Source: Conexibacter sp.
Lineage (GTDB): Bacteria > Actinomycetota > Thermoleophilia > Solirubrobacterales > Solirubrobacteraceae
Direction of reading: 5' to 3'
Assembly (NCBI GenBank): GCA_025964325.1
Contig: JAOPZA010000081.1
Coordinates: 1 to 64,000 of the forward strand
Length of the DNA stretch: 64,000 bases
Shown: positions 1 through 64,000 of the stretch, piece after piece
Layout: every line of letters begins with the position of its first letter
How positions within the stretch are numbered: position 1 is the stretch's first letter
Program-made: the position numbers and the translations under genes
Notes under the pieces: model-generated
Seen by the model: the letters and a program-made list of their open reading frames with translations, nothing else
The model's database searches: none
What the model was told of the DNA's origin: nothing

Positions 1-2
1 CT

Positions 3-1508
3 CGCCGCCGGCTGCGGATCGCCGCGCGCGAGCGCGCTGCCGCCGCGGCCGCAGCGCTGACGCGCCCGGTCGCGCTGACCGTGCTGGCCGCGACGGCGGT
101 CGGGTTCACGCTGCGCGTGCTCGCGACGCGCGGCATCTGGCTCGACGAGGCGACGAGCATCCGCCAGGCCCACATGGGCTTCGGAGCGATGCTCGACGAC
201 CTCCGCTCGACCGACGTGCACCCGCCGCTGCACCACAGCGTGCTGTGGGTGACGGTCCGGCTCATCGGCTCGAGCGAGTTCGCCGTGCGCGTCCCGTCGC
301 TGATCGCAGGAACCGCGACGATCCCCGTCCTCTACCTCGCCGGGCGCGATCTGTGGGACCGTCGCGCCGGAGTCGTCGCCGCGCTCCTCGGCTCGGTCGC
401 TCCCTTCGCCGTCTGGTACTCGGACGAGGCGCGCATGTACGCGTTCTTCGTCCTGTTCGCGCTCGTCGCGGTGTGGGCGCAGGCGCGGGTGCTGCGCGAC
501 GGACGCCGGCGCGACTGGGCGATCTACGGCGTCGCGTCGCTGGCGCTGCTCTACGACCAGTACTTCTCGGTGCTCGTCGTGCTCGTCCAGCAGGCTGCCT
601 TCGTGGTCGCGATCCGCTCGCGCCGCCGCGACCGGGCTGCCGCCCGCGCGCTGCTGCGCGGCTGGCTCGCGACCGGCGTGCTGATGCTCGTCGCGCTCGC
701 GCCGCTGATGCCGTTCGCGCACGCGCAGTTCGCGGCGAACCAGGCCCAGGGACGTGGCTTCGACAGTCCCGCCCAGGCGGGCGCGGGCGCGGTCGCGGGA
801 GGGACGCACGCGCCGTCCGTCTACGGTGCGATCACGAACCTCATCTGGGCGGTGTGGGGATACCACTCGGACGCGACGATGGCCGCGCTGACGGCGCTGT
901 GGCCGGCGGCGATGCTGCTCGCGCTGCTGCTGCTCGGCCGCGAGCGCTCGCCGTCGACGCGGCTCGTCGTCGCGGTCGCGCTCGTGCCCGTCGCGGCGCT
1001 GTTCGCCGTCGGCATGGCGAAGCCCGCGCTGTTCGAGGTGCGCTACTTCGTCGCGGTCGTGCCGATGCTGCTGCTGCTGATCGCACGCGCGCTGACGAGC
1101 TGGGCGCGCAGCCGCGTCGCGGTCGCGCTGCTGACCGGCGCCTTCACCCTCTCGCTGCTCGGGGGTTTGGTCGACCAGCAGGTCAACGGCGCGAACCCGC
1201 GCCTCTACGACTTCCGTGGCGCGCTGGCGTCGGTCGAACGCCGCGCCGGCCCGCACGACGTCCTGATCTACGTGCCCTCGTATCTGACCGACGTCGTCCG
1301 CTACTACGCACCGAAGCTCCGCGCCCAGCCGATGGGCCGGGCGCTTCCCACCCACTCGCGCGGGCGCATCTTCGTGATGGGCAGCTTCCTCGCGATGCCG
1401 ACGTACGCCGGGCAGACGGGCGGCCTGATCGCCCAGCTCGGCCAGCATCACCGGCTGCTGCATCGCGAGACGCGCTCGCAGGTCCGCATCTGGGAGTTCA
1501 GCCGATGA
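3..1508 (+). CDS. GT39-like integral membrane glycosyltransferase, 5' partial
   Basis: This looks like a polyprenyl-phosphate-sugar-dependent membrane glycosyltransferase of the GT39/ArnT/PMT type, which transfers a sugar outside the cytoplasm. The N-terminal region has the acidic loop motif WLDEATS, the later WYSDEARMYAF motif typical of this family, and many hydrophobic segments. The frame is open to the left edge. The first start codon in the window (GTG at 81) already lies inside the first membrane segment, so the true start is probably upstream. The stop overlaps the next gene by ATGA, which indicates co-transcription with the cellulose-synthase-like gene. The family is clear; the sugar and acceptor are not. 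Confidence 0.8.
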   Translation, partial: RRRLRIAARERAAAAAAALTRPVALTVLAATAVGFTLRVLATRGIWLDEATSIRQAHMGFGAMLDDLRSTDVHPPLHHSVLWVTVRLIGSSEFAVRVPSLIAGTATIPVLYLAGRDLWDRRAGVVAALLGSVAPFAVWYSDEARMYAFFVLFALVAVWAQARVLRDGRRRDWAIYGVASLALLYDQYFSVLVVLVQQAAFVVAIRSRRRDRAAARALLRGWLATGVLMLVALAPLMPFAHAQFAANQAQGRGFDSPAQAGAGAVAGGTHAPSVYGAITNLIWAVWGYHSDATMAALTALWPAAMLLALLLLGRERSPSTRLVVAVALVPVAALFAVGMAKPALFEVRYFVAVVPMLLLLIARALTSWARSRVAVALLTGAFTLSLLGGLVDQQVNGANPRLYDFRGALASVERRAGPHDVLIYVPSYLTDVVRYYAPKLRAQPMGRALPTHSRGRIFVMGSFLAMPTYAGQTGGLIAQLGQHHRLLHRETRSQVRIWEFSR

Positions 1509-3067
1509 CCGATCCCCGTCTCGCCCCTCCGAGCTGGTCGGCGGCCCCGCCGAGACCGCGCCACCGTCGCCGCGTGCGGCTGCTGATCGCGGTCAGCCTC
1601 CCGCTCGTGCTGCTCTACTTCGCCTGGCTGCTCGAGCCGCAGCGGGTCGGCAACCCCGTCCTCTACGGGCTGCTCGTCGCGGTCGAGCTGTTCAACGTCG
1701 TGCAGGCGATCGGCTTCTGGTGGACCTGTGCGCGCGAGCGCGATCGGCGTCCGCGCGTGCACGACGGCCCCCTCCTCGACGTCGACGTGCTGATCCCGGT
1801 CTACGGCGAGCCGGTCGACGTCGTCGAGCCGACGGTGGCGGCCGCCGCGAGGCTGCGCGGCGCGCGCGTCCACGTCGCGCTGCTCGACGACGGCGGCAGC
1901 GACGCGATGCGCGCGCTCGCGGCGCGCCACGGCGCCGCCTACCTGCGGCGCGGACGCCGCAGCGGGGCGAAGGCCGGCAACGTCAACGACGCGCTCGCGA
2001 GGACGACGTCGCCGTTCGTCGTCGTGCTCGACTGCGACCACGTGCCGCGCCCTGAGCTGCTGGAGGCGACGCTCGGCCACCTCGACGACCCGCAGGTCGG
2101 CTTCGTGCAGACGCCGCAGCACTACGCGAACGCCGGCCGCGGCGGCGTCGCGGCCGCGGCCTGGAGTCAGCAGGCGCTCTTCTTCGGCGCGATCGCGCGC
2201 GGCAAGGACGGGCTCGACGCGATGTTCTGCTGCGGCACGAACGTCGTCTTCCGCCGTGCCGCCCTCGCGGACGCCGGCGGCTTCCCCGAGCGCTCGCTGA
2301 CGGAGGACTTCGAGCTCTCGCTGCGGCTGCACGAGCGCGGCTGGCGCTCGGTCTACCTGCCGCGCGTGCTGGCCGACGGCCTCGGGCCCGAGGACATGGC
2401 CGCCTACGTCGGCCAGCAGCAGCGCTGGGCGCGCGGCTGCCTCTCCGCGATCCCGTCGATCGTGCGCGCACGCCTGCCGTGGCGCGTGCGCCTGCAGTAC
2501 CTGCTCTCGAGCATGCACTTCCTCTCGGGCTGGACGCTGCTCGCGTACATCGCGTTCCCGGTGGTCCGCATCTTCACCGGCGCGCAGCCGCTCGCGGGCG
2601 CGACCGCCGACCAGTTCCTGCTGCACTTCGCCCCGTACTTCGGGGTGGCGCTGTGGACGGTCGCCGTAGCGGGCGCCGGGTCCTACAGCTTCGGCGCGTA
2701 CGCGCTCCAGACGGCGAGCGCTTGGATCCACGTGCACGCGTCGATCCTGACGCTGCTGCGACGTCGCGGCCGCTTCGTCGTGACGCCGAAGCAGGGAGCA
2801 GGTGGTCGCCAGCCGCGCGCGGTGGCGGTGCCGCTCGCGCTCGTCGCCGTGCTGCTCGGCGCGGCCGCGTACGGCCTCGCGCACGACCAGGGGCCCGCGA
2901 CGCTCAACAACGTCGCGTTCGCGGGCCTGCATGTGACCGTCCTGCTCGCGGGTGCGTGGCCGGCACTGCGGGGCGCCCCGGGCACGGCGGGCAGTGAGCG
3001 CGGGACGCCGTCCGCGGTCCGGCGTGCGCCGGCAGGGGTGCTGGCGGCCGAGGAGCAGCGTGCATGA
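1505..3067 (+). CDS. Cellulose-synthase-like family 2 glycosyltransferase
   Basis: A 520-aa processive GT2 enzyme expected to polymerise a beta-linked polysaccharide from a UDP-sugar at the membrane. Two N-terminal membrane segments are followed by the catalytic domain with LLDDGG, the DCD metal/UDP motif, TED, and QQQRW, the full D,D,D,Q(Q/R)xRW set of BcsA-type synthases. Several C-terminal membrane helices follow. There is no PilZ c-di-GMP domain after the last helices, unlike classical BcsA. The start is the ATG overlapping the upstream stop (ATGA). The ORF track extends far upstream in this frame, but that part is a shadow of the GT39 gene. A GH8 gene follows with another ATGA overlap. 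Confidence 0.88.
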   Translation: MTDPRLAPPSWSAAPPRPRHRRRVRLLIAVSLPLVLLYFAWLLEPQRVGNPVLYGLLVAVELFNVVQAIGFWWTCARERDRRPRVHDGPLLDVDVLIPVYGEPVDVVEPTVAAAARLRGARVHVALLDDGGSDAMRALAARHGAAYLRRGRRSGAKAGNVNDALARTTSPFVVVLDCDHVPRPELLEATLGHLDDPQVGFVQTPQHYANAGRGGVAAAAWSQQALFFGAIARGKDGLDAMFCCGTNVVFRRAALADAGGFPERSLTEDFELSLRLHERGWRSVYLPRVLADGLGPEDMAAYVGQQQRWARGCLSAIPSIVRARLPWRVRLQYLLSSMHFLSGWTLLAYIAFPVVRIFTGAQPLAGATADQFLLHFAPYFGVALWTVAVAGAGSYSFGAYALQTASAWIHVHASILTLLRRRGRFVVTPKQGAGGRQPRAVAVPLALVAVLLGAAAYGLAHDQGPATLNNVAFAGLHVTVLLAGAWPALRGAPGTAGSERGTPSAVRRAPAGVLAAEEQRA

Positions 3068-4206
3068 GCGGGCTGCCGCCCGACGAGCCCGCGGGCCGCG
3101 CGCGGGCGGCGCGGAGGCGGCCGGCGCTCGTGCTGCTGCTGCTGGCGGTGACGGCGTCGCTCGCGGTCGGGCTGCTCGCCGCGCGCGGTGGCGGGTCCGG
3201 CGTCCCGGCCCCGGTGCGCGACGCCGCGATGCGGTTCCTGACGCGCTACGAGCTGCCGAGCGGCCGCGTCGTGCGCTCCGACCAGGGCGGCGACAGCGTC
3301 AGCGAGGGACAGGCGTACGCGCTGCTCCTGAGCGCCGCGATCGGGGACCGCTCGCGCTTCGCGGCCGCCTGGAGCTGGACCCGCGCGCACTTGCAACGTG
3401 GCGACGGAACGCTCGCGTGGCGCTGGGCGGGGCCGGCCGACGATCGCCGCGCCGGCCCCGCCGCCGACGCCGACCTCGACGCCGCGCGGGCGCTCGCGGT
3501 CGCCGCCGTGCGCTTCCGCGCTCCGCGCTACGCGGCGGCGGCGCGGCGGATCGCGCGCGGCGTGCTCGCGCACGAGACCGCGCGCGTCGGCGGGCGGCTC
3601 GTGCTCGTCGCCGGCGCATGGGCGCGGGCGCGGGGCGTGATCGACCCGAGCTACTTCGCGCCGCGCACCTACGACATCCTGTTCGCGCTCGACCGCGACC
3701 CGCGCTGGCGCGAGCTGCGCAGCTCCAGCGCGGCGCTGACCGATCGCCTGACCGCGACGGGCTCGCGGCTCGCGCCCGACTGGGCGACGGCCTCTTCCGG
3801 CGGCGTGAGCGCGACGGGCGCCGGCGGAGCCGGGGAGGCGCTCTCGGGCTATGACGCGGCGCGTCTCCCGGTCCGCTTCGCGGAGGCCTGCGAGTCGTCG
3901 CTGCGGGGGCTCGCGGCGCGGCCGTGGCCGCTGCTGCACGCCGAGGCGACCGCGCGCGGCGGACTCGTCGCCGCCGTTCACGGGCTCGACGGCGCGGTGC
4001 GCTCGCAAGGCTCGCATCCCGTCGCGCTCGTCGGGGCGGCGGCGGCCGCGCAGGCCGCCGGCGACCGGGGCGCGAGCGGGCGGCTGCTGGCGCGCGCCGA
4101 CGCGCTCGAGCGCCGTGCGCCGAGCTACTACGGTGCGGCCTGGGCGGCGCTCGGCCGCACGCTGCTGACGACCTCGCTGGTGGGCGGCTGCGCGGCGCCG
4201 GCCTAA
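3064..4206 (+). CDS. Glycoside hydrolase family 8 (cellulase/BcsZ-like)
   Basis: A 380-aa predicted secreted or membrane-anchored endo-beta-glucanase of family GH8. An Arg-rich N-terminus and one hydrophobic segment (about residues 20-40) form a signal anchor. The catalytic core shows SEGQAYALLL (the proton-donor Glu at about residue 81) and DADLDAARAL (the GH8 Asp region, about 135-139). GH8 enzymes accompany cellulose synthases and trim or edit the nascent polymer, which fits its position directly after the GT2 gene with an ATGA overlap. The stop codon overlaps that of the convergent MFS gene by 4 bp. It could also act on another beta-glucan. Confidence 0.85.
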   Translation: MSGLPPDEPAGRARAARRRPALVLLLLAVTASLAVGLLAARGGGSGVPAPVRDAAMRFLTRYELPSGRVVRSDQGGDSVSEGQAYALLLSAAIGDRSRFAAAWSWTRAHLQRGDGTLAWRWAGPADDRRAGPAADADLDAARALAVAAVRFRAPRYAAAARRIARGVLAHETARVGGRLVLVAGAWARARGVIDPSYFAPRTYDILFALDRDPRWRELRSSSAALTDRLTATGSRLAPDWATASSGGVSATGAGGAGEALSGYDAARLPVRFAEACESSLRGLAARPWPLLHAEATARGGLVAAVHGLDGAVRSQGSHPVALVGAAAAAQAAGDRGASGRLLARADALERRAPSYYGAAWAALGRTLLTTSLVGGCAAPA

Positions 4207-5807
4207 GCCGGGATCCCGCCCGTCCGCTGCGCGGCGTCGAGCGGCTGCCCGACGAGCTGGCCGCCCGAGCAGTCCTCGGCGTGCACGGCGCGCGACGTCG
4301 GCGTCCGGCGCGGATCCTGGATGCCGACGAGCCCGAGCACGCCCCCGACCGCGACCAGCGCGGCGGCGATTCCGATGCCCGCGCGGAAGGCGCTGGTCGA
4401 GGCCTGCTCGCTCGCGCGCGTGAGCGCCGCCCGCTGCGCCGGCGGCACGCCGGTCAGCTGGACGACCCCGAGCGTCCGCTTCTTCGCCGCCGCGACGGCG
4501 GCCTGCGAGCGCGCGTCGAGGCGCCGTCCCGCGAGGTTGGCGTCGAGCGTGCTCGTGAACTGCCCAGCCACGATGGCGCCGATCGCCGCTGTCGCGAGCA
4601 GGCTCGCGACGCGCGCGATCGCGTTGTTGGTCGCGGAGGCGATCCCGGCGTTGCGCTCGTCGGCGCCGGCGAGCACGGTCGCCGTCAGCGGCGCGACCGT
4701 CATCGAGAGGCCGAGCGAGAACAGCATCAGCCCCGGCAGCAGGTCGGTGAGGAAGCTCAGGTGCGCGTGGACTCGCAGGGCCAGCAGCAGCAGGCCGGCC
4801 GCCGCGAGGAGCGGGCCGACGCCCATCAGCAGGCGCGGCCCGATGCGGTCGGCGAGCGCGCCGAAGCGCTTCGACAGCAGGAACATGACGGCCGTCGTCG
4901 GCAGCGTCGCCGCGCCGCTCTGGAGCGCGCTGTAGCCCGCCACCTGCTGCAGGAAGAGCACGAGGAAGAAGAAGACGACGCCGAGCCCTGCGTACATCGT
5001 GAACGTCTCGAGGTTGCCGACCGCGAAGTTGCGGCGGGAGAAGAGCGAGAGCGGCAGCATCGGGTCGCGGTGGCGCGACTCCCAGAGGAGGAACGCGGCG
5101 AACAGCGCGAGCCCGGCGAGCCCCGGCACCACGACGCCGGGGGCGGTCCAGCCGAGGCGCGGCTGCTCGATCAGCGCGTAGGTCGGGCCGGCGAGCCCGA
5201 GCGCCGCGAGGATCGCGCCGACGACGTCGAGCCGGGGGCGAGCCGTCTCGCGTGCGGTCACGGGGATCTTCGTCGAGAAGGCGAGCGTGACGAGGACGAA
5301 CGGGACGTTGAGCGCGAAGATCCAGCGCCACGAGGCGGAGTCGATGATCTGGCCGCCGGCGAGCGGCCCGATCACCGTCGCGATGCCCGACCACGCCGTC
5401 CACGAGCCGATCGCAGCGCCGCGCTCGGAGGGCGGGAAGGTGCCGATGATGATCGCGAGCGCCGCCGGCGTCAGCAGCGCGCCGAAGACGCCCTGCAGCG
5501 CGCGGGCGACGATCAGCGCCTCGATCGTCGGCGCCAGCGCGCACGCGAGCGAGACGACGCCGAAGCCGGCGACGCCGATGCGGAAGATCCGCCGCTCGCC
5601 GAACAGGTCGGCGAGCGAGCCGCCCAGCAGGATCAGCGCGCCGAGCATCAGCAGATAGCTGTTGCTGACCCACTGCTGGCCGGCGAGGCCGCCGCCGAGG
5701 TCGCGCTCGATCGCGGGCAGGGCGACGTTGACGACGGTTGCGTCGATCCCCACGACGAACGAGCCCAGGATCGCCGCGATCAGCGTCAGTCGCTTGGCGG
5801 TGCTCAT
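4203..5807 (-). CDS. MFS drug/efflux transporter, DHA2 (EmrB/QacA) type
   Basis: A 534-aa major facilitator with about 14 predicted helices, expected to export small molecules by proton antiport. The N-terminus has the DHA2-type helix 1 signature GIDATVVNVALPAIERDL, and the helix 2-3 loop carries LADLFGERR. I chose ATG 5807 over the longer ORF-track start because helix 1 follows it directly and a TAACGT box sits 8 nt upstream on the minus strand, fitting a leaderless promoter. The extra N-terminal residues in the track are a shadow of the divergent gene. It shares a 40-bp intergenic space with the DsbA-like gene at 5848. No regulator gene is adjacent. Confidence 0.88.
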   Translation of the reverse strand: MSTAKRLTLIAAILGSFVVGIDATVVNVALPAIERDLGGGLAGQQWVSNSYLLMLGALILLGGSLADLFGERRIFRIGVAGFGVVSLACALAPTIEALIVARALQGVFGALLTPAALAIIIGTFPPSERGAAIGSWTAWSGIATVIGPLAGGQIIDSASWRWIFALNVPFVLVTLAFSTKIPVTARETARPRLDVVGAILAALGLAGPTYALIEQPRLGWTAPGVVVPGLAGLALFAAFLLWESRHRDPMLPLSLFSRRNFAVGNLETFTMYAGLGVVFFFLVLFLQQVAGYSALQSGAATLPTTAVMFLLSKRFGALADRIGPRLLMGVGPLLAAAGLLLLALRVHAHLSFLTDLLPGLMLFSLGLSMTVAPLTATVLAGADERNAGIASATNNAIARVASLLATAAIGAIVAGQFTSTLDANLAGRRLDARSQAAVAAAKKRTLGVVQLTGVPPAQRAALTRASEQASTSAFRAGIGIAAALVAVGGVLGLVGIQDPRRTPTSRAVHAEDCSGGQLVGQPLDAAQRTGGIPA

Positions 5808-5847
5808 CGCAGGCGACGTTAACGGGCGGGGCGGGGATACTCCAGCG

Positions 5848-6399
5848 ATGGCTTCGACGCTGACCCAGCCGTTCGACCGCGATCGCGACCATTGGCGCGG
5901 TGGCGCCGCGCCCGCCGTGACGCTGCTGATGTACGGCGACTTCCAATGCCCGTACACGCGCGCGGCCCAGCGGCGCCTCGGCCCGCTGCAGGAGCGCTTC
6001 GGCGACTCGCTGCGCGTCGCCTTCCGCCACTTCCCGCTGACGGAGCTGCACCCGCGCGCGCTGGCGGCCGCGATCTTCGCCGAGGCGGCCGCCGAGCAGG
6101 GCCGCTTCTGGGAGCTGTACGACGTGCTCTTCGCCAATCAGGAGGCGCTCGAGCCCGACGACCTGCTCGGCTACGCGCGAGCGCTCGGCGTCGACTTCGG
6201 CCGCGCCGACGAGGAGGCGATCCTGCGCCGCATCCAGGCGGACGTCGAGAGCGGCCTCGCGAGCGGCGTGCGCGGCACCCCGGCGATCTTCCTCGACGCG
6301 GTCGAGCTCGACGGCGGCCACGACACCGCGTCGCTGAGAGTGGCGCTCGAGGCGGCCGGCGCGGTCGCGCGCGAGGCGCCGGGCGAGACCGGGCGCTAG
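5848..6399 (+). CDS. DsbA-family thioredoxin-fold protein with a CPYT site
   Basis: A 183-aa thioredoxin-fold protein of the DsbA/Thioredoxin_4 group (as found fused to some NhaA antiporters). The active-site position reads FQCPYT, so the usual CxxC is CxxT and I see no second cysteine in the protein. A cis-proline region (GVRGTPAIFLDAVELDG) is present. No signal peptide is visible, so it is probably cytoplasmic. A single cysteine argues against disulfide formation and for thiol transfer, isomerase or binding roles. GATACT lies 6 nt before the ATG, consistent with leaderless transcription. The ORF track begins further upstream, but that segment overlaps the divergent MFS gene. Confidence 0.82.
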   Translation: MASTLTQPFDRDRDHWRGGAAPAVTLLMYGDFQCPYTRAAQRRLGPLQERFGDSLRVAFRHFPLTELHPRALAAAIFAEAAAEQGRFWELYDVLFANQEALEPDDLLGYARALGVDFGRADEEAILRRIQADVESGLASGVRGTPAIFLDAVELDGGHDTASLRVALEAAGAVAREAPGETGR

Positions 6400-6429
6400 T
6401 GATCGGGCGGCGAGGGTAGCCTCGCCGGC

Positions 6430-7458
6430 ATGACCTCCTACCGCACCCTCGGCCGTACCGGCATGAACGTGAGCCCGCTGTGCCTCGGCACGATGATGTT
6501 CGGGCGCTGGGGCAACCCGGACCACGACGACTCGATCCGCATCATCCACCGCGCGCTCGACGCGGGCATCAACTTCCTCGACACGGCCGACGTCTACTCC
6601 GGCGGTGAGTCGGAGGAGATCGTCGGCAAGGCGCTGGCGGGCGGGCGCCGCGAGCACGTGATCCTGGCGACGAAGTTCCACGGCAGAATGGGCGAGGATC
6701 CCAACCAGCGCGGCAACTCGCGCCGCTGGATCACGCAGGAGGTCGAGAACAGCCTGCGCCGGCTTCGCACCGACTGGATCGACCTCTACCAGGCGCATCG
6801 TCCGGACGAGGACACCGACGTCGACGAGACGCTCGGCGCGCTGAGCGACCTCCAGCGCCAGGGCAAGATCCGCGCCTTCGGCAGCTCGACGTTCCCCGCG
6901 CACGCCATCGTGGAGGCGCAGTGGGTGGCGCAGCGGCGCGGCCGCGAGCGCTTCGTGACCGAGCAGCCGCCGTACTCGCTGCTGGTGCGCGGCATCGAGT
7001 CCGACGTGCTGCCCGTCGCCCAGCAGTACGGGCTCGGCGTGATCCCGTGGAGCCCGCTCGCCGGTGGCTGGCTCAGCGGCCGCTACCGCAAGGGCCAGGA
7101 GGCGCCCGGCTCGACCCGCGCCGCGCGCATTCCCGGCCGCTACGACCTCTCGCTGCCGGAGAACCAGGAGAAGCTCGACGCGGCCGACGCGCTCGCGGCG
7201 TTGGCCGAGGAGCACGGCCTGACGCTGATCCAGCTCGCGATCGCCTTCGTGCTGAACCACCCGGCCGTCAGCTCCGCGATCATCGGACCGCGGACGATGG
7301 ACCAGCTCGAGAGCCAGCTCGGCGCCGACGAGGTCGTGCTGAGCGACGAGCTGCTCGACCGCATCGACGAGATCGTCCCGCCCGGGAGGAACTTCGCGAC
7401 CGCCGACGCGGGCTGGACGCCGCCCGCGCTGGCGGACCCGGCGCTGCGGCGCCGCTGA
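6430..7458 (+). CDS. Aldo/keto reductase
   Basis: A 342-aa NADPH-dependent aldo/keto reductase that should reduce aldehydes or ketones to alcohols. The catalytic tetrad is visible: Asp and Tyr in FLDTADVYS, Lys in ILATKFHGRM and His in LYQAHRPDEDTD. The C-terminal NADP-binding region includes AIIGPRTMDQLESQL. It belongs to the YajO/Tas/Kv-beta-like branch (LGRTGMNVSPLCLGTMMFG). TAGCCT ends 7 nt before the ATG, fitting a leaderless promoter. It is a single-gene unit convergent with the antiporter gene 16 bp downstream. The substrate is unknown. Confidence 0.9.
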   Translation: MTSYRTLGRTGMNVSPLCLGTMMFGRWGNPDHDDSIRIIHRALDAGINFLDTADVYSGGESEEIVGKALAGGRREHVILATKFHGRMGEDPNQRGNSRRWITQEVENSLRRLRTDWIDLYQAHRPDEDTDVDETLGALSDLQRQGKIRAFGSSTFPAHAIVEAQWVAQRRGRERFVTEQPPYSLLVRGIESDVLPVAQQYGLGVIPWSPLAGGWLSGRYRKGQEAPGSTRAARIPGRYDLSLPENQEKLDAADALAALAEEHGLTLIQLAIAFVLNHPAVSSAIIGPRTMDQLESQLGADEVVLSDELLDRIDEIVPPGRNFATADAGWTPPALADPALRRR

Positions 7459-7474
7459 GCGCGGCGGCGAGGAC

Positions 7475-9088
7475 TCACCGCCGCCGCAAACGCGTCTCCT
7501 CGAGGTCGAGCTCGCGCTCGAGCTCGCGCACGCCCTCGAGCGGGACGCGGCCGTCGTCGCGCAGCTTCGTCAGCTGATCGCGCTCGGCCCGCACGAGCGC
7601 GTGGCGCAGCTGGCGCTCGGCGCTCGGCTCTGACTCCGGCACGCCCCCGTCGGCGTCGAGCCGCTCCTCGAGCCGGTTGATGCGCGTCTCGTAGCTCTCG
7701 CGCAGCCGCGCGAGCGAGCGCTCGGACAGCTCGTCGTGGCTGTCCTCCCGGCCGCCGCCGTGCTCGCGCGCGACCTCCTCCAGCTTCGCCAGCGCGGCGT
7801 GCGCCAGCTCGAGCCGCGCCTCCGTCTCCTGGCGGCGGCGCTCCGCGCCCTCGACGAGGCCGAGCCGGCGGACCAGCTGCGAGAGCGTCAGTCCCGGCAG
7901 CACGAGCGTGCCGAGGATCGTCGTGAAGGTGAGGAAGATCAGCAGCGAGCGCTCGCCGGCCGGCAGCCCCTGCCGGCCGATCGGCAGCGCCAGCGCGGCC
8001 GCAAGCGAGACCGCGCCGCGCATCCCGCTCCAGCCGAGCACGAGCTGCTCGCGCCACGGATGCGGCAGCGGCTCGCTGCGCTGCCAGCGTCTCAGCAGCG
8101 TGTCGATCAGCCGCGGGACGGTGAACATCCACGCCATCCGCAGGCCGATCACGACCGCCACGACGGCCGCCGCCTGGCCGATCAGCCCGAGCGTGGAGGC
8201 GCTGCCGGCGACGCCCTCGACGATCCGCCGCACCTCGAGCCCGACGAGCAGGAAGAGGATCGAGTTGAAGAGGAAGACGAGCACGTCCCAGAAGGCGAAC
8301 GCCTGCAGCCGCGTCTCCGGCAGCAGCACGTCGCCGGAGCGGCTGCCGACCACGAGCCCGGCGGTGACCGCCGCCAGCACGCCGGAGAGGCCGGCCTCGT
8401 TGGCGGCGATGTAGGCCGCGTACGCGGTCAGCAGCGACAGGGTGATCTCGATGTTCGTCGCCTCGACGCGCTTGCGCGCCTGCGTCGAGAGCCAGCCGAC
8501 GACGGCGCCGATCGCCACTCCGCCGGCGGCCGTCAGGACGAACTTCGCCAGCGCGTGGCCGACGCTCAGGCTCGCGCCGGCCGCGAGGCTGGCGAGGATC
8601 ACCTGGTAGGCGGTCAGCGCGGTCGCGTCGTTGACGAGCGACTCGCCCTCCAGCACGGTCTGGATCCGCTCGGAGGCGCCGAGCCGCCGCACGACGGACG
8701 TCGCCGCGAGCGGGTCGGTCGGCCCGACGATCGCGCCCAGCAGGAAGGACGGCGCCCAGCCGAGGCCGGCGACGGCGTGCACGACGACGGCGACGCCGGC
8801 CATCGTGAACAGCACGAGCCCGACCGCCAGCAGCGCGATCGGGCGCGCGTGCTCGCGCAGGTCCTCGTTCGGGGCGAAGAAGGCGGCCGAGTACAGCAGC
8901 GGCGGCAGGAAGACCAGGAAGATGACGTCCGGGTCGAGGTGCGGCGACGGGATCCCGGGGATCAGGCCGAGGGCGACGCCGCCGAGCACGAGCACGATCG
9001 GGTACGCGAGGTTGACCGCCCGCGCGAAGCCCGCCAGCACCGCGATCGCGAGCAGCAGGACCAGCAGCAGTGTCACATCGGGCACCAT
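7475..9088 (-). CDS. CPA1-family Na+/H+ antiporter
   Basis: A 537-aa monovalent cation/proton antiporter of the CPA1 (NhaP-like) family. The first roughly 400 residues are membrane helices, including FLPPLLYSAAFF near helix 3 and the family signature GPTDPLAATSV with its acidic transport residue, followed by EGESLVNDATAL. The C-terminal 130 residues form a charged cytosolic tail (RLEERLDADGG, ELEREL) that looks coiled-coil and may sense pH or ions. A GGGAGG sequence abuts the ATG and a TAGATC box lies 9 nt upstream. It is last in a minus-strand group with the aldo/keto reductase and VOC genes, but the 97-bp gap allows its own promoter. Confidence 0.9.
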   Translation of the reverse strand: MVPDVTLLLVLLLAIAVLAGFARAVNLAYPIVLVLGGVALGLIPGIPSPHLDPDVIFLVFLPPLLYSAAFFAPNEDLREHARPIALLAVGLVLFTMAGVAVVVHAVAGLGWAPSFLLGAIVGPTDPLAATSVVRRLGASERIQTVLEGESLVNDATALTAYQVILASLAAGASLSVGHALAKFVLTAAGGVAIGAVVGWLSTQARKRVEATNIEITLSLLTAYAAYIAANEAGLSGVLAAVTAGLVVGSRSGDVLLPETRLQAFAFWDVLVFLFNSILFLLVGLEVRRIVEGVAGSASTLGLIGQAAAVVAVVIGLRMAWMFTVPRLIDTLLRRWQRSEPLPHPWREQLVLGWSGMRGAVSLAAALALPIGRQGLPAGERSLLIFLTFTTILGTLVLPGLTLSQLVRRLGLVEGAERRRQETEARLELAHAALAKLEEVAREHGGGREDSHDELSERSLARLRESYETRINRLEERLDADGGVPESEPSAERQLRHALVRAERDQLTKLRDDGRVPLEGVRELERELDLEETRLRRR

Positions 9089-9184
9089 CCTCCCGGGGAT
9101 CTACCCGGCGGCCCGGCCGGCGAGCCGCCGCCTGCCGCGCCGCCCGCCGGAGCGCGGGGACGCCGGCGGTGGCGGCGGCAGCAG

Positions 9185-10117
9185 CTAGGCGGTGGCGGCG
9201 GTCAGACGGGCGAGCTCGTCGTCGCCGAGCTGGAGCGCGGCGAAGGGCAGCAGGCCGGTGAGCTGCTCTGGGGTGCGGGCGCTGGCGATCGGGGCGATGA
9301 CGGTCGGCTGGGCGAGGAGCCAGGCGAGCGAGATCGCGGCGACGGTCGTCTCGTGGGCGGTCGCGATGTCGTCGAGGACGCCGAGCAGGGCGACGTTGCG
9401 GTCGTCCTCCAGGTAGGCGCTGGCGCCTTCGGCGCGCTCGCTCTCGACGCCGTTGACGCCCGGTCGGTACTTGCCGGTCAGGAAGCCCTTCGCGAGTCCG
9501 AAGTAGGGGATCGTGACGAGCTGCTCGCGGGCGACGAGGTCGCGCAGCCCGTTCTCGTAGTCGTCGCGCTCGACGAGGTTGTAGTGCGGTTGGAGCGCGA
9601 CGTAGCGGGCGAAGCCCTCGCGGTCGGAGACGGCGAGCGCCTGCGCGAGGCGATCGGCGCTGTAGTTCGAGGCCGCGATCGCGCGGACCTTGCCCTCGCG
9701 CACGAGCGCGTCGAAGGCCGCGAGCGTCTCCTCGAGCGGGGTGTCGGGGTCGTCGTAGTGCGCGTAGTAGAGGTCGATGCGGTCGGTCCCGAGGCGCTTC
9801 AGGGACGCTTCCGCGTGCGTGCGGATCGTCTCCGGCGCGAGGCCGTCGCCGCCGCCGCCGACCTTCGTCGCGACGATCATGTCGTCGCGCTTGCCGCGCC
9901 TTCTGAGCCAGTTCCCGATCACGGTCTCCGACTCGCCGCCGGAGTGGCCGGGCACCCAGTTGGAGTAGACGTCGGCGCTGTCGATGAAGTTGCCGCCGGC
10001 CGCCGCGTAGGCGTCGAGGACCGCGAAGGACTGCGACTCGTCCGCGGTCCAGCCGAAGACGTTGCCGCCGAGCGAGAGCGGGAAGACGTCGAGATCTGTG
10101 GAAGGTATGTTCGCCAT
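9185..10117 (-). CDS. Aldo/keto reductase (second copy type)
   Basis: A 310-aa aldo/keto reductase distinct from the one at 6430. The catalytic residues appear as FIDSADVYS, MIVATKVGG and LYYAHYDDPDTP. An insertion (NWVPGHSGGESE) after the Tyr loop is typical of the YccK/IolS-like subgroup. It should use NADPH to reduce small aldehydes or ketones. I chose ATG 10117 because TATGTT lies exactly 6 nt upstream on the minus strand, a leaderless arrangement; the longer ORF-track version runs into the VOC gene's shadow. It lies 44 bp downstream of the VOC gene and may be partly read from that gene's promoter. Confidence 0.9.
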   Translation of the reverse strand: MANIPSTDLDVFPLSLGGNVFGWTADESQSFAVLDAYAAAGGNFIDSADVYSNWVPGHSGGESETVIGNWLRRRGKRDDMIVATKVGGGGDGLAPETIRTHAEASLKRLGTDRIDLYYAHYDDPDTPLEETLAAFDALVREGKVRAIAASNYSADRLAQALAVSDREGFARYVALQPHYNLVERDDYENGLRDLVAREQLVTIPYFGLAKGFLTGKYRPGVNGVESERAEGASAYLEDDRNVALLGVLDDIATAHETTVAAISLAWLLAQPTVIAPIASARTPEQLTGLLPFAALQLGDDELARLTAATA

Positions 10118-10161
10118 GCGACGAACATAGCAACGGTTCCGGCGGCTCCCCGGCGCGCCCG

Positions 10162-11061
10162 TCAAGCGGGCGGCGGCGCCGGCGCGACGTGCAGCAGCAG
10201 CTCGTTGCCGAACGGGTCGGTCGCGACGAACGCGTCGGGGTCGTCCTCGGCGGGGCCGCTCGGGCCGCCGGCCGCCTCGACGCGGGCACGCACGCGCGCC
10301 AGCTCGCCGGCGTCCGGCAGCGCGATCGCGAAGGAGCGCAGACCGCGCGCGGCCCGGTCGGCGGTCGGGCCGCCGGCGCTGGCCCAGGTGTTCATGCCGA
10401 TGTGGTGGTGGTAGCCGCCGGCCGAGAGGAACAGCGCGCCCGGGTAGCCGCGCACGACGACGTCGAAGCCGAGGACGCCGTGGTAGAAGGCCTCGCCGGC
10501 GGCGACGTCGCTGACCTGCAGGTGCACGTGGCCCATCCGCGTGCCGCCCGGCATGCCGTCGTCGCCGGCGTCCTGCGGCAGCGTCGCGAGCACGCCCTCG
10601 ACGTCCATCGGCAGCGTCGCCATCTCGATCTCGCCGCCGGGAGCACGGCGCCACTCCTCGCGCGGGCGGTCGCGGTAGATCTCGATCCCGTTGCCCTCGG
10701 GGTCGTCGAGGTAGAGCGCCTCGCTGACGAGGTGGTCGGACGCGCCGGCGATCGGCCAGCGCGCGAGCGCGACGCGGCGGATCGCGCGCGCCAGCTCCTC
10801 GCGCGAGGGGACGAGCAGCGCCAGGTGGAAGAGGCCGCTCGAGCGCGGCGCCCGCGCTGCGGCGTCGGCCCGGCCGACCAGCTCGACGAGCGGCGCCTCG
10901 CCCGGAACGCCGAGGCGGGCGGTGCCCTCGTCGAGGGCGAGGACGCGCAGTCCCAGCGCCTGCTCGTAGAAGGCGGTCGTGCCGGCGAGGTCGGCGACGG
11001 TCAGCCGCACGGCCCCGACGGTCGTCGCTGGGTGGAGTGAGGGGGCGGAGGTATCGGTCAT
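10162..11061 (-). CDS. VOC-family dioxygenase/glyoxalase-like protein (CatE-like)
   Basis: A 299-aa protein with tandem vicinal-oxygen-chelate modules, resembling CatE-type extradiol dioxygenases or ring-cleavage-like VOC proteins. The first module shows GLFHLALLV (metal His) and GNGIEIYRDRPREEW (metal Glu), the second shows GHVHLQVSD and YHHHIGMNTW, so the usual two His and one Glu ligands can be placed. It should be a cytosolic metalloenzyme. A substrate cannot be assigned; many such genes are only called glyoxalase. A TATCGT box lies 15 nt before the ATG. It is followed by the aldo/keto reductase on the same strand. Confidence 0.85.
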   Translation of the reverse strand: MTDTSAPSLHPATTVGAVRLTVADLAGTTAFYEQALGLRVLALDEGTARLGVPGEAPLVELVGRADAAARAPRSSGLFHLALLVPSREELARAIRRVALARWPIAGASDHLVSEALYLDDPEGNGIEIYRDRPREEWRRAPGGEIEMATLPMDVEGVLATLPQDAGDDGMPGGTRMGHVHLQVSDVAAGEAFYHGVLGFDVVVRGYPGALFLSAGGYHHHIGMNTWASAGGPTADRAARGLRSFAIALPDAGELARVRARVEAAGGPSGPAEDDPDAFVATDPFGNELLLHVAPAPPPA

Positions 11062-11223
11062 TTGATTGTGCGCGCAACGATAGCAAAGGCCCGGGTCGGG
11101 CCCGTTGGTGTGCCGAGATGGGAGTTAGATTGGGAACTGTTAGCTCAGGGTTAAGCTTTCTCTCACGATTCGCGGCAACGCTCGAAGGGTGCCCGCGATC
11201 TCCAGAACTATCGCCCGGCCCGC

Positions 11224-12183
11224 ATGAGCGTCGACTTCCTCGCCGCCTACGCCGGCAGCTCGGTCGCTCAAGCCGCGCTCGTCGCGGGGGCGACGGCGAC
11301 GAGCGCGCCGCTCTGGCTCGGGCCGCTGCGCCACCGCGCCTTCGCGCTGATCCCGCTCTTCTCGCTCGTCGGCGTCGTGCTGGCGCTGAACCTCTGGCCG
11401 TCCGGCGCCGACACGCTCTCGAAGGTCGCCCTCGTGCTCGTCCCGCTGCTGGCGCTGATCGCGGCCGCCCGCTCCGGCTGGCCGGCGGCGGTGCTCGTGG
11501 TGGCGGGCCTGGCGGCCGCGCTGCTGGACGTGCACGGGCTCGCCGGACAGCTCGGCGCCCTCGTCGTGATCGCCGCCAGCTGCATGCTGCTGGGGACGCT
11601 GCTGGTCGAGCTGACGCCGGCGCGTTGGCTCGGGGCCGGGATCGTCGCGATGGCGGTCGCCGACCTCGTGCTGGTCGCGAGCGGCCTGCTGGAGCCGGCC
11701 GCCGACGCGCTCAACCAGGCGGGCGTCGCCCACAGCCTGCCGCAGCTCCAGCGCGTCCAGATCGGCCCGCTGGCGATGGGCTACGGCGACGTCTTCCTGC
11801 CCGCGCTGGTCGGCGCCCTGCTGGCCGCGCGGGCGCGGCCGCGCGCCTGGGCGGCCGGCCTCACGCTCGGCTTCGCGCTCGTCGCGGCGATCTTCTTCCT
11901 GCTCGTCGACCAGCTGCCGGCGACCGTCCCGGTCGCGTTCGCGCTCTTCGTCGTCGAGGCCGCCGGCGCGCTGCGCACGGCTCGCCGGCGCTACCGCGCG
12001 GCACGACGCGCGGCACGCGACATATCCTCGCCGCCATGCGGGGACCAGGTACGAGCACGTCCGGCGAGCTGGCCGGCCGCCGCGAAGGGGCCGTCCGCGA
12101 TCGCCGCGACGAGCACGGTGCGCAGCCATGAGGCGCCGGGACGTCACCGCGTCGCGTCGCCGCGCCGGCAGCTGCGCGGCTGA
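11224..12183 (+). CDS. Putative presenilin-like (GxGD) intramembrane protein
   Basis: A 319-aa membrane protein not recognised by name. It has about nine hydrophobic segments over residues 1-250 and then a basic, low-complexity tail. Two membrane aspartates stand out: D147 in AVADLVLV and D189 in MGYGDVFLPALVG, which matches the GxGDxxxPxLV pattern of A22-type (presenilin/PSH) intramembrane aspartyl proteases. A later LPATVPVAF segment could correspond to the PAL helix. Function as a protease is inferred, not shown. The tail (from about 12036) overlaps two ORFs in other frames and may not all be translated. TATCGC lies 9 nt before the ATG. Confidence 0.62.
   Translation: MSVDFLAAYAGSSVAQAALVAGATATSAPLWLGPLRHRAFALIPLFSLVGVVLALNLWPSGADTLSKVALVLVPLLALIAAARSGWPAAVLVVAGLAAALLDVHGLAGQLGALVVIAASCMLLGTLLVELTPARWLGAGIVAMAVADLVLVASGLLEPAADALNQAGVAHSLPQLQRVQIGPLAMGYGDVFLPALVGALLAARARPRAWAAGLTLGFALVAAIFFLLVDQLPATVPVAFALFVVEAAGALRTARRRYRAARRAARDISSPPCGDQVRARPASWPAAAKGPSAIAATSTVRSHEAPGRHRVASPRRQLRG
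12036..12131 (+). CDS. Possible 31-aa small ORF
   Basis: A short frame inside the 3' tail of the GxGD membrane gene. It is listed because TATCCT ends 7 nt before its ATG, the same promoter-to-start spacing as at many other genes here, and because its stop overlaps the next ATG by ATGA. The peptide is hydrophilic and Arg/Gly-rich with no recognisable domain. It may be a translated leader that couples to the gene at 12128, or the promoter may serve that gene alone. Codon use does not discriminate between the frames. Confidence 0.3.
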   Translation: MRGPGTSTSGELAGRREGAVRDRRDEHGAQP

Positions 12184-12544
12184 CCGCATCTGGATCGGCT
12201 TCCTGCACTTCGTCGCGGTCCGGCCCGACAGCGTCCTCGACGGCGGCGACGGCGCCTACGGCTACGTCGCCGCGCGGGTGCCCGACCAGGCCCGCTACCT
12301 GCGCGTCGTCGGGCGCGCCGCGACGCGCCACGGGCTCGTGCTCGAGAACGTCGAGTGGGTCGAGCCGGCGACGGCGCTGCCGCCCGAGCACCGTCCCGGC
12401 GGGGAGCTGCAGGAGCTGGTCGGGAGCGCGCGGCGGTCGCCGCGCCCCGTCGTGTGGGGGCCGCTGCACGCCTACACCGGCGCCGAGGGCGACGAGTCCG
12501 ACGACGAGGACGTGCCGTGGTCGAGCCGCGACGTCAGCGGGTAG
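12128..12544 (+). CDS. Conserved-looking hypothetical protein
   Basis: A 138-aa protein I do not recognise. From about residue 18 it reads as a compact soluble domain (IWIGFLHFVAVRP, YGYVAARVPDQARYLRVV, LVLENVEWVEP) and ends in an acidic stretch with EGDESDDEDVPW. The first 17 residues are Arg-rich and may be poorly conserved. No membrane segment or metal motif is seen. It begins in an ATGA overlap with the small ORF and overlaps the tail of the GxGD membrane gene. The NAD(P)-binding protein follows 10 bp later with its own TAGGGT box. Confidence 0.6.
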   Translation: MRRRDVTASRRRAGSCAADRIWIGFLHFVAVRPDSVLDGGDGAYGYVAARVPDQARYLRVVGRAATRHGLVLENVEWVEPATALPPEHRPGGELQELVGSARRSPRPVVWGPLHAYTGAEGDESDDEDVPWSSRDVSG

Positions 12545-12554
12545 GGTCACCGCG

Positions 12555-13211
12555 ATGGCGCGCACGATCACGATCGCCGGCGGGCATGGCCAGATCGCGC
12601 TGAGGCTGGCGCGGCTGCTGGTCGCCCGCGGCGACCACGTCCGCGGGCTGATCCGCAATCCCGACCACGCGGCGGACCTGCGCGCGATCGGTGTCGAGCC
12701 GATCGTCTTCGACCTCGAGAACGACGCGGTCGGCGGGCTCGCGAACGAGATCGCCGGCTCCGACGCCGTCGTCTTCGCGGCCGGCGCCGGGCCGGGCAGC
12801 GGCGAGGCGCGCAAGGAGACGACCGACCGCGACGGCGCGATCAAGCTGATCGAGGCGGCGCAGGCGCGCAACGTCGCGCGCTACGTGATGGTCAGCTCGA
12901 TCGGCGCCGACAGCTCGGCGCAGGGCGGCGGCTTCGCCGCCTACCTGCGCGCGAAGGGCCAGGCCGACGACGCCCTCGAGGCGAGCGGGCTCGACTGGAC
13001 GATCGTGCGCCCCGGCGCGCTCACGAACGACCCCGGCAGGGGGCGCGTGGCCGTCGGCGAGCAGCTGCCGCGGGGCGAGATCCCGCGCGACGACGTCGCG
13101 GCCGTGCTCGCCGCGGTGCTCGACCGCCCAGGGACGATCGGCCGCAGATTCGTGGTCGTCGGCGGCGAGCTGCCGATCGACGAGGCGTTGGCCGCGCTCG
13201 AACGTTCCTAG
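12555..13211 (+). CDS. NAD(P)-binding atypical SDR (NmrA/YwnB-like)
   Basis: A 218-aa single Rossmann-fold protein of the atypical SDR group. The N-terminus carries the glycine-rich dinucleotide motif IAGGHGQIALRLARLL, and later segments (VVFAAGAGPG, YVMVSSIGAD, WTIVRPGALTND) match NAD(P)H-binding SDR-like proteins of the YwnB/HSCARG type. The classical YxxxK pair is replaced by YLRAKGQ, so catalytic activity is plausible but unproven; redox sensing is an alternative. TAGGGT lies 7 nt upstream of the ATG, a leaderless arrangement. It converges on the small secreted protein gene, with a hairpin between them. Confidence 0.86.
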   Translation: MARTITIAGGHGQIALRLARLLVARGDHVRGLIRNPDHAADLRAIGVEPIVFDLENDAVGGLANEIAGSDAVVFAAGAGPGSGEARKETTDRDGAIKLIEAAQARNVARYVMVSSIGADSSAQGGGFAAYLRAKGQADDALEASGLDWTIVRPGALTNDPGRGRVAVGEQLPRGEIPRDDVAAVLAAVLDRPGTIGRRFVVVGGELPIDEALAALERS

Positions 13212-13231
13212 GACGTCGCCGCCGCGACGTC
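13212..13231. terminator. Convergent-gene hairpin
   Basis: The arms GACGTCG and CGACGTC form a perfect 7-bp stem with a 6-nt loop directly after the SDR stop and before the stop of the convergent secreted-protein gene. It lacks a U-tract, so it is only a candidate bidirectional terminator. Confidence 0.4.
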
Positions 13232-13232
13232 G

Positions 13233-13601
13233 CTATCTGCAGAGGTCGCGGTAGAGCAGGTCGCGCAGCACGCGGATCGGCACGCGGCGCCGGTCGTCGG
13301 CGCAGCGCTCCGGAGCGCCGATGTCGCTGCCGGCGAGACGGATCTGCCACCCGCCCGTACCCGCGCGACGACGCAGCACGAAGCTTCCGTTGCCGCAGTG
13401 GGAGTCGGCGATCGTGACCGTGCCGTAGCGGTAGCCGGGGGTCGCGACCGTCGAGATGCGGCCGCGTCGCTGGACGCACGTCCCGGATCTGTCGACCGCG
13501 CGCCACATCGACCGCGACTCGTGCGCGCTCGCGCGGCGGTGGGCGCCGGCGTCGGCGGCGCCGACCGCGAGCCAGAGGCCGACGGAGGCGATCAGCGCCA
13601 C
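13233..13601 (-). CDS. Small secreted hypothetical protein
   Basis: A 122-aa protein with an N-terminal hydrophobic segment (ALIASVGLWLAVGAADAGA) that reads as a signal peptide with an AxA-type cleavage site. The mature part is basic and has four cysteines (GTCVQ, DSHCGNG, ERCADD, RDLCR) that could form two disulfides outside the cell. No family is recognised. The start is GTG at 13601. The 13-bp gap to the divergent GTG of the hydrolase gene leaves little room for separate promoters; a TAGCCT box there points toward the hydrolase. Confidence 0.55.
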   Translation of the reverse strand: MALIASVGLWLAVGAADAGAHRRASAHESRSMWRAVDRSGTCVQRRGRISTVATPGYRYGTVTIADSHCGNGSFVLRRRAGTGGWQIRLAGSDIGAPERCADDRRRVPIRVLRDLLYRDLCR

Positions 13602-13614
13602 GTAGCCTGCGCGC

Positions 13615-14766
13615 GTGGACCGCAGGCGATCGCGATCCGGTGGGAGTCCGCGCGGTCACCGCAGACGGCGGCTCGCGGTCGCGCTGAGCGCCCTGATCCT
13701 GTTCCTCGCGGCGCTGCTGGCGGTCGTCTGCTGGTTCCTCTCCTCGCTGCTGCTCGATCCGCATCACGACCTCGTGCGCGAGACGATCCGGGTGGAGGCG
13801 GCCGGCGGCGGCAGCGTCACGCTGGCGCGCACCAAGGCGAGCGGGCGCGACGGCGTCTTCGGCCTCGACTGGAAGGGCGGCCACGCGATCGCCGGGACGA
13901 TCACCGCGGGCGACGGGAAGACGATCACGCGCAAGCTGAGCAGCGTGAGCGGGGGGCTGAGAGCCGGCACGAAGGTCGCGCTCGATCCCGACGTCTGGCA
14001 AGGGACGCCGCGCTCGGCGCTGGGGATCCCGTTCCGCGCCGTCGACGTCCCCGATCCGCTCGGTCCGATGCCGGCCTGGTACGTGCGCGGCCGCGGCGGG
14101 ACGTGGGTCCTGTTCGTGCACGGGATTGACGGGAGCCGCGCCGGCGGCCTGCGCCCGCTGCGGACGCTCCACGACGCGAAGCTGCCGTCGCTGCTGATCT
14201 CCTATCGCAACGACGCCGGCGCGCCGCGCAGCCCCGACCGGCACATCCATCTCGGGATGACGGAGTGGGAGGACCTCGACGCGGCGGCCCGCTGGGCGGT
14301 CGCGCACGGGGCGCAGCGGCTCGTGCTCTACGGCGACTCGATGGGCGGCTCGATCGTGACGCGCTTCATGCACGAGTCGCGGCTCGCCTCCCGCGTGATC
14401 GCGCTCGTGCTCGACGCGCCCGTGCTCGACTGGCGCGCGGTCATCTCCGGGCAGGCCGACCGCTTCCACCTGCCGTTCCTCGGCCCGCCGGTGCGCTGGG
14501 CGATCGGCGCGCGCGTCGACGTGAGCTGGGACGCGCTCGACGAGATCGCGCAGGCGAGCAGCTTCCACGTCCCGATCCTGCTGTTCCAGGGGCTCGCCGA
14601 CCCGCTCGTGCCGCCGACCGACAGCCGCGCCTTCGCCGCCCGCGTGCCGCAGCGGCAGGCGACCTTCGAGGGGTTCGCGGGCGCCGGCCACATCCAGAGC
14701 TGGAACGTCGACCCCGCGCGCTACGAGCGCACGCTCGCGGCCTTCCTTGCGCGGGTCGTGAAGTAG
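13615..14766 (+). CDS. Membrane-anchored alpha/beta hydrolase
   Basis: A 383-aa serine hydrolase with a basic N-terminus and one membrane helix (about residues 22-48), so the catalytic domain is probably outside the cytoplasm. The nucleophile elbow is GDSMGG, preceded by the oxyanion-type segment LFVHGIDGSR. The acid is the Asp of GLADPLVPP and the base is the His of GAGHIQSW. It resembles BAAT/dipeptidyl-peptidase-like or lysophospholipase-like hydrolases; the substrate cannot be called. The GTG start is supported by TAGCCT ending 6 nt upstream. Confidence 0.85.
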   Translation: MDRRRSRSGGSPRGHRRRRLAVALSALILFLAALLAVVCWFLSSLLLDPHHDLVRETIRVEAAGGGSVTLARTKASGRDGVFGLDWKGGHAIAGTITAGDGKTITRKLSSVSGGLRAGTKVALDPDVWQGTPRSALGIPFRAVDVPDPLGPMPAWYVRGRGGTWVLFVHGIDGSRAGGLRPLRTLHDAKLPSLLISYRNDAGAPRSPDRHIHLGMTEWEDLDAAARWAVAHGAQRLVLYGDSMGGSIVTRFMHESRLASRVIALVLDAPVLDWRAVISGQADRFHLPFLGPPVRWAIGARVDVSWDALDEIAQASSFHVPILLFQGLADPLVPPTDSRAFAARVPQRQATFEGFAGAGHIQSWNVDPARYERTLAAFLARVVK

Positions 14767-14808
14767 GCGCCGCAGGTCGGGCGCCCGGCGGCCGGGTATC
14801 GTCGCCCC

Positions 14809-15579
14809 ATGACCGCGACCCTGGCCGACGCCGATCTCTCCCTGACGCTCGACCGCGAGGGGGGCGAGCGCCGGCTCGCGCAGGCGCAGCAGCGCCTGCT
14901 CGCACTGCGCCTGCAGCTCGGCGGCCTCCTCGGCGACGGTCGCGTCGGGCCGCCGCTGTGCGTGCTGCTCGAGGGCTGGGACGCCTCCGGCAAGGGCGGC
15001 GCGATTCGCCGCCTCGTGGCGCCGCTCGATCCGCGCCACGTCCGCGTCAAGCAGTTCGCGGCGCCGACCGAGGACGAGAAGCGCCACCACTTCCTCCAGC
15101 GCTTCTGGCCGGTGCTGCCCGGCCGGGGCGGGATGGCGGTGCTCGACCGCTCCTGGTACGGCCGTGTGCTGGTCGAGCGCGTCGAGGGCTTCGCGACCGA
15201 GGCGGAGTGGACGCGCGCCTACGACGACATCGTGGCGCTCGAGCACATGCTCGCCGGCGACGGCATGGTGTTCGTGAAGCTGTGGCTCCACATCTCCGAC
15301 GAGGAGCAGCTGAAGCGCTTCAAGGCGCGCGAGCGGGATCCGCTGAAGCGCTGGAAGCTGACCGACGAGGACTGGCGCAACCGCGAGAAGCGGCCGCAGT
15401 ACGAGGCCGCCGTCGAGCAGATGCTCGCGCGCACCGACAAGCCGCAGGCGCCCTGGACGGTGATCCCGGCGGAGTCGAAGCGCTACGCGCGGGTCGCCGT
15501 GATCGCGACCGTCTGCGAGGCGATCGAGGTCGGCCTCCGTGCCCACGGGATCGAGCCGCTACGCTTGGAGGGCAGCTGA
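14809..15579 (+). CDS. ppk2: Polyphosphate kinase 2
   Basis: A 256-aa PPK2-family enzyme that transfers phosphate between polyphosphate and nucleotides in the cytosol. The Walker A loop is GWDASGKGG (about residues 56-64), Walker B is the AVLDRSWYGR segment, and the lid region KRFKARERDPLKRWKLTDED is present. It is one PPK2 domain long, as usual for class I or III. TATCGT lies 6 nt before the ATG, suggesting a leaderless mRNA. Its last codons contain the presumed promoter of the downstream TerC riboswitch, and its TGA lies in the first stem of that riboswitch. Confidence 0.93.
   Translation: MTATLADADLSLTLDREGGERRLAQAQQRLLALRLQLGGLLGDGRVGPPLCVLLEGWDASGKGGAIRRLVAPLDPRHVRVKQFAAPTEDEKRHHFLQRFWPVLPGRGGMAVLDRSWYGRVLVERVEGFATEAEWTRAYDDIVALEHMLAGDGMVFVKLWLHISDEEQLKRFKARERDPLKRWKLTDEDWRNREKRPQYEAAVEQMLARTDKPQAPWTVIPAESKRYARVAVIATVCEAIEVGLRAHGIEPLRLEGS
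15560..15565 (+). promoter_or_regulatory. Candidate -10 box for the riboswitch transcript
   Basis: TACGCT in the last codons of ppk2 would place a transcription start near 15572-15574, just before the first paired base of the riboswitch. This is an inference from spacing; no clear -35 was required by other promoters in this part of the window. Confidence 0.4.
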
Positions 15580-15693
15580 AGGGAAGTAGCCCTGCGACAC
15601 GGCGCGTTCGTCAAGACGGTCCTCCCATGGGGGCCCGGCGCGTTGGCCGACAGTCCGGTGGGCGAAACCTTCGAGACCGCAATCTCGAAGGAG
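15576..15693 (+). ncRNA. yybP-ykoY manganese riboswitch with SD-sequestering hairpin
   Basis: Conserved yybP-ykoY elements appear in order: a GGGAAGTAG element just inside P1, TTCGTCAAGACGG, CCCGGCGCGTTGGCCGACAG and GGCGAAACC closing P1. P1 pairs GAAGG (15578-15582) with CCTTC (15668-15672). The same 3' strand can instead form a perfect 9-bp hairpin, CCTTCGAGA (15668-15676) with TCTCGAAGG (15683-15691), which buries the AAGGAG Shine-Dalgarno (15688-15693). Metal binding would stabilise P1 and free the SD, so this reads as a translational ON switch for the downstream TerC-family gene, a typical target of this class. Confidence 0.85.
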
Positions 15694-15703
15694 TCGTGCC
15701 CCG

Positions 15704-16618
15704 ATGCTCCCCTGGATCGCCCTCTCGTCGTTCGTCGTGCTCGCGCTCGTCGTCGACCTGCGGGGCCACGGCGCCGGCACCCCGTCGACGCGATCGGCGC
15801 TCGTCTGGTCGCTGATCTGGACCGCGATCGGCATCGCCTTCGCCGGCCTCGTCGCGCTGTTCGACAGCGGCGCCCACGCGAGCGAGTACCTCGCCGGCTT
15901 CCTGATCGAGAAGTCGCTGTCGCTCGACAACCTCTTCGTCTTCGCCGTCCTCTTCAGCTTCTTCGGCGTGCCGGCCGCGCAGCGCAACCGCGTGCTGCTC
16001 TACGGTGTCGCGGGGGCGATCGTGCTGCGCACCGGCTTCATCCTCGTCGGTGCGGCCGCGCTCGACGCGTTCCACGCGACGACCTACGTCCTCGGGGCGC
16101 TGCTCGCCTTCACGGCGGTGAGAATCGCGCGCCAGGGCGACGAGCACGTCGATCCCGAGAAGACGGTCGCGATGCGGGTGCTGCGCCGCATCGTGCCGCT
16201 CTCGCCCGACTACGACGGCAGCAGGCTGCTGACGCGGGTGGGCGGCAAGCGGCTCGCGACGCCGCTCCTGGCGGCGCTGCTGATGGTCGCCGCGTTCGAC
16301 GTGATGTTCGCGATCGACTCGATCCCGGCGATCTTCGCGATCACCCGCGAGACGTTCGTCGTCTTCGCCGCCAACGCCTTCTCGCTGCTCGGGCTGGTGA
16401 GCCTCTACTTCGTGCTCGAGGGGATGCTCGACCGCTTCCGCTACCTCAACCTCGGGCTGGCCGCGATCCTCGCGTTCGTCGCCGCCAAGCTCGTGCTGGT
16501 CGACGTCTGGCATCCGCCGATCGTGCTCTCCCTCGCCGTCGTCCTCGGCGCGCTGGTGGCGGCGGCGCTCGCCTCGGTCGTCGCCGACCGGCGCGAGGCG
16601 GCGGCGCCGGTGGAATAG
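15704..16618 (+). CDS. TerC/Alx-family membrane protein (putative Mn2+ exporter)
   Basis: A 304-aa integral membrane protein of the TerC family with about eight helices. Family motifs include EKSLSLDNLFVF near residues 66-77 and FDVMFAIDSIPAIFAIT in a later helix; the acidic residues in these helices are thought to handle metal. Alx/TerC proteins act in manganese homeostasis, and the riboswitch immediately upstream supports that role here. The ATG has an AAGGAG Shine-Dalgarno 10 nt upstream, which is the regulated site. The longer track ORF in another frame is a shadow. It ends 21 bp from the convergent M14-like gene. Confidence 0.92.
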   Translation: MLPWIALSSFVVLALVVDLRGHGAGTPSTRSALVWSLIWTAIGIAFAGLVALFDSGAHASEYLAGFLIEKSLSLDNLFVFAVLFSFFGVPAAQRNRVLLYGVAGAIVLRTGFILVGAAALDAFHATTYVLGALLAFTAVRIARQGDEHVDPEKTVAMRVLRRIVPLSPDYDGSRLLTRVGGKRLATPLLAALLMVAAFDVMFAIDSIPAIFAITRETFVVFAANAFSLLGLVSLYFVLEGMLDRFRYLNLGLAAILAFVAAKLVLVDVWHPPIVLSLAVVLGALVAAALASVVADRREAAAPVE

Positions 16619-16639
16619 GCGATCCCGGCGACGCCGTCC

Positions 16640-17422
16640 CTAGCGGTGCGCCGCGAGGGCCAGCACCGCGCGTACGTGGCGGTCGAGCGCTCGCGTCGTC
16701 AGGCTGCCCGCGGGCAGCTCGACGGTGAACGACGCACTGTCGGGAAGCTGGTGGTTCTGCCAGTTGGCCGCCGTTCCCGGGAGCCAGCGGTGGTGGTAGA
16801 GGCGCATGCCCGCGTAGCGCGCGTACCGCCGTCCCGCGGAGGTGCTCGGGCCCCAGGCCCAGACCACGTCCATGTGCTGGTGGTACCAGACGGTGACGTG
16901 CGGCCGGATGCGCAGGATCAGCGCGCGGGCGATCCGGGTCTCGCGTTCGGAGAAGGGAGCGGGGCCGGGGTAGTAGACGTCCCACGGCCGACCGCCGCCG
17001 CGCCACTGCGACGACCAGTTGGCGTTGAGATCGACGCCGCGGCCGTTCTGGCGCGTGCCGCGCGCCGCGCCGTCCGGGTTGAGCTCCGGCACGACCCAGA
17101 GGTCGGCACCGGCGCGGATCCGCTCGAGCGCGCGGGCGACCGCGACGCCGGCGAGCTCGTTGCCGTGGATCGCGCCCACGACGAGCACGGGCGGGCTGCG
17201 CTCGTCGCCGGCGTGGATCGCGACGAGCGGGCGCCCACCCGCCGTGCGCCCGAGCTCGATGCGGCGCGGCGAAGCGGACGCGCCTGCGCCGCTGCTTGCG
17301 GCCGTGGACGCCGCCGGACCGGCCGCGGCAGAGGCGTCGTGGCTGGCGTGCATGCTCGACCCGCCGCAGCCGGCGATCGCGCCCACCGCGAGCAGCACCA
17401 CCAGCGTTCGCGCCCGTCGCAC
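16640..17422 (-). CDS. M14-like zinc carboxypeptidase lipoprotein
   Basis: A 260-aa predicted lipoprotein with the lipobox AIAGC at the end of its signal peptide, followed by a Ser/Ala-rich linker. The peptidase core shows GAIHGNELAG (HxxE zinc ligands), LNPDGAARGTRQN and VDLNANW as in M14 enzymes, WYHQHMD for the third zinc ligand, and FTVELPAG with the general-base Glu. It should hydrolyse a peptide or amide bond outside the membrane, perhaps in cell-wall peptides as in MpaA-type M14 proteins. The start is GTG. It lies 27 bp downstream of the LLM oxidoreductase on the same strand. Confidence 0.83.
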   Translation of the reverse strand: MRRARTLVVLLAVGAIAGCGGSSMHASHDASAAAGPAASTAASSGAGASASPRRIELGRTAGGRPLVAIHAGDERSPPVLVVGAIHGNELAGVAVARALERIRAGADLWVVPELNPDGAARGTRQNGRGVDLNANWSSQWRGGGRPWDVYYPGPAPFSERETRIARALILRIRPHVTVWYHQHMDVVWAWGPSTSAGRRYARYAGMRLYHHRWLPGTAANWQNHQLPDSASFTVELPAGSLTTRALDRHVRAVLALAAHR

Positions 17423-17449
17423 GGTCCTCGCCGTCGCCTCTGCCGGCCG

Positions 17450-18388
17450 CTATCTCAGCCCTGCGACGAGCTCGAGCGCCGGGTCGTCCTCGTAGAGGTG
17501 GTGCTGGAGCATCACGCGGCGCACGCCGGCCGCCTCGTACGCGGCGAGGCGCGTGGCGATCTGGTCGGGTGTACCGACGAGCCAGGCCGGACGCAGCTCG
17601 TCCAGCAGCGCGCTCACCGCGTCGGGTTCCTGCCCCCGCCACTGCGCGAGCCGGCGCCCGCGTTCGTGCAGGTCCGCCTCGTCGCGCCCGACGACGAAGC
17701 CGGTCATCAGCGACAGCGGCAGCGTCGTCGGGTCGCGCCCCGCCGCCGTGCACGCGTCGTCGAGGCTGCGGCGAATCTCGGCGCAGCGCTCGGGCCCGGT
17801 GAGGGGCGTGTTGTACTCGTCCGCGTAGCGGACGGCGAGCGCGATCCCGCGGGGCGCGCCGCGGCCGCCGAGCACGATCGGCACGCGTGGTTGCTGGAGC
17901 GGCTTGAAGCGGGCGTCGAGCTCGTCGATCGCGTAGTGCGCGCCCGTGAACGAGAACGGCTCCGGCGCCCACGAGCGCGTGATGATCTCGAGCTGCTCCT
18001 CGAGCACGTCGAAGCGCTCGCGCGCCGGGAGGAACGGGAAGCCGTAGCGGAGGTGCTCGGACTCCCACCAGCCGGCGCCGATGCCGAGCTCGACCCGGCC
18101 GCCCGAGATGTGGTCGGCGGTCACGACGAGCTTCGCGAGCACGGAGGGATGGCGGAACGAGGCCGGCGAGACGATCGTGCCGAGTCTGATCCCGCTCGTC
18201 ACGGACGCGAGACCGCAGATCGTCCCCCACGCGTCGAGCGACCCGCGTTCGCGCCGGTCCTCGACGGAGAGATAGTGGTCGGAGCGGTAGAGGCCCTCGA
18301 AGCCGAGCCGCTCCGTCGTCGCGGCGAGTGCGCGCCAGTGGGCCCAGGTCACGTCCTCCTGGCCCTCGATCATCACGGAGAGTCGCAT
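17450..18388 (-). CDS. LLM-class (luciferase-like, F420-type) oxidoreductase
   Basis: A 312-aa TIM-barrel protein of the luciferase-like monooxygenase class, whose actinobacterial members usually use coenzyme F420. Typical segments are GFEGLYRSDHYLS near the N-terminus, IRLGTIVSPASFRHP, and SGGRVELGIGAGWWESEH. I chose ATG 18388 because TACCTT ends 6 nt upstream, and the N-terminal extension in the ORF track lies in the divergent intergenic region. The cofactor is inferred from family habit. The YihY-type gene is divergent 85 bp away. Its substrate is not evident. Confidence 0.88.
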   Translation of the reverse strand: MRLSVMIEGQEDVTWAHWRALAATTERLGFEGLYRSDHYLSVEDRRERGSLDAWGTICGLASVTSGIRLGTIVSPASFRHPSVLAKLVVTADHISGGRVELGIGAGWWESEHLRYGFPFLPARERFDVLEEQLEIITRSWAPEPFSFTGAHYAIDELDARFKPLQQPRVPIVLGGRGAPRGIALAVRYADEYNTPLTGPERCAEIRRSLDDACTAAGRDPTTLPLSLMTGFVVGRDEADLHERGRRLAQWRGQEPDAVSALLDELRPAWLVGTPDQIATRLAAYEAAGVRRVMLQHHLYEDDPALELVAGLR

Positions 18389-18473
18389 GGGGGCAAGGTA
18401 CCCAGATCCGGCGCAGGATCTCTTCGGACCGGGGAGCCGCAGACCGGCCAGGGAAAGCGGGTATTCCCGCTGT

Positions 18474-19388
18474 ATGAAGAGGATCGGGACGATCGTCAAG
18501 CGTGCCTTGGTCTCGTTCTACGACGACCAGATGACGCATCACGCGGCCGCGCTCACCTACTACGGGCTGATGTCGCTCTTTCCGGCGCTCCTGCTGGCCG
18601 TCTCGCTGCTGGGTCTGGCCGGCCAGTATCCGGCGACCTATGACGCGATCATCGGGTACCTGCGTCGGGTCGCGCCGGGGTCGGCGCTTGTCCCGCTGGA
18701 CCGCTCGCTCCGCGGCGCGCTGCAGAGCAAGGGGACGGCGACGACAGCGCTCGCCTTCAGCGTCGTGGTCGCGCTCTACGGGTCGACGGGTGTTCTCGAG
18801 GCGACGCGACGCGCGCTGAACGTCGTCTTCGAGGCGAAGAGCGGGCGCAGCTTCCTGCGCCGCAAGATCGTCGACGTGCTCTCGAGCGTCGTCCTGATGA
18901 CGCTGATCCTCGTCAGCCTGGTGCTCGTCTTCGTCGGCGGCGGCCTCGCCGAGAACTTGCTCTCGTTCCTCGGGCTCGGCCCCGCGGTGGCTGACGTCTG
19001 GAACGTCGCACGCTGGCCCGCAGCCGTCGTGGTCGCCGTGCTGGTCTTCTCCTTCTTGTACTACGTCACCCCTGATGTCGAGCAGCGCGCTTTCCGCTGG
19101 GTCACACCGGGCGCGGTCGTCGGTGTGTCGCTGTGGCTGCTCGCGTCGTGGGGCTTTACGAAGTACGTCTCGAGCGTCGCCGACGTGGGCGCGATCTACG
19201 GGGCGTTCGCAGGCGCGATCGTGCTCGTCGGCTGGATCTGGCTGACGAACGTCGCACTGCTGTTCGGCGCCGAACTCGACGCCGAGATCGAGCGAGAGAA
19301 GCAGCTCCGCGAGGGCGTGCCACACGACGAGACGCTCGACCTGCCGCCGAAGGCCACCGTACGGGCCACCCTCGCAAAGCGCCACTGA
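18474..19388 (+). CDS. YihY/BrkB-family membrane protein
   Basis: A 304-aa inner-membrane protein of the YihY/virulence factor BrkB family with six predicted helices. The N-terminal DDQMTHHAAALTYYGLMSLFPALL is the family hallmark, and YYVTPDVEQRAFRWVTPGAVVG and AIYGAFAGAIVLVGWIWLTN follow in the usual order. The charged tail is cytosolic. The family's exact activity is unresolved; older RNase BN annotations were wrong. ATG 18474 is chosen over the longer frame because TATTCC lies 6 nt upstream and helix spacing then matches the family. Confidence 0.9.
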   Translation: MKRIGTIVKRALVSFYDDQMTHHAAALTYYGLMSLFPALLLAVSLLGLAGQYPATYDAIIGYLRRVAPGSALVPLDRSLRGALQSKGTATTALAFSVVVALYGSTGVLEATRRALNVVFEAKSGRSFLRRKIVDVLSSVVLMTLILVSLVLVFVGGGLAENLLSFLGLGPAVADVWNVARWPAAVVVAVLVFSFLYYVTPDVEQRAFRWVTPGAVVGVSLWLLASWGFTKYVSSVADVGAIYGAFAGAIVLVGWIWLTNVALLFGAELDAEIEREKQLREGVPHDETLDLPPKATVRATLAKRH

Positions 19389-19418
19389 AGGATCGGCCGT
19401 GCTCGCGCCGGTCGTGAT

Positions 19419-19446
19419 CGTTCGACGTAGCCGCGGTCGTCGAACG
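19419..19446 (+). terminator. Hairpin downstream of the YihY gene
   Basis: CGTTCGACG and CGTCGAACG pair as a perfect 9-bp stem with a 10-nt loop, 30 bp after the stop. There is no U-tract, so terminator function is a guess. The rest of 19389-19564 shows no supported gene. Confidence 0.35.
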
Positions 19447-19564
19447 CTGAAGTCGTCGCGCTCGGTCGCCTGCCACAGCAGCGCGTCGGCAGCGGAGTCG
19501 GCGCGCCGGCGGTATTACGGCTGCTGCGGACCGCCCTCGTCCCGCCGCTGCCCGCTCCGCCGTG

Positions 19565-19912
19565 TCACTTCAGCAGTCCTTGTATGCGGATGCGCCGGAG
19601 CGCCGTGCGACGGTTCCACAGCCGCGCGTCCGCGAGCTCGCGCAGCGCTCGCGACAGGTCGCCTGCGCGCCGCCGCTCGGCGGCGAGGTCGCGATCCAGC
19701 GTGCCGACGCGCTCTTGCAGATCTTCGATGCTGCTGCGCAGCGCGTCACGCTCCTGGCGCGCCTCTTCCGGCTGTCCGTCCCAATCCCACCGGGCCCCAG
19801 GGGCGTCGGGACTGCTGTCGAGCAGGCGATTGCGACGCACGGTGGGGCTGGCGTCGAGCGCCTCCTGCAGTTCGGCGCGGGTGACGCGCGCCTCGTTGCT
19901 GTGTGTTCCCAT
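19565..19912 (-). CDS. Small coiled-coil hypothetical protein
   Basis: A 115-aa soluble protein. Residues of about 45-95 form a heptad-like charged segment (EEARQERDALRSSIEDLQERV, LAAERRRAGDLSRALREL) typical of a coiled coil. Third codon positions are almost all G or C in this frame, which favours it over the overlapping plus-strand ORFs. No family is recognised. It lies 55 bp downstream of the PAP2/diacylglycerol-kinase gene on the same strand and could be co-transcribed with it. Confidence 0.55.
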   Translation of the reverse strand: MGTHSNEARVTRAELQEALDASPTVRRNRLLDSSPDAPGARWDWDGQPEEARQERDALRSSIEDLQERVGTLDRDLAAERRRAGDLSRALRELADARLWNRRTALRRIRIQGLLK

Positions 19913-19967
19913 CGGGCCAGCTTCGACCCAGATCGTTCGGGTCCTGCCGCGATGACGCCACGCCCCG

Positions 19968-21461
19968 CTACTCGGACCCCCGGCCCGCGTAGACCACGAG
20001 CGCGCGCGGGCGCAGCTCGATCGCGAACGACGGCGAGCCGCTGAACGTCTCGCCGTCGCGCGCCAGCCGCGGCATCGGGTCCTGCGGCGTCGCGACCGCC
20101 ACGGAGCTGCCGCGCCACGCGCGGTAGGGGCGGCAGCGCGCGAGCGTGCCGGTCAGGAGCGCGAGGACGAGCCGGGTGCGGGCGAACGGGTGGCCGCCGT
20201 CGACGAGCCGCAGGTCGAGCGTGCCGCTGTCGAGCCGCGGCCGGATCGCCGGCACGAGGCCCTCCGGCTCGTAGGCGCCGTTGCCGGCGAACAGCAGCCA
20301 GATGCGGTGGCGCTCCCCGTCGAGCTCGACCTCGAGCGGCGCGGCGCGGCGCAGCACGCGCGCGGTCGCGAGCAGGACCGCCGGCCATCTGCCGATCCGC
20401 CCCTCGAGCCGCTCGCGGGCGTCGACCAGCTCCGCGTAGGCGCCGACGCTGGCGGTGTTGACGAACGGCCGGCCGTCGATCGCGCCGACGTCGAGCCGCA
20501 CCGCGCGGCCGGCCTCGAGCGCGTCGGCGGCGGCGTCGAGGCTCGGCAGCCGCAGGTCGCGGGCGAGGTGGTTGAGCGTGCCCGCCGGCAGCACGAGCAG
20601 CGGCACCTCTTGGGCGATCGCGACCTCGGCGGCCGCGTTGGCCGTGCCGTCGCCGCCTGCGATCCCGAGCACGCGGGCGCCCGGGGCGGTCGCGGCCTCG
20701 TGCAGCAGCGCGGCGAGGTCGTCGTCCTCGCTCGCCGCGATCACGCGCGCCGCCGGCAGCCGCTCGCGCAGCCAGGCGCCGACGTCGCGGTCGCGGGCCG
20801 CGCCGGCACTCGGGTTGACGACGATCGCGAGGCCCTCGCCGCGCGGGCAGGCGGGCGCCGGAACCGGCTCGGCCGGCGAGGGCGTCGGCGTGTCGGGCAG
20901 CGGCCAGACGCGCCGGCCGGCGAGCGCGACGGCCGTGCCGGCAGCGGCGCCGACGAGCACGTCGCTCGGGTAGTGGGCGCCGATGTAGACGCGCGAGAGC
21001 GCGACGAGCCCCGCGAGCAGGCCGAGCGGCGCGGCCAGCAGCGGCTGCTCGAGCGCGGCGCCGGTCGCGAAGCCGAAAGCGGAGGCGGCGTGGCCGGAGG
21101 GCATCGAGGTCGAGAACGGCATCTGGCGGATCAGCCGCGCGAGCGGGACGCCGTCGAGCGGCGGGCGGGTGCGCCGCGTCGCGCGCTTGCCGATCACGTT
21201 CACGAGGGCCGAGGCCGCCAGCAGGCTGCCGGCGCCGCGCAACGCGGCCCGCCGGCCGCTGCGTCCGTCGAGCAGCGCGATCGACGTGGCCACGCCGGCC
21301 CACAGCAGACCGTGGTCGGCGGAGCGGCTGAGCGGCCGCAGCGCCGGCCCCAGGACCCCGAGCTCGCGGCGCGCGAGCGCGCGGTAGGCGCGCAGGTCGG
21401 CGCGCGCGAGGCGGGCGGCCAGCGGCGGGCGGCGGCGCGCGTGAAGACGGATGCGACCCAT
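19968..21461 (-). CDS. PAP2 phosphatase / diacylglycerol kinase-like fusion
   Basis: A 497-aa two-domain protein. Residues of about 40-200 are a membrane PAP2 lipid phosphatase with KRATRRTRP, PSGHAAS and SRVYIGAHYPSD, the three phosphatase motifs. Residues of about 220-495 are a diacylglycerol/sphingosine-kinase-like catalytic domain with VVNPSAG, GIAGGDGTANAAA and LPAGTLNHLARDL. The fusion could phosphorylate and dephosphorylate lipid head groups at one membrane site, for example in undecaprenyl or phosphatidic acid metabolism; which lipid is unknown. TAGCCT lies 7 nt before the ATG on the minus strand. Confidence 0.9.
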   Translation of the reverse strand: MGRIRLHARRRPPLAARLARADLRAYRALARRELGVLGPALRPLSRSADHGLLWAGVATSIALLDGRSGRRAALRGAGSLLAASALVNVIGKRATRRTRPPLDGVPLARLIRQMPFSTSMPSGHAASAFGFATGAALEQPLLAAPLGLLAGLVALSRVYIGAHYPSDVLVGAAAGTAVALAGRRVWPLPDTPTPSPAEPVPAPACPRGEGLAIVVNPSAGAARDRDVGAWLRERLPAARVIAASEDDDLAALLHEAATAPGARVLGIAGGDGTANAAAEVAIAQEVPLLVLPAGTLNHLARDLRLPSLDAAADALEAGRAVRLDVGAIDGRPFVNTASVGAYAELVDARERLEGRIGRWPAVLLATARVLRRAAPLEVELDGERHRIWLLFAGNGAYEPEGLVPAIRPRLDSGTLDLRLVDGGHPFARTRLVLALLTGTLARCRPYRAWRGSSVAVATPQDPMPRLARDGETFSGSPSFAIELRPRALVVYAGRGSE

Positions 21462-21933
21462 CGCGGGCAGGCTAGCCGCCGGCGGCGGGTCGCGGCTGCC
21501 GGGCCGGCCTCCGCCCGCGGGTGGAGAGGCGCGCGCGGCCCTCGACGGAGCTTTGTTGAGCTGACGTTAAGCGGCGGTCCAGCGGCCATCGTGGAGAGGC
21601 CGGGGCGAATCGATCTTCGGGAACGCGTTAATTCGACGTTGGCGGTCGTTGGCCGCCGACCGTCGGCCGGATTCGAGCGATCTCGCCACGGTTCGCTCTG
21701 CGCCACGACGCGACGATTCCTTGACGTAAGCAGTTGGCCCCGCATATAAATGCTCGCAAGACGCGGCCCGGGGAGGCGGCGTCGGGGGAATGTCCAACGC
21801 ACCGCGAGGCGTTCGCGGCTGCGATCGAGGCGCGCTCGTCGCTGCGGCTGCGCTGAACTGGATGAGGGGCGATGTGTATTCAGCTGCATAATTCGGCGCG
21901 TCGTCGCACTGGGACGCGTCATGAGGTGCTGGG
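21462..21933. other. Intergenic region between divergent genes
   Basis: This 472-bp stretch is less GC-rich than its surroundings and carries no supported gene on either strand; the ORFs listed across it have poor composition. It holds the leaderless-type promoter of the PAP2 fusion (TAGCCT at 21469-21474, read on the minus strand) at the left and a -35/-10 promoter for the methyltransferase operon. A second AT-rich patch, GTGTATTCAGCTGCATAATT, at about 21873-21892 could be another promoter or operator. Confidence 0.6.
21721..21750 (+). promoter_or_regulatory. Promoter of the methyltransferase-mhp operon
   Basis: TTGACG (21721-21726) and TATAAA (21745-21750) are spaced by 18 bp, a good vegetative promoter match in a GC-rich genome. 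It would leave a leader of about 175 nt before the methyltransferase. Confidence 0.55.
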
Positions 21934-22971
21934 ATGACGCCGGACGCGCAGCCCCTGCTGATCGACCCGCCGAGCGGGACGGGCGGCGAGCGGCCGGTCT
22001 TCGAGCTGTTCGAGGGCTTCGCGCTCACGAGCGTGCTCGCCTCGCTCGAGCAGGCGGGACTGCTCGCCCGGCTGGAGGGCGGCAGCGTCCCCGCCGACGC
22101 GAGCGAGGGCGAGGACGGCCTGCCGCTCGCGACCCTCCGCTACCTCGCGCAGCGCGGCCTCGTCGACGAGCGCGACGGCGCCTTCTCGCTGTCGGCGCGC
22201 GGGCGCGAGATCTGCCGCGACAAGGGCTACCTCGTCTGGCTTGCCGGCGGCTACGGCGAGGTGCTCGAGAACCTCGGCGCCTTCTCGGCCGGCACCCACC
22301 GCTACGGCGAGGGCGGCGACGTGGTGCGCCGCGGGCGCTGGGTCGCCGAGGGCTCGGCGCTGATCGGACGTGGCGACGTGACGCCGCACGCGACCGAGCT
22401 GCTCGACGGGATCGCGTTCTCGCACGCGGTCGACCTCGGCTGCGGCAACGCGCGCTTCCTGATCGGCGCGGCCAAGCGCTACGGCGCCAGTGGACTCGGC
22501 GTCGACCTCAGCCCCGAGGCGTGCGCCGACGCCGAGCTGGCGATCGCGGCGGCCGGGCTCGAGCAGCAGGTGAGCGTGCGCCGCGGCGACGCCGCCCTGC
22601 TCGACGCGATCCCGACGCTCGACCGCGCGCAGCTGATCGTCGCCTTCTTCCTGCTGCACGAGATCTTCGAGCAGGGCCGCAGCGCGCTCGTCTCCTACCT
22701 GCGCCGGCTCGTGCAGCTGACGCCGGCGGGCGCGTTCATGCTCGTCGCCGAGGTGCAGCCCGCGAGCGGCGCGCCCGACGAGCACTGGCGCCCCGAGTTC
22801 ACGCTGCTCCACGCCGTCATGCGTCAGCAGCTGTTGACCGCCGAAGGCTGGAACGAGGCGTTCGCCGAGGCCGGCTGGCGCGCGCGCGCAGCACGCGACG
22901 TCGACTTGCCGGGCGCGGTCCTGCTGCTCTACGAGAACGTCGCGCACGGACGCGGCACGGGGGGTGTCTGA
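21934..22971 (+). CDS. SAM-dependent methyltransferase
   Basis: A 345-aa class I methyltransferase. The N-terminal 110 residues look like the winged-helix dimerisation domain of O-methyltransferases (FELFEGFALTSVLASLEQAG, LRYLAQRGLVDERDG). The SAM site is AVDLGCGNARFL (about residue 165), followed by acidic GVDLSPEA and a motif IV-like LIVAFFLLHEIFEQG. It should methylate a small molecule in the cytosol. It heads an operon with a cupin and MhpF, MhpE and MhpD, so its substrate may be a precursor or product of that pathway. The stop overlaps or nearly abuts the cupin start. Confidence 0.8.
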   Translation: MTPDAQPLLIDPPSGTGGERPVFELFEGFALTSVLASLEQAGLLARLEGGSVPADASEGEDGLPLATLRYLAQRGLVDERDGAFSLSARGREICRDKGYLVWLAGGYGEVLENLGAFSAGTHRYGEGGDVVRRGRWVAEGSALIGRGDVTPHATELLDGIAFSHAVDLGCGNARFLIGAAKRYGASGLGVDLSPEACADAELAIAAAGLEQQVSVRRGDAALLDAIPTLDRAQLIVAFFLLHEIFEQGRSALVSYLRRLVQLTPAGAFMLVAEVQPASGAPDEHWRPEFTLLHAVMRQQLLTAEGWNEAFAEAGWRARAARDVDLPGAVLLLYENVAHGRGTGGV

Positions 22972-22972
22972 C

Positions 22973-23392
22973 ATGCAGGTGGCCGAGCGATCCGGGCTCG
23001 TCATCACACAGGGGCTGCCGGTCTACGAGGAGATGGACGGCCATCACGAGCCGGCGCCGATCTACCTCAGCCCGGAGACGCTGCCCGGCGTCCCGTTCCG
23101 CATCGCCGTCGTCGACGCCGCGCAGCTGGTCGGCTCGCCGCACGCGGACCTCCACGTCCACCACGAGCACGACGAGATCTACCTCGTCGCGACGGCCGGC
23201 TGCCGCTTCACGGTCGAGACCGACGCCGACCGCGTCGAGCTCGCCTCGCCCGCCTCGATCCTGATCCCCGCCGGCACGCCGCACCGCCTCGTCGTGCACG
23301 CGGTCGAGACCGACACCTGCCCGTTCCTCGGGATTCTCGTGGAACCTCTCGGCCAGAGGCCGAGAGGTTCCACGGAGGACGGTGCGCTGTGA
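22973..23392 (+). CDS. Single-domain cupin
   Basis: A 139-aa cupin beta-barrel protein. Motif 1 is DLHVHHEHDEIYLV with metal-ligand histidines and a Glu, and motif 2 includes ILIPAGTPHRLVVH with the last His, so a metal site is intact. It could be a small dioxygenase, isomerase or ligand-binding protein acting on the same intermediate as its neighbours. A GTG nine bases upstream (22964), overlapping the methyltransferase stop, is an alternative start; I prefer the ATG because GGGGGG sits about 8 nt before it. Its 3' end contains a perfect 16-bp inverted repeat. Confidence 0.78.
   Translation: MQVAERSGLVITQGLPVYEEMDGHHEPAPIYLSPETLPGVPFRIAVVDAAQLVGSPHADLHVHHEHDEIYLVATAGCRFTVETDADRVELASPASILIPAGTPHRLVVHAVETDTCPFLGILVEPLGQRPRGSTEDGAL
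23339..23373 (+). promoter_or_regulatory. Perfect 16-bp hairpin abutting the mhpF RBS
   Basis: GTGGAACCTCTCGGCC (23339-23354) and its exact reverse complement (23358-23373) flank the 3-nt loop AGA, inside the last codons of the cupin gene. The stem ends one base before GGAGGA (23374-23379), the Shine-Dalgarno of mhpF. It may tune translation or protect or process the mRNA; an operator is also possible. Confidence 0.6.
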
Positions 23393-24369
23393 GCGCGGGG
23401 GCGACCCGTGGCGGAGGTGTCCGCGACCGCGGCAGCCGCTGGCGGCGGCGTCGCCGCTGGAGCGGCTCGACGTCGCACGGACGGCTGCGCGTCGGCATCG
23501 TCGGCACCGGCAACATCGGCACCGACCTGATGCTCAAGGTGGTGCGCTCGCCGCTGCTCGACTGCACGCTCTTCGTCGGGCGCAACCTCGACTCGGCCGG
23601 GATGCGCAGGGCGGCGTCGCTCGGCGTCCCCGTCTCCGATGGGCGGATCGACGCGATCGTGCAGGACCCGGGTCGGTTCGACCTCGTCTTCGACGCGACC
23701 TCGGCGCAGGACGCGACCCGCCACTGGGCGATCCTCTCGGAGCTGGGGCTGCCGGTGATCGACCTCACGCCGGCGAAGCTCGGCAAGCTCTGCATCCCGG
23801 CGCTCAACCTCGCCGAGTGCATAGGCGAGCCCAACCTCTGCATGGTGACCTGCGGCGGTCAGGCGGCCGTCCCGCTGGCGCACTGCATCGTGCGGACGCA
23901 GCCGCAGGTCGGGTACGTCGAGATCGTCTCGACCAGCGCGGCGCGCAGCGTCGGCCCGGCGACGCGGGTCAACATCGACGAGTACCTCGCGACGACCGAG
24001 GCGGCGGTCGGGCGCTTCTGCCACGTCGGGCGGGCGAAGTCGATCCTCGTCGTGAATCCGTCGAACCCGCCGATCAAGATGCAGAACACGGTCTTCGCGA
24101 AGGCCGAGGAGGTCGACATGCCGGCCCTGCGCGCCGCGGTCGACGAGATGGTCGCGCGGATCCAGGCGTACGTGCCCGGCTACCGGCTGGTCGTGCCGCC
24201 GATCCACGAGAACGGTCGCATCGCGATCACGGTGCAGGTGGCCGGCGCGGGCGACTACCTGCCGGAGTACGCCGGGAATCTGGACATCATCACCTGCGCC
24301 GCGGTCGCCGCGGCGGAGGAGAGCGCGCGGGCCTTCCGTCAGGAAGCGACCGTCGCGACACACGGCTGA
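23389..24369 (+). CDS. mhpF: Acetaldehyde dehydrogenase (acylating)
   Basis: A 326-aa MhpF/DmpF-type enzyme that converts acetaldehyde, CoA and NAD+ to acetyl-CoA. The NAD-binding loop is GIVGTGNIGTDLM, the catalytic Cys is in MVTCGGQAAVPLAH, and NPSNPPIKMQNTVFA is characteristic. It should form a channelling complex with the aldolase encoded next. The start is GTG in a GTGA overlap with the cupin stop, with GGAGGA 9 nt upstream. The first 30 residues (Arg-rich, low complexity) are an extension beyond the usual N-terminus, but no other start codon lies in frame before the Rossmann motif. Confidence 0.92.
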   Translation: MSAGATRGGGVRDRGSRWRRRRRWSGSTSHGRLRVGIVGTGNIGTDLMLKVVRSPLLDCTLFVGRNLDSAGMRRAASLGVPVSDGRIDAIVQDPGRFDLVFDATSAQDATRHWAILSELGLPVIDLTPAKLGKLCIPALNLAECIGEPNLCMVTCGGQAAVPLAHCIVRTQPQVGYVEIVSTSAARSVGPATRVNIDEYLATTEAAVGRFCHVGRAKSILVVNPSNPPIKMQNTVFAKAEEVDMPALRAAVDEMVARIQAYVPGYRLVVPPIHENGRIAITVQVAGAGDYLPEYAGNLDIITCAAVAAAEESARAFRQEATVATHG

Positions 24370-24390
24370 CCGAGGGGGACGACGGGGGAG

Positions 24391-25446
24391 ATGACACAGA
24401 TCCTGATCAGCGATCCGACGCTGCGGGACGGCAACCACGCCGTCGCGCACCAGCTCGACGGCGAGCAGATCCGCGCCTACGCAGCGGCGGCGAACGCCGC
24501 CGGCGTGCCGATCGTCGAGGTCGGGCACGGCAACGGGCTGGGCGCGTCCTCGCTGCAGGTCGGCGAGGCGCGGCTGAGCGACGCCGAGATGCTGCGGATC
24601 GCCCGCGAGGAGCTGACCGACGTCAAGCTCGGGGCGTTCGCGATCCCGGGCTTCGCGACGATGCGGCGCGACCTCGACATGGCGATCGCCGCCGGCAGCG
24701 ACGTCTTCCGCGTCGGCGCGCACTGCACCGAGGCCGACCTGACCGAGCGCCACATCGGCTACCTGCGCGACGCCGGCAGAGAGGTCTACGGCGTGCTGAT
24801 GATGAGTCACATGGCGCCGCCCGAACGGCTCTGCGAGGAGGCGCTGAAGATGGAGTCCTACGGCGCCCAGGGCGTGATCGTGATGGACTCGGCGGGCGCC
24901 TTCCTGACCGACGACCTGCGCGCGAAGATCGCCGCGCTCGTCGACGCGACCTCGATCGCGATCGGCTTCCACGGGCACAACAACCTCTGCCTCGCGGTCG
25001 CCAACTCGGTCGCCGCCGTGAACGAGGGCGCGACGATCCTCGACGGCACCGCGCGCGGCTTCGGCGCGGGCGCCGGCAACACCGAGCTCGAGGTGCTGAT
25101 CGCGGTCCTCGCCGAGCTCGGCCACGACACCGCGATAGACCTCTACAAGGTGCTCGACGCCGCCGACCTGGCGGAGCGCGAGCTCGTGCAGCAGCTGCCG
25201 CGCACCGACTCGGTCGGGATCGTCAGCGGCCTCGCGGGCGTCTTCTCCGGCTACTCCAAGCCGGTGCGGCGGATCGCGAAGGACTTCGGAGTTGACCCGC
25301 GCGACGTCTTCTTCGCGCTCGGGAGACGGGAGGTGATCGCCGGCCAGGAGGACGTGATCCTCGAGGTCGCGACCGCCCTGCGCGACGCGGTCGAGCGGAT
25401 TGGGCACAACGACACCGGGGGGACGTTCGATGGCCACGCAAACTGA
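24391..25446 (+). CDS. mhpE: 4-hydroxy-2-oxovalerate aldolase
   Basis: A 351-aa HMGL-like TIM-barrel aldolase that splits 4-hydroxy-2-oxovalerate into pyruvate and acetaldehyde. It begins with ISDPTLRDGNHAVAHQ (metal Asp and catalytic Arg), continues with VEVGHGNGLG, and has the metal-binding GFHGHNNLCLAVANS. The C-terminal domain carries the communication region that binds the acetaldehyde dehydrogenase partner. It lies 21 bp after mhpF with GGGGGAG before the ATG. The stop overlaps mhpD by 17 bp, so the three genes form one transcription unit. Confidence 0.94.
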   Translation: MTQILISDPTLRDGNHAVAHQLDGEQIRAYAAAANAAGVPIVEVGHGNGLGASSLQVGEARLSDAEMLRIAREELTDVKLGAFAIPGFATMRRDLDMAIAAGSDVFRVGAHCTEADLTERHIGYLRDAGREVYGVLMMSHMAPPERLCEEALKMESYGAQGVIVMDSAGAFLTDDLRAKIAALVDATSIAIGFHGHNNLCLAVANSVAAVNEGATILDGTARGFGAGAGNTELEVLIAVLAELGHDTAIDLYKVLDAADLAERELVQQLPRTDSVGIVSGLAGVFSGYSKPVRRIAKDFGVDPRDVFFALGRREVIAGQEDVILEVATALRDAVERIGHNDTGGTFDGHAN

Positions 25447-26263
25447 ACGGCGGCCGCACGCCGCGCTGCTCGAGGCGGCCGCGCTGACGCCGCACCACGA
25501 GGCGCTCGCGCGGCTGCTGTGGCACGCCGAGCTGCGGGGCGAGCCGGTCGAGCCGCTGAGCGCGACCTTCCCCGAGCTCGACGTCGCCGACGCGTACCGC
25601 GTCCAGGCGATCGGCCGCCGGCTGCGGACTGCCGGGGGCGAGGAGCTGCGCGGGTGGAAGGTCGGCCTCACGAGTCGCGCGATGCAGGAGATGATGGGCG
25701 TCGAGGAGCCCGACGGCGGCTACCTGTTCGAGTCGATGGTCGTCCAGAGCGGCGCGTCGATTCGCGCGTCGCGCTTCATCCAGCCGCGCGTCGAGGCGGA
25801 GATCGCGTTCCTGCTCAAGAGCGGGCTGGAGGGGCCCTGCACCACGCGCGAGGACGTGCTCGACGCGACGCTGGCGTTCGCGCCCGCGCTCGAGCTGATC
25901 GACAGCCGCATCTGCGGCTGGCGCATCGGGATCGTCGACACGGTCGCGGACAACGCCTCCTCGGGGATGGCCGCGATCGGCGAGTGGCACGACGCCGAGC
26001 GCTTGCGCGCGGAGCGGATCGAGGTCGACCTGACGGTCGGCGGCGAGCAGGTCCGCGGCCGCGGCGACGCCGTGCTCGGCCACCCGGCGGAGGCGGTCGC
26101 GTGGCTCGTGCGGACGCTCGCCGATCAGGGCGAGCGGCTCGAGCCGGGCGACATCGTGCTGCCGGGCTCGGTCGCGCGCGCCCTGCCGATCGCGGCCGGC
26201 CAGCGTGCGCACGCGCGCTTCGACGGCCTCGGGGAGGTCCGCGTCGGCCTCGTGCACGACTGA
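25430..26263 (+). CDS. mhpD: 2-oxopent-4-enoate (2-hydroxypentadienoate) hydratase
   Basis: A 277-aa hydratase of the MhpD/DmpE family that adds water to 2-hydroxypenta-2,4-dienoate to give 4-hydroxy-2-oxovalerate for the aldolase. Characteristic segments are GWKVGLTSRAMQEMMGV, QPRVEAEIAFLL with metal-binding acidic residues, and ALELIDSRI. ATG 25430 overlaps the mhpE 3' end. Together MhpD, MhpE and MhpF form the complete lower meta-cleavage route, but no ring-cleavage dioxygenase or C-C hydrolase gene lies in the operon. Decarboxylase relatives (4-oxalocrotonate decarboxylase) share the fold, so a related activity is possible. Confidence 0.92.
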   Translation: MATQTERRPHAALLEAAALTPHHEALARLLWHAELRGEPVEPLSATFPELDVADAYRVQAIGRRLRTAGGEELRGWKVGLTSRAMQEMMGVEEPDGGYLFESMVVQSGASIRASRFIQPRVEAEIAFLLKSGLEGPCTTREDVLDATLAFAPALELIDSRICGWRIGIVDTVADNASSGMAAIGEWHDAERLRAERIEVDLTVGGEQVRGRGDAVLGHPAEAVAWLVRTLADQGERLEPGDIVLPGSVARALPIAAGQRAHARFDGLGEVRVGLVHD

Positions 26264-26299
26264 GGGCCGGCGGAACAGCGCCCGGAGAGGGGGAGGACC

Positions 26300-29200
26300 G
26301 TGATCGCGACCACGCGCGAGCCGCACCGACCGGTCGCGAAGCGACCCGACTTCCCGGCGCTCGAGGCGCGCGTGCTCGAGCGCTGGCGCAGCGGGCGCGT
26401 CTTCGAGCGCTCGCTCGCCGCGCGCGCCGGCGGCCCCATCTTCTCATTCTCCGAGGGACCGCCGACCGCGAACGGCGATCCGGGCGCGCATCACGTGCTG
26501 CTGCGCTCCTTCAAGGACTTCTTCATGCGCTACAAGACGATGCGCGGCTATCGCGTGCCACGCAAGGCCGGCTGGGACTGCCACGGCCTGCCCGTCGAGC
26601 TGAGCGTCGAGCAGCAGCTCGGGCTCGACTCGAAGCAGGAGATCGAGCGCTACGGCGTCGCCGCGTTCAACGCCCGCTGCCGCGAGTCGAACGAGCACTA
26701 CATCGCGCGCTGGGAGCAGCTGACGGAGCGGATCGGCTTCTGGATCGACCTCGAGCACGCCTTCCGCACGTCGGATCCGGAGTACGTCGAGTCGGTCTGG
26801 TGGTCGCTCCACGAGCTGTGGGACCGCGGCCTGCTCTACGAGGGCCACAAGGTCGTCCCCTACTGCCCGCGCTGCGGGACCGCGCTCTCCTCGCACGAGG
26901 TCGCGCAGGGCTACGCCGAGGTCGAGGACCTCGCGGTCACCGTGCGCCTGCCGGTGACCGAGCTGCGCGGGCCGCTGGCGCCGGGCGACGCGCTGCTGAT
27001 CTGGACGACGATGCCGTGGACGCTGTTCGCCAACGCGGCCGTCGCCGTCGATCCGGAGATCGCCTACGTGCGGGCGCGCGTCGGCGACGAGGTGCTGGTG
27101 GTCGCGGAGGAGCGCGTCGGGGACGTGCTCGGCGACGGCGCCGAGCTGCTCGACCGCTTCGCCGGCCGCGCGATCGTCGACGCGCGCTACGCGCCGCCGT
27201 TCGACGACCTGCCCGACCACGGGCCGCGCGGCCACTCCGTCCTCGCGGCCCCGCACGTGAGGGTCGAGAAGGGCACGGGCCTCGTCCACACGGCGATGGC
27301 GTTCGGCGAGGAGGACTACATCCTCTGCGAGCGCCACGGCATCACGCTGCAGAACCCGGTTCGCGCCGACGGCACCTACGACGAGCGGATCCGCGGCTAC
27401 GAGGGCGTCTTCGTCGGTGACGCCAACCCGCGCATCGTCGCGCGGCTGCGCGACGCCGGGAAGCTGTGGCAGGCCGCGCCGGTCACGCACAGCTACCCGC
27501 ACTGCTGGCGCTGCCACGAGCGGCTGCTCTACTACGCGAAGGAGAGCTGGTACGTCGCCACCCGCGAGGAGCGCCACGACATGCTCGCCCACAACGCGCG
27601 GATCGACTGGCGACCCGGCCACGTGCGCGACGGCCGCTTCGGCAACTGGCTGCAGGGCAACGTCGACTGGGCGCTCTCGCGCGACCGCTACTGGGGCACG
27701 CCGCTGCCGATCTGGCAGTGCGACGCGGAGGACTGCCGCACGCGCCACTGCGTCGGCTCGCTCGTCGAGCTGCGGGAGCTGGCGGGCGAGCTGCCGCCGG
27801 ACCTGCACCGGCCCTACATCGACGAGGTCGCGTGGCGCTGCGCGGTCGCCGGCTGCGGCGGCACGATGCGGCGCCTGAAGGCGACGATCGACACCTGGTA
27901 CGACTCGGCCTGCATGCCGTTCGCGCAGTTCCACTACCCGTTCGGGGGGCGGCGCGAGGTCGCCGAGCAGTTCCCCGCCGACTTCATATGCGAGGGGATC
28001 GACCAGACGCGCGGCTGGTTCTACACCTCGCTCGCCTGCTCGACGCTGCTGTTCGACGACATCCCGTTCAAGACCGCGATCTGCATCGGGCACGTGCAGG
28101 ACGAGCACGGCCACAAGATGTCCAAGAGCCGCGGCAACGCCGTCGACCCGTGGGCGATCCTCGAGCGCCATGGCGCCGACGCGTTCCGCTGGTACTACCT
28201 CGCCTCGCAGCAGCCGTGGGCCGGCTACCGCTTCTCGGAGGAGGCGGTCGCCGCCGCCGTGCGCGAGCTGCTGCTGCCGCTCTGGACGACGTACGGCTTC
28301 TACGTCCTCTACGCCAACATCGAGCGCTTCGACGGCGACGAGGGTCGCCCGCAGGGTCGGCCGGTGCCGCCGCTCGCGGCCCGGCCGCCGCTCGACCGCT
28401 GGGTGCTCTCGCGGCTGCAGGAGGTGGTCGCGACGATGCGCGAGCGGATCGACGCCTTCGACGCAACCGCCGCGACGCAGATCGCCGTCGCGTGGGTCGA
28501 GGAGCTGTCGAACTGGTACGTGCGGCTCTCGCGCCGGCGCTTCTGGAACGGCGACGTGGCCGCGCTCGCGACGCTGCGCGAGTGCCTGCTGACGACGGCG
28601 AAGCTGCTCGCGCCGGCGATCCCGTTCGCCGCCGAGGAGCTGTACGGCAACCTCGTCGGCGGTCTCAGCGGCGACTTCGGCGCCGAACCCGACTCGGTCC
28701 ATCTGTGCGACTACCCGGAGCCCGATCCGGCGAAGGTCGACGCGCAGCTCGACGCCGACATGGAGATCGTGCGCGAGGCGATCGAGCTGGGCCGCGACGC
28801 GCGCAACCGCTCGAAGGTGAAGGTCCGCCAGCCGCTCCCGCGCGCGATCGTCTGCAGCGCCGACCCCAGCTGCCGCACGGCGGTGCGGCGGCTGCGCGAC
28901 CTGGTCGCCGCCGAGCTGAACGTGAAGGCGGTCGAGCTGGTCGCCGACGCGACCGCGCTCGAGCGCACGGCGATGCTGCCGAGCCTCGGGCGCCTCGGCC
29001 CTCGCTGCGGGCCCGACATGCCGGCGGTCGCGGCGCTGATCCGCGCGCGCGACGGCGACGAGGTGCTGCGGGCGCTGGAGGAGCACGGCGTCGTGACGGT
29101 GACCGTCGGCGGCCAGACGCTGCTCGACGAGTCGCGCACCTACGCGCTGGCGGAGAACGACCTGCTGCGGCGGCGCGAGCCGCGCGAGGGCCTCGTCGTC

Positions 29201-29533
29201 TCGACGCGCGGGGTGCTGACGGTCGCCGTCGACACGACGATCGACGAGCCGCTGCGCGACGAGGGGCTCGCGCGCGAGATCGTCCGCGTCGTGCAGCAGG
29301 CCCGCCGCGACGCCGGTGTGGCGGTCACCGACCGGATCGAGCTGCGGCTCGGCGGCAGCGAGGACCTGCTGGCGGCGGCCCGCACGCACGAGGGCTACGT
29401 CGCGGAGGAGACGCTCGCCACCGCCGTGGTCTACGACGGCCTGCGCGGGCCGCAGGTGCAGGTCGACGGGCGCGCGCTCGCCGTCGAGGTCGTGCCGGCG
29501 CCGGCGGGCGCGGGCGCCGGCGCGGGCCGCTAG
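26300..29533 (+). CDS. ileS: Isoleucyl-tRNA synthetase, type 2, with GxHH motif
   Basis: A 1077-aa IleRS that charges tRNA-Ile. The catalytic core has GPPTANGDPGAHHV, where the class I HxGH position reads G62-A-H-H65, and a normal KMSKS loop (GHKMSKSRGN). The editing domain contains the Thr-rich WTTMPWTL segment, and CPRCGTAL is a zinc site in the insertion. The C-terminus lacks the zinc finger of type 1 IleRS, placing it in the eukaryote-like type 2 group. GxHH variants of IleRS2 are known to give strong mupirocin resistance. The GTG start has GGGAGG upstream. It follows mhpD by 36 bp, so it may belong to that operon; no T-box fits in the gap. Confidence 0.95.
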   Translation: MIATTREPHRPVAKRPDFPALEARVLERWRSGRVFERSLAARAGGPIFSFSEGPPTANGDPGAHHVLLRSFKDFFMRYKTMRGYRVPRKAGWDCHGLPVELSVEQQLGLDSKQEIERYGVAAFNARCRESNEHYIARWEQLTERIGFWIDLEHAFRTSDPEYVESVWWSLHELWDRGLLYEGHKVVPYCPRCGTALSSHEVAQGYAEVEDLAVTVRLPVTELRGPLAPGDALLIWTTMPWTLFANAAVAVDPEIAYVRARVGDEVLVVAEERVGDVLGDGAELLDRFAGRAIVDARYAPPFDDLPDHGPRGHSVLAAPHVRVEKGTGLVHTAMAFGEEDYILCERHGITLQNPVRADGTYDERIRGYEGVFVGDANPRIVARLRDAGKLWQAAPVTHSYPHCWRCHERLLYYAKESWYVATREERHDMLAHNARIDWRPGHVRDGRFGNWLQGNVDWALSRDRYWGTPLPIWQCDAEDCRTRHCVGSLVELRELAGELPPDLHRPYIDEVAWRCAVAGCGGTMRRLKATIDTWYDSACMPFAQFHYPFGGRREVAEQFPADFICEGIDQTRGWFYTSLACSTLLFDDIPFKTAICIGHVQDEHGHKMSKSRGNAVDPWAILERHGADAFRWYYLASQQPWAGYRFSEEAVAAAVRELLLPLWTTYGFYVLYANIERFDGDEGRPQGRPVPPLAARPPLDRWVLSRLQEVVATMRERIDAFDATAATQIAVAWVEELSNWYVRLSRRRFWNGDVAALATLRECLLTTAKLLAPAIPFAAEELYGNLVGGLSGDFGAEPDSVHLCDYPEPDPAKVDAQLDADMEIVREAIELGRDARNRSKVKVRQPLPRAIVCSADPSCRTAVRRLRDLVAAELNVKAVELVADATALERTAMLPSLGRLGPRCGPDMPAVAALIRARDGDEVLRALEEHGVVTVTVGGQTLLDESRTYALAENDLLRRREPREGLVVSTRGVLTVAVDTTIDEPLRDEGLAREIVRVVQQARRDAGVAVTDRIELRLGGSEDLLAAARTHEGYVAEETLATAVVYDGLRGPQVQVDGRALAVEVVPAPAGAGAGAGR

Positions 29534-29565
29534 GCGCGATCCCGTGCTGCGGGCCCGATCGCGCC
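29533..29565. terminator. Convergent-gene hairpin after ileS
   Basis: GGCGCGATC and GATCGCGCC form a perfect 9-bp outer stem with an inner CCG/CGG extension. It starts at the last base of ileS and ends 10 bp before the stop of the convergent K+ channel gene. No U-tract is present. It is probably a bidirectional terminator. Confidence 0.5.
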
Positions 29566-29575
29566 CGCGGTGCGC

Positions 29576-30265
29576 CTACCCTGCGTCCGGCCGGCCGCGA
29601 CGCAGGTTGCCGATCAGCAGCGCGATCACGGTCACGAGGTAGATCTGCCCGAGGAGCTCCTCGAGCACCGCGATCGTCCGCCCGGTGCGCGTCGCCGCGG
29701 TCAGGTCGCCGAAGCCCGTCGTCGTCAACGTCGTGAAGCTGAAGTACATGTGGTCGCTCTGCGTCCCGTCCCTGCCCTGCGTGAAGTACTGCTTCGGGTC
29801 GAGCTTCGCCGCGACCGCGATCGCGAGTCCGAACAGCAGCCCGATGAGCAGGTAGATCGCGAGCGCGCCGGAGACCGCCTGCAGCGTCACGCCGCGCTCG
29901 CGCAGCAGCCGCAGCAGTCCGCGCACGAGCACGCCGAGCGAGGTCACGACGGCGAAGCCGGCGACGGCGGATCCGAGCCAGGTCGGCACCAGCCCGACCG
30001 CGACCGCGATCGCGAGCCCGAGCAGCACCGCGCTGACGAGCGCCGCGATCGAGTCGCGCACGAGCGGCGTCTCGCGCGCGGTCGCGATCACGACGAGCAG
30101 CGTGCCGCCCTGCAGCAGCATCTCGATGCCGCGGCTGACGTTCGCCTCCGGCGCGATCACGGCGAACAGCACCGCGATCGCCGCGAGCGCCAGCACGAAC
30201 CCGTAGCGGTGCGTGCCGCGCAGCGGCGGCAGCGGCTGGAGCGGTGGGGGCACGGGCAGAAGCAT
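29576..30265 (-). CDS. Two-pore-domain-type potassium channel subunit
   Basis: A 229-aa membrane protein. Residues of about 20-125 are four or five hydrophobic segments, followed by an Ion_trans_2 pore unit with the selectivity filter TTTGFGDL inside the pore helix region HMYFSFTTLTTTGFGDL and a final membrane helix. It should form a tetrameric K+ channel. There is no RCK or cyclic-nucleotide domain, so gating is not evident. It starts 36 bp after the helicase stop on the same strand and is likely co-transcribed with it. Confidence 0.88.
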   Translation of the reverse strand: MLLPVPPPLQPLPPLRGTHRYGFVLALAAIAVLFAVIAPEANVSRGIEMLLQGGTLLVVIATARETPLVRDSIAALVSAVLLGLAIAVAVGLVPTWLGSAVAGFAVVTSLGVLVRGLLRLLRERGVTLQAVSGALAIYLLIGLLFGLAIAVAAKLDPKQYFTQGRDGTQSDHMYFSFTTLTTTGFGDLTAATRTGRTIAVLEELLGQIYLVTVIALLIGNLRRGRPDAG

Positions 30266-30301
30266 GCCCCCGCGGGCGGCGGAGCGAGCGGGCCGGCGCG
30301 C

Positions 30302-32482
30302 CTACGTCATCGTCGCCGGTTCCGTCACCGCTCTGAGGTGACGGAACGGACGGCCGTCGCGCAGCTCTCTGACGACCGCCTCGACGAGCCCGTCGCCGTC
30401 GAGCCGGCGGCCGTCGGTGACGGCGGCGACGATCCCGCGCTTGCGCTGGATCAGTCGCGCCATCGTCTCGTCGATCGTGCCGGCGGCGAGCAGGTACCAG
30501 GCGGTGACGGCGTCGTGCTGGCCCATGCGGTGGCAGCGGTCCTCGGCCTGGTCGTGCATCGCCGGCGTCCACTCGAGCTCGAGGAAGGCGACGTTCGAGG
30601 CGCGCGTCAGCGTGATGCCCTGGGCGGCGACGCGCGTGGCGCCGACGATCAGCGACGGCCCGTCGGGCCGCTGGAAGGCCTGCACCGCCGCCTCCCGCTC
30701 GTGCACGGTGTCCTTCCCGATCAGGTGCAGGGCGTCGGGGAAGCGCTCCAGCACCGCCTCCTGCACCTCGATGTGGCGGGCGAAGACGACGAGCGGCTCG
30801 CCGGAGGCGAGGAAGTCGTGGATCCACGCGAGCGCGGCGTGCAGCTTGCCGCGCGCCGCGAGCCGCTGCAGCGTGCCGAGCTGCGCGAGCCGCTTCGCCC
30901 GCAGCGTCGCCGCGATCTTCGCGTTCAGCTCCGAGAGGTCGAGCGGCTGCTCGCGCAGCCACTTGATCACGTCGTCCTCGGCCAGTCGGTACTCGGGCGC
31001 GTTGTCGAGCGCGACCGGCACGACGACCTGCCGCTTGGCCGGCAGCTGCGGCAGCACCTCGCTCTTGAGCCGCCGCACGAAGCAGCGCCGGCGCAGGTGC
31101 CAGTGCAGCCGCTCCTCCGTCAGCGGTCCGCGGAACTGCGCTCTGAAGCGGGCACCGGAGCCGAAGTCCTCGAGCCGGCCGAGCATCCGCAGCTGGCTGA
31201 TCAGCTCCTCCGCGTGGTTCAGCACCGGCGTGCCGGTCAGCGCCAGCCTCAGGCCGTCGCGCCCGACGCTCTCGGCCAACCGCCGCACCGCGCGCGTCCG
31301 CTTCGCCTGCGGGTTCTTGCAGTAGTGCGACTCGTCCACGACGACCGCTCTCGGCCGCCGCCGCGCGAGCTGCTCGCGGTGCGCGGCGACGACCTCGTAG
31401 TTGATGATCGTGATGTCGCCCGCCGGCGGGACGGCGGCGCGCCCGCCGACGACGGCGACGGTGCGGTGCGGCAACCAGTGGCGCGCCTCGCGCTCCCAGT
31501 TGAGCTTCAGCGAGGCGGGGCAGACGACGACCGCGGGGAAGGCGTCGTCGGCCTCGAGCGCCGCCAGCGCCTGGACGGTCTTGCCGAGTCCCTGCTCGTC
31601 GGCGAGGAACGCGCGCCGCGCCTCCAGCACGTAGCGCACGCCGGCCCACTGGAACGGCTCGAGCGTGCCGCCGAGGACGGCCGCCGTCGCCTCGATCGGG
31701 TCCGCCTCGGTCGCCCGCGAGGCGCGCACGGCGGCGGCCGCGGCCGTCGCCTCGACGCGCAGGCCGGCGAGCACCTCGCGCGCGGTGACCGTCACCTCGA
31801 TCTCGTGCAGCGCGACGAAGGCGTCGAGCGGCTCCAGCAGCCACGGATCGATCGGCAGCGTCCGCTCGCCCTCCGCGCCGGGCAGCTCGTCGAACGCGGT
31901 GCCGGCGTCGGGATCCCACAGCACCTCGAGGCGCAGCCGCGCGCCCTCGACGCCGTGGACGGCGATCAGGCGCGCCGGCGGCGGCACGTCGCCGAGCTCG
32001 AGCGTGGAGACGCAGCGCTCGGCCGCGAGGTCGAGCCGCGCCGACTCCTGCTCCCGCAGGACGTCGGCGTTCGCCTCCGTCAGCGGGACCAGCAGCACGC
32101 CGTCCTCGCGTTCGACCGCGCCGGCCCGCAGCGCCTCGGGCACGGGGCCGGCTCTCGTCTCGAGCACCCACCAGCCGCGGCCGTCGTGGCGCGTCGTGCT
32201 GACGCGGCCGATCCAGCGCAGCTCGATCTCGCGCAGCCAGCCGGCGACCTCGTCGGTCGGCGTCAGGTCCGGGTAGCGGCCGAGCAGGTCGAGCAGGTGC
32301 AGCGCGACCCAGTCGTCGACCGGCGCCCACCACTCGCGGGCGTCCCAGTCGAAGCGCCGGTGGGGGATCCCGCGGACGGCCTCGACGAGGTGCGCGTCAT
32401 AGGGGAAGCTGAGGACCACGATGCGTCCCCGCTCGGCGTCGACTCGCAGCTCGACGTTCGGGGGACTGGGGACGATCTGCAT
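30302..32482 (-). CDS. SNF2-family helicase, SMARCAL1/HARP-like
   Basis: A 726-aa DNA translocase. The N-terminal 120 residues contain a HARP-like module (FDWDAREWWAPVDDW) of the kind found in SMARCAL1-type annealing helicases, followed by a linker and the SNF2 ATPase core: DEQGLGKT (Walker A), VVVDESHYCKNP (DESH box), ALTGTPVLN (motif III), and the C-terminal lobe with FLELEWTPAMHDQAEDRCHRMGQ. It may rewind or remodel forked DNA in repair. The ATG is preceded by TACCGT and GTAGAT boxes 7-11 nt upstream. The K+ channel gene follows it. Confidence 0.88.
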   Translation of the reverse strand: MQIVPSPPNVELRVDAERGRIVVLSFPYDAHLVEAVRGIPHRRFDWDAREWWAPVDDWVALHLLDLLGRYPDLTPTDEVAGWLREIELRWIGRVSTTRHDGRGWWVLETRAGPVPEALRAGAVEREDGVLLVPLTEANADVLREQESARLDLAAERCVSTLELGDVPPPARLIAVHGVEGARLRLEVLWDPDAGTAFDELPGAEGERTLPIDPWLLEPLDAFVALHEIEVTVTAREVLAGLRVEATAAAAAVRASRATEADPIEATAAVLGGTLEPFQWAGVRYVLEARRAFLADEQGLGKTVQALAALEADDAFPAVVVCPASLKLNWEREARHWLPHRTVAVVGGRAAVPPAGDITIINYEVVAAHREQLARRRPRAVVVDESHYCKNPQAKRTRAVRRLAESVGRDGLRLALTGTPVLNHAEELISQLRMLGRLEDFGSGARFRAQFRGPLTEERLHWHLRRRCFVRRLKSEVLPQLPAKRQVVVPVALDNAPEYRLAEDDVIKWLREQPLDLSELNAKIAATLRAKRLAQLGTLQRLAARGKLHAALAWIHDFLASGEPLVVFARHIEVQEAVLERFPDALHLIGKDTVHEREAAVQAFQRPDGPSLIVGATRVAAQGITLTRASNVAFLELEWTPAMHDQAEDRCHRMGQHDAVTAWYLLAAGTIDETMARLIQRKRGIVAAVTDGRRLDGDGLVEAVVRELRDGRPFRHLRAVTEPATMT

Positions 32483-32585
32483 CGGTGCGATCTACGGTAG
32501 CGGCCGCGCCCGGCTCGGCCCCCGCCCGCGCTCGCCTGCCGCCCTGCAGCGGACCGGTCACGTGGGTGCGTGACACACTGTCGAG

Positions 32586-33056
32586 ATGACTGAGGGATAC
32601 GCGATCACCCAAGAGGGACTCGACGCGCTGCGCATCGAGCTGGAGCGGTTGGAGACGACCGCACGCAACGAGGTCGCGGAACGCATTCGCGTCGCACGCG
32701 AATGGGGCGACCTGAAGGAGAACGCCGAGTACCACGCGGCGAAGGAGGACCAGGCGCATCTCGAGACGCGCATCGCGAAGCTGCAGGACCGGCTGCGCGG
32801 CGCGACCGTCACCGAGTCGCCGACGCAGGTCGACGTCGTCGCGTTCGGCTCGACCGTCGAGGTCCGCGACGAGACGAGCGGCAGAACGGCCAGATACACG
32901 CTCGTCGGCGCGGCCGAGGCGAATGCGAGAGCGGGCAAGCTCTCGATCGAGTCGCCCGTCGCCCGCGCGCTCGTCGGCGCCCGCGAGGGCGAGGACGTGA
33001 TCGTCACGACGCCGAGCGGCAAGCGCCCGTTCCACGTCCTGCGCGTCGGCGCCTGA
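32586..33056 (+). CDS. greA: Transcription elongation factor GreA
   Basis: A 156-aa Gre factor that enters the secondary channel of RNA polymerase and stimulates cleavage of backtracked RNA. The N-terminal coiled coil ends in the acidic tip GDLKENAEYHAAKE, and the C-terminal FKBP-like domain includes AFGSTVEVRDE and LSIESPVARALVGAREGE. The length is normal. CACACT lies 6 nt before the ATG, suggesting a leaderless message. It is divergent from the helicase and convergent with lutC. Confidence 0.95.
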   Translation: MTEGYAITQEGLDALRIELERLETTARNEVAERIRVAREWGDLKENAEYHAAKEDQAHLETRIAKLQDRLRGATVTESPTQVDVVAFGSTVEVRDETSGRTARYTLVGAAEANARAGKLSIESPVARALVGAREGEDVIVTTPSGKRPFHVLRVGA

Positions 33057-33140
33057 GCGACGACGCGCGCCGGCGCGCCGTGTGCGGCGCGGGGGCGCCG
33101 AGGGCCAGCAGCCCGTCCATGAAGCTCAGGCGCACTCGAA

Positions 33141-33173
33141 GCTATTGCGTAGAAAGCCATTGCACGCTATAGC
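33141..33173. repeat. Inverted repeat between greA and lutC
   Basis: GCTATTGCGT and ACGCTATAGC match as inverted arms at 9 of 10 positions with a 13-nt spacer. It sits 18 bp after the lutC stop in an unusually AT-rich patch. It could be a terminator for lutABC or an operator. The remainder of 33057-33191 has no supported gene. Confidence 0.4.
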
Positions 33174-33191
33174 GACCTGCCGGGGCGAGCT

Positions 33192-33848
33192 TCAGCCGAC
33201 CACCAGCACGTCGAGGGTGCGGGGGCCGTGCACGCCCTCGACGCGGTCGAGCTCGATGTCGGACGTCGCCGAGGGGCCGGCGATCATCGTCATCGGCCGG
33301 CCTGCGCGAGCGGCCTCGTGGAGGCGCGCGATCGCCTCCGGCACGAGCTCGACGATCCGCTCGGCCGCGACGACGCAGAGGTGGTAGTCGGGGATCAGCG
33401 TGAGCGCGCGGCGACCCTGGGCGGCGCCGCCGTCGAGCACGATCGTGCCGGTCTCGGCGATCGCGACGGCGCAGTCGCTCAGCACGCCGTCGAGCGCGTC
33501 GAGCTGGCCGTGGCCGAGCCCGTCGTCCTCGTACCAGCGCACGCCGTCGACGCGCCATGCGTGCGGGACGCCGCTGGCGATCGCGACATGCCGAGCGTCG
33601 CGGGCGCGCAGCGCGGCGGTGATCGCCGCCGGCAGCTCCGCCGGCTCGGCGACCCGCGTGACGTGGGCGCGGTAGTCGGCGCAGCGCTCGGCGAACAGCC
33701 CCACGACGGCCTCGCGAGCGAGCCTCCCGGCGCGTCGGTAGTCGCGCGCGACGGCGACGTCGTCGCTCGTCTCGGCGGCGGGCACGTCGCGCAGCGAGGC
33801 GCGGACGCGGGAGAGGATCGCCTCGCGCGCGGCGTCGCGACCGCTCAT
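33192..33848 (-). CDS. lutC: Lactate utilization protein LutC
   Basis: A 218-aa LUD-domain protein, the third subunit of the LutABC L-lactate oxidase complex that converts L-lactate to pyruvate. It shows [21 protein letters not shown], the LUD-domain signature, and ends with [14 protein letters not shown]. The N-terminal half is helical and variable, as in LutC. The ATG overlaps the lutB stop (ATGA), so it is translated as the last gene of a lutABC unit. Its partner role is inferred from family and order. Confidence 0.9.
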
Positions 33849-35302
33849 GTGGCCGCCCGGCTCGCGTCCGAGGCGCCGCCCTCGTGCTCCGCGACCCACC
33901 ACTCGCGGAACGTCTGCCGCGGCACGGCGGGCAGGTCCCGCGCCCGCGTCCAGCCGCCCAGCTCCCCGGGCAGGCGGTGGATCACGCCGTCGCGGGCGAG
34001 CGGCCACTGGCCGATCCGCCCGAGCCGCTGCAGCCGCTCGTAGCGCCCGCGCGTGGCGAACCCTCTGGCCAGCGCCTTCAGCGCGACGTGCTCGGGCTTG
34101 AGCCGGCCCTTCAGCGTCTTCGACTCCTCGCGGACCGCGCGACCGCGCAGGTGCACGAGCACCGTCGGGATGTCGATCTTGACCGGGCAGACCTCGTAGC
34201 AGGCGCCGCAGAGGGAGGAGGCGAACGGCAGCGAGCCGGCCGTCTCCATGCCGTCGAGCTGCGGCGTCAGGATCGCGCCGATCGGCCCCGGATAGACCGA
34301 GCCGTAGGCGTGGCCGCCGGTGCGCTCGTAGACCGGGCAGACGTTGAGGCAGGCGGAGCAGCGGATGCACGCGAGCGTCTCGCGCGCCAGCTCGTCGGCC
34401 AGCACGTCGGTGCGGCCGTTGTCGAGCAGCACGAGGTGGAAGTCGCGGGGGCCGTCGCCGTCGTGGGCCCCGCTCCAGAGCGAGGTGTAGGGGTTCATCC
34501 GCTCGGCGGTGGAGGAGCGCGGCAGCAGCTGCAGGAAGACCTCGAGGTCCTGCCACGTCGGCACCAGCTTCTCGATCCCGCAGACGGTGATCAGCGTCTC
34601 CGGCAGCGTCGTGCACATGCGGCCGTTGCCCTCCGACTCGAGCACCGCGATCGTGCCGGTCTCGGCGACCGCGAAGTTCGCGCCGCTGATGCCGACCTTC
34701 GCGGTCAGGAAGCGGGAGCGCAGGTAGCGGCGCGAGGCCTCCGCCAGCTCCGCGGGGGTGTCGTCGAGGTCGGCGGGACCGATCGTGCGGCGGAAGAGGT
34801 CGCGGATCTCGGAGCGGTTTCTGTGGATCGCGGGCACGAGGATGTGCGACGGGCGGTCCTCGCCGAGCTGCACGATCAGCTCCGCCAGGTCGGTTTCGAG
34901 CGCGGCGATGCCGGCCGCCTCGAGCGCCTCGTTGAGGCCGATCTCGGCGGTCGCCATCGACTTCACCTTGACGACCGCGGTCTCCCCGGTCGCCTGCACG
35001 AGCGCGGTCACGATGCGGTTGCACTCGTCCGCGTCGCGGGCCCAGTGGACCTGGCCGCCGGCCGCCGTGACGGAGGCCTCGAGCGCAAGCAGGAGCTCGT
35101 CGAGGTGGCGCAGCGTGCGCTCCTTGAGCGCGCGGCCGGCCTCGCGCAGCTCCTCCCAGTCGGGCAGCTCGGCGACGACGTCGGCGCGCTTGCCGCGGAT
35201 CGTCGTGGTCGCCTTGCGCAGGTTGCGGCGCAGCTGCGGGTCAGCGATCGCCGCGTGCGCGGCGTCGGGGAAGGAGGGTGAGCCCGGCCACGTGGCGGTC
35301 AT
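33845..35302 (-). CDS. lutB: Lactate utilization iron-sulfur protein LutB
   Basis: A 485-aa subunit of the LutABC complex. An N-terminal LUD domain with [20 protein letters not shown] is followed by two [4Fe-4S] cluster motifs, [14 protein letters not shown] and [15 protein letters not shown], which carry electrons. It should work in the cytosol on the membrane face, passing electrons from L-lactate onward. The ATG overlaps the lutA stop and its own stop overlaps lutC. The C-terminal Trp/Arg-rich tail is usual for the family. Confidence 0.93.
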
Positions 35303-36051
35303 CGCACGGACCCGCCCGCAGCCGCCTCGGTCGAGGCCAGGATCTCGGCCAGGTGGACGGTCTGCACGCCCGCCTCCTGCCGTGAGAGGCCGCCGCCGAT
35401 GTGCATCAGACACGAGTTGTCGGCAGCGGTGCAGACCTCGGCCTGCGTGTCGAGCACGGCGCGCAGCTTGTCGGTCAGCATCGCGATCGAGGTGTCGGCG
35501 TTCTTGATCGCGAACGTGCCGCCGAAGCCGCAGCACTCCTCCGCCTGCGGCAGCTCGACGAGGTCGATCCCGCGCACCGCGCGCAGCAGCCTCAGCGGGC
35601 GATCGCCGACCTGCAGCATCCGCAGAGCGTGGCAGCTCGGGTGGTAGGTCACGCGGTGCGGATAGTAGGCGCCGACGTCCTCGACGCCGAGCTCGTCGAC
35701 CAGCAGCTCGCTCAGCTCGAAGGTCCGCGCGGCGATCGCGCGCACGGTCGCGGCCAGATCCGCGTCGCCGAGCTCGTCGGCGAGCCGCGGGTAGTGCTCG
35801 CGGACCATCGCGACGCACGAGCCGGAGGGAGAGACGATCACGTCCTCCTCGGCGAAGACGCGGGCGAAGCGGCGCACCAGCGGGAGCGCCTCGTCGCGAT
35901 ACCCCGAGTTGAAGTGCATCTGACCGCAGCACGTCTGCTCGAGCGGAAACGCGACCTCGTGACCGAGTCGCTCGAGCACCGACACGACCGCGCGGCCGGT
36001 GCCCGGGAACAGCGTGTCGTTGAAGCAGGTGATGAACAGCGCGATGCGCAC
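35299..36051 (-). CDS. lutA: Lactate utilization protein LutA
   Basis: A 250-aa protein with two CCG (DUF224) domains, the first subunit of the L-lactate oxidising LutABC complex. The cysteine motifs appear as [14 protein letters not shown] and [15 protein letters not shown], with [10 protein letters not shown] between them. I chose GTG 36051 because AAAGGAG lies 7 nt upstream and the protein then begins with [13 protein letters not shown] like other LutA proteins; the ORF-track extension is non-coding. It is divergent from the sugar-binding protein gene, and a TCGAACA core like that of the regulon motif lies about 100 bp upstream. Confidence 0.93.
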
Positions 36052-36351
36052 GACCGACTCTCCTTTAGCTCCGGCGCGCAGGGAACCTATCTGATCCGGC
36101 CCGCGACGCGTGTGTGCTGGTCTGTGCGTTAGCGGCTGTCGACGCCCTGTCTCGAACATGGAAACCCGCGGGGCGGTCGATTCCGGTGCGCATCGCCCAC
36201 GGCACCGGGCACGGATGCCGCGGCGTCCGGCGAGGCGGCACGACGGCGTCACGTCGTTAGGGCCCCCTCGGTCCGCGGTCCGCGCCTGCTCCGGCTCCCG
36301 GATCGGTCGAGGCGCGTTCGCGCACTCCGGCACTTGGCGCGCTGATGCTAC

Positions 36352-36381
36352 TTGACACGAAGGCCGGTGGTTTGTTTTGAT
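36352..36381 (+). promoter_or_regulatory. Promoter P1 of the sugar ABC operon
   Basis: TTGACA (36352-36357) is followed after 18 bp by TTTGAT (36376-36381). The same layout occurs at 41794, 48324 and 55389. The predicted leader is about 185 nt. Confidence 0.6.
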
Positions 36382-36423
36382 GGACAGCGTTCGTTGTGTC
36401 CCGGAATTTCAAGGAATCGCGCG

Positions 36424-36433
36424 AAATCGAACA
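36424..36433 (+). promoter_or_regulatory. Candidate operator AAATCGAACA (P1)
   Basis: The exact 10-mer AAATCGAACA lies 43 bp downstream of the P1 -10 box. It recurs at P2 (reverse orientation) and P3, with a weaker form at P4. Confidence 0.5.
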
Positions 36434-36574
36434 TGAGAGGAGATCGCGCGACGGAGCGGCCAGTCCGAGATGCACTCGGCGACTGTGCGCTCGCCGGCGG
36501 TGGACCGGTGGCGTTGACGGCCCATACATGCGCGCGCCATCTGGCGCGGGCAAAGGTCTGAGGAGGAGAACTAG

Positions 36575-37939
36575 ATGGCTGCAGAAGAACGCGGCGGCGG
36601 GCACATCCCGCGTCGCCGGCTCCGGTGGCGACTCGGACGTCATCTTGCGTTGCTGTGCCTGCTGGTCGCAGCGCTCGCGCTGGGCGCATGCGGGAACTCG
36701 GGCACCACGAGCACGAAGGCTCCGGTCTCGACCGCGGGGTCGACGGCCGCGGCCAGCACGTCGCCGTCGACCACAGCCCCGACCGACTCGTCGGCCTCCG
36801 CCGACGCGATGCCCGCGAACATCGATCTGGTCCCGCAGCAGGACCGCGTGAACTACGTGGGCTACAGATACCTGTCATCCGGCATGGAGCTCGGCAAGAG
36901 CCCCTATGCCAACTGGACGCCTCCGAAGCCGCCGTGGAAGGTCTGCTACAGCGCGATCACGCAGCAGAACTCGTGGCACGTGGACGCGATGAAGATGTTC
37001 GTGATGCTGGGCAACCAGCTGAAGGCCCAGGGCGTCGTGAGCGACGTCGTCACGACGAACTCGGACGGCAACACCGGCGTCCAGATCAACCAGATCAACG
37101 GGATGGTGTCGCAGGGCTGCGACGCGATCGCCGCGATCACCCCGTCGGCGACCGCTCTGTGCCCGGCGTTCAAGAACGCGTTCGACCACCATGTCCTGAT
37201 CTTCTCGGCCGAGGGATCGGTCGACTGCCCGGGCATCGGCCAGGCTGTGCAGCCGAACGACTACATCGACGGCGTCAAGTCGATGGAGTGGCTCGCCGGA
37301 GCGATGGGGGGGAAGGGCAACCTGCTGATGTTGCAGGGCATGCCGAGCTACCCGCTCTCTCAGGCGCGCGTCGCGGGTGCCAAGAGCGTGCTGGCCAGAT
37401 ATCCGAACATCAAGCTCCAGGCGATCCTCGTCACCGAGTGGAACGCGGCGACGGCGAAGACCAGACTGCTGCAGTACCTCGCGACCCATCCGGCCAAGGT
37501 GGACGGGGTCTGGCAGGAGGGCTGCTGCGGTGACATCACCTCGGTCCAGGCGCTCAAGCAGACCGGCCGTCCGCCGGCGGTCGTGAACGGCTGGGGGGGC
37601 TCCGCGGCGTGGATGGCGTTCTGGAAGCAGAACAAGCTCAACTCCTTCGACCTGCTGCAGGGCGGCCCGTCGCAGGCGGTCAACTACTTCGACGTGATGA
37701 TCCGCATGCTCAGCGGTCAGAAGCCGAAGGTGAACAACCTGATTCACACGGTCACGTTCCTCGGCAACAACGACGTCTCCAATTACTACCAGGGCTGGAT
37801 GACCGACAGAAGCACGGCGTTCGTCATGCCACCGGGCAGCCGGTCGGTGCCCTCCTCGTATTGGAACGCGTTCTTCGTGGGCGGTGACAGACCGCTGCCG
37901 AAGTTCGACCCGACCAAGTTCAACCCGCAAAATGGCTAG
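36575..37939 (+). CDS. Sugar ABC transporter substrate-binding lipoprotein
   Basis: A 454-aa periplasmic-binding-protein-like lipoprotein for a CUT2 (ribose/xylose-type) importer. A basic N-terminus and hydrophobic stretch end in the lipobox LALGACGN, followed by a Ser/Thr/Ala-rich linker of about 50 residues. The binding fold shows QVINQINGMVSQGCDAIAAI-like spacing (QINQINGMVSQG), a segment typical of RbsB relatives, and a hinge region with DGVWQEGCCGD. It is longer than RbsB mainly because of the linker and extra C-terminal loops. GAGGAG precedes the ATG. The permease start overlaps its stop by 8 bp. The ligand is not identifiable. Confidence 0.87.
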   Translation: MAAEERGGGHIPRRRLRWRLGRHLALLCLLVAALALGACGNSGTTSTKAPVSTAGSTAAASTSPSTTAPTDSSASADAMPANIDLVPQQDRVNYVGYRYLSSGMELGKSPYANWTPPKPPWKVCYSAITQQNSWHVDAMKMFVMLGNQLKAQGVVSDVVTTNSDGNTGVQINQINGMVSQGCDAIAAITPSATALCPAFKNAFDHHVLIFSAEGSVDCPGIGQAVQPNDYIDGVKSMEWLAGAMGGKGNLLMLQGMPSYPLSQARVAGAKSVLARYPNIKLQAILVTEWNAATAKTRLLQYLATHPAKVDGVWQEGCCGDITSVQALKQTGRPPAVVNGWGGSAAWMAFWKQNKLNSFDLLQGGPSQAVNYFDVMIRMLSGQKPKVNNLIHTVTFLGNNDVSNYYQGWMTDRSTAFVMPPGSRSVPSSYWNAFFVGGDRPLPKFDPTKFNPQNG

Positions 37940-38981
37940 CTTGCACACATCGCCCGCCCCTGGGGTGGAACCGGCCGACCGGGGGTCGCAGCAGACGCTG
38001 CGGCCCCCGGCCAACCCGGCCGTCCTGCTGCTGCGCCGCCACGGCGTCGACAGCGTCCCCTGGCTGCTGGTGATCGCGCTCTTCGTCGCCACCGCCGTCT
38101 CGCTCGACGGATTCCTGACGCGGCCGAGCATCCTGTCGGTCCTCGTCATCAGCTCCCTGCTCGGGTTGGCCTGCGTCGGCCAGACGCTGACGGTGATGCT
38201 CGGCGGCGTGGACCTGAGCATCCCGGCCCTGATGGGCATGGGCAACGTGATCTCGATCATGCTGGCTCAGGACGGCTGGCCGTTCATCGCGATCGTGCTG
38301 CTCGTCGGCGCCGCCGCGGTGGCGATCGGCACCCTGAACGCCGTGCTCTCCCGGGCGCTGAAGGTCCACCCGCTGATCGTGACGCTCGCGATCGGATCGA
38401 TCGTCGCCGGCGTGGTGCTGACGGTGACCCACGGCGCGTCGGTCAACGGCACGCTGCCCGAGTGGCTGACGACGGCCGTCAGCCCCGTGGCGCACACGTG
38501 GTTCATCCCGCTGCCCGGCGTCCTGGTCGCGTGGATCGTGATCGGAGCGATCCTGCTGTGGGCCCAGCGCGGGACGCGGATGGGTCGCCTGCTGTACGCC
38601 GTCGGGTCCAACCCCGTTGCGGCGCGTCTCTCGCTCGCGCCCGAGTCCGTCGTGTGGATCGGCGCCTACGTGATCAGCGCGCTCATCGCCGCCTACACCG
38701 GGATGCTGCTCGCCGCCTACAGCGGCGCCCCCTCGGTGACCGTGGCCGACCCCTATCTCTTCATGACGATCGCCGCCGTGGTCGTCGGCGGAACCTCGCT
38801 CCTCGGTGGCTCGGGCGGCTACGGACGGACGATCCTCGGGGTGCTGGTGGTCGAGCTCCTCACCACGCTGCTCCTGGGGCTCGGATATTCCACGTATGTG
38901 CAAGGCATGATCCTCGGGATCATGATCGTCCTGCTCGTCTCGATCTACGGACGAGACCAGCATGTCAGCAGGCGGGTGTGA
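37932..38981 (+). CDS. CUT2 sugar ABC transporter permease (first system, A)
   Basis: A 349-aa RbsC-family inner membrane permease with about ten helices. Diagnostic segments are VGQTLTVMLGGVDLSIPALMGMG and the C-terminal VVVGGTSLLGGSGGYGRTILGVL. It pairs with the second permease at 40627 and the ATPase at 38981. The start ATG overlaps the binding protein stop by 8 bp; the longer frame upstream is a shadow. The stop shares one base with the ATPase start (TGATG). Confidence 0.92.
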   Translation: MASLHTSPAPGVEPADRGSQQTLRPPANPAVLLLRRHGVDSVPWLLVIALFVATAVSLDGFLTRPSILSVLVISSLLGLACVGQTLTVMLGGVDLSIPALMGMGNVISIMLAQDGWPFIAIVLLVGAAAVAIGTLNAVLSRALKVHPLIVTLAIGSIVAGVVLTVTHGASVNGTLPEWLTTAVSPVAHTWFIPLPGVLVAWIVIGAILLWAQRGTRMGRLLYAVGSNPVAARLSLAPESVVWIGAYVISALIAAYTGMLLAAYSGAPSVTVADPYLFMTIAAVVVGGTSLLGGSGGYGRTILGVLVVELLTTLLLGLGYSTYVQGMILGIMIVLLVSIYGRDQHVSRRV

Positions 38982-40630
38982 TGCCGGTTTCCAGAGAGAC
39001 CTTCGTGAGCGCGGACGCGGGCCCGGCTGCGGTCGGCGGGCCGCCGGCGGGCGCCGCCGGCGATGCGCTGCTCCGGGTCGAGTCGCTCTCCAAGAGCTAC
39101 GGGGAGACGCAGGCGCTCGACGCCGCGCGGCTCGAAGTCGCGCGCGGTGAGATCCACGCGCTCGTCGGCGAGAACGGCTCGGGCAAGAGCTCACTCGTGA
39201 AGGTCCTGTCCGGCGTGACCGGCCAGGACGAGGGGATCGCGACGCTCGACGGCACGGCCGTTCGATTCCGCAGTCCGGCCGATGCACAGCGCGCCGGGAT
39301 CATGGCCGTGTTCCAGGAGACGCTCGTCGCCTCGGAGCTGTCGGTCCTGGACAACGTCTTCATGGGGCAGGATCGGCTCTTCAGACGCGGGCGCAGCCGC
39401 GCCGCCGAGGCGGAGGCCTCGAGCGACGTCCTGTCGCAGCTGGGCTTGGGCGACGTCGACGTCCGGCGGCCGATGTGGTCGCTGACGCTCGCCCAGCAGC
39501 AGCTCGTCACGATCGCGCGCGCCCTGGTGCAGAGCTGGAAGCTGCTGCTGCTCGACGAGGCGACGTCGGCGCTCGACGTCGACGGCCGCGATCGGCTGCT
39601 CGAGGTCCTGCGCGAAGCGGTCGGAGACGGACAGCGCTCGGTGCTGTTCGTGACGCATCGCATGGACGAGGTGATGCAGTCCTCGCACCGGATCACCGTC
39701 CTGCGCGGTGGCCGGACGGTGGGCGTCGTGCGTCGCGGGGAGGTGGCGCTCGACCAGGTGCTCTCGATGATGGCGGGGGAGAGCGGCACCGCGGCGGCGG
39801 TCGTCGCCGGCGGAGCGAGCGGTGGGCCGCTGCGGGTCGCGCGACGATCCGACGCTGCCGCTGTGCTCAGACTCTCGGATGTCGTGCTGCAGCCCGGCCG
39901 CGTGCCGTTCGACCTCCTGCTGCCGGAAGGCGGCGTACTCGGAGTCGCCGCCCTGGAGGGGCACGGGCAGGTCGATCTGCTCCGCTGCGTGGCGGGGATC
40001 TCGAGCCCGCAGTCGGGCGCCGTGACCGTCGTCCGCGACGGGCGCGAGGTCGATATCCACCACTCCCGCGTCAGCCGGCACAACGCGAAGCAGGCGTTTC
40101 GCAACGGGATCGTCTACGTGCCGTCGGACCGCAAGAGCGAGGGCATCTTCCCTGGGCTCTCGGTGTTGGACAACCTCATCGTCCCGTCGCTGCCGCGGCT
40201 CTCGCGCGCCGGCGTGCTGCGGCGTCGGAAGATCGCCGACGAGGTCGGCGACGCGGTCCGGGACCTCGGCGTGAAGACGGCGAGCACGCGGTCGAAGATC
40301 GAGACGCTCAGCGGCGGCAACCAGCAGAAGGTCGTGATGGGGCGCTGGCTCCTCACCACGCCGCGCGTCCTCGTGCTGAACGATCCGATGCGCGGCGTCG
40401 ACCCTGGCGCTCGCCGGGATCTGCTGGAGCTGCTGCACGAGGCGTCGAGTCGGGGGATGGCGATCCTGCTGTTCTCGACCGAGCTCGAGGAGCTCCTGAC
40501 GCTCTGTCCGGAGATCGCCATCGTGCGCGATCACTCGGTCACTCAGGTGCTCTCCGGCGAGGAGCTGACGCTGGACGGGCTGATCGCCGGCATGTTCGGT
40601 CAGACCACGAAGACGGAGGCAGTGCGATGA
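38981..40630 (+). CDS. CUT2 sugar ABC transporter ATP-binding protein (first system)
   Basis: A 549-aa double-domain ATPase of the RbsA/MglA type. The first domain has Walker A GENGSGKSS, a degenerate signature LTLAQQQLVTIARAL and Walker B LLLLDEATSALD. The second domain has lost its Walker A (GVAALEGHGQVDLL) but keeps [14 protein letters not shown] and an altered Walker B (VLVLNDPMRGVD, Asn for Asp-like position), as is common in this family where one site is non-catalytic. It energises the two adjacent permeases. The ORF-track start at 38462 is a shadow of the permease. Confidence 0.92.
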   Translation: MPVSRETFVSADAGPAAVGGPPAGAAGDALLRVESLSKSYGETQALDAARLEVARGEIHALVGENGSGKSSLVKVLSGVTGQDEGIATLDGTAVRFRSPADAQRAGIMAVFQETLVASELSVLDNVFMGQDRLFRRGRSRAAEAEASSDVLSQLGLGDVDVRRPMWSLTLAQQQLVTIARALVQSWKLLLLDEATSALDVDGRDRLLEVLREAVGDGQRSVLFVTHRMDEVMQSSHRITVLRGGRTVGVVRRGEVALDQVLSMMAGESGTAAAVVAGGASGGPLRVARRSDAAAVLRLSDVVLQPGRVPFDLLLPEGGVLGVAALEGHGQVDLLRCVAGISSPQSGAVTVVRDGREVDIHHSRVSRHNAKQAFRNGIVYVPSDRKSEGIFPGLSVLDNLIVPSLPRLSRAGVLRRRKIADEVGDAVRDLGVKTASTRSKIETLSGGNQQKVVMGRWLLTTPRVLVLNDPMRGVDPGARRDLLELLHEASSRGMAILLFSTELEELLTLCPEIAIVRDHSVTQVLSGEELTLDGLIAGMFGQTTKTEAVR

Positions 40631-41598
40631 GCTCCTGGAGATCCCTCGGTTCCTCGAAGTACGCGCTGCCCGCGCTCATCGGCGTCGTCGTCCTGTGGAT
40701 CCTGAACGCCGCGTTCGACAGCGCGTTCCTGTCCGTCGCCCAGTGGGGGGCCCTGGCCGCCTCGGCGGCGCCGTTCGTCCTGGCCGCGATGGCGCAGGCG
40801 CCGGCGATGCTCAGCGGTCGCGGCGGGATCGACCTCTCGGTCGGTCCGCTCATGGGCCTGGTCAACGCGATCATCATGGGCGCCCTCGTCGGCCACGGCA
40901 CGACGTCGCCGGTGGCGATCATCGTCATCAGCATCGCGGTCGGGGTGACCGCGGGTCTGCTGAACGGGGTGTTGGTCACGATCGTGCGCGTCCCGCCGAT
41001 CATCGCCACGCTCGGCACGTACTTCGTGTTCTCGTCGCTCTCCTACATCGTCCTGCCGCTCTCCGGTGGCCGGGCACCGGCGTGGCTTGCGAACCTCGGC
41101 ACCTCGTGGGGTCCGTTCCCCGCGGTGCTGCTGCTCGTGCTGGCCGTGATGGCGATCTGGCTGGCCGTCTCGCGGACGAGCTACGTACGGAACCTGCTGG
41201 CCACGGGATCTGACGATCGCGCCGCCTACACGGCCGGCGTCGACGTCACGCGCGTGCGCATCGTCGCGTACGGGCTCGGCGGCCTGATCGCGGCTGTCGG
41301 CGGCCTCGCGCTCACCGTCGGGCTCGGCTCGGGCGACCCGGGTGCCGGTCCGCCGTACACGCTCTACGCGATCGCCGGCGCCGCCCTCGGCGGCCTCAGC
41401 CTGGCGGGCGGACGTGGGGGACTGCTCGGCGCAGCCGCGGGAGGATTCATCTTCTTCCTGACGCAGAACCTGCTCACGGCCATCCACCTGTCGGTCTTCG
41501 CGTTGCAGATCGCCTCCGGCGTCGTCGTGCTGGTCGCCGTCGGCCTCAACAGCGCGGGCTCCTACATCGGGCGCAGCAGAGTGGGGAAGATGGCGTAG
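40627..41598 (+). CDS. CUT2 sugar ABC transporter permease (first system, B)
   Basis: A 323-aa RbsC-family permease with about nine or ten helices. It shows MAQAPAMLSGRGGIDLSVGPLMG and GAALGGLSLAGGRGGLLGAAAGG, the two family signatures. A heterodimer with the first permease is likely because the binding protein and ATPase genes are single. The ATG overlaps the ATPase stop by ATGA. It is the last gene of the P1 operon. No strong terminator is visible after it. Confidence 0.92.
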   Translation: MSSWRSLGSSKYALPALIGVVVLWILNAAFDSAFLSVAQWGALAASAAPFVLAAMAQAPAMLSGRGGIDLSVGPLMGLVNAIIMGALVGHGTTSPVAIIVISIAVGVTAGLLNGVLVTIVRVPPIIATLGTYFVFSSLSYIVLPLSGGRAPAWLANLGTSWGPFPAVLLLVLAVMAIWLAVSRTSYVRNLLATGSDDRAAYTAGVDVTRVRIVAYGLGGLIAAVGGLALTVGLGSGDPGAGPPYTLYAIAGAALGGLSLAGGRGGLLGAAAGGFIFFLTQNLLTAIHLSVFALQIASGVVVLVAVGLNSAGSYIGRSRVGKMA

Positions 41599-41793
41599 AC
41601 GGGCCGCGCCGCCGCCCGGCCGCTGGGGAGGACGGGGACCCGAAGGGCGGGCGCCCCCGCGCAGGAGACGAACGTCGGGGTGCGCGTCGAGAGCAGGGCT
41701 GCGAGCGCGGCGTCGGCACGCGGCGTGCGGCGGTAGGCGCGCGCGCGAATACCAGTTCGCGTGCTCTCCGGCGTCACCCTCTCGTCGCGCGTC

Positions 41794-41822
41794 TTGACAG
41801 GCAGTGAATGGTGTGTTTTGAT
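41794..41822 (+). promoter_or_regulatory. Promoter P2 of the monooxygenase operon
   Basis: TTGACA (41794-41799) and TTTGAT (41817-41822) are 17 bp apart, matching the other three promoters of the catabolic region. Confidence 0.6.
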
Positions 41823-41828
41823 CTCACC

Positions 41829-41838
41829 TGTTCGATTT
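41829..41838 (-). promoter_or_regulatory. Candidate operator AAATCGAACA (P2, reverse)
   Basis: TGTTCGATTT on the plus strand is the exact reverse complement of the P1 motif and lies at the expected transcription start, a position suited to repression. Confidence 0.5.
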
Positions 41839-42014
41839 ACGCGGCTTTAGTCGGGAACACAACGAATACGATCATTGAGTGTTGAGGTTGGGCGGCGGAG
41901 CGGAAGCGTGAAACGGCGCTCCAGTCCTCGCCGAGATCGCAGCGCCAGCCCGATTCGCCGTCGGTGGACCGGACGGGCGGGCTCCGTACGACATCGCAAG
42001 GAGGAGACACCCGT

Positions 42015-43667
42015 ATGGCTGCAACAGAGACCCCCCGTCGCCGCAGAAGCTTGAAGGCGAGCCACGAACGCATCGGCGAGCTGGGCTGGGACCACACCCT
42101 TCACCAGCATTCCGACGAGACGCGTCTGTATCCGACGCGCTACAAGATCCCGAACAAGATCGGCCGGGATCCGATGAAGCAGATCACCGGCGACTACCTC
42201 AACATGCAGCTCGAGAAGGACGACCGCGTCTTCGGCGGCCTCGACGCCGGCCTGCGAGCCGAGGTGCCGCACAAGACCCCGCTGCGCGTGCTCGAGCAGG
42301 TGAAGGCGATCCTGCCGACGCAGCTCGGCAACGAGATCGGGGCGTTCCGGTGCATGTCGCTGCTGATCGAGGCGATCAAGAGCCCGGAGCTCCAGAACGC
42401 CTACTACCTGCAGATGGTCGACGAGCAGCGCCACGCCGGTCTCCAGATGGGGCTGTTCCGCTGGTACATGAAGCACCAGTGGGAGCCGACCGGGTGGAAC
42501 CTCGGCCTGCGCGCCACCGGCCGCGGCGCCTCTCACCTCCCCGCCTTCAACATCGCCGAGCAGCTCATCACCGGCGACCCGATCCAGGCCGCGATCATGA
42601 CGCAGGTCGTGATCGAGACCGGCTTCTCGAACACGATCAACGTGATGTTCCCCGACGTCGCCGCGCGCAACGGTGACTTCGCGCTCGCGACCGTCAACAA
42701 CTCGGTTCAGTCCGACGAGGCGCGCCACATCAACAACGGATACGCGACGCTGCTCTACTGCCTGCAGGAGCCGGACAACATCCCGCTGCTGGAGCAGGAC
42801 ATCGGCCAGATGTACTGGGCCGTCGCGTCGTTCGCGGACGCCGCGCTCGGTGTGCTGACCGACTACGGCACGGTCGATCGCTCGGACACGATGAGCTGGC
42901 TGGACAAGTTCGACCGCTGGGTGATGGACGACTACTACCGCTCGTACATGGTCAACTTGAAGAAGCTCGGGGTCAACGTCCCCGAGGGCCTCTTCCTGAA
43001 GGCGCGCAATCGGATCGCGAACGGGCGAGCGCACAAGGCTGCGATCGCCGCCTGGTCCTCGTGGCCGTTCTACCACTACCGTCTCGACTCGCTCAACGAC
43101 CGCGACTTCGAGTGGTTCGAGGCGCGCTACCCCGGCTGGTACAGCGAGTACGGCGCCTTCTGGGAGGAGCGCCGCCGGCTGCAGTTCCCCGACCAGCTGG
43201 CGCTGGCCGACGGCCTCACCACCGATCAGATGGGTCCGGTCTGCTGGACCTGCCAGACCGCGTCGTTCGACGTCGAAGACCGCTGCCACCGCGTGATCGA
43301 CGACCACACCCGTTTCTACTGCTCGCCCGAGTGCCTCTGGATCGACGACACCAACCCCGGGCGCTTCAGCGGCATGCGCAACTTCGCGGACTACTACCAC
43401 GGCGTGGAGTACTCCGAGGTCGTCCGCGACCTCGGCTTCATCCGTCCGGACGGCAAGACGCTGATCGGACAGCCGCACTGCGAGATGGATGCCGACAAGC
43501 AGTGGACGATCTCCGACCTGAAGGCCGCGGACCTGACCGTCAGCAGCACGAACGTCGAGATCGCCGCGAAGATGGGGCTGCCCTACAAGCGCCCTCATCA
43601 GTTCGGCGTGAGCACCGACGGCGTCGAGGGCTCGGGCACCGGCCTCACCGGATTGCCGCTGCAGTAG
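42015..43667 (+). CDS. Soluble di-iron monooxygenase hydroxylase alpha subunit (PrmA-like)
   Basis: A 550-aa catalytic subunit that should hydroxylate an unactivated C-H or aromatic carbon with O2. All six di-iron ligands can be placed: E107 (NEIGA), E137 and H140 (DEQRH), E201 (IETGF), E235 and H238 (DEARH), with spacing like methane and propane monooxygenases. The C-terminus has the CWTC...CSPEC pair seen in PrmA/MimA proteins. The gene order alpha, reductase, beta, coupling protein is that of prmABCD/thm systems. AAGGAGGAG precedes ATG 42015. Its setting among sugar genes suggests a substrate other than a simple alkane. Confidence 0.93.
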   Translation: MAATETPRRRRSLKASHERIGELGWDHTLHQHSDETRLYPTRYKIPNKIGRDPMKQITGDYLNMQLEKDDRVFGGLDAGLRAEVPHKTPLRVLEQVKAILPTQLGNEIGAFRCMSLLIEAIKSPELQNAYYLQMVDEQRHAGLQMGLFRWYMKHQWEPTGWNLGLRATGRGASHLPAFNIAEQLITGDPIQAAIMTQVVIETGFSNTINVMFPDVAARNGDFALATVNNSVQSDEARHINNGYATLLYCLQEPDNIPLLEQDIGQMYWAVASFADAALGVLTDYGTVDRSDTMSWLDKFDRWVMDDYYRSYMVNLKKLGVNVPEGLFLKARNRIANGRAHKAAIAAWSSWPFYHYRLDSLNDRDFEWFEARYPGWYSEYGAFWEERRRLQFPDQLALADGLTTDQMGPVCWTCQTASFDVEDRCHRVIDDHTRFYCSPECLWIDDTNPGRFSGMRNFADYYHGVEYSEVVRDLGFIRPDGKTLIGQPHCEMDADKQWTISDLKAADLTVSSTNVEIAAKMGLPYKRPHQFGVSTDGVEGSGTGLTGLPLQ

Positions 43668-43684
43668 CGCGGCCTGGGAGACCG

Positions 43685-44719
43685 ATGACCACGTATCAAG
43701 TAACGCTCGAGCCGCTGAACGAGTCGTTCGAGTGCGGTGAGGAGGAGACCGTGCTCGAGGCGGCGTTGCGTCATGGCTACAACCTCGTGCACGGCTGTCG
43801 CGAGGGCCGCTGCACGGCCTGCAAGAGCTTCCTCGCCGAGGGCTACGTCGACCTCAAGCCGTACTCCACGTTCGCGCTCTCGACATCGGAGGAGGAGGAG
43901 GGGTTCACGCTGCTCTGCCGTGCGGTGCCGGAATCCGACATCGTCGTCGAGCTGCTCGACTACGACCCCGAGGACTACCGGCTGGAGAACCCCGTCATCG
44001 AGGCGGCCGGGCGCGTCGCGGCGATCGAGCCGCTGACGCACGACATCACCCTCCTCACGCTCGAGACCGACGGCGACCACTTCCTGTTCCAGGCCGGTCA
44101 GTACGTCGACCTCGCGGTTCCCGGGGGCGAGGAGACGCGCTCGTACTCGATGGCGAACCTGCCCGGCAGCGGCACGCTGGAGTTCATCGTCAAGCGCTAT
44201 CCGGGCGGCGTGTTCTCCGGGCTGCTCGACGGGAAGCTCGCGGTCGGGGACCCGCTCTCCTTCGCCGGGCCGTACGGCAACTGCGTCCTGAAGCATCAGC
44301 CGTCGGAGTCCGGCTGCCTGCTGATCGCGGGTGGCTCGGGAATGGCGCCGATGCTCTCGCTCCTGCGAGCGATCGTCGAGACCGGGGCGCCGACGCGTCC
44401 CGTGACGTTCTTCTACGGCGGACGCGCACTCCGCGACCTGTTCTACCTCGAGCAGATCGAGGAGCTGGGCTCCCGGCTCGAGCGCTTCGAGTTCGTCCCC
44501 GTGCTGTCGCAGCCCGGCGACGCCGACGTGTGGGGCGGGGAGCGGGGGTTCATCCACGAGGCGGTCGACCGGAATCTGCGGCGCCCATCGGCCCCATCCG
44601 CGGCCGAGCAGCGGATCTACATGGCAGGACCGCAGGTGATGATCGACGCGACCGTGGAGCTGCTGACGCAGGTCCACGACGTCGACGCCGACCGCATCGC
44701 CTACGACACGTTCGGATAG
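43685..44719 (+). CDS. Monooxygenase NADH reductase component (PrmB-like)
   Basis: A 344-aa flavo-iron-sulfur reductase that passes electrons from NADH to the di-iron hydroxylase. The N-terminal plant-type [2Fe-2S] domain has CREGRCTACKSF plus a later Cys (TLLCRAV). The FAD domain shows RSYSMANLPG and the NAD domain GGSGMAPMLSLLR. The length is usual for MmoC/PrmB proteins. It lies 17 bp after the alpha gene and 48 bp before the beta gene, in one operon. Confidence 0.94.
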   Translation: MTTYQVTLEPLNESFECGEEETVLEAALRHGYNLVHGCREGRCTACKSFLAEGYVDLKPYSTFALSTSEEEEGFTLLCRAVPESDIVVELLDYDPEDYRLENPVIEAAGRVAAIEPLTHDITLLTLETDGDHFLFQAGQYVDLAVPGGEETRSYSMANLPGSGTLEFIVKRYPGGVFSGLLDGKLAVGDPLSFAGPYGNCVLKHQPSESGCLLIAGGSGMAPMLSLLRAIVETGAPTRPVTFFYGGRALRDLFYLEQIEELGSRLERFEFVPVLSQPGDADVWGGERGFIHEAVDRNLRRPSAPSAAEQRIYMAGPQVMIDATVELLTQVHDVDADRIAYDTFG

Positions 44720-44767
44720 CCGCAGCAACGTCGATGTTCGCGATCAATCTGGTGAGAGAGGTGAAGG

Positions 44768-45862
44768 GTGAGTGAGTCAACCAAGAAGGCGGATGCCCGG
44801 ACCGGTGCCGACCGGCCCGACGGGATCGAGCTGACGCGCGAGCAGCGGGACCAGGAGCGGAGCTTCCAATGGTTCAAGCCCGAGCGCAAGAAGGCCTCGA
44901 TGTACGAGGACGTGACGCTCGACACCACGCACAGCCTCGAGCGACACTTCCGCTGGGGCTACCAGATCCACTTCGCCGACGGGCGCCCGACCTACTGGGA
45001 CGCCTCGGCCGTGAAGTCGAACACGTGGTGGGACTTCCGTGACCCCGGCGCGCTGTGGGAGCGGAACTTCTACCAGACCGCCACGAACTACTACCGAGAG
45101 TGCAGAAGCGCGGTCGGCGTCGCTCACTCGAACGCGCTGTTCAAGCAGTTCTCCCCCGAGTGGGTCGAGTTCCTGCGTGACCACATCCACGCGGTGGCCC
45201 AGGCGGAGTACGGGCTCGTCATGCCGATGGCCAACGCCGTCCGCCCGTCCCGCGGCGACTGCCAGCTCAACTGCATCTCGTTTCAGGGCTGCTACAAGCT
45301 GCGTCACGCCGAGGCGCTCGCGCTGTACGGCATGGAGCTCGACACCGCGCTGGGCGACTTCCCTGCCGAGCGGGGCACGCGAAGCTTCATGGAGCATCCG
45401 GCGTGGCAGCCGGCGCGCGACTTCCTCGAACGGCTGGACCTCGTGCACGACTGGGTCGAGGTCGTCGTCGCGGCGAACCTCGTGTTCGAGCCGCTCGTCG
45501 GCGTCCTGCTGCGGCGGGAGCTGCTGATGAACGCGGCAAGCGAGCAGGGCGATGTCGTCTCGCCGGTCTTCGGCCGCACGGGCCAAGCCGAGTGGGACTG
45601 GGGTCGCGCATGGACGGCGGCCTTCGTCGCCGACCTCGTCGAGGACCCGGACTTCGGCCCGCAGAATCGGGACGTGATCGACGGGTGGCTGAGGACCTGG
45701 ACCCCGGCTGCGGAAGCGGCCGTGACCGCGCTCGGGGAGCTGTTCGAACAGCTTCCCGGAGCCGACGTCGCGGCCGGCCTCGCGCGGGTGAGGGAAGGCT
45801 TCGCCGAGCTCGTCGAGCAATCCGGCCTCAAGGCGTCCGAGCTCGAGGGGGCGGCGCGATGA
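44768..45862 (+). CDS. Soluble di-iron monooxygenase hydroxylase beta subunit (PrmC-like)
   Basis: A 364-aa ferritin-like helical subunit that packs against the alpha subunit and lacks the di-iron site. Conserved-type segments are RSFQWFKPERKKASMYEDVT near the N-terminus and VFEPLVGVLLRRELLM in the core. The GTG start has AGAGGTGAAGG just upstream. The stop overlaps the coupling protein by ATGA. It is assigned from position and from similarity in layout to MmoB/TmoE-type beta chains. Confidence 0.9.
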   Translation: MSESTKKADARTGADRPDGIELTREQRDQERSFQWFKPERKKASMYEDVTLDTTHSLERHFRWGYQIHFADGRPTYWDASAVKSNTWWDFRDPGALWERNFYQTATNYYRECRSAVGVAHSNALFKQFSPEWVEFLRDHIHAVAQAEYGLVMPMANAVRPSRGDCQLNCISFQGCYKLRHAEALALYGMELDTALGDFPAERGTRSFMEHPAWQPARDFLERLDLVHDWVEVVVAANLVFEPLVGVLLRRELLMNAASEQGDVVSPVFGRTGQAEWDWGRAWTAAFVADLVEDPDFGPQNRDVIDGWLRTWTPAAEAAVTALGELFEQLPGADVAAGLARVREGFAELVEQSGLKASELEGAAR

Positions 45863-46191
45863 CGCCCGCTACCCAGACCGGCGACGATCACTTCTCCACG
45901 CCCAACGAGTACGTCGGCATCTTCCTGCAGCGCAGCGACGAGGGCGAAGCGGTCGCCCGCGTGCTGGGCGACGAGGGTGTCGAGGTCATCTTCGGCATCA
46001 CGTACATCGAGTGCCGGGCCAAGAACCGTCTGCACATCAACTTCGACGAGATCAGCGAGGAGCTCGGGATCGAGATCGACGGATACTGGCTGCAGACGCA
46101 GATGAGCGCGCACTACGGGCGCTTCATCCTCAACGACGAGGAGGTCCTCCTCGTCGACGACCCGAACGAGATGGTCGACGAGGTCGGCTGA
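45859..46191 (+). CDS. Monooxygenase coupling/effector protein (MmoB/PrmD-like)
   Basis: A 110-aa cofactor-free regulatory protein of the MmoB/DmpM family. It binds the hydroxylase and gates substrate and O2 access. The core VGIFLQRSDEGEAVARVLGD and the acidic IDGYWLQTQMSAHYGRF are consistent with the family. ATG overlaps the beta subunit stop. With this gene the four-component monooxygenase is complete. Confidence 0.92.
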   Translation: MTPATQTGDDHFSTPNEYVGIFLQRSDEGEAVARVLGDEGVEVIFGITYIECRAKNRLHINFDEISEELGIEIDGYWLQTQMSAHYGRFILNDEEVLLVDDPNEMVDEVG

Positions 46192-46324
46192 GCCGCCGCC
46201 CGTCGTCGGCCTGACGGCAGATCCGCGACGTCGCCGGCTGCGGCCGGCTCCGTCGCCGTCGGTTGCGCGCCGAGCCGCCCGCATGCGGCCGCGCGCGCCC
46301 CTGTTCAAGTGAAGGAGCGAGCGA

Positions 46325-47185
46325 GTGAGTCTTCGCGTCTACCAGTCGTTGTGGGCGATGGGCGGATTGCCGTACGGAAGCGAGGCCGAGTGGTCACTGC
46401 CCGAGCAGATCGAGCGGATCGACGACGCCGGCTTCAGCGGCGTCGACATCGCCTGGACGCCGATCCTTCCGTCGCGCGAGGCGATCGCGCACGCGCAGGC
46501 GGCCGGCGTCCCGTGGGGGGCGACGTGCTTTCCGAAGGGCCCCGGGGACCGCTTCGAGGAGCTGATCGAGACGTTCCGGTCGATGGATCCGGGTCCGCGC
46601 TACATCAACCTCCAGCCCGACCTCAAGGTGTTCACGGTCGAGGAGGGCGCGACCGAGCTGCGCCGCTGCCTGGAGATCGCGGCGGCAGCGGCGGTGCCGG
46701 TCGTCGTCGAGACGCACCGCGACCGGATGACCACCGATCTGCGCTTCACGCTCCAGCTGATGGACGCGGTGCCGGAGATGCGCATCAACGGCGACCTGTC
46801 GCACTTCGTGGTCGGTCAGGAGTTCCCGTGGCCGGTGCCCGAGGACGATCACACGTTGATCCGCCGCGTGCTCGAGCGCGCGGACATGTTCCACGGACGC
46901 GTCGCCACGCGCGAGCAGGTGCAGATCGCCGTCGGCTGGGACGTCCACAGGGACTGGCTCGACCTCTTCCTCGGCTGGTGGGAGCACGGCTTTCGCCGCT
47001 GGCGGGAGCGCTCCGGCCCGGCCGACGACCTCTTCTTCGTCACGGAGCTGGGGCCGCCGTGGTACGCGATCACCGGACCCGACGGCACGGAGCTCTCCGA
47101 CCGCTGGGAGGAGTCGCTGCTGCTCAAGCGCGAGGTCGAGAGCATCTGGGCGCGTCTGGATCGCGAAGCGCAGGTGAGCGCGTGA
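46325..47185 (+). CDS. Sugar phosphate isomerase/epimerase-like TIM-barrel protein
   Basis: A 286-aa protein of the xylose-isomerase-like (AP_endonuc_2) superfamily, which includes IolE, ketose epimerases and C-glycoside-cleaving proteins. A metal site can be traced as VVETHRDR (Glu), INGDLSHF (Asp/His), MFHGRVA (His) and VTELGPPW (Glu). It is too short for a classical L-rhamnose isomerase but could isomerise, epimerise or dehydrate a sugar intermediate. The GTG start has AAGGAG 8 nt upstream. It lies 133 bp after the monooxygenase and ends in a GTGA overlap with the dehydrogenase gene. Confidence 0.82.
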   Translation: MSLRVYQSLWAMGGLPYGSEAEWSLPEQIERIDDAGFSGVDIAWTPILPSREAIAHAQAAGVPWGATCFPKGPGDRFEELIETFRSMDPGPRYINLQPDLKVFTVEEGATELRRCLEIAAAAAVPVVVETHRDRMTTDLRFTLQLMDAVPEMRINGDLSHFVVGQEFPWPVPEDDHTLIRRVLERADMFHGRVATREQVQIAVGWDVHRDWLDLFLGWWEHGFRRWRERSGPADDLFFVTELGPPWYAITGPDGTELSDRWEESLLLKREVESIWARLDREAQVSA

Positions 47186-48288
47186 GGATGCGTGCGGCCG
47201 TGCTCGAGGAGTTCGGGGCGCCGCTCGTCGTGCAGGAGGTCGAGCTCGCCGAGCCGCGCGCGGGGGAGGTCCTCGTGCGCGTGGTCGCCTGCGGCGTCTG
47301 CCACACCGATCTCTACACCGCGTCGGGCGCCGATCCGACCGGCTATGCGCCGGCGGTCCTCGGGCACGAGGGCGCCGGCGTCGTCGAGCGGGTCGGGGAG
47401 GGCGTCAGCTCGGTGGCGGTCGGCGACCACGTCGTCACGCTGTTCTCGCCGCAGTGCCGCGAGTGCATCCACTGCCTCGACCCGCGCACGAACCTCTGCC
47501 TGGCGATCCGCGAGCAGCAGAACGTCGGACACCTGCCCGACGGGACGACGCGGCTCTCCCGCGGCGGCGAGCCGCTCCGTCACTTCATGGGCACCTCCAC
47601 CTTCGCCGAGTACACGGTGATGCCGGAGATCGCCCTCGCGAGGATCAATCCGGATGCGCCGCTCGCGCACGCGTGCCTGTTCGCATGCGGGCTCTCGACC
47701 GGGCTCGGGGCCGCGATCAACACCGCCGAGGTGCAGGCGGGCACGACCTGCGTGATCTTCGGCGCGGGGATCGTGGGCCTCGGCGCGGTGGCCGGGTGCC
47801 GGCTGCAGGGCGCGGAGCGGATCGTGTGCGTCGACCTCTCGGATCAGCGGCTCGCGCTCGCCGCCGGACAGGGCGCGACCGACCTCGTCCGCGGCGGCGG
47901 CGATGCCGTCGCCGCGATCCTGGAGATGACCGGCGGCCTCGGCGCCGACTACACCTTCGAGGCGACCGGCCGCGTCGAGGTGATGGGCCAAGCCGTCGAG
48001 GCCGCTCGGATGGGGTGGGGCATGGCGACGATGTGCGGCGTGGCCGGCAAGGGCCGGACGCTCGACATCGTCCCTCGGCTCCTCATCACCGGTCGCCGCG
48101 TCACCGGCTCGTCCTTCGGCGGGATCAAGGGCCGCGACCAGGTCCCCGCGCTCCTCGAGCGCTCACTCGCCGGCGAGATCGACGTGGAGCCGCTCGTCTC
48201 GCACCGGCTCAGCCTCGAGGAGGTCAACCGCGGCTTCGACCTGATGCACGCGCAGGACGGCATCCGCAGCGTCATCGACCTGTCATGA
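47182..48288 (+). CDS. Class III (formaldehyde-type) zinc alcohol dehydrogenase
   Basis: A 368-aa MDR-family enzyme closest in pattern to class III ADH/S-(hydroxymethyl)glutathione dehydrogenase (FrmA). Catalytic zinc residues are in CGVCHTDLYT and GHEGAG, the structural zinc loop is QCRECIHCLDPRTNLC, then PDGTTRLS and HFMGTSTFAEYTV are class III hallmarks, and NAD binds at GAGIVGLGAVAG. In an actinobacterium the thiol partner would be mycothiol, but other alcohols are possible. GTG 47182 overlaps the upstream stop; ATG 47188 is the alternative. It suggests that the monooxygenase releases formaldehyde or an alcohol. Confidence 0.87.
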   Translation: MRMRAAVLEEFGAPLVVQEVELAEPRAGEVLVRVVACGVCHTDLYTASGADPTGYAPAVLGHEGAGVVERVGEGVSSVAVGDHVVTLFSPQCRECIHCLDPRTNLCLAIREQQNVGHLPDGTTRLSRGGEPLRHFMGTSTFAEYTVMPEIALARINPDAPLAHACLFACGLSTGLGAAINTAEVQAGTTCVIFGAGIVGLGAVAGCRLQGAERIVCVDLSDQRLALAAGQGATDLVRGGGDAVAAILEMTGGLGADYTFEATGRVEVMGQAVEAARMGWGMATMCGVAGKGRTLDIVPRLLITGRRVTGSSFGGIKGRDQVPALLERSLAGEIDVEPLVSHRLSLEEVNRGFDLMHAQDGIRSVIDLS

Positions 48289-48323
48289 GCGTCGGCGCGA
48301 TCGGTCTCCGGCGCAGATCGTCC

Positions 48324-48353
48324 TTGACAACGGTTCGCTCGAGATGGTCTGAT
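48324..48353 (+). promoter_or_regulatory. Promoter P3 of the SDR-GMC-ETF operon
   Basis: TTGACA (48324-48329), 18-bp spacer and TCTGAT (48348-48353), matching P1, P2 and P4. The leader is about 130 nt. Confidence 0.6.
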
Positions 48354-48405
48354 TGGACATGAGCGAAATAACGCTGTCGAGACGATATTCAAACGCTAGA
48401 GTGCA

Positions 48406-48415
48406 AAATCGAACA
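48406..48415 (+). promoter_or_regulatory. Candidate operator AAATCGAACA (P3)
   Basis: An exact copy of the 10-mer found at P1, in the same orientation and 53 bp downstream of the P3 -10 box. Confidence 0.5.
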
Positions 48416-48491
48416 CAGCCGTGGCCGACGCCGTCGCGGGCACCACGCGCCGCCCGCTTCCACCTGAACGCAACCGGTAGGGGAACTGAAG

Positions 48492-49265
48492 ATGAATCCA
48501 CGTAGCGCATTCGACTTCGCCGGCAAGACGGCGCTCGTCACAGGAGCGACGGGCGGCATGGGCATCGGCATCGCACGCTCCCTCGCGGCGTGCGGGGCCG
48601 ACCTCGTGCTGCAGAGCACGACCGCGACGAAGGGCGACGCGCTCGCCGAGGAGCTCGGCGGCAACGGAACGCGCGCGATCGCGGTCGAGGCCGACCTCGC
48701 CGACCTGGCCGCGGGCGAGCGGGTGGTCGAGGCCGCCCTCGGCGCGTTCGGCCAGATCGACTTCCTCGTCAACAACGCCGGCATCCTCAACCTCTATCCG
48801 TCCACCGCGATGCGGGTCGAGGACTGGGACCGGACGCTCGACGTCAACCTGCGCGGCACCGTCTTCCTCACCCTGCGCGTCGTCAGAGACATGGTGGAGC
48901 GACGCAGCGGCTCGATCGTCAACGTCGGCTCGTCGCTGTCGGCCAGCGGCGGGGCCGGTCCCGAGGGGGTCGACTACAACGTCAGCAAGGCCGGGCTCCA
49001 GTGCTTCACGAGAACGCTGGCGCGCGAGCTCGCGCCCCAGGGGGTGCGCGTGAACTCGATCTCTCCGGGGATCATCGACACGCCGATGGTCCGGCGTCCA
49101 TTCGACGACGCCGAGGTCGACTCGTTCCTCGACGCGATCCCGCTCGGCCGCCTCGGGACCCCTGACGACATCGCGGCCGCCGTCTGCTTTGCGCTGTCCG
49201 ACGCGGCGAGCTACATCACCGGCCAGGCGCTGCACGTCAACGGCGGCGCGCGGATGGTCGACTGA
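48492..49265 (+). CDS. Short-chain dehydrogenase/reductase
   Basis: A 257-aa classical SDR that oxidises or reduces a hydroxyl or keto group with NAD(P). Motifs are TGATGGMGIGIA (cofactor loop), NNAG, the catalytic Ser in NVGSSLSAS and YNVSK, and NSISPGIIDTPM. The Asp/Asn-free segment after beta-2 (LQSTTATK) favours NADP, but weakly. It has a Shine-Dalgarno (GGGGAACTGAAG) before ATG and lies first in the P3 operon, 15 bp before the GMC gene. It is likely a sugar or polyol dehydrogenase. Confidence 0.92.
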   Translation: MNPRSAFDFAGKTALVTGATGGMGIGIARSLAACGADLVLQSTTATKGDALAEELGGNGTRAIAVEADLADLAAGERVVEAALGAFGQIDFLVNNAGILNLYPSTAMRVEDWDRTLDVNLRGTVFLTLRVVRDMVERRSGSIVNVGSSLSASGGAGPEGVDYNVSKAGLQCFTRTLARELAPQGVRVNSISPGIIDTPMVRRPFDDAEVDSFLDAIPLGRLGTPDDIAAAVCFALSDAASYITGQALHVNGGARMVD

Positions 49266-49280
49266 GCGAGAGGAATGACG

Positions 49281-50906
49281 ATGAGCGACAGAGACAAGAA
49301 GGCCGATGTGCTGATCGTCGGCGGCGGCACCTCCGGCGGCATCATCGCCAAGCAGCTCGCCGAGGACGGCTTCGACGTCGTCTGCCTCGAGCGAGGCGGC
49401 TGGGTGAACGCCTCCGAGCTGCCCGGCGACAAGCCCGAGTTCGAGCTCCTCGGCGGCCAAGCGTGGCACCCGAACCCGAACGTGCGCGGGAGCGCGGCCG
49501 ACTATCCGATCGAGGACTCCGACTCGGACGTCGACGTCTGGATGTACAACGGCGTCGGCGGCAGCAGCGTGCTGTACGCGGCCTGCTGGAGCCGCTTCCT
49601 GCCCTCCGACTTCCGCGTCCGCACGCTCGACGGCGTGGCCGACGACTGGCCGATCAGTTACGAGGAGCTGCTGCCCTACTACGAGGAGACCGACGTCGAG
49701 ATGGCGGTCTCGGGGCGCGGCGGGGACCCCGCGTACCCGCCCGGCGCGCCGCCTCCGCTGCCCGCGCATCCGATCAACAAGACCGGGCGCAAGGCCGCCG
49801 AGGGGATGAACAAGCTCGGCTGGCACTGGTGGCCGGGACCGGTCTCGATCCCGTCGCAGGACTACGGTCCCCTGAAGCAGTGCGCGCGCCTCGGGATCTG
49901 CCGCATGGGCTGCCCGGAGGGGGCGAAGGCGTCCACGGACCTGACGCACTGGCCGCTCGCGCTCAAGCACGGAGCGCGCCTGATCACGAACGCGCGCGTC
50001 GCGGAGATCACGGTCGACGAGCACGGCCGCGCATCCGGGGCGGTCTACATCGACCGCGACGGCACCGAGCGCTTCCAGGGCGCGTCGATCGTCGTGCTGG
50101 CGGCCAACGGCGTCGGCACGGCGCGGCTGCTGCTGATGTCGAGCTCGGCCCGCTTCCCCGACGGTCTCGCCAACTCGTCGGGGCTCGTCGGCACGCGGCT
50201 GATGCTGCATCCCTACGCGACGGTGACCGGCATCTACGACGACGAGCTGGAGGACTGGCTCGGGCCGGCCGGCCAGCAGATCCAGTCGATGCAGTTCTAC
50301 GAGACCGACACCTCGCGCGACTTCGTGCGCGGCTGCAAGTGGCTGGTGCTGCCGACCGGCGGTCCGCTCGGCACGCTCGCGCGCTACGCGTCGGGCGAGC
50401 GCGAGGACCGGGAGATCTGGGGCGCGGAGTTCCACCGCAAGCTGCGCGAGGGGATCGGGCACACGCTCGAGTGGTCGATCATCCCCGAGGACCTGCCGGA
50501 CGAGGCCAACACGGTGACGTTGGATCCGACGCTGAAGGACTCCGACGGGTTGCCGGCGCCGAAGATCACCTATGCGACCTCCGAGAACACGCGCCGCATG
50601 CTGGAGTTCAACACGGCCCGCGCGGTCGAGGCGCACCAGGCCTCCGGCGCGCGACAGACATGGGTCTCCGGTCGGCGCTGGGCGGCCGGCCACCTGCTCG
50701 GGACCGCGCGCATGGGCGACGATCCGACGACCTCGGTCGTCGACGGCTACGGACGCGCCCACGACGTCGAGAACCTCTTCATCGTCGACGGCAGCACGTT
50801 CGTCACGTCCTCCGGCGTCAACCCGACCTCGACGATCTGCGCGCTGGCGCGGCGGACCGGCAAGCACATCACCGCCGGCGCGCGCTCCCAGGCCGTGGCG
50901 GCATGA
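49281..50906 (+). CDS. GMC-family FAD oxidoreductase (sugar dehydrogenase-like)
   Basis: A 541-aa flavoprotein of the glucose-methanol-choline family. The FAD loop is LIVGGGTSGGIIA, the catalytic His lies in GHLLGTARMGDD, and GVNPTSTICALARR closes the FAD site. A CARLGICRMGCPEGAK cysteine cluster is typical of gluconate 2-dehydrogenase/glucoside 3-dehydrogenase large subunits. There is no Tat or Sec signal, so it should be cytosolic. ATG 49281 has GAGAGGA 6 nt upstream; an in-frame ATG at 49275 has no space for an SD. It is coupled by overlaps to a microprotein, the small subunit and ETF genes, so ETF is its probable electron acceptor. Confidence 0.91.
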   Translation: MSDRDKKADVLIVGGGTSGGIIAKQLAEDGFDVVCLERGGWVNASELPGDKPEFELLGGQAWHPNPNVRGSAADYPIEDSDSDVDVWMYNGVGGSSVLYAACWSRFLPSDFRVRTLDGVADDWPISYEELLPYYEETDVEMAVSGRGGDPAYPPGAPPPLPAHPINKTGRKAAEGMNKLGWHWWPGPVSIPSQDYGPLKQCARLGICRMGCPEGAKASTDLTHWPLALKHGARLITNARVAEITVDEHGRASGAVYIDRDGTERFQGASIVVLAANGVGTARLLLMSSSARFPDGLANSSGLVGTRLMLHPYATVTGIYDDELEDWLGPAGQQIQSMQFYETDTSRDFVRGCKWLVLPTGGPLGTLARYASGEREDREIWGAEFHRKLREGIGHTLEWSIIPEDLPDEANTVTLDPTLKDSDGLPAPKITYATSENTRRMLEFNTARAVEAHQASGARQTWVSGRRWAAGHLLGTARMGDDPTTSVVDGYGRAHDVENLFIVDGSTFVTSSGVNPTSTICALARRTGKHITAGARSQAVAA

Positions 50907-50992
50907 CTCGCGCAGAGCGCTCGCACGCCGTGTGCGAACTCGCCCAGGGGCTCGCTCGCGCGGCCGAGATGAGCCAGCAGGTGGTGGCATGA
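50903..50992 (+). CDS. 29-aa microprotein between the GMC gene and its small subunit
   Basis: This short frame starts in an ATGA overlap with the GMC stop and ends in an ATGA overlap with the small-subunit start, so it fills the gap between them exactly. The peptide is predicted helical and amphipathic (AERSHAVCELAQGLARAAEM) with one Cys and one His. It is too short for the ORF track. It may be a structural subunit of the dehydrogenase, or only a translational bridge. It does not end in the IDGxCGVY of mycofactocin precursors. Confidence 0.5.
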   Translation: MTRAERSHAVCELAQGLARAAEMSQQVVA

Positions 50993-51459
50993 GCGCCGTT
51001 GCGGCCGTGCGACTGGAGGAAGCGGAGCGCGAGACGCTCCGCGCGCTCGCCGACGTGCTGATCCCCGGAGGTGAGGGGATGCCGTCCGCGAGCGACGTCG
51101 GCGTCGCGGGGAAGTGGATCGATCGGACGCTCGGCGCCCGGCCCGACCTGGCCGCTCCACTGCTCGCGATCGTGCGCTCGGCGGCCGAGGGGAAGGACCC
51201 GGCGGCCGAGGTCGAGCGCGCGCGCGGCGCGGATGCGGCTGCCTTCGAGCTGTTCGCGCTCGCAGTCTCGGGGGCGTACCTGCTGAGCCCGAAGGCGAAG
51301 AAGGCGCTGCGCTACCCGGGCCCGCGGCGCAACCGCGCGTATCCGGACGAGGCCGAGCACTACCTCGCCGACGACCTGATCGAGCCGGTCGTGCAGCGCG
51401 GCCCGATCTACCGCCCGACGCCCTCGTCCAACGAACTGCCTGGAGCACGACTGCCATGA
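50989..51459 (+). CDS. Gluconate 2-dehydrogenase subunit 3-like protein
   Basis: A 156-aa helical protein resembling the small subunit (subunit 3, LacC-like) of membrane GMC sugar dehydrogenases. The N-terminal ERETLRALADVLIPGG is the family hallmark (xxLxxLADxxIPG). Usual members carry a Tat signal; none is present here, which agrees with the lack of a signal on the GMC subunit and implies a cytosolic complex. Both ends are ATGA overlaps (microprotein upstream, etfB downstream). It should help fold or stabilise the GMC subunit. Confidence 0.8.
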   Translation: MSAVAAVRLEEAERETLRALADVLIPGGEGMPSASDVGVAGKWIDRTLGARPDLAAPLLAIVRSAAEGKDPAAEVERARGADAAAFELFALAVSGAYLLSPKAKKALRYPGPRRNRAYPDEAEHYLADDLIEPVVQRGPIYRPTPSSNELPGARLP

Positions 51460-52214
51460 AGATCGTCGTATGCGTGAAGCGCGTCGGCGTCCTCGTCGAC
51501 GACCCCGAGTTCGTCGACGACGACCGCGCCGTCGATACCGACTACCTCGACTACGAGCCCAACGAGTGGGATCTCTACGCGCTCGAAGCGGCATTGCGCC
51601 TGCGCGACGACGCCGGCGACGGCGAGGTCGTCGTGGTGACCGTCGGCGACGACGAGGCGGAGGAGGTGCTCGTCCGCTGCCTCGCGATGGGCGCGGACCG
51701 CGCGGTGCGGATCTGGACCGACGACCTCGCCGGCGCCGACGCGCTGGTCGTGGCGGCCGTCCTCGCCGACGTCGCGCGCCGCGAGCAGCCGGACCTCGTC
51801 CTCTGCGGCGCGCAGTCGGCCGATGCCGCGCAAGCGGCGACGGGCACCGGCCTCGCGGCGCTCCTCGCCTTCCCATGCGTCGCGATCGTCACCTCGATCG
51901 AGCTGGCGCCGCAGGAGCGCACGGCCGTCGTGCACCGCGAGCTCGAGGGCGGCCTGGTCGAGGTGTGCGAGGTCGACCTGCCGGCCGTCCTGACGATCCA
52001 GACCGGCATCGACGAGCCCCGGTACGTGACGCTGCGCGCGGTGCAGCAGGCCGAGGACGCGGAGATCGAGCTCGTCGAGCCCGACGAGCTGGCCGAGCCG
52101 GGCTTCCGCGTGCGGCGGCTGCTCGTGCCACGGAGCGAACGGGCGGAGATGATGGACGGCCCCTCGTCGGTCGCCGCCAAGATCGTCGAGCTCGTCCGCG
52201 GAGCGGCTGCCTGA
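51456..52214 (+). CDS. etfB: Electron transfer flavoprotein beta subunit
   Basis: A 252-aa EtfB that with EtfA forms an FAD/AMP- or bifurcation-free ETF dimer accepting electrons from flavin dehydrogenases. It begins KIVVCVKRVGVL, has a characteristic NEWDLYALEAALRL and LVLCGAQSAD nucleotide-binding segments, and ends in the usual helix (SVAAKIVELVRG). It is translated from an ATGA overlap with the small-subunit gene. Its placement inside a sugar dehydrogenase operon suggests a dedicated ETF rather than the fatty-acid-oxidation ETF. Confidence 0.93.
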   Translation: MKIVVCVKRVGVLVDDPEFVDDDRAVDTDYLDYEPNEWDLYALEAALRLRDDAGDGEVVVVTVGDDEAEEVLVRCLAMGADRAVRIWTDDLAGADALVVAAVLADVARREQPDLVLCGAQSADAAQAATGTGLAALLAFPCVAIVTSIELAPQERTAVVHRELEGGLVEVCEVDLPAVLTIQTGIDEPRYVTLRAVQQAEDAEIELVEPDELAEPGFRVRRLLVPRSERAEMMDGPSSVAAKIVELVRGAAA

Positions 52215-53173
52215 TGCCGGGCGTCCTGATCGTCGCCGAGCACCTGCAGGGCGAGCTCCGCGACGTCACCGCGGAGCTCGTCTCGGCCGGGCGGCAGCTG
52301 AGCGAGCAGGGCGGCGGTCGCGTCGTGCTCGCCGTCCTCGCGCGCGATCCGGACGCGCTCGCCGAAGCCGGCCGCCTCGACGGCGTCGACGAGGTCGTGC
52401 GCGTCCCGGTCGCCGAGCAGGAGTTCAACGCCGAGATCGTCACGGCGGCGCTTGCCGCGCTGATCGAGGCACGCGAGCCGGCCGTCGTCCTCGCCGGCTT
52501 CACCGTCAACGGCATGGGCTTCGGCGCCGCGCTCGCGCTGCGCGCCGGGCTCGGCTTCGCGACCGACGTCGTCGGATGCGCGCTCGAGCGCGGGCAGGTC
52601 GTGGCGCTCCGCCGGTTCTACGGCGGGAAGGTCGAGGCCGAGCTCGAGTTCCCGCAGCGAAACCGAGTGCTGCTGCTGCTGCGGCCGACGATCTGGCCGG
52701 CGGCGGCGCCGGGCGGAGCGGCCGAGGTCACGACGTTCGACGGAGCGGCGCCGCCGCCCAGCGTGCGCACCCGGCATCGCGAGTTCGTCGCGCCGCCGGC
52801 CGGCGACGTCGACATCACGCTCGCGGATGTCGTCCTGGCGATCGGTCGCGGCGTCGGCGAGCGCGACAACATCCCGCGCTTCGCGTCGCTCGCGGACACG
52901 CTCGGTGCGACGCTCGCCGCCTCGCGGCCGCTGATCGACGCCGGCTGGATGCCGGCGGAGCGTCAGGTCGGCCAATCCGGCAAGACGGTCAAGCCGGAGG
53001 TCTATCTCGCGTTCGGCGTCTCCGGCGCGGTGCAGCACCTCGCCGGCATGAAGGCGAGCAAGACGATCGTCGCCGTCAACAGCGACCCCGACGCGGCGAT
53101 CTTCGACGTCGCCGACTACGGCGCGGTCGCAGACGTGTTCGCCGTCGCCGAGGAGCTCGAGAAGCTGCTGTGA
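52214..53173 (+). CDS. etfA: Electron transfer flavoprotein alpha subunit
   Basis: A 319-aa EtfA. The C-terminal FAD domain has the conserved ASRPLIDAGWMPAERQVGQSG, VYLAFGVSGAVQHLAGMK and AVNSDPDAAIFDVADYG segments; the N-terminal domain is VLIVAEHLQGEL. It overlaps etfB by one base (TGATG) and the EtfD-like gene by GTGA. Together with EtfB it should shuttle electrons from the GMC enzyme to the membrane reductase encoded next. Confidence 0.95.
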   Translation: MPGVLIVAEHLQGELRDVTAELVSAGRQLSEQGGGRVVLAVLARDPDALAEAGRLDGVDEVVRVPVAEQEFNAEIVTAALAALIEAREPAVVLAGFTVNGMGFGAALALRAGLGFATDVVGCALERGQVVALRRFYGGKVEAELEFPQRNRVLLLLRPTIWPAAAPGGAAEVTTFDGAAPPPSVRTRHREFVAPPAGDVDITLADVVLAIGRGVGERDNIPRFASLADTLGATLAASRPLIDAGWMPAERQVGQSGKTVKPEVYLAFGVSGAVQHLAGMKASKTIVAVNSDPDAAIFDVADYGAVADVFAVAEELEKLL

Positions 53174-55341
53174 GACAGACCCGGACGACGTTTGCGGGAC
53201 TCAGCACCCCCGAGAAGGTGCTCTGGTATGTCCTGATCGCCGTCTCGGTCGCCGTCTTCGCCTGGGGCGTGTGGACGCTCGTCGCGAAATACCGCAGCGG
53301 CCGCGGTCGCAGCCGGCCGCGCGTCGCGGCGGGCGGGACGCCGACCGGCCGGGCGAGGAGCGTCGCGCGGCGGACGGCGCGGACGGCGCGGGTGGTGCTG
53401 ACGCACTCCTCGATCAACCGGCGCGCCGGCATCTCGGGGATCGCGCACGCCGGCGTCTTCTACGGGTTCGTCGTGCTGGCGCTCGGCTCGGGCATCCTCG
53501 CGCTCCAGGACGACGTCGCCAGGCCGCTGTTCGGCTTCGACTTCTGGCACGGCACGTTCTACCTGGTCTATTCGCTGTTCCTCGACGTCTTCGGGGCCGC
53601 GCTCACGCTCGGGCTCCTCGCGCTGGGGCTCAAGCGCGGCATCGTCGCGCCGCGGCGGCTCGACTACCGGCGCGCCGACCGAGCGCCGGGGGGCTACGAG
53701 CGACGGCGCTACGTGATCGGCGACTGGGTCTTCGTCGGGTCGCTGATCTTCCTCGCGGTCACGGGCTTCGTGCTCGAGGGCGTCCGGATCGCCGAGACGG
53801 ATCGGGGCTTCGACGCGTGGGGACCGCTCGGCTGGCTGCTGGGACAGGGGTTCCGCGGCATCGGCCTCGACGGAAGCGGCGCGCAGACGGTCCATCACGC
53901 GCTCTGGTGGGTGCACGGCGTGGTCGCGCTGGCGTTCGTCGCCGCGATCCCGTTCACGAAGGCGCTGCACATGCTGACCGGTCCGGCGTCCGTCGCGACG
54001 GGCGACGAGGTCGCCGGCACGCAGCTGCCGATGCTGCCGAGGGACGCGACGGCGGAGCAGGTCGGCTACGGCGCGATCGCCGACTTCGCGCCGCGCGAGC
54101 TGCTGCAGCTCGACGCGTGCACGAAATGCGGGAAGTGCCACGACGCATGTCCGGCGACCGCGGGCGGCCTGCCGCTCTCGCCGCGCGACCTCGTGCTCGA
54201 CCTGCGGGAGGTGGCCGAGGGTGCGATGGGGATCCGCTCCCAGCTGCACGTCCCGCCGCTGCACGACCCGGGCGCGTCGATCCTCGGCGACCCGATCCGG
54301 TCCGAGACGCTGTGGTCGTGCATGTCGTGCATGGCGTGCGTCGAGATCTGCCCGGTCGGCATCGAGCACGTTCCGCTCATCAACCAGATGCGGCGCCGGC
54401 TCGTCGAGCAGGGCGACATGGACAGCCAGCTGCAGGCGACGTTCGAGACGATCCACACGACCGGCAACTCGTTCGGGGAGAACAGGCGCAAGCGAGCGCG
54501 GTGGACGAAGGGCCTGCCCTTTCCCGTCAAGGACATCCGCAAGGAGTCCGCCGAGTACCTCTGGTTCCTCGGCGACTATGCGTCGTTCGACCCGCGCAAC
54601 CAGCGGATCACGCAGACGATCGCGCAGCTGCTCCACGAGGCCGGCGTCGACTTCGGCGTGCTCTACGACGCCGAGCGCAACGCGGGTTGCGACGTCCGCC
54701 GCGCCGGCGAGGAGGGGCTCTTCGGCTCGCTCGCGAAGACGAACGTCGCGACGATCTCCGGCTGCGACTTCGACCGCATCTTCACGTGGGATCCGCACAG
54801 CTTCCACACGTTGAAGAACGAGTATCCGGAGCTCGGCGGCGCCTGGACCGTGCTCCATCACACGGAGCTGCTGCTGGAGCTGTTCGAGCGCGACGTGCTC
54901 GTTGCGGAGCGGCAGCTCGACGCCGTCGTGACGTATCACGATCCCTGCACGCTGGGGCGCTACAACGGCGTCTTCGAGCCGCCGCGCGAGGTGCTGCGGC
55001 GGATCGGCGTCGAGCTCCGCGAGATGCCGCGCAACCGCGACAACTCGTTCTGCTGCGGCGCCGGCGGCGGTCGCATCTGGATGAAGGACCAACGGGCCGA
55101 CGGCGTGCGACGCCCGAGCGAGCAGCGCATCGACGAGGCGGTGGCGCTCGGCGACGTCGAGTACTTCACGGTCGCGTGTCCGAAGGACGTGACGATGTAC
55201 GAGGACGCGATCCGCAGCTCGGGGCACGAGCGCGCGATCGAGCTGCGCGAGCTCTCCGAGCTCGTCGCGGAGGCGGTCGGACTGAGATCGGAGCGACCCG
55301 GAGTCGGCTCCGTCGGCGACCGCACGGATACGCGCAGCTGA
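53170..55341 (+). CDS. EtfD-like membrane Fe-S oxidoreductase
   Basis: A 723-aa protein. The N-terminal 290 residues have about six membrane helices with His residues that resemble a NarI-type cytochrome b domain. Two ferredoxin motifs follow, CTKCGKCHDACPA and CMSCMACVEICPVG, then two CCG domains, the first degenerate (NAGCDVRRAG) and the second NSFCCGAGGGRIW. This is the layout of EtfD, which oxidises ETF and reduces menaquinone in actinobacteria. It follows etfA by a GTGA overlap and is the last gene of the P3 operon, closing a path from sugar oxidation to the respiratory chain. Confidence 0.9.
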   Translation: MRQTRTTFAGLSTPEKVLWYVLIAVSVAVFAWGVWTLVAKYRSGRGRSRPRVAAGGTPTGRARSVARRTARTARVVLTHSSINRRAGISGIAHAGVFYGFVVLALGSGILALQDDVARPLFGFDFWHGTFYLVYSLFLDVFGAALTLGLLALGLKRGIVAPRRLDYRRADRAPGGYERRRYVIGDWVFVGSLIFLAVTGFVLEGVRIAETDRGFDAWGPLGWLLGQGFRGIGLDGSGAQTVHHALWWVHGVVALAFVAAIPFTKALHMLTGPASVATGDEVAGTQLPMLPRDATAEQVGYGAIADFAPRELLQLDACTKCGKCHDACPATAGGLPLSPRDLVLDLREVAEGAMGIRSQLHVPPLHDPGASILGDPIRSETLWSCMSCMACVEICPVGIEHVPLINQMRRRLVEQGDMDSQLQATFETIHTTGNSFGENRRKRARWTKGLPFPVKDIRKESAEYLWFLGDYASFDPRNQRITQTIAQLLHEAGVDFGVLYDAERNAGCDVRRAGEEGLFGSLAKTNVATISGCDFDRIFTWDPHSFHTLKNEYPELGGAWTVLHHTELLLELFERDVLVAERQLDAVVTYHDPCTLGRYNGVFEPPREVLRRIGVELREMPRNRDNSFCCGAGGGRIWMKDQRADGVRRPSEQRIDEAVALGDVEYFTVACPKDVTMYEDAIRSSGHERAIELRELSELVAEAVGLRSERPGVGSVGDRTDTRS

Positions 55342-55388
55342 CCGATCGCGCAGCTGCCGAACGAGCGCGACGAGCCGGGCCAACGCGC

Positions 55389-55417
55389 TTGACTCGAACA
55401 GACGCGCGTGATCTGAT
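55389..55417 (+). promoter_or_regulatory. Promoter P4 of the rhamnose-type operon
   Basis: TTGACT (55389-55394) and TCTGAT (55412-55417) are 17 bp apart. GACTCGAACA (55391-55400) overlaps the -35 box and matches the operator motif at 8 of 10 positions. Confidence 0.55.
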
Positions 55418-55450
55418 TGATATTGCTCGAATGTCTGGGAGAAGGTGGCT

Positions 55451-55498
55451 ATGACTCACAAAGAAACACATTGTCGACCACAGCGGCTCGGCCGATGA
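55451..55498 (+). CDS. 15-aa leader peptide coupled to the ABC ATPase
   Basis: ATG 55451 has a good Shine-Dalgarno (GAGAAGG, 5 nt away) and encodes a 15-aa peptide, [15 protein letters not shown], whose stop overlaps the ATPase ATG (ATGA). The ATPase itself has no SD, so its translation probably depends on this leader. The codons (ACT, AAA, GAA, ACA, CAT, TGT) are AT-rich and rare in this genome, which may slow ribosomes. It is inferred from sequence only. Confidence 0.5.
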
Positions 55499-57006
55499 GC
55501 GGCTCCACCACGCTGCTCGCACTCAACCGTGCGACGAAGTCCTACGGCGCGGTGCACGCGCTGAGGGAGGCGACGATCGAGCTGCGCGCTGGGGAGGCGC
55601 GTGCGCTGCTGGGAGAGAACGGCGCCGGCAAGTCGACGGTCGTGAAGGTCATGGCCGGGGTCCATCGGCCGGACCTCGGCACGGTCGTCGTCGACGGCGA
55701 GCCGGTCGTGTTCCACGGACCGCAGGACGCCCGCGACGCCGGCATCGCGGTCATCTACCAGGAGCCGACGCTCTTCCCCGACCTGTCGGTCGCCGAGAAC
55801 GTCTTCATGGGGCGCCAGCCGCTGGCGAAGGCCCGGCGCATCGACCGCCGCGCGATGCACCGCATGGTCGCCGACCTGTTCGCGCGACTCGGCGTTCCGC
55901 TCGCGCCCGAGCAGCCCGTGCGCGGCCTCTCGATCGCCGACCAGCAGCTCGTCGAGATCGCGAAGGCGCTCTCGTTCGACGCGCGCGTCCTGATCATGGA
56001 CGAGCCGACCGCCGCGCTCTCGGGCAGCGAGGTCGACCGCCTCTTCGGCGTCGTGCGCACGCTGCGCGACCGCGGCGCGGCCGTGATGTTCATCTCACAC
56101 CGCCTCGAGGAGGTCTTCGCGCTCTGCGACACCGTCACCGTCATGCGCGACGGCGCGATCACGCACAGCGGCGAACTGGCCGACCTGACGCCCGATCAGC
56201 TCGTGCGCCAGATGGTCGGCCGCCAGCTCGACCAGCTCTTCCCGAAGGAGGAGGCCGAGGTCGGCGAGGTCGTGCTCGAGGTCGATCGCCTCACGCGCGA
56301 GGGCCACTTCGTCGACGTCTCCTTCGCGGTGCGCAAGGGCGAGATCGTCGCGCTCTCCGGACTCGTCGGCGCCGGCCGCAGCGAGGTCGCCCGCTCGATC
56401 TTCGGCATCGACCGCCGCGACGCCGGTGAGGTCCGCGTCGCCGGCACCCGGCTGCGCGCCGCCTCGCCGAGCGCGGCGATGGCGGCCGGCGTCGCACTCG
56501 TGCCCGAGGACCGCCGTCACCAGGGCCTGATCATGGACCTGTCGGTCGAACGCAATGCGACCATGACGCTCGTCAACGGTCTCACGCGCATGGGCCTGAT
56601 CAGGCGCGGCTCCGAGCGCGCGGTCGCGACCGACTGGACCGCTCGCCTGCAGACGAAGGTCCATCGCCTCAGCGATCCCGTCTCGACGCTCTCCGGCGGC
56701 AACCAGCAGAAGGTGGTGCTCGCGAAGTGGCTGGCGACGAAGCCCCGGCTGCTGATCGTCGACGAGCCGACGCAGGGCATCGACGTCGGCACGAAGGCCG
56801 AGATCCACGGGCTGCTCTCGCAGCTGGCGAGCGAGGGCGTCGCCGTCCTGATGATCTCCTCCGAGCTGCCCGAGGTGCTGGGCATGGCGGACCGGGTCCT
56901 CGTGATGCGCGAGGGCCGGCTCGTCGCCGCGCTCTCGCGCGAGGAGGCGACGGAGGAGAGCATCATGTTCGCCGCCACGGGTCAGCAGATGGGCGTCGCG
57001 GCATGA
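55495..57006 (+). CDS. CUT2 sugar ABC transporter ATP-binding protein (second system, RhaT-like)
   Basis: A 503-aa double ATPase. The first domain has [32 protein letters not shown] and [11 protein letters not shown]; the second has [29 protein letters not shown] and [13 protein letters not shown]. It keeps more intact motifs in both halves than the first system's ATPase. With the two permeases and kinase it matches the order of rhamnose importers (rhaT, rhaP, rhaQ). No binding protein gene accompanies it. ATG 55495 is preferred because of coupling to the leader peptide and because the protein then begins like RbsA homologues. Confidence 0.92.
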
Positions 57007-58055
57007 GCCTGCGCGCCCAGGCCGCGCCGCCGGTCGAGCTGCGGCCCGAGGGCTCTGCCGCCACCGGTCTCGTCCAGCGGGCGATGCAGGTGCGCGAGCT
57101 CGGCATCGTCGCCGTGCTGGCGCTCGTGCTCGTGATCGCGACGATCGGCAACTCCCGCTTCCTCACCGGCCAGAGCATCCGCGACATGCTGCTCGACGTC
57201 TCGATCGTGGCGATGCTGGCAGTCGGGCAGACGCTCGTCGTCGTCATGCGCCACCTCGACTTCTCGGTCGGGTCGGTGCTCGGGTTCACGGCCTTCATGA
57301 CCGGCCAGCTGTTCGTCGCGCATCCGGGGATGTCGATCGTGCTCGTGATCGTGATCGGCATGCTCGTCGGCGCCGGCTTCGGCGTCATCAACGGCGCGCT
57401 CGTGACGATCGGACGGGTGCCCGCGCTGGTCGCGACGCTCGGGATGCTCTACGTGATCCGCGGCGTCGACTATACGTGGGCGCACGGCAAGCAGATCAAC
57501 GCGAGCGACATGCCGTCGGCGTTCCTGTCGCTCGGAAGCGGCAACATCGCCGGGATCCCCTACCTGGCGCTGATCGCGCTGGCGGTCGTCCTCGTGGTCG
57601 GCGCCTACCTGCGCACGTTTCGATCCGGGCGCGAGCTCTACGCGATCGGCTCCAACCCGCAGGCGGCGACGCTCGCCGGCATCCGCGTCTCGCGTCGCTC
57701 CTTCCTCGCGTTCGTGGCGTCCGGAACGCTGGCGGGCCTCGCCGGCGTCCTCTGGGCAGCTCGCTTCGGCACCGTCGACGCGACGATCGGGACGGGCGTC
57801 GAGCTGCAGGTGATCGCGGCCGTCGTCGTCGGCGGCGTCGCGATCTTCGGCGGCAGCGGCAGCGTCTACGGGGCCGCGCTCGGCGCGGTCCTGCTGAGCG
57901 TCATCGCAAGCGCCCTCGTCGCGCTGAAGGTGCCGTCCTTCTGGGGCGAGGCGATCAACGGCTTGCTGCTGCTCGTCGCGATCAGCCTCGATCGCCTCCT
58001 GCAACAACGCCTGAGCGCCCTGCTGAGGCGCAGGAGGGTCCGCCATGCCGCATAG
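57003..58055 (+). CDS. CUT2 sugar ABC transporter permease (second system, RhaP-like)
   Basis: A 350-aa RbsC-family permease with about ten helices. Diagnostic motifs are [21 protein letters not shown] and [23 protein letters not shown]. The ATG overlaps the ATPase stop. The substrate is probably a sugar handled by the downstream rhamnulokinase; rhamnose is inferred. It overlaps the next permease by 11 bp. Confidence 0.92.
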
Positions 58056-59058
58056 ACGCCGCTTCTCGCTCGCCGCCCTCGCTCGCTGGGAGCTGCTGAT
58101 CTTCGTGATGCTCGTCGCCACCGTGACGCTGGGTGCGAGCCTCTCCGGAGAGTTCCTGACCGGTGCGAACCTCGGCTTCCTCACGCAGGACGTGATGGAG
58201 ATCGCGCTGATCGCCCTTCCCCTCACGCTGCTGATCATCTCCGGCGAGATCGACCTGTCCGTCGCATCCGTGCTCGGGCTCGTCAGCGCGCTGATGGGCG
58301 CGCTCTGGAACGCGGGCTGGCCGATGGAGGCGATCATCCCGGTGGTGCTCGTGGTCGGAGCGCTCGCGGGCCTCGTCAACGGCCTGCTCGTCACGCGCCT
58401 CGGGCTGCCGTCGCTCGCCGTCACGATCGGGACGCTGGCGCTCTACCGCGGGCTCGCCTGGGGCATCCTCGGCGACAAGGCGGTCGCGAACTTCCCGAGC
58501 AGCTACACGAACCTCGGGATGGGCTACGTCGGCGGCACGAGCATCCCGTACACGCTGATCCTCTTCGTCGCGCTCGCGATCGTCTTCGGCGTGCTGCTGC
58601 GCGCGACGCCGCTCGGCCGCTCGATCTACGCGATCGGCTCGAGCGAGGAGACCGCGTTCTTCTCCGGGATCCGCGTCAAGCGCATCAAGCTGCTGCTGTT
58701 CACCCTCACCGGTCTCGTCGCGGGCCTCGCCGGGATCGTCTGGACGCTGCGGTTCGCGAGCGCGCGGCCCGACAACGGCATGGGGCTCGAGCTGTCGGTG
58801 ATCGCGGCCGTGCTGCTCGGCGGCGTCTCGATCTTCGGCGGTCGGGGCGCGCTGCTGCCGGTGATCGCGGCGGTCTTCCTGATCGGCGGTCTGCGCAACG
58901 CCCTCACGCTCGACGACGTCTCCGACGACATGCTGACGCTCGTCACCGGTGTGCTGCTGATCTTCTCGGTGGTGGCCCCGAACCTCGCGCAGCGCCTGCG
59001 CGAGCTGCTGGCGCGGCGCCGTGCGGCATCCGCGCTCGAGCTGGGCAGCGAGCCGTGA
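58045..59058 (+). CDS. CUT2 sugar ABC transporter permease (second system, RhaQ-like)
   Basis: A 337-aa RbsC-family permease. Key segments are LTLLIISGEIDLSVASVLGLVS and AAVLLGGVSIFGGRGALLPVI. It should form a heterodimer with the preceding permease. GGAGG lies before its ATG inside the upstream gene. Its stop overlaps the kinase GTG (GTGA), so kinase and transporter are translationally linked. Confidence 0.92.
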   Translation: MPHRRRFSLAALARWELLIFVMLVATVTLGASLSGEFLTGANLGFLTQDVMEIALIALPLTLLIISGEIDLSVASVLGLVSALMGALWNAGWPMEAIIPVVLVVGALAGLVNGLLVTRLGLPSLAVTIGTLALYRGLAWGILGDKAVANFPSSYTNLGMGYVGGTSIPYTLILFVALAIVFGVLLRATPLGRSIYAIGSSEETAFFSGIRVKRIKLLLFTLTGLVAGLAGIVWTLRFASARPDNGMGLELSVIAAVLLGGVSIFGGRGALLPVIAAVFLIGGLRNALTLDDVSDDMLTLVTGVLLIFSVVAPNLAQRLRELLARRRAASALELGSEP

Positions 59059-60605
59059 GACGGTATGTCGCGATCGACCTCGGCGCGGAGAGCGGCCGCG
59101 TCATCCTCGGGACGCTGCGGGGCGCGCGCGTCGAGCTCGAGGAGATGCACCGGTTCGCCAACGCGCCGGTGCGCCTCCCCGACGGCCTCCACACCGACGT
59201 CGTGCGCATCTACGCCGAGGTGCTCGTCGGCCTGCAGCGCGCCGCGAGCGCGACCGGCGGTCGCGTCGACGGCATCGGCATCGACGCCTGGGGCGTGGAC
59301 TTCGGCCTGCTCGACGGCGACGGCTGCCTGCTCGGCATTCCCTTCCACTACCGCGACTCGCGCACGGAGGGGATGGTCGAGCGGCTCGTGGAGCTGGCCG
59401 GTCGCGAGGAGGTCTACGAGACGACGGGGATCGGGTTCAACCAGATCAACACGGTCTGCCAGCTGCTGGCGATGCAGGGCACGCCTGCGCTCGCGGCGAG
59501 CGAGACGCTGCTGCTGACCGCGGACCTGATCGGCTACTGGCTGACCGGGCAGCGTCGCGCCGAGCGCACCGCGGCGAGCACGACGCAGCTGCTCGACGCG
59601 CGGACCGGGGCGTGGGCGTGGAAGCTGATCGATCGGCTCGGGCTCGATCGCCGTCTGTTCCCGCCGATCGCCGAGACGGCGTCGATCCGGGGCCCGCTGC
59701 TCGCCGGCGTCGCCGCCGACTGCGGTCTGGATCCCGGAACCGAGCTGGTCGCCGTCGGCCAGCACGACACGGCCTCCGCGGTCGCAGCGGTCCCGGCGAC
59801 GTCGGATGCGTTCGCCTACATCTCGAGCGGGACCTGGTCGCTCGTCGGGATCGAGACCGACGAGCCGGTCACCGACGCGACGGCGCTGGCGATGAACCTG
59901 ACGAACGAACGCGGCGTGCCGGACACGGTCCGGCTGATGACGAACGTGATGGGGCTGTGGCTCGTGCAGGAGTGCCGTCGCGCGTGGAACCGGGAGGGCC
60001 GCGACCTCGGCTACGGCGATCTCGCGCAGCTCGCGACGGCGAGCGCCAGCGGCGGACCGCTGGTCGATCCGGACCATCCGACCTTCCTCTCGCGCGGCTC
60101 GATGCCCGCCCGCATCGCCGCGCTCTGCCTCGCGCGCGGCCAGGCGGCGCCGGACTCTCCCGGCGCGACGGTGCGCTGCGTGCTCGAGAGCCTCGCCTGC
60201 AAGTACCGCCTCGCGCTCGAGCGCGTCGAGCACGCCGTCGGCCGCCGCAGCGAGGTCGTCCACGTCGTCGGCGGCGGCTCCCGCAACGTGCTGCTCTGCC
60301 AGCTGACGGCCGACGTCCTCGGCCGTGTCGTGCACGCGGGGCCCGTCGAGGCCACCGCACTCGGGAACGTGCTGACGCAGGCGCTCGCCCGCGGGCACAT
60401 CGCATCGCTGCAGGAGCTGCGCGTCGTCGCCGCGAGCTCGGCGCAGACGGTCGCCTACGAGCCGCGCGCCGATCGCGCCGGGTCCGACCAGCTGTACGAG
60501 CGCTTCCTCACCGTCACGGGCCTCGAGCCTGCGAATCACCGGAACACGAAAAAGGAGTTCGACATGAGCCACGCAGTCAACGCGAGTCGGGACGACCGAC
60601 CGTGA
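59055..60605 (+). CDS. rhaB: Rhamnulokinase
   Basis: A 516-aa FGGY-type sugar kinase that phosphorylates L-rhamnulose at C1. It opens with VAIDLGAESGRVILG (phosphate 1), has GIDAWGVDFGLLD, SSGTWSLVGIE and VVGGGSRNVLLCQLTADV in the order of RhaB. The C-terminus runs about 25 residues past the expected end. In that extension a perfect SD (AAAGGAG, 60551-60557) and in-frame ATG (60564) encode a 13-codon tail that ends in a GTGA overlap with the next gene. The kinase may therefore be slightly longer than its ancestor. Confidence 0.93.
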   Translation: MRRYVAIDLGAESGRVILGTLRGARVELEEMHRFANAPVRLPDGLHTDVVRIYAEVLVGLQRAASATGGRVDGIGIDAWGVDFGLLDGDGCLLGIPFHYRDSRTEGMVERLVELAGREEVYETTGIGFNQINTVCQLLAMQGTPALAASETLLLTADLIGYWLTGQRRAERTAASTTQLLDARTGAWAWKLIDRLGLDRRLFPPIAETASIRGPLLAGVAADCGLDPGTELVAVGQHDTASAVAAVPATSDAFAYISSGTWSLVGIETDEPVTDATALAMNLTNERGVPDTVRLMTNVMGLWLVQECRRAWNREGRDLGYGDLAQLATASASGGPLVDPDHPTFLSRGSMPARIAALCLARGQAAPDSPGATVRCVLESLACKYRLALERVEHAVGRRSEVVHVVGGGSRNVLLCQLTADVLGRVVHAGPVEATALGNVLTQALARGHIASLQELRVVAASSAQTVAYEPRADRAGSDQLYERFLTVTGLEPANHRNTKKEFDMSHAVNASRDDRP

Positions 60606-62695
60606 CTGGGACCGAACCGCTCGCCGGCACCGCGTCGTTCGCGCCGCTCGTGGAGAGCCTGTGGGACGCGGCCGACGTGCCGAACGGCGATCTGGCTCAG
60701 CTGACGTACGCGTCGAATCGTCTCGGAGCCGATCGCTCCGTGTCGAACTTCGGCGGTGGCAACACGTCGGTCAAGACGCGCGACGTCGACCACCTCGGTC
60801 GTGAGAGCGAGGTGCTGTGGGTGAAAGGGTCGGGCTGCGACCTCGCGACGATGCGGCCGTCCGACTTCACCGGGCTGCGGCTCGGCGAGATCGTGCCGCT
60901 CTTCGAGCGCAGCGCGATGAGCGACGAGGAGATGGTCGCCTACCTCGCGCGCTGTCAGGTGACGCCCGACCAGCCGCGCGCCTCGATCGAGACGCTGTTG
61001 CACGCCTTCGTCCCGCATCGACACGTGCACCACACGCATCCCGACGCGATCAACATGATCTGCGGGGCCGCGAACGGCCAGCGGCTGACGCGCGAGTGCT
61101 TCGGCGACGAGGCCGCCTGGATCCCCTACGTCCGCCCGGGCTTCGCGCTCGCGAGACAGGTCGGCGAAGCGGTCCGCAACGACGGACGCGTTCGCTTCGT
61201 CCTGCTCGCGAAGCACGGGCTCGTCGCATCGGGCGCAACCGCCGAGGAGGCCTACGAGTCCACGATCGAGGCGATCAACCGGGCGGCGGAGCTCGTCTCC
61301 GCCCTCGCCCGGGGACCGCGCTTCGGCGGTCGCGCCGTCGAGCTGCCGGACCGCGAGCGTCGCGAGGCGCTGCTCGCGGAGGTGCTGCCCGCGATCCGCG
61401 GCGCGGTCTCGAGCGAGCGCCCGAAGATCCTGCAGGTCGACACGTCGGACATCGCGCTCGAGTTCGTCGCCGCTCGCGACGCCGCGGCGCTGTCGCAGGT
61501 CGGAGCGGCCTGTCCCGACCACCTCGTGCACACGAAGCGCCTTCCGCTGTGGGTCGACTTCGATCCCGCCAGCGAGGACGCCGAGGTGCTGATCGAGCGC
61601 GTGCGGTCGGTCGCGGCGGCGTTCCGCGACGACTACCGCCGGTACGTGGAGGAGTTCGCGAGCGAGGGGGAGGTCTCACATGATCCCGACCCGCGCGTGG
61701 TCCTGATCGCCGGCCTGGGCCTCGTCACCGTCGGGGCCAACCTGAAGGGCGCGCGCCTCGCGCGCGATCTCTATCACCGCGCGATGCGCGTGATGGGCGG
61801 TGCGGCCGCGCTCGGCGGCTTCGTGTCGCTGACGGCCGAGGAGTCCTACGCGATCGAGTACTGGCCGCTCGAGCTGTACAAGCTGTCGCTCGCGCCCGCG
61901 CCCGGGGCGCTCGAGGGCCGGGTCGCGTTCATCACCGGAGGCGCCGGCGGCATCGGACGTGCGGTGGCGGCTGCGATGGCGCGCGACGGCGCCTGCATCG
62001 TCGCGGCGGACATCGACGCGCAGGGCGCGATGGCGGCGGCCGCCGAGTTCGGCGACGCCGGGGTCGCGGTGACGGTCGACGTCACCGAGGAGCGCGCTGT
62101 CCAGGCTGCCTACCGCGACGCCGCGCTCGCCTTCGGCGGGGTCGACATCGTCGTCTCGAACGCCGGGCTCGCCTCGAGTGCTCCGATCGCCGAGACGACC
62201 GCGGAGATGTGGGACCTGAATCACTCCGTGCTCGCGCGCGGCTACTTCCTCGTCGCGCGCGAGGCATTCCGGCTGCTCCAGCGGCAGTCGACCGGCGGCA
62301 GCATGATATTCGTGGCATCGAAGAACGCGATCGTCGCGGGCCCCAACGCCGCCGCCTACTCGTCTGCGAAGGCCGCCGAGCTGCATCTCGCCCGCTGCCT
62401 CGCCGAGGAGGGCGGGCCCCACGGCATCCGCGTCAACACGGTCAACCCCGACGCCGTGCTCCAGGGGTCGCGGATCTGGGGCTCGTCCTGGCGCCAGGAG
62501 CGCGCCGACGCGTACGGGATCGAGCCGGAGGCGCTGGAGGAGCACTACCGCAGGCGCACGACGCTGAAGGTCAACATCGGGCCGGAGGACATCGCCGAGG
62601 CGGTCCTGTTCTTCGCGTCGCCCGACCGCTCCAGCAAGACGACGGGCAACATGCTCAACGTCGACGGAGGCGTCCCGGCCGCCTACCCGCGCTGA
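60602..62695 (+). CDS. Bifunctional rhamnulose-1-phosphate aldolase/lactaldehyde dehydrogenase
   Basis: A 697-aa fusion known from rhamnose pathways as RhaEW (also annotated RhaD-SDR). The N-terminal class II aldolase domain has FGGGNTSVK and the zinc site HTHPDAINM, with LLAKHGLV later; it splits L-rhamnulose-1-phosphate into dihydroxyacetone phosphate and L-lactaldehyde. From about residue 440 an SDR domain follows: ITGGAGGIGRAVA, SNAG, VASKNAI and YSSAKAAELH; it should oxidise L-lactaldehyde to L-lactate. The product would feed LutABC. The GTG start overlaps the rhaB stop. The length is that of the known fusion. Confidence 0.93.
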   Translation: MTGTEPLAGTASFAPLVESLWDAADVPNGDLAQLTYASNRLGADRSVSNFGGGNTSVKTRDVDHLGRESEVLWVKGSGCDLATMRPSDFTGLRLGEIVPLFERSAMSDEEMVAYLARCQVTPDQPRASIETLLHAFVPHRHVHHTHPDAINMICGAANGQRLTRECFGDEAAWIPYVRPGFALARQVGEAVRNDGRVRFVLLAKHGLVASGATAEEAYESTIEAINRAAELVSALARGPRFGGRAVELPDRERREALLAEVLPAIRGAVSSERPKILQVDTSDIALEFVAARDAAALSQVGAACPDHLVHTKRLPLWVDFDPASEDAEVLIERVRSVAAAFRDDYRRYVEEFASEGEVSHDPDPRVVLIAGLGLVTVGANLKGARLARDLYHRAMRVMGGAAALGGFVSLTAEESYAIEYWPLELYKLSLAPAPGALEGRVAFITGGAGGIGRAVAAAMARDGACIVAADIDAQGAMAAAAEFGDAGVAVTVDVTEERAVQAAYRDAALAFGGVDIVVSNAGLASSAPIAETTAEMWDLNHSVLARGYFLVAREAFRLLQRQSTGGSMIFVASKNAIVAGPNAAAYSSAKAAELHLARCLAEEGGPHGIRVNTVNPDAVLQGSRIWGSSWRQERADAYGIEPEALEEHYRRRTTLKVNIGPEDIAEAVLFFASPDRSSKTTGNMLNVDGGVPAAYPR

Positions 62696-62711
62696 CCCGT
62701 ACGACCGCCGC

Positions 62712-62743
62712 GCCGATGGATGCGGACGCCCGCATCCATCGGC
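62712..62743. terminator. Bidirectional terminator-like hairpin
   Basis: GCCGATGGATGCGG and its exact reverse complement form a 14-bp stem with the loop ACGC, between the convergent aldolase genes. There is no U-tract. It is the strongest hairpin of its kind in the window. Confidence 0.6.
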
Positions 62744-62757
62744 ACGACGCGGGAGCG

Positions 62758-63582
62758 TCAGGCGCGTCCCGCAGACGTCGCGGCGGCGAGCAGCATCCGC
62801 CGGCGGTAGTGCTCGTCCGGCCGTCCGTCGATCCCCGCAGCCTGTCGATCGTCGAGGAAGCGCGGCGATCCGCTCTGAAGCGCGCCGAGCAGGATCCGCG
62901 CGGTCTTGACGCACATCGCGGTGATCTGCTCGACCTCCGTCGCGGTCTGGCCGAGGGCGACGAGGCCGTGGTTCTCGAGCAGGATCACGCGCGGTGCCTC
63001 GCCATGGCGGTCGATGTGCTCGAGCAGGCGCCGGCGCGTCTCGATCGCCAGCCCCAGGCCCGGATCGACGTAGGGCACGAAGAGCGGGTAGCGACCGCAG
63101 ACGACGATCTGGTCGGGGAACAGCGTGCTGCCGAGGAGCGGCGCGTGGTGCGAGCAGAGCAGCGAGTTCACCGCGATCGGATGCGTGTGCCCGACCCACC
63201 GCGCGCCGGCGATGCCGACCGCCAGCGCGTGCAGCGGCGCCTCGACCGACGGACGCGGCGCCTGTGCGTCGGTGCGACAGTCCAGCAGCGCATCGAACCA
63301 GGAGGCGGCGTCACGCGGCGGTCGCTCGATCGTCTCGAGCACCGCGGCGGTCCGCAGCCGGACGAACGCGTCGGCATCGGCCGCCCCGAGGCTGAATCCG
63401 CTTGCCTTGACGAGGAAGTCGTCGTCGACGCGGGCGGAGGTGTTGCCCTCCGCCAGGATCACGAGATCGGCCTCGGGTCTCGCCAGGCGGCGCGAGAGGC
63501 CGACGAGCTCGTCGCGGACCTCGCACTCCGGGCGCTCGCTCGAGTGGCTGCCGCGCTCGGCGGCCGGCGGCTGTGACGTCAT
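62758..63582 (-). CDS. Class II aldolase/adducin-family protein
   Basis: A 274-aa cytosolic zinc aldolase-fold protein distinct from the fused one. It shows AEGNTSARVDDDF (phosphate-type loop), the metal site HTHPIAVNS and LLENHGLVALG with the third His. Members split ketose phosphates (fuculose, rhamnulose or ribulose phosphates) or epimerise; the substrate is unknown. The ATG has GGGAGGAG 6 nt upstream, and a 12-bp hairpin abuts this SD. It lies downstream of the DeoR regulator on the same strand and may be controlled by it. Confidence 0.87.
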   Translation of the reverse strand: MTSQPPAAERGSHSSERPECEVRDELVGLSRRLARPEADLVILAEGNTSARVDDDFLVKASGFSLGAADADAFVRLRTAAVLETIERPPRDAASWFDALLDCRTDAQAPRPSVEAPLHALAVGIAGARWVGHTHPIAVNSLLCSHHAPLLGSTLFPDQIVVCGRYPLFVPYVDPGLGLAIETRRRLLEHIDRHGEAPRVILLENHGLVALGQTATEVEQITAMCVKTARILLGALQSGSPRFLDDRQAAGIDGRPDEHYRRRMLLAAATSAGRA

Positions 63583-63598
63583 CTGTCTCTCCTCCCTT

Positions 63599-63626
63599 TC
63601 CCACGGCCGCCGCAGCGGTCGTGGGA
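63599..63626 (-). promoter_or_regulatory. Hairpin abutting the aldolase RBS
   Basis: TCCCACGGCCGC and GCGGTCGTGGGA pair over 12 positions (one mismatched pair as DNA; the minus-strand transcript has an A-C mismatch there) with a 4-nt loop, immediately upstream of the AAGGGAGGAG of the aldolase gene. It could be an operator, a translational control hairpin or the end of the regulator transcript. Confidence 0.4.
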
Positions 63627-63632
63627 GGTGAA

Positions 63633-63649
63633 TTCGGCCATCGGCCGAA
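63633..63649. promoter_or_regulatory. Palindrome TTCGGCC-ATC-GGCCGAA
   Basis: A perfect 7-bp inverted repeat with a 3-bp spacer in the 159-bp gap between the regulator and the aldolase gene. The size suits a dimeric repressor site. GATCGAACT at 63685-63693 resembles the regulon motif. Confidence 0.4.
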
Positions 63650-63741
63650 GTTGCATGAACGAGGCGCGGGCGCGGATTGCCCCCGATCGAACTGGCGCGC
63701 CGCGCGGATCGCCATCGGAGCGCGGCGCACGGGACGTTCCG

Positions 63742-64000
63742 TCAGATGCTGGTGACGTTCGCACCCTCGCGACGAAGGTTCTCGATTCGCGCAGCGGGCG
63801 CGTCGGCGACGATGATCTCGGTGACGTCCGCGATCGTGCCGACCACGTGCAGACCCGTCGTCTCGAACTTCGTACCGTCGATCAGCAGCGTCGGCTGGCG
63901 GCAGTGCCGCCACATCGCGCGCTTGATGTCGGCCTCGAACGGATCGGGATCGGTGAGCGTCCCGTCGTGCGTGATCCCCTTGACGCTGAGCGCCGCCCGC
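63742..64000 (-). CDS. DeoR-family transcriptional regulator, partial (C-terminal domain)
   Basis: The last 86 codons of a gene that continues past the right edge, read from the window end. The sequence matches the C-terminal sugar-phosphate sensor domain of DeoR regulators: AALSVKGITHDGTLTDPDPFEADIKRAM is characteristic in its ALSVKGIT...LTDPD layout, with LLIDGTKFETTGLHVVG and EIIVADAPAARIENLRREG after it. The N-terminal helix-turn-helix is outside the window. Regulators of this family often control rhamnose operons and sense a pathway phosphate ester. It is a candidate for the factor that reads the shared motif, but this is unproven. Confidence 0.85.
   Translation of the reverse strand, partial: RAALSVKGITHDGTLTDPDPFEADIKRAMWRHCRQPTLLIDGTKFETTGLHVVGTIADVTEIIVADAPAARIENLRREGANVTSI

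What the first reader, a model, noticed from the sequence alone, without database searches (positions are those of the whole stretch)
11224..12183. Possible bacterial presenilin-like intramembrane protease
The protein has two membrane aspartates, the second in GYGDVFLPALVG, matching the GxGD...P..LV pattern of A22 proteases and archaeal homologues, and a later proline-containing segment where the PAL motif would fall. Bacterial members are poorly characterised.
Basis: partly seen in the sequence, partly recalled or inferred. Interest (0 to 1): 0.55.

Follow-up and report, generated by a model that had tools for sequence, protein, structure and literature searches.

The report
Bacterial presenilin-fold membrane protease family
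A soil-type actinobacterium carries an unannotated nine-helix membrane protein that looks, by conserved residues and predicted fold, like a stand-alone bacterial cousin of presenilin and signal peptide peptidase, enzymes usually described from eukaryotes and archaea.

Summary
Window 11224-12183 (+) encodes a 319-aa polytopic protein. D147 (TM6), GYGD189 (TM7) and LPATVP 231-236 (start of TM9) lie in the order and positions of the A22 triad YD / GxGD / PAL. In 98 family members D147, D189, T234 and P236 are conserved in 97 of 97 with residues there. No Pfam or NCBIfam model recognises the protein, and the archaeal SPP model PF06550 finds nothing credible in 397 actinobacterial genomes.

Two AlphaFold models (pLDDT 85 and 94) give nine helices plus a hairpin just before GxGD. 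Foldseek against the PDB puts SPPL2a first for one; for the other, presenilin-1 and archaeal PSH take ranks 1-10 and 12 (probability 0.91-1.00; any non-A22 chain at most 0.14). No A24 prepilin peptidase appears.

Charge distribution gives N-out/C-in in 90 of 90 members, the SPP orientation. Best reading: a divergent, Thermoleophilia-restricted, stand-alone di-aspartyl intramembrane protease for type II membrane segments such as spent signal peptides. Fold and motif placement are well supported by prediction; activity and substrates are inferred. It differs from canonical A22: no YD tyrosine, PAT instead of PAL, GxLD/GxMD in an outer clade.

The parts
11224..12183 (+). Presenilin-fold di-aspartyl membrane protease candidate, 319 aa (membrane domain = residues 1-262, to about 12009; variable tail after that)
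11662..11664 (+). Codon of D147, predicted first catalytic Asp, in TM6 (context MAVADLVLV)
   Evidence: Asp in 97 of 97 members; helix 133-152 in the model
11737..11751 (+). LPQLQ (172-176), family signature just before the hairpin strands 177-180 and 183-186
   Evidence: P173 97/97, L175 96/97, Q176 96/97; strands
11779..11790 (+). GYGD motif (186-189), predicted second catalytic Asp D189 at the start of TM7
   Evidence: D189 97/97, G186 96, G188 90
11914..11931 (+). LPATVP (231-236), PAL-like motif at the start of TM9
   Evidence: T234 and P236 97/97, P232 95, A233 94; helix 234-268
12128..12544 (+). Next ORF, overlapping the end of the protease ORF; possibly translationally coupled; no Pfam family
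10162..11061 (-). Divergent upstream neighbour: two-domain glyoxalase/VOC protein; context only, no functional link shown

Best explanation
The protein is a single-chain intramembrane aspartyl protease with the presenilin/SPP (A22) fold, belonging to a divergent bacterial family found in Thermoleophilia (Actinomycetota), mainly Solirubrobacterales. D147 (TM6) and D189 (GYGD, TM7) would activate a water molecule inside the membrane to cut an unwound transmembrane segment of the substrate. The strand pair before TM7 and the LPATVP motif at TM9 would hold the substrate as an added beta-strand, as in gamma-secretase. With N-out/C-in orientation, as in SPP, it should prefer type II segments such as leftover signal peptides or N-in single-pass anchors. 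Shown here: gene reality, conservation, predicted fold, predicted topology. Inferred: catalysis, substrate class, physiological role. Substrate and role are held at only about 0.35.
For: Invariant D147, D189 and LPATVP in the family. Nine-helix models with Asp in TM6/TM7, hairpin before TM7 and motif at TM9 (pLDDT 85.4 and 94.4, pTM 0.76 and 0.90). Foldseek vs PDB: SPPL2a 9k93 rank 1, probability 1.00, TM 0.51/0.56, PSEN1 the next plausible match. For the relative, PSEN1 chains and PSH 4hyg/4y6k fill ranks 1-10 and 12 (rank 11 is AdiC at 0.06), probability 0.91-1.00, against at most 0.14 for other folds. Positive-inside count N-out/C-in in 90 of 90. SppA (S49) missing from this genome and from 96 of 101 genomes of the order, which leaves room for another signal-peptide-disposing enzyme.
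Against: Foldseek E-values are weak (best 0.047) and TM-scores are about 0.5, a distant match. No sequence or profile link to A22: Pfam/NCBIfam none, PF06550 none, PDB hmmsearch none; hhalign against a shallow SPP profile aligns only the GxGD segment. Tyrosine of YD is absent (mostly Ala/Val/Ile) and PAL is PAT. The gene neighbourhood is not functionally informative. Absence of SppA is not specific: some genomes lack both, and Patulibacter-type genomes have both.
Confidence: 0.8

Rival explanations
1. A presenilin-fold protein that is no longer (or never was) a protease: a scaffold, channel or transporter that kept the A22 fold.
For: GxGD is loosened to GxLD or GxMD in an outer clade, the YD tyrosine is missing, and no substrate is known. 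The A3 profile gives a weak hit to the PnuC transporter helices (E 0.0097).
Against: The two aspartates are never lost in 97 members although most other positions vary; pseudoproteases normally lose catalytic residues. The archaeal A24 enzyme PibD was redefined as GxHyD (Hy = hydrophobic) from in vivo assays (Henche et al. 2014, cited in PMC4343526), so a hydrophobic residue at that place does not rule out catalysis. PnuC-like folds do not appear in the structure search.
Confidence: 0.12
2. An A24-type (prepilin/FlaK) peptidase relative rather than an A22 enzyme.
For: A24 enzymes also use an Asp plus a GxGD/GxHyD Asp in membrane helices (PMC4343526).
Against: Nine helices and a conserved TM9 proline motif; both structure searches return A22 and no A24 among the 50 matches listed; no PF01478 match, while the genome has its own separate PF01478 protein.
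Confidence: 0.03
3. A polytopic membrane protein of unrelated function, the motif match being coincidence and the structure hits weak similarity between helical bundles.
For: Foldseek E-values do not reach 0.001; sequence similarity to A22 is undetectable.
Against: Two separate models pick the same enzyme family out of 350,542 chains with a large gap to everything else, and the three invariant motifs sit at the equivalent helices.
Confidence: 0.05

Closest known systems
Archaeal presenilin/SPP homologue PSH (MCMJR1, Methanoculleus marisnigri; PDB 4hyg, 4y6k; family A22)
   Same: Nine-helix fold match (probability 0.98 and 0.91), Asp in TM6, GxGD Asp in TM7, proline motif at TM9, single chain
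   Different: 14% identity in the structural alignment, not found by PF06550, no Tyr before the first Asp, PAT instead of PAL, bacterial host
Signal peptide peptidase / SPPL2a (A22B)
   Same: Best structural match of the window protein (9k93, probability 1.00); predicted N-out/C-in orientation as in SPP; GxGD segment aligns well (GYGDVFLPALVGALL with GLGDVVIPGIFIALL)
   Different: About 11% identity, shorter loops, no QPALLY, no PA domain, prokaryotic
Presenilin-1 in gamma-secretase (A22A)
   Same: Fold match of the family model (6lr4, 6iyc, 6lqg; probability 1.00), TM7 hairpin and TM9 motif
   Different: Opposite predicted membrane orientation; no large TM6-TM7 loop with auto-cleavage site; no sign of partner subunits in the neighbourhood
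Type IV prepilin peptidase / FlaK / PibD (A24)
   Same: Membrane di-aspartyl chemistry and GxGD-type motif; hydrophobic variant of the second Gly is known in PibD
   Different: Fewer helices (5-6 listed in PMC4343526), no TM9 motif, no structural or Pfam match

Membership tests
A22 presenilin/SPP fold family | Nine transmembrane helices | tested here: met
   AlphaFold models, (prediction)
A22 presenilin/SPP fold family | Catalytic Asp in TM6 | tested here: met
   D147 in helix 133-152, 97/97 conserved
A22 presenilin/SPP fold family | Tyr preceding the TM6 Asp (YD motif) | tested here: not met
   Ala 51, Val 19, Ile 18, no Tyr among the residues listed
A22 presenilin/SPP fold family | GxGD in TM7 | tested here: met
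   GYGD186-189; 90 of 97 keep the second Gly; outer clade mostly GxLD/GxMD
A22 presenilin/SPP fold family | PAL motif at TM9 | tested here: inconclusive
   P and A conserved at the right place, but third residue is invariant Thr (LPATVP), not Leu
A22 presenilin/SPP fold family | Overall fold | tested here: met
   Foldseek top-ranked and highest-probability matches are A22; TM about 0.5, E-values weak
A22 presenilin/SPP fold family | Detectable sequence homology (PF06550, other Pfam A22 models) | tested here: not met
   hhalign only the GxGD stretch
A22 presenilin/SPP fold family | The two Asp face each other in a water-accessible cavity | not testable with these tools
   no coordinates returned
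A22 presenilin/SPP fold family | Asp-dependent intramembrane proteolysis, transition-state inhibitor sensitivity | not testable with these tools
   needs the bench
SPP subgroup | N-out/C-in orientation (opposite to presenilin) | tested here: met
   positive-inside count 90 of 90, inference from charge
A24 prepilin peptidase | PF01478 domain / A24 fold | tested here: not met
   genome's own A24 is a separate locus

The most novel reading that the evidence does not exclude
A vertically inherited bacterial lineage of presenilin-fold proteases, unrecognised because it falls below all sequence profiles, that does signal-peptide or membrane-anchor disposal in actinobacteria lacking SppA. It would extend a protease family usually presented as eukaryotic and archaeal into Bacteria and supply a small single-chain enzyme with altered YD and PAL motifs.
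Probability: 0.4. Interest if true: 0.75.

Novelty: new variant of a known kind. Interest (0 to 1): 0.6.

Why it matters
Presenilin-type enzymes outside eukaryotes have been demonstrated in archaea (PMC2947513); in the open-access library searched here I found no bacterial case, though most subscription papers are not held. A bacterial family with both catalytic aspartates fixed but a changed YD and PAL would show which parts of the active site are essential, bear on the age and origin of the family, and give simple enzymes for inhibitor and mechanism work. It would also give Solirubrobacterales, which mostly lack SppA, a candidate enzyme for clearing signal peptides.

Tried and rejected
Sequence searches (Pfam, NCBIfam, phmmer/hmmsearch against PDB, hhalign against SPP/SPPL2a/PSEN1 pieces) gave no significant A22 link for this family. 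The NCBIfam IcmT_TraK match (E 0.0027, 17.8 bits against a cut-off of 40, C-terminal stretch) and the PnuC match are sub-threshold hydrophobic similarities. The single PF06550 sub-threshold hit in Actinomycetota (L132) shows no presenilin-like ORF and was dismissed as chance. A conserved operon was looked for: PEPCK lies upstream in one group and MgtE/Nramp in another, with no shared partner. No relatives in plasmids or viral contigs. Genome search with alignments failed technically three times. Archaeal SPP sequences could not be fetched, so no deep profile-profile test or joint tree was possible (a search of plasmids for them found nothing).

Full report
What is there. The ORF at 11224-12183 on the + strand encodes 319 residues. 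The first 262 form a polytopic membrane domain; the tail is variable between relatives and low-confidence in the model. The window is high-GC (68-76%), so many overlapping shadow ORFs exist, but this frame is a gene: relatives are widespread, and against its closest relative L052 differences are 45/31/88 by codon position.

Family and conservation. In the order, 94 of 201 genomes have a match. In the wider class sample it is 17 of 119, and in a phylum-wide sample using a distant member only class members matched. A genome-contig scan gave 98 relatives; the 80 listed are nearly all labelled Solirubrobacterales or Actinomycetota, including Conexibacter arvalis, Solirubrobacter soli and Patulibacter minatonensis. 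The window's own genome has a second copy at C180, 43% identical. A tree of 90 members shows an outer clade, a Conexibacter-type clade holding the window protein, and a large main clade holding the second copy. Across 98 aligned members (one gapped at each site) D147 is Asp in 97, D189 in 97, T234 and P236 in 97, P173 in 97, G186 in 96, and G188 in 90. In 77 non-redundant sequences only eight positions are invariant, including both aspartates and the T and P of LPATVP.

Fold. AlphaFold on the window protein with 24 sequences gives pLDDT 85.4 and pTM 0.76. A relative (L011) on 77 sequences gives pLDDT 94.4 and pTM 0.90. Both show nine membrane helices, a short helix after TM6, and a two-strand hairpin directly before TM7. 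The first Asp lies in TM6, GYGD opens TM7, and LPATVP opens TM9. Foldseek against the PDB ranks SPPL2a first for the window protein (probability 1.00, TM 0.51/0.56) with presenilin-1 chains at 0.72-0.94. For the relative, presenilin-1 chains and the archaeal PSH structures 4hyg and 4y6k occupy ranks 1-10 and 12, at 0.91-1.00 (rank 11 is AdiC at 0.06), while the best non-A22 chain reaches 0.14. E-values are above 0.04, so this is a distant match; its weight comes from specificity, from the agreement of two models, and from the three motifs landing on the equivalent helices.

Sequence methods do not reach A22. No Pfam or NCBIfam family matches the protein above cut-off. PF06550 (archaeal SPP) is absent from 99 class and 397 phylum genomes, apart from one chance sub-threshold hit, while it is found in two archaeal control genomes. 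PDB profile searches with the family find no A22 chain, and hhalign against a very shallow SPP set aligns just the GxGD segment. A deep archaeal profile could not be built here.

How it likely works. By established knowledge of A22 enzymes, two facing aspartates in TM6 and TM7 activate water, and the TM9 PAL motif with a strand before TM7 binds the unwound substrate as a beta-strand; PMC9282858, PMC7366577 and PMC7768045 describe this for PSH, SPP and gamma-secretase. The family has the same elements in the same order. Positive charges fall on one side of the membrane (loops 1-2, 3-4, 5-6, 7-8 and C-terminus) in 90 of 90 members, giving N-out/C-in. That is SPP-like orientation; SPP/SPPL enzymes cleave type II segments (PMC7366577). 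From this I infer preference for signal-peptide remnants or N-in anchors. SppA (S49) is missing in this genome and in 96 of 101 genomes of the order; this is compatible with a role in signal peptide clearance but not specific, since some genomes lack both and Patulibacter-type genomes have both. Neighbourhoods are lineage-specific and give no partner.

Differences from canonical members. The Tyr of YD is mostly Ala, Val or Ile; PAL is PAT followed by VP; an outer clade has GxLD or GxMD in five of six members. The archaeal A24 protease PibD was redefined as GxHyD (PMC4343526), so a hydrophobic residue there does not exclude activity.

Verdict. Formal membership in A22 by sequence is not met, two motif details differ, and enzymatic activity is untested. 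I call it a new bacterial variant of a known kind.

Noticed in passing
L040, L042, L043, L044, L045 (other Thermoleophilia families): An outer clade keeps both aspartates but has GWLD or GWMD instead of GxGD; L041, next to them, has GWGD. A natural test of whether the second glycine matters.
   Followed up: partly
own genome G000:C180:14235-15074 (L002): A second, more typical family copy; Conexibacter-type genomes carry two divergent paralogues.
   Followed up: partly
whole genome and order: SppA (Peptidase_S49) is missing in 96 of 101 Solirubrobacterales genomes, including this one.
   Followed up: partly
window 12128-12544 (+): Small ORF overlapping the end of the protease ORF, with a similar downstream sequence in relative L052, no Pfam family.
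   Followed up: no
L038/L112 (Patulibacter): Members carry an insertion of roughly 30 residues between TM5 and TM6, seen as a split match.
   Followed up: no
L108: Contig labelled Chlamydiae MAG sits within the Solirubrobacterales part of the tree, with the same gene neighbours; probably mis-binned.
   Followed up: no

What the first reader, a model, noticed from the sequence alone, without database searches (positions are those of the whole stretch)
26483..26494. IleRS with a swapped GxHH signature
The class I signature normally read HxGH is G-A-H-H at residues 62-65, in an otherwise complete type 2 IleRS with an intact KMSKS loop. GxHH forms of IleRS2 have been reported to confer very high mupirocin resistance. 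Finding one here in a likely Solirubrobacterales genome, downstream of a small metabolic operon, raises the question whether it is the only IleRS or a resistance copy.
Basis: partly seen in the sequence, partly recalled or inferred. Interest (0 to 1): 0.65.

Follow-up and report, generated by a model that had tools for sequence, protein, structure and literature searches.

The report
Second IleRS in isoleucine-analogue gene cluster
The swapped active-site motif is ordinary for this bacterial order and already published, but the gene is a dedicated second isoleucyl-tRNA synthetase fixed at the end of a small operon whose enzymes look able to build an isoleucine look-alike, so it is more likely a self-protection gene for a home-made amino acid than a mupirocin-resistance gene.

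Summary
In detail: gene 26300-29533 (+) encodes a complete type 2 IleRS with GAHH at residues 62-65 (26483-26494) and KMSKS at 606. The motif itself is not news. GxHH occurs in every intact motif I read in the order, and in the genome's other, housekeeping IleRS (GVHH, contig C94); Brkic et al. 2023 describe G/AXHH as a common IleRS2 form with millimolar mupirocin Ki. So "a mupirocin-resistance copy" is not supported. The context is new. Five of seven add an AlaX-type tRNA deacylase directly before it. The chemistry predicts a straight C5 keto acid methylated at C3, the isoleucine skeleton. Best reading: the operon makes an isoleucine analogue (4,5-dehydro- or 4-hydroxyisoleucine) and the paralogous IleRS, with the deacylase where present, protects the producer. 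Product and enzyme activities are inferred, not shown. Other genera sampled lack the cluster.

The parts
21934..22971 (+). SAM-dependent alpha-keto-acid beta-C-methyltransferase (SgvM/MppJ/MrsA family)
   Evidence: profile of 7 orthologues hits SgvM 8ftr, MppJ 4kib, MrsA 8r4z at E 1e-19 to 1e-23 and no other methyltransferase better than E 4e-8; metal ligands H242, E243, H293 aligned and invariant
22964..23392 (+). small metal-binding cupin, MarH/StnK3-like beta-methyl-2-oxo-acid epimerase candidate
   Evidence: profile hits PDB 6j4b and 7eqk cupins at E 4e-19; H64, H66, E71, H107 invariant; overlaps the methyltransferase stop
23389..24369 (+). acylating acetaldehyde dehydrogenase (DmpF/BphJ)
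   Evidence: TIGR03215, 355 bits, cut-off 282
24391..25446 (+). 4-hydroxy-2-oxovalerate aldolase (DmpG/BphI) with DmpG communication domain
   Evidence: TIGR03217, 360 bits, cut-off 286; PF07836; PDB 1nvm E 1e-72
25400..26263 (+). 2-oxopent-4-enoate hydratase-like protein (DmpE/MhpD family; might work as dehydratase here; true start may be downstream of the TTG)
   Evidence: PDB 8ih6 2-oxopent-4-enoate hydratase E 3e-50; TIGR03220 217 bits, below equivalog cut-off 409
26300..29533 (+). IleRSb: second, dedicated type 2 isoleucyl-tRNA synthetase
   Evidence: TIGR00392 812 bits; DUF5915 type 2 C-terminal domain; orthologue in the same place in all 7 genus genomes
26450..26452 (+). S51 (T. thermophilus Y43 position): aromatic in 68/68 other IleRS2, S or I in all 6 IleRSb that cover it
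26483..26494 (+). GAHH signature (residues 62-65) at the HIGH position
27011..27013 (+). M238 (Tth T230; taken as the E. coli T243 position of the editing site): Q in 6 and M in 1 IleRSb, T in 65/68 others
   Evidence: T243R/D342A is the editing-dead E. coli mutant in PMC9023258
27908..27910 (+). A537 (Tth G522, four residues after the substrate-pocket W518): A in 7/7 IleRSb, G in 68/68 others
28115..28129 (+). KMSKS loop, residues 606-610

Best explanation
The gene is IleRSb, a stable second IleRS, separate from the housekeeping IleRS, that serves a biosynthetic operon. Proposed mechanism: DmpF reduces acetyl-CoA to acetaldehyde; DmpG adds it to pyruvate to give 4-hydroxy-2-oxopentanoate; the DmpE-like enzyme may dehydrate it to 2-oxopent-4-enoate or its dienol; the methyltransferase methylates C3, giving the carbon skeleton of isoleucine; the cupin sets the C3 configuration; a general branched-chain aminotransferase (not in the operon) would give 4,5-dehydroisoleucine or, without dehydration, 4-hydroxyisoleucine. 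Some such analogues are charged by ordinary IleRS and disturb translation. IleRSb, made from the same operon, would keep tRNA-Ile correctly charged by refusing or editing the analogue, and in five of seven species an AlaX-type deacylase would clear mischarged tRNA. Shown here: the gene content, conservation, family assignments and lineage. Inferred: direction of the pathway, the product, and the protective role.
For: Two complete IleRS in the genome and in 6 of 7 genus genomes, including the single-contig G002, so not contamination; the seventh, G001, is 77% complete. Six-gene order MT-cupin-DmpF-DmpG-DmpE-IleRSb kept in all 7 genomes while upstream neighbours change. MT belongs by profile to alpha-keto-acid beta-C-methyltransferases with metal ligands kept; the cupin resembles solved small cupins, and a C-methyltransferase plus a ~130-aa cupin epimerase is the known MarI-MarH / StnQ1-StnK3 pair acting on beta-methyl 2-oxo acids (PMC4742848). 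DmpF and DmpG pass curated cut-offs. AlaX-like gene directly before IleRSb in 5/7; other matches in 61 relatives are in alaS-length frames. [quoted passage not shown] coli IleRS and was incorporated with over 70% efficiency, the (2S,3R) form was not (PMC12123629), which would fit the need for an epimerase. IleRSb is monophyletic on a long stem and has site changes next to the substrate pocket and in the editing site, with dN/dS 0.30-0.63 against 0.29-0.46 for the housekeeping copies, so it is maintained. Ordinary ilvA, ilvC, ilvD are present, so the operon is not needed for isoleucine itself.
Against: No aminotransferase, transporter or regulator is conserved in the operon. The AlaX gene is missing from the window genome and not found in G001. 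The residues that hold isoleucine in T. thermophilus IleRS (P46, D85, W518, Q554, W558; from general knowledge) are unchanged, so discrimination against an analogue is not visible in first-shell residues. The editing change (T to Q/M) also occurs in 3 of 68 other IleRS2. Genus-wide synteny can keep unrelated neighbours together: the helicase next door is also kept. The hydratase scores below its equivalog cut-off and these three Dmp enzymes usually run in the catabolic direction. No such metabolite is known to me from these bacteria.
Confidence: 0.55

Rival explanations
1. IleRSb is a mupirocin-resistance copy: the GxHH motif blocks mupirocin and the gene is kept for that.
For: G/AXHH gives millimolar mupirocin Ki in other IleRS2 (PMC10485003); it is a second IleRS in the genome.
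Against: The housekeeping copy is also GxHH and so is every intact order relative read, so the second copy adds nothing predicted against mupirocin. It is far from MupA/MupB (711 and 745 bits, cut-off 1900). The operon context is unrelated to resistance to an external drug.
Confidence: 0.06
2. IleRSb deliberately charges tRNA with the non-standard amino acid, to feed a tRNA-dependent peptide or amide ligase in a natural-product pathway.
For: Dedicated synthetases occur in natural-product clusters (family knowledge); IleRSb has an altered editing Thr, which could help keep an unusual aminoacyl-tRNA.
Against: No tRNA-dependent transferase or ligase is found in the conserved operon; an adjacent deacylase in 5/7 genomes would work against it.
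Confidence: 0.12
3. The operon is an isoleucine-supply or salvage route (or makes isoleucine itself) and IleRSb is simply co-regulated with it.
For: The predicted skeleton is that of isoleucine; a reduction of the 4,5 double bond would give the isoleucine keto acid.
Against: No reductase in the operon; threonine deaminase, IlvC and IlvD are present in the genus (IlvC in the fragmented G001 only as a weak end piece); it does not explain a second synthetase or the deacylase.
Confidence: 0.08
4. The Dmp enzymes are an ordinary aromatic-catabolism tail and the methyltransferase, cupin and IleRS are passengers kept by synteny.
For: DmpE-DmpG-DmpF is the standard lower meta-cleavage route (family knowledge); genus-level synteny is expected to keep some neighbours.
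Against: No ring-cleavage dioxygenase or C-C hydrolase in the conserved block; the genes overlap or nearly touch; six genes stay together at 65-93% protein identity while the upstream flank changes and genes are inserted downstream; close plasmid DmpG relatives also sit in biosynthetic-looking sets in Streptomyces.
Confidence: 0.19

Closest known systems
G/AXHH mupirocin-hyper-resistant type 2 IleRS (S. griseus, D. radiodurans; Brkic et al. 2023, PMC10485003)
   Same: same IleRS type and same swapped signature
   Different: here both copies of the genome have it, and the extra copy is tied to a biosynthetic-looking operon
beta-methyl-amino-acid cassettes MarI-MarH-MarG and StnQ1-StnK3-StnR (PMC4742848)
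   Same: C-methyltransferase plus small cupin epimerase acting on a 2-oxo acid
   Different: substrate there is indolepyruvate; here no aminotransferase gene, and an aldolase/aldehyde dehydrogenase/hydratase set would make the 2-oxo acid de novo
alpha-keto-acid C-methyltransferases SgvM, MppJ, MrsA (PMC10502145; PDB 8ftr, 4kib, 8r4z)
   Same: family by profile; conserved metal ligands
   Different: distant (the plasmid-borne relatives found are about 30% identical) and the predicted substrate is a C5 keto acid
Self-protecting tRNA enzymes of amino-acid-analogue producers, such as fluorothreonyl-tRNA deacylase FthB of S. cattleya (cited in PMC11295145)
   Same: a dedicated tRNA-editing protein in the producer of a toxic amino-acid analogue
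   Different: FthB is related to ProXp-ST1 and works on tRNA-Thr; here an AlaX-type protein plus a whole second IleRS
Furanomycin and 4,5-dehydroisoleucine, isoleucine analogues charged by IleRS (PMC3662646, PMC12123629)
   Same: expected biological effect of the predicted product
   Different: no producer with this operon is known to me; furanomycin has another skeleton

Membership tests
type 2 isoleucyl-tRNA synthetase | ileS equivalog score above cut-off | tested here: met
   TIGR00392 812.4 bits, cut-off 621.4
type 2 isoleucyl-tRNA synthetase | type 2 C-terminal domain, closer to IleRS2 than IleRS1 structures | tested here: met
   DUF5915 found; best hits 8c8w (P. megaterium IleRS2) E 4e-258, against 2e-96 for the type 1 entries 8c9e/8c9f
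G/AXHH hyper-resistant IleRS2 | GxHH at the HIGH position with intact KMSKS | tested here: met
   X = Ala is outside the list Ile/Val/Leu/Met/Tyr in PMC10485003, but Ser, Thr and Ala are common in this phylum
G/AXHH hyper-resistant IleRS2 | millimolar mupirocin Ki | not testable with these tools
   needs purified enzyme
MupA/MupB mobile mupirocin-resistance IleRS | NCBIfam exception-model score above cut-off | tested here: not met
   711 and 745 bits against 1900
alpha-keto-acid beta-C-methyltransferase | best relatives are this family | tested here: met
   SgvM, MppJ, MrsA are the top distinct molecules in the PDB
alpha-keto-acid beta-C-methyltransferase | metal-binding His/acid/His | tested here: met
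   H242, E243, H293 aligned with SgvM and MppJ counterparts and invariant in 7
MarH-type cupin epimerase | small cupin with conserved metal site beside a C-methyltransferase gene | tested here: met
   that 6j4b is MarH is from memory
MarH-type cupin epimerase | epimerase activity at C3 of a 2-oxo acid | not testable with these tools
   needs assay
self-resistance aminoacyl-tRNA synthetase in a biosynthetic cluster | second synthetase genetically fixed to the pathway | tested here: met
   7 of 7 genomes
self-resistance aminoacyl-tRNA synthetase in a biosynthetic cluster | pathway product inhibits or is mischarged by the housekeeping enzyme, not by the paralogue | not testable with these tools
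   product unknown
AlaX trans-editing protein (neighbour gene in 5 of 7 genomes) | AlaX-M model score and zinc ligands | tested here: inconclusive
   NF040865 237 bits, below its cut-off of 300; HxxxH kept but the CGGTH cysteine is Asp in all five

The most novel reading that the evidence does not exclude
A previously unrecognised pathway, fixed in the genus Conexibacter, builds an isoleucine isostere de novo from acetyl-CoA, pyruvate and SAM (aldol addition, dehydration, C3 methylation, epimerisation), and protects its maker with a dedicated IleRS whose synthetic or editing site has been retuned, in most species backed by an AlaX-type deacylase acting on tRNA-Ile.
Probability: 0.4. Interest if true: 0.8.

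Novelty: new variant of a known kind. Interest (0 to 1): 0.6.

Why it matters
If right, a little-studied but cultured soil genus carries a compact recipe for an isoleucine antimetabolite together with its antidote, and offers a natural IleRS/deacylase pair with altered amino-acid selection. It also shows that the swapped signature motif alone should not be read as a resistance marker in this order.

Tried and rejected
Contamination of the assembly as the source of the second IleRS: rejected, both copies occur in six genus genomes including a single-contig one. Recent duplication of the housekeeping gene: rejected by the tree, IleRSb groups with IleRS of another family of the order. Regulation by a T-box or other known RNA element: no Rfam hit in the cluster regions. 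A dedicated tRNA gene beside the cluster: none found. Cluster in other taxa: no close MT in 201 genomes of the order or 397 of the phylum outside the genus, and three next-best MT loci lack the other genes; genome contigs gave only a Solirubrobacterales MAG contig that is the G001 one by length; plasmid MT relatives are about 30% identical, and the three neighbourhoods read lack the Dmp genes. The AlphaFold model of the cupin was too poor to use (pLDDT 48). The 630-aa membrane protein downstream in four genomes is widespread in the order and not part of the unit.

Full report
What is there. The ORF at 26300-29533 (+) encodes 1077 residues with G62-A63-H64-H65 at 26483-26494 and KMSKS from residue 606. 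It passes the ileS model with 812 bits, carries the type 2 C-terminal domain DUF5915, and is far closer to the P. megaterium type 2 structures than to type 1.

Is the motif special? No. Brkic et al. (PMC10485003) describe G/AXHH in 86 of 163 bacterial IleRS2 and link it to millimolar mupirocin Ki. Every Solirubrobacterales IleRS2 whose motif region I read has GxHH, as do the other actinobacterial IleRS2 sampled; GAHH itself recurs in loci L068, L112 and L121. The genome's other IleRS, on contig C94, has GVHH. The swapped motif therefore does not distinguish the two copies, and a specific role of this copy in mupirocin resistance is not supported.

Is it the only IleRS? No. G000 has two complete type 2 IleRS, 55% identical. 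All six other genomes held for the genus carry an orthologue of the window copy (71-86% identity), and five of them also show the housekeeping copy; in the sixth, G001, 77% complete, none was listed. G002 is a single contig of 6,359,369 bp, the published length of Conexibacter woesei ID131577T (PMC3035278), so I take the genus to be Conexibacter in the GTDB sense; this identification rests on length alone.

Where does it come from? In a tree of 75 IleRS2, the seven window-type sequences (IleRSb) form one group (SH-aLRT 100) on a long stem (0.6 changes per column) and fall beside the IleRS of another family of the order (support 99), not beside the housekeeping copies of their own genus, which form a separate group (LG+G4, quick search, no bootstrap). 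It is an old paralogue or an old transfer within the order, then inherited with the genus. Pairwise dN/dS is 0.30-0.63 for IleRSb and 0.29-0.46 for the housekeeping copies, so it is maintained, with somewhat relaxed or altered constraint (simple Nei-Gojobori on very GC-rich genes, so only the comparison counts).

What surrounds it? Upstream on the same strand, with overlaps or short gaps, lie a methyltransferase (21934-22971), a cupin (22964-23392), acylating acetaldehyde dehydrogenase DmpF (23389-24369), 4-hydroxy-2-oxovalerate aldolase DmpG (24391-25446) and a DmpE-like hydratase (25400-26263). The same six genes in the same order are found in all seven genus genomes (in G001 over two contigs), with protein identities of about 65-93%. 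The upstream flank differs (PAP2-lipid kinase fusion here, FMO-like or TerC elsewhere) and extra genes are inserted downstream, while the helicase beyond is kept wherever the stretch reached it; so part of the conservation may be synteny, but the six-gene block is the tightest unit. In five of seven genomes an AlaX-like protein (tRNA_SAD domain) is inserted between hydratase and IleRSb; other matches in 61 relatives lie in alaS-length frames. Its HxxxH zinc motif is kept but the CGGTH cysteine is Asp in all five.

What could the operon make? The methyltransferase profile hits SgvM, MppJ and 2-ketoarginine methyltransferase as its best solved relatives, all alpha-keto-acid beta-C-methyltransferases, and keeps their metal-binding residues (H242, E243, H293). 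The cupin profile hits small solved cupins (6j4b, 7eqk); from memory 6j4b is MarH. In the maremycin and streptonigrin clusters a C-methyltransferase and a ~130-residue cupin epimerase work together on beta-methyl indolepyruvate (PMC4742848). DmpF and DmpG would supply the 2-oxo acid: acetyl-CoA to acetaldehyde, plus pyruvate to 4-hydroxy-2-oxopentanoate; the hydratase could dehydrate it. C3 methylation of a straight C5 2-oxo acid gives the isoleucine skeleton. That the chemistry of the five upstream genes points to an isoleucine isostere, next to an isoleucyl-tRNA synthetase, is the main argument; I knew of the IleRS when I drew it up, so it is not a blind prediction. If propionaldehyde were the aldehyde, the product would be one carbon longer. 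[quoted passage not shown] coli IleRS and was incorporated with more than 70% efficiency, while the (2S,3R) form was not (PMC12123629). Furanomycin is another natural amino acid that acts through charging by IleRS (PMC3662646).

How would IleRSb help? Residues that bind isoleucine and ATP in T. thermophilus IleRS by general knowledge (P46, D85, W518, Q554, W558, KMSKS) and the editing residues H319 and D328 are kept. IleRSb-specific changes lie around them: Y43 to S/I, G522 to A, L562 to S, position 581 from L to I/V/M/F, and in the editing site T230 to Q or M and position 235 to F (T. thermophilus numbering). T243 of E. coli IleRS, which I take to be the same Thr (general knowledge, not aligned here), is part of a standard editing-dead double mutant (PMC9023258). 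Whether these changes reject or remove an analogue is inference. Q or M at position 230 in three of 68 other IleRS2 means that this change alone is not decisive.

Alternatives. A mupirocin role is disfavoured (above). Isoleucine supply is disfavoured because threonine deaminase, IlvC and IlvD are present and no reductase is in the operon. Charging for a tRNA-dependent pathway lacks a partner enzyme. A catabolic tail with passengers is the strongest rival, since these Dmp enzymes are usually catabolic and synteny is a confounder; against it stand the methyltransferase and cupin, the absence of ring-cleavage genes, and the fact that close plasmid relatives of DmpG sit in Streptomyces sets with DmpF, an FAH-family protein, CoA-ester lyase, MaoC and GNAT, with KAS III and ACP in three of the four read, which do not look like ring-cleavage operons either.

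How novel? The motif is already known. Dedicated synthetases and deacylases that protect analogue producers are a known kind. The combination here (aldolase route, beta-methylation, cupin, second IleRS, AlaX-type deacylase) has no match outside the genus in the order and phylum genomes sampled or in the plasmid neighbourhoods read, and my paper searches, limited to an open-access library, turned up no description of it. Function remains to be shown at the bench, and a cultured type strain is available.

Noticed in passing
L042:8104-8913 (+), L041:11309-12094 (-), L043:11124-11891 (-), L044:8849-9712 (+), L045:8717-9550 (+): AlaX-like deacylase with Asp in place of the CGGTH zinc-ligand cysteine, only beside IleRSb in five genomes of the genus, absent from the window genome and not found in G001.
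   Followed up: partly
L139-L142 (Streptomyces plasmids, near dmpG): FAH-family protein, acetaldehyde dehydrogenase and DmpG recur in Streptomyces plasmid gene sets with CoA-ester lyase, MaoC and a GNAT enzyme (and KAS III plus ACP in three of the four): possibly a biosynthetic use of the aldolase module.
   Followed up: no
L042:12351-14276 (+) and orthologues in L043-L045: About 630-aa polytopic membrane protein without Pfam or NCBIfam match, widespread in the order (42 of 101 genomes).
   Followed up: partly
L048:9793-14686 and L049:7368-10409: G023 has two IleRS-like stretches in tandem, the second only 34% identical to IleRSb; G033 has a similar 36% one beside its normal IleRS. They are other second-IleRS cases in the family.
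   Followed up: no
L047:5118-8128 (-): G008 has a second IleRS2 that BLAST splits into two frames (possible frameshift or assembly error).
   Followed up: no
L009:19604-19695 (-): A selenocysteine tRNA lies about 12 kb from the housekeeping ileS on contig C94, so this genome may encode selenoproteins.
   Followed up: no
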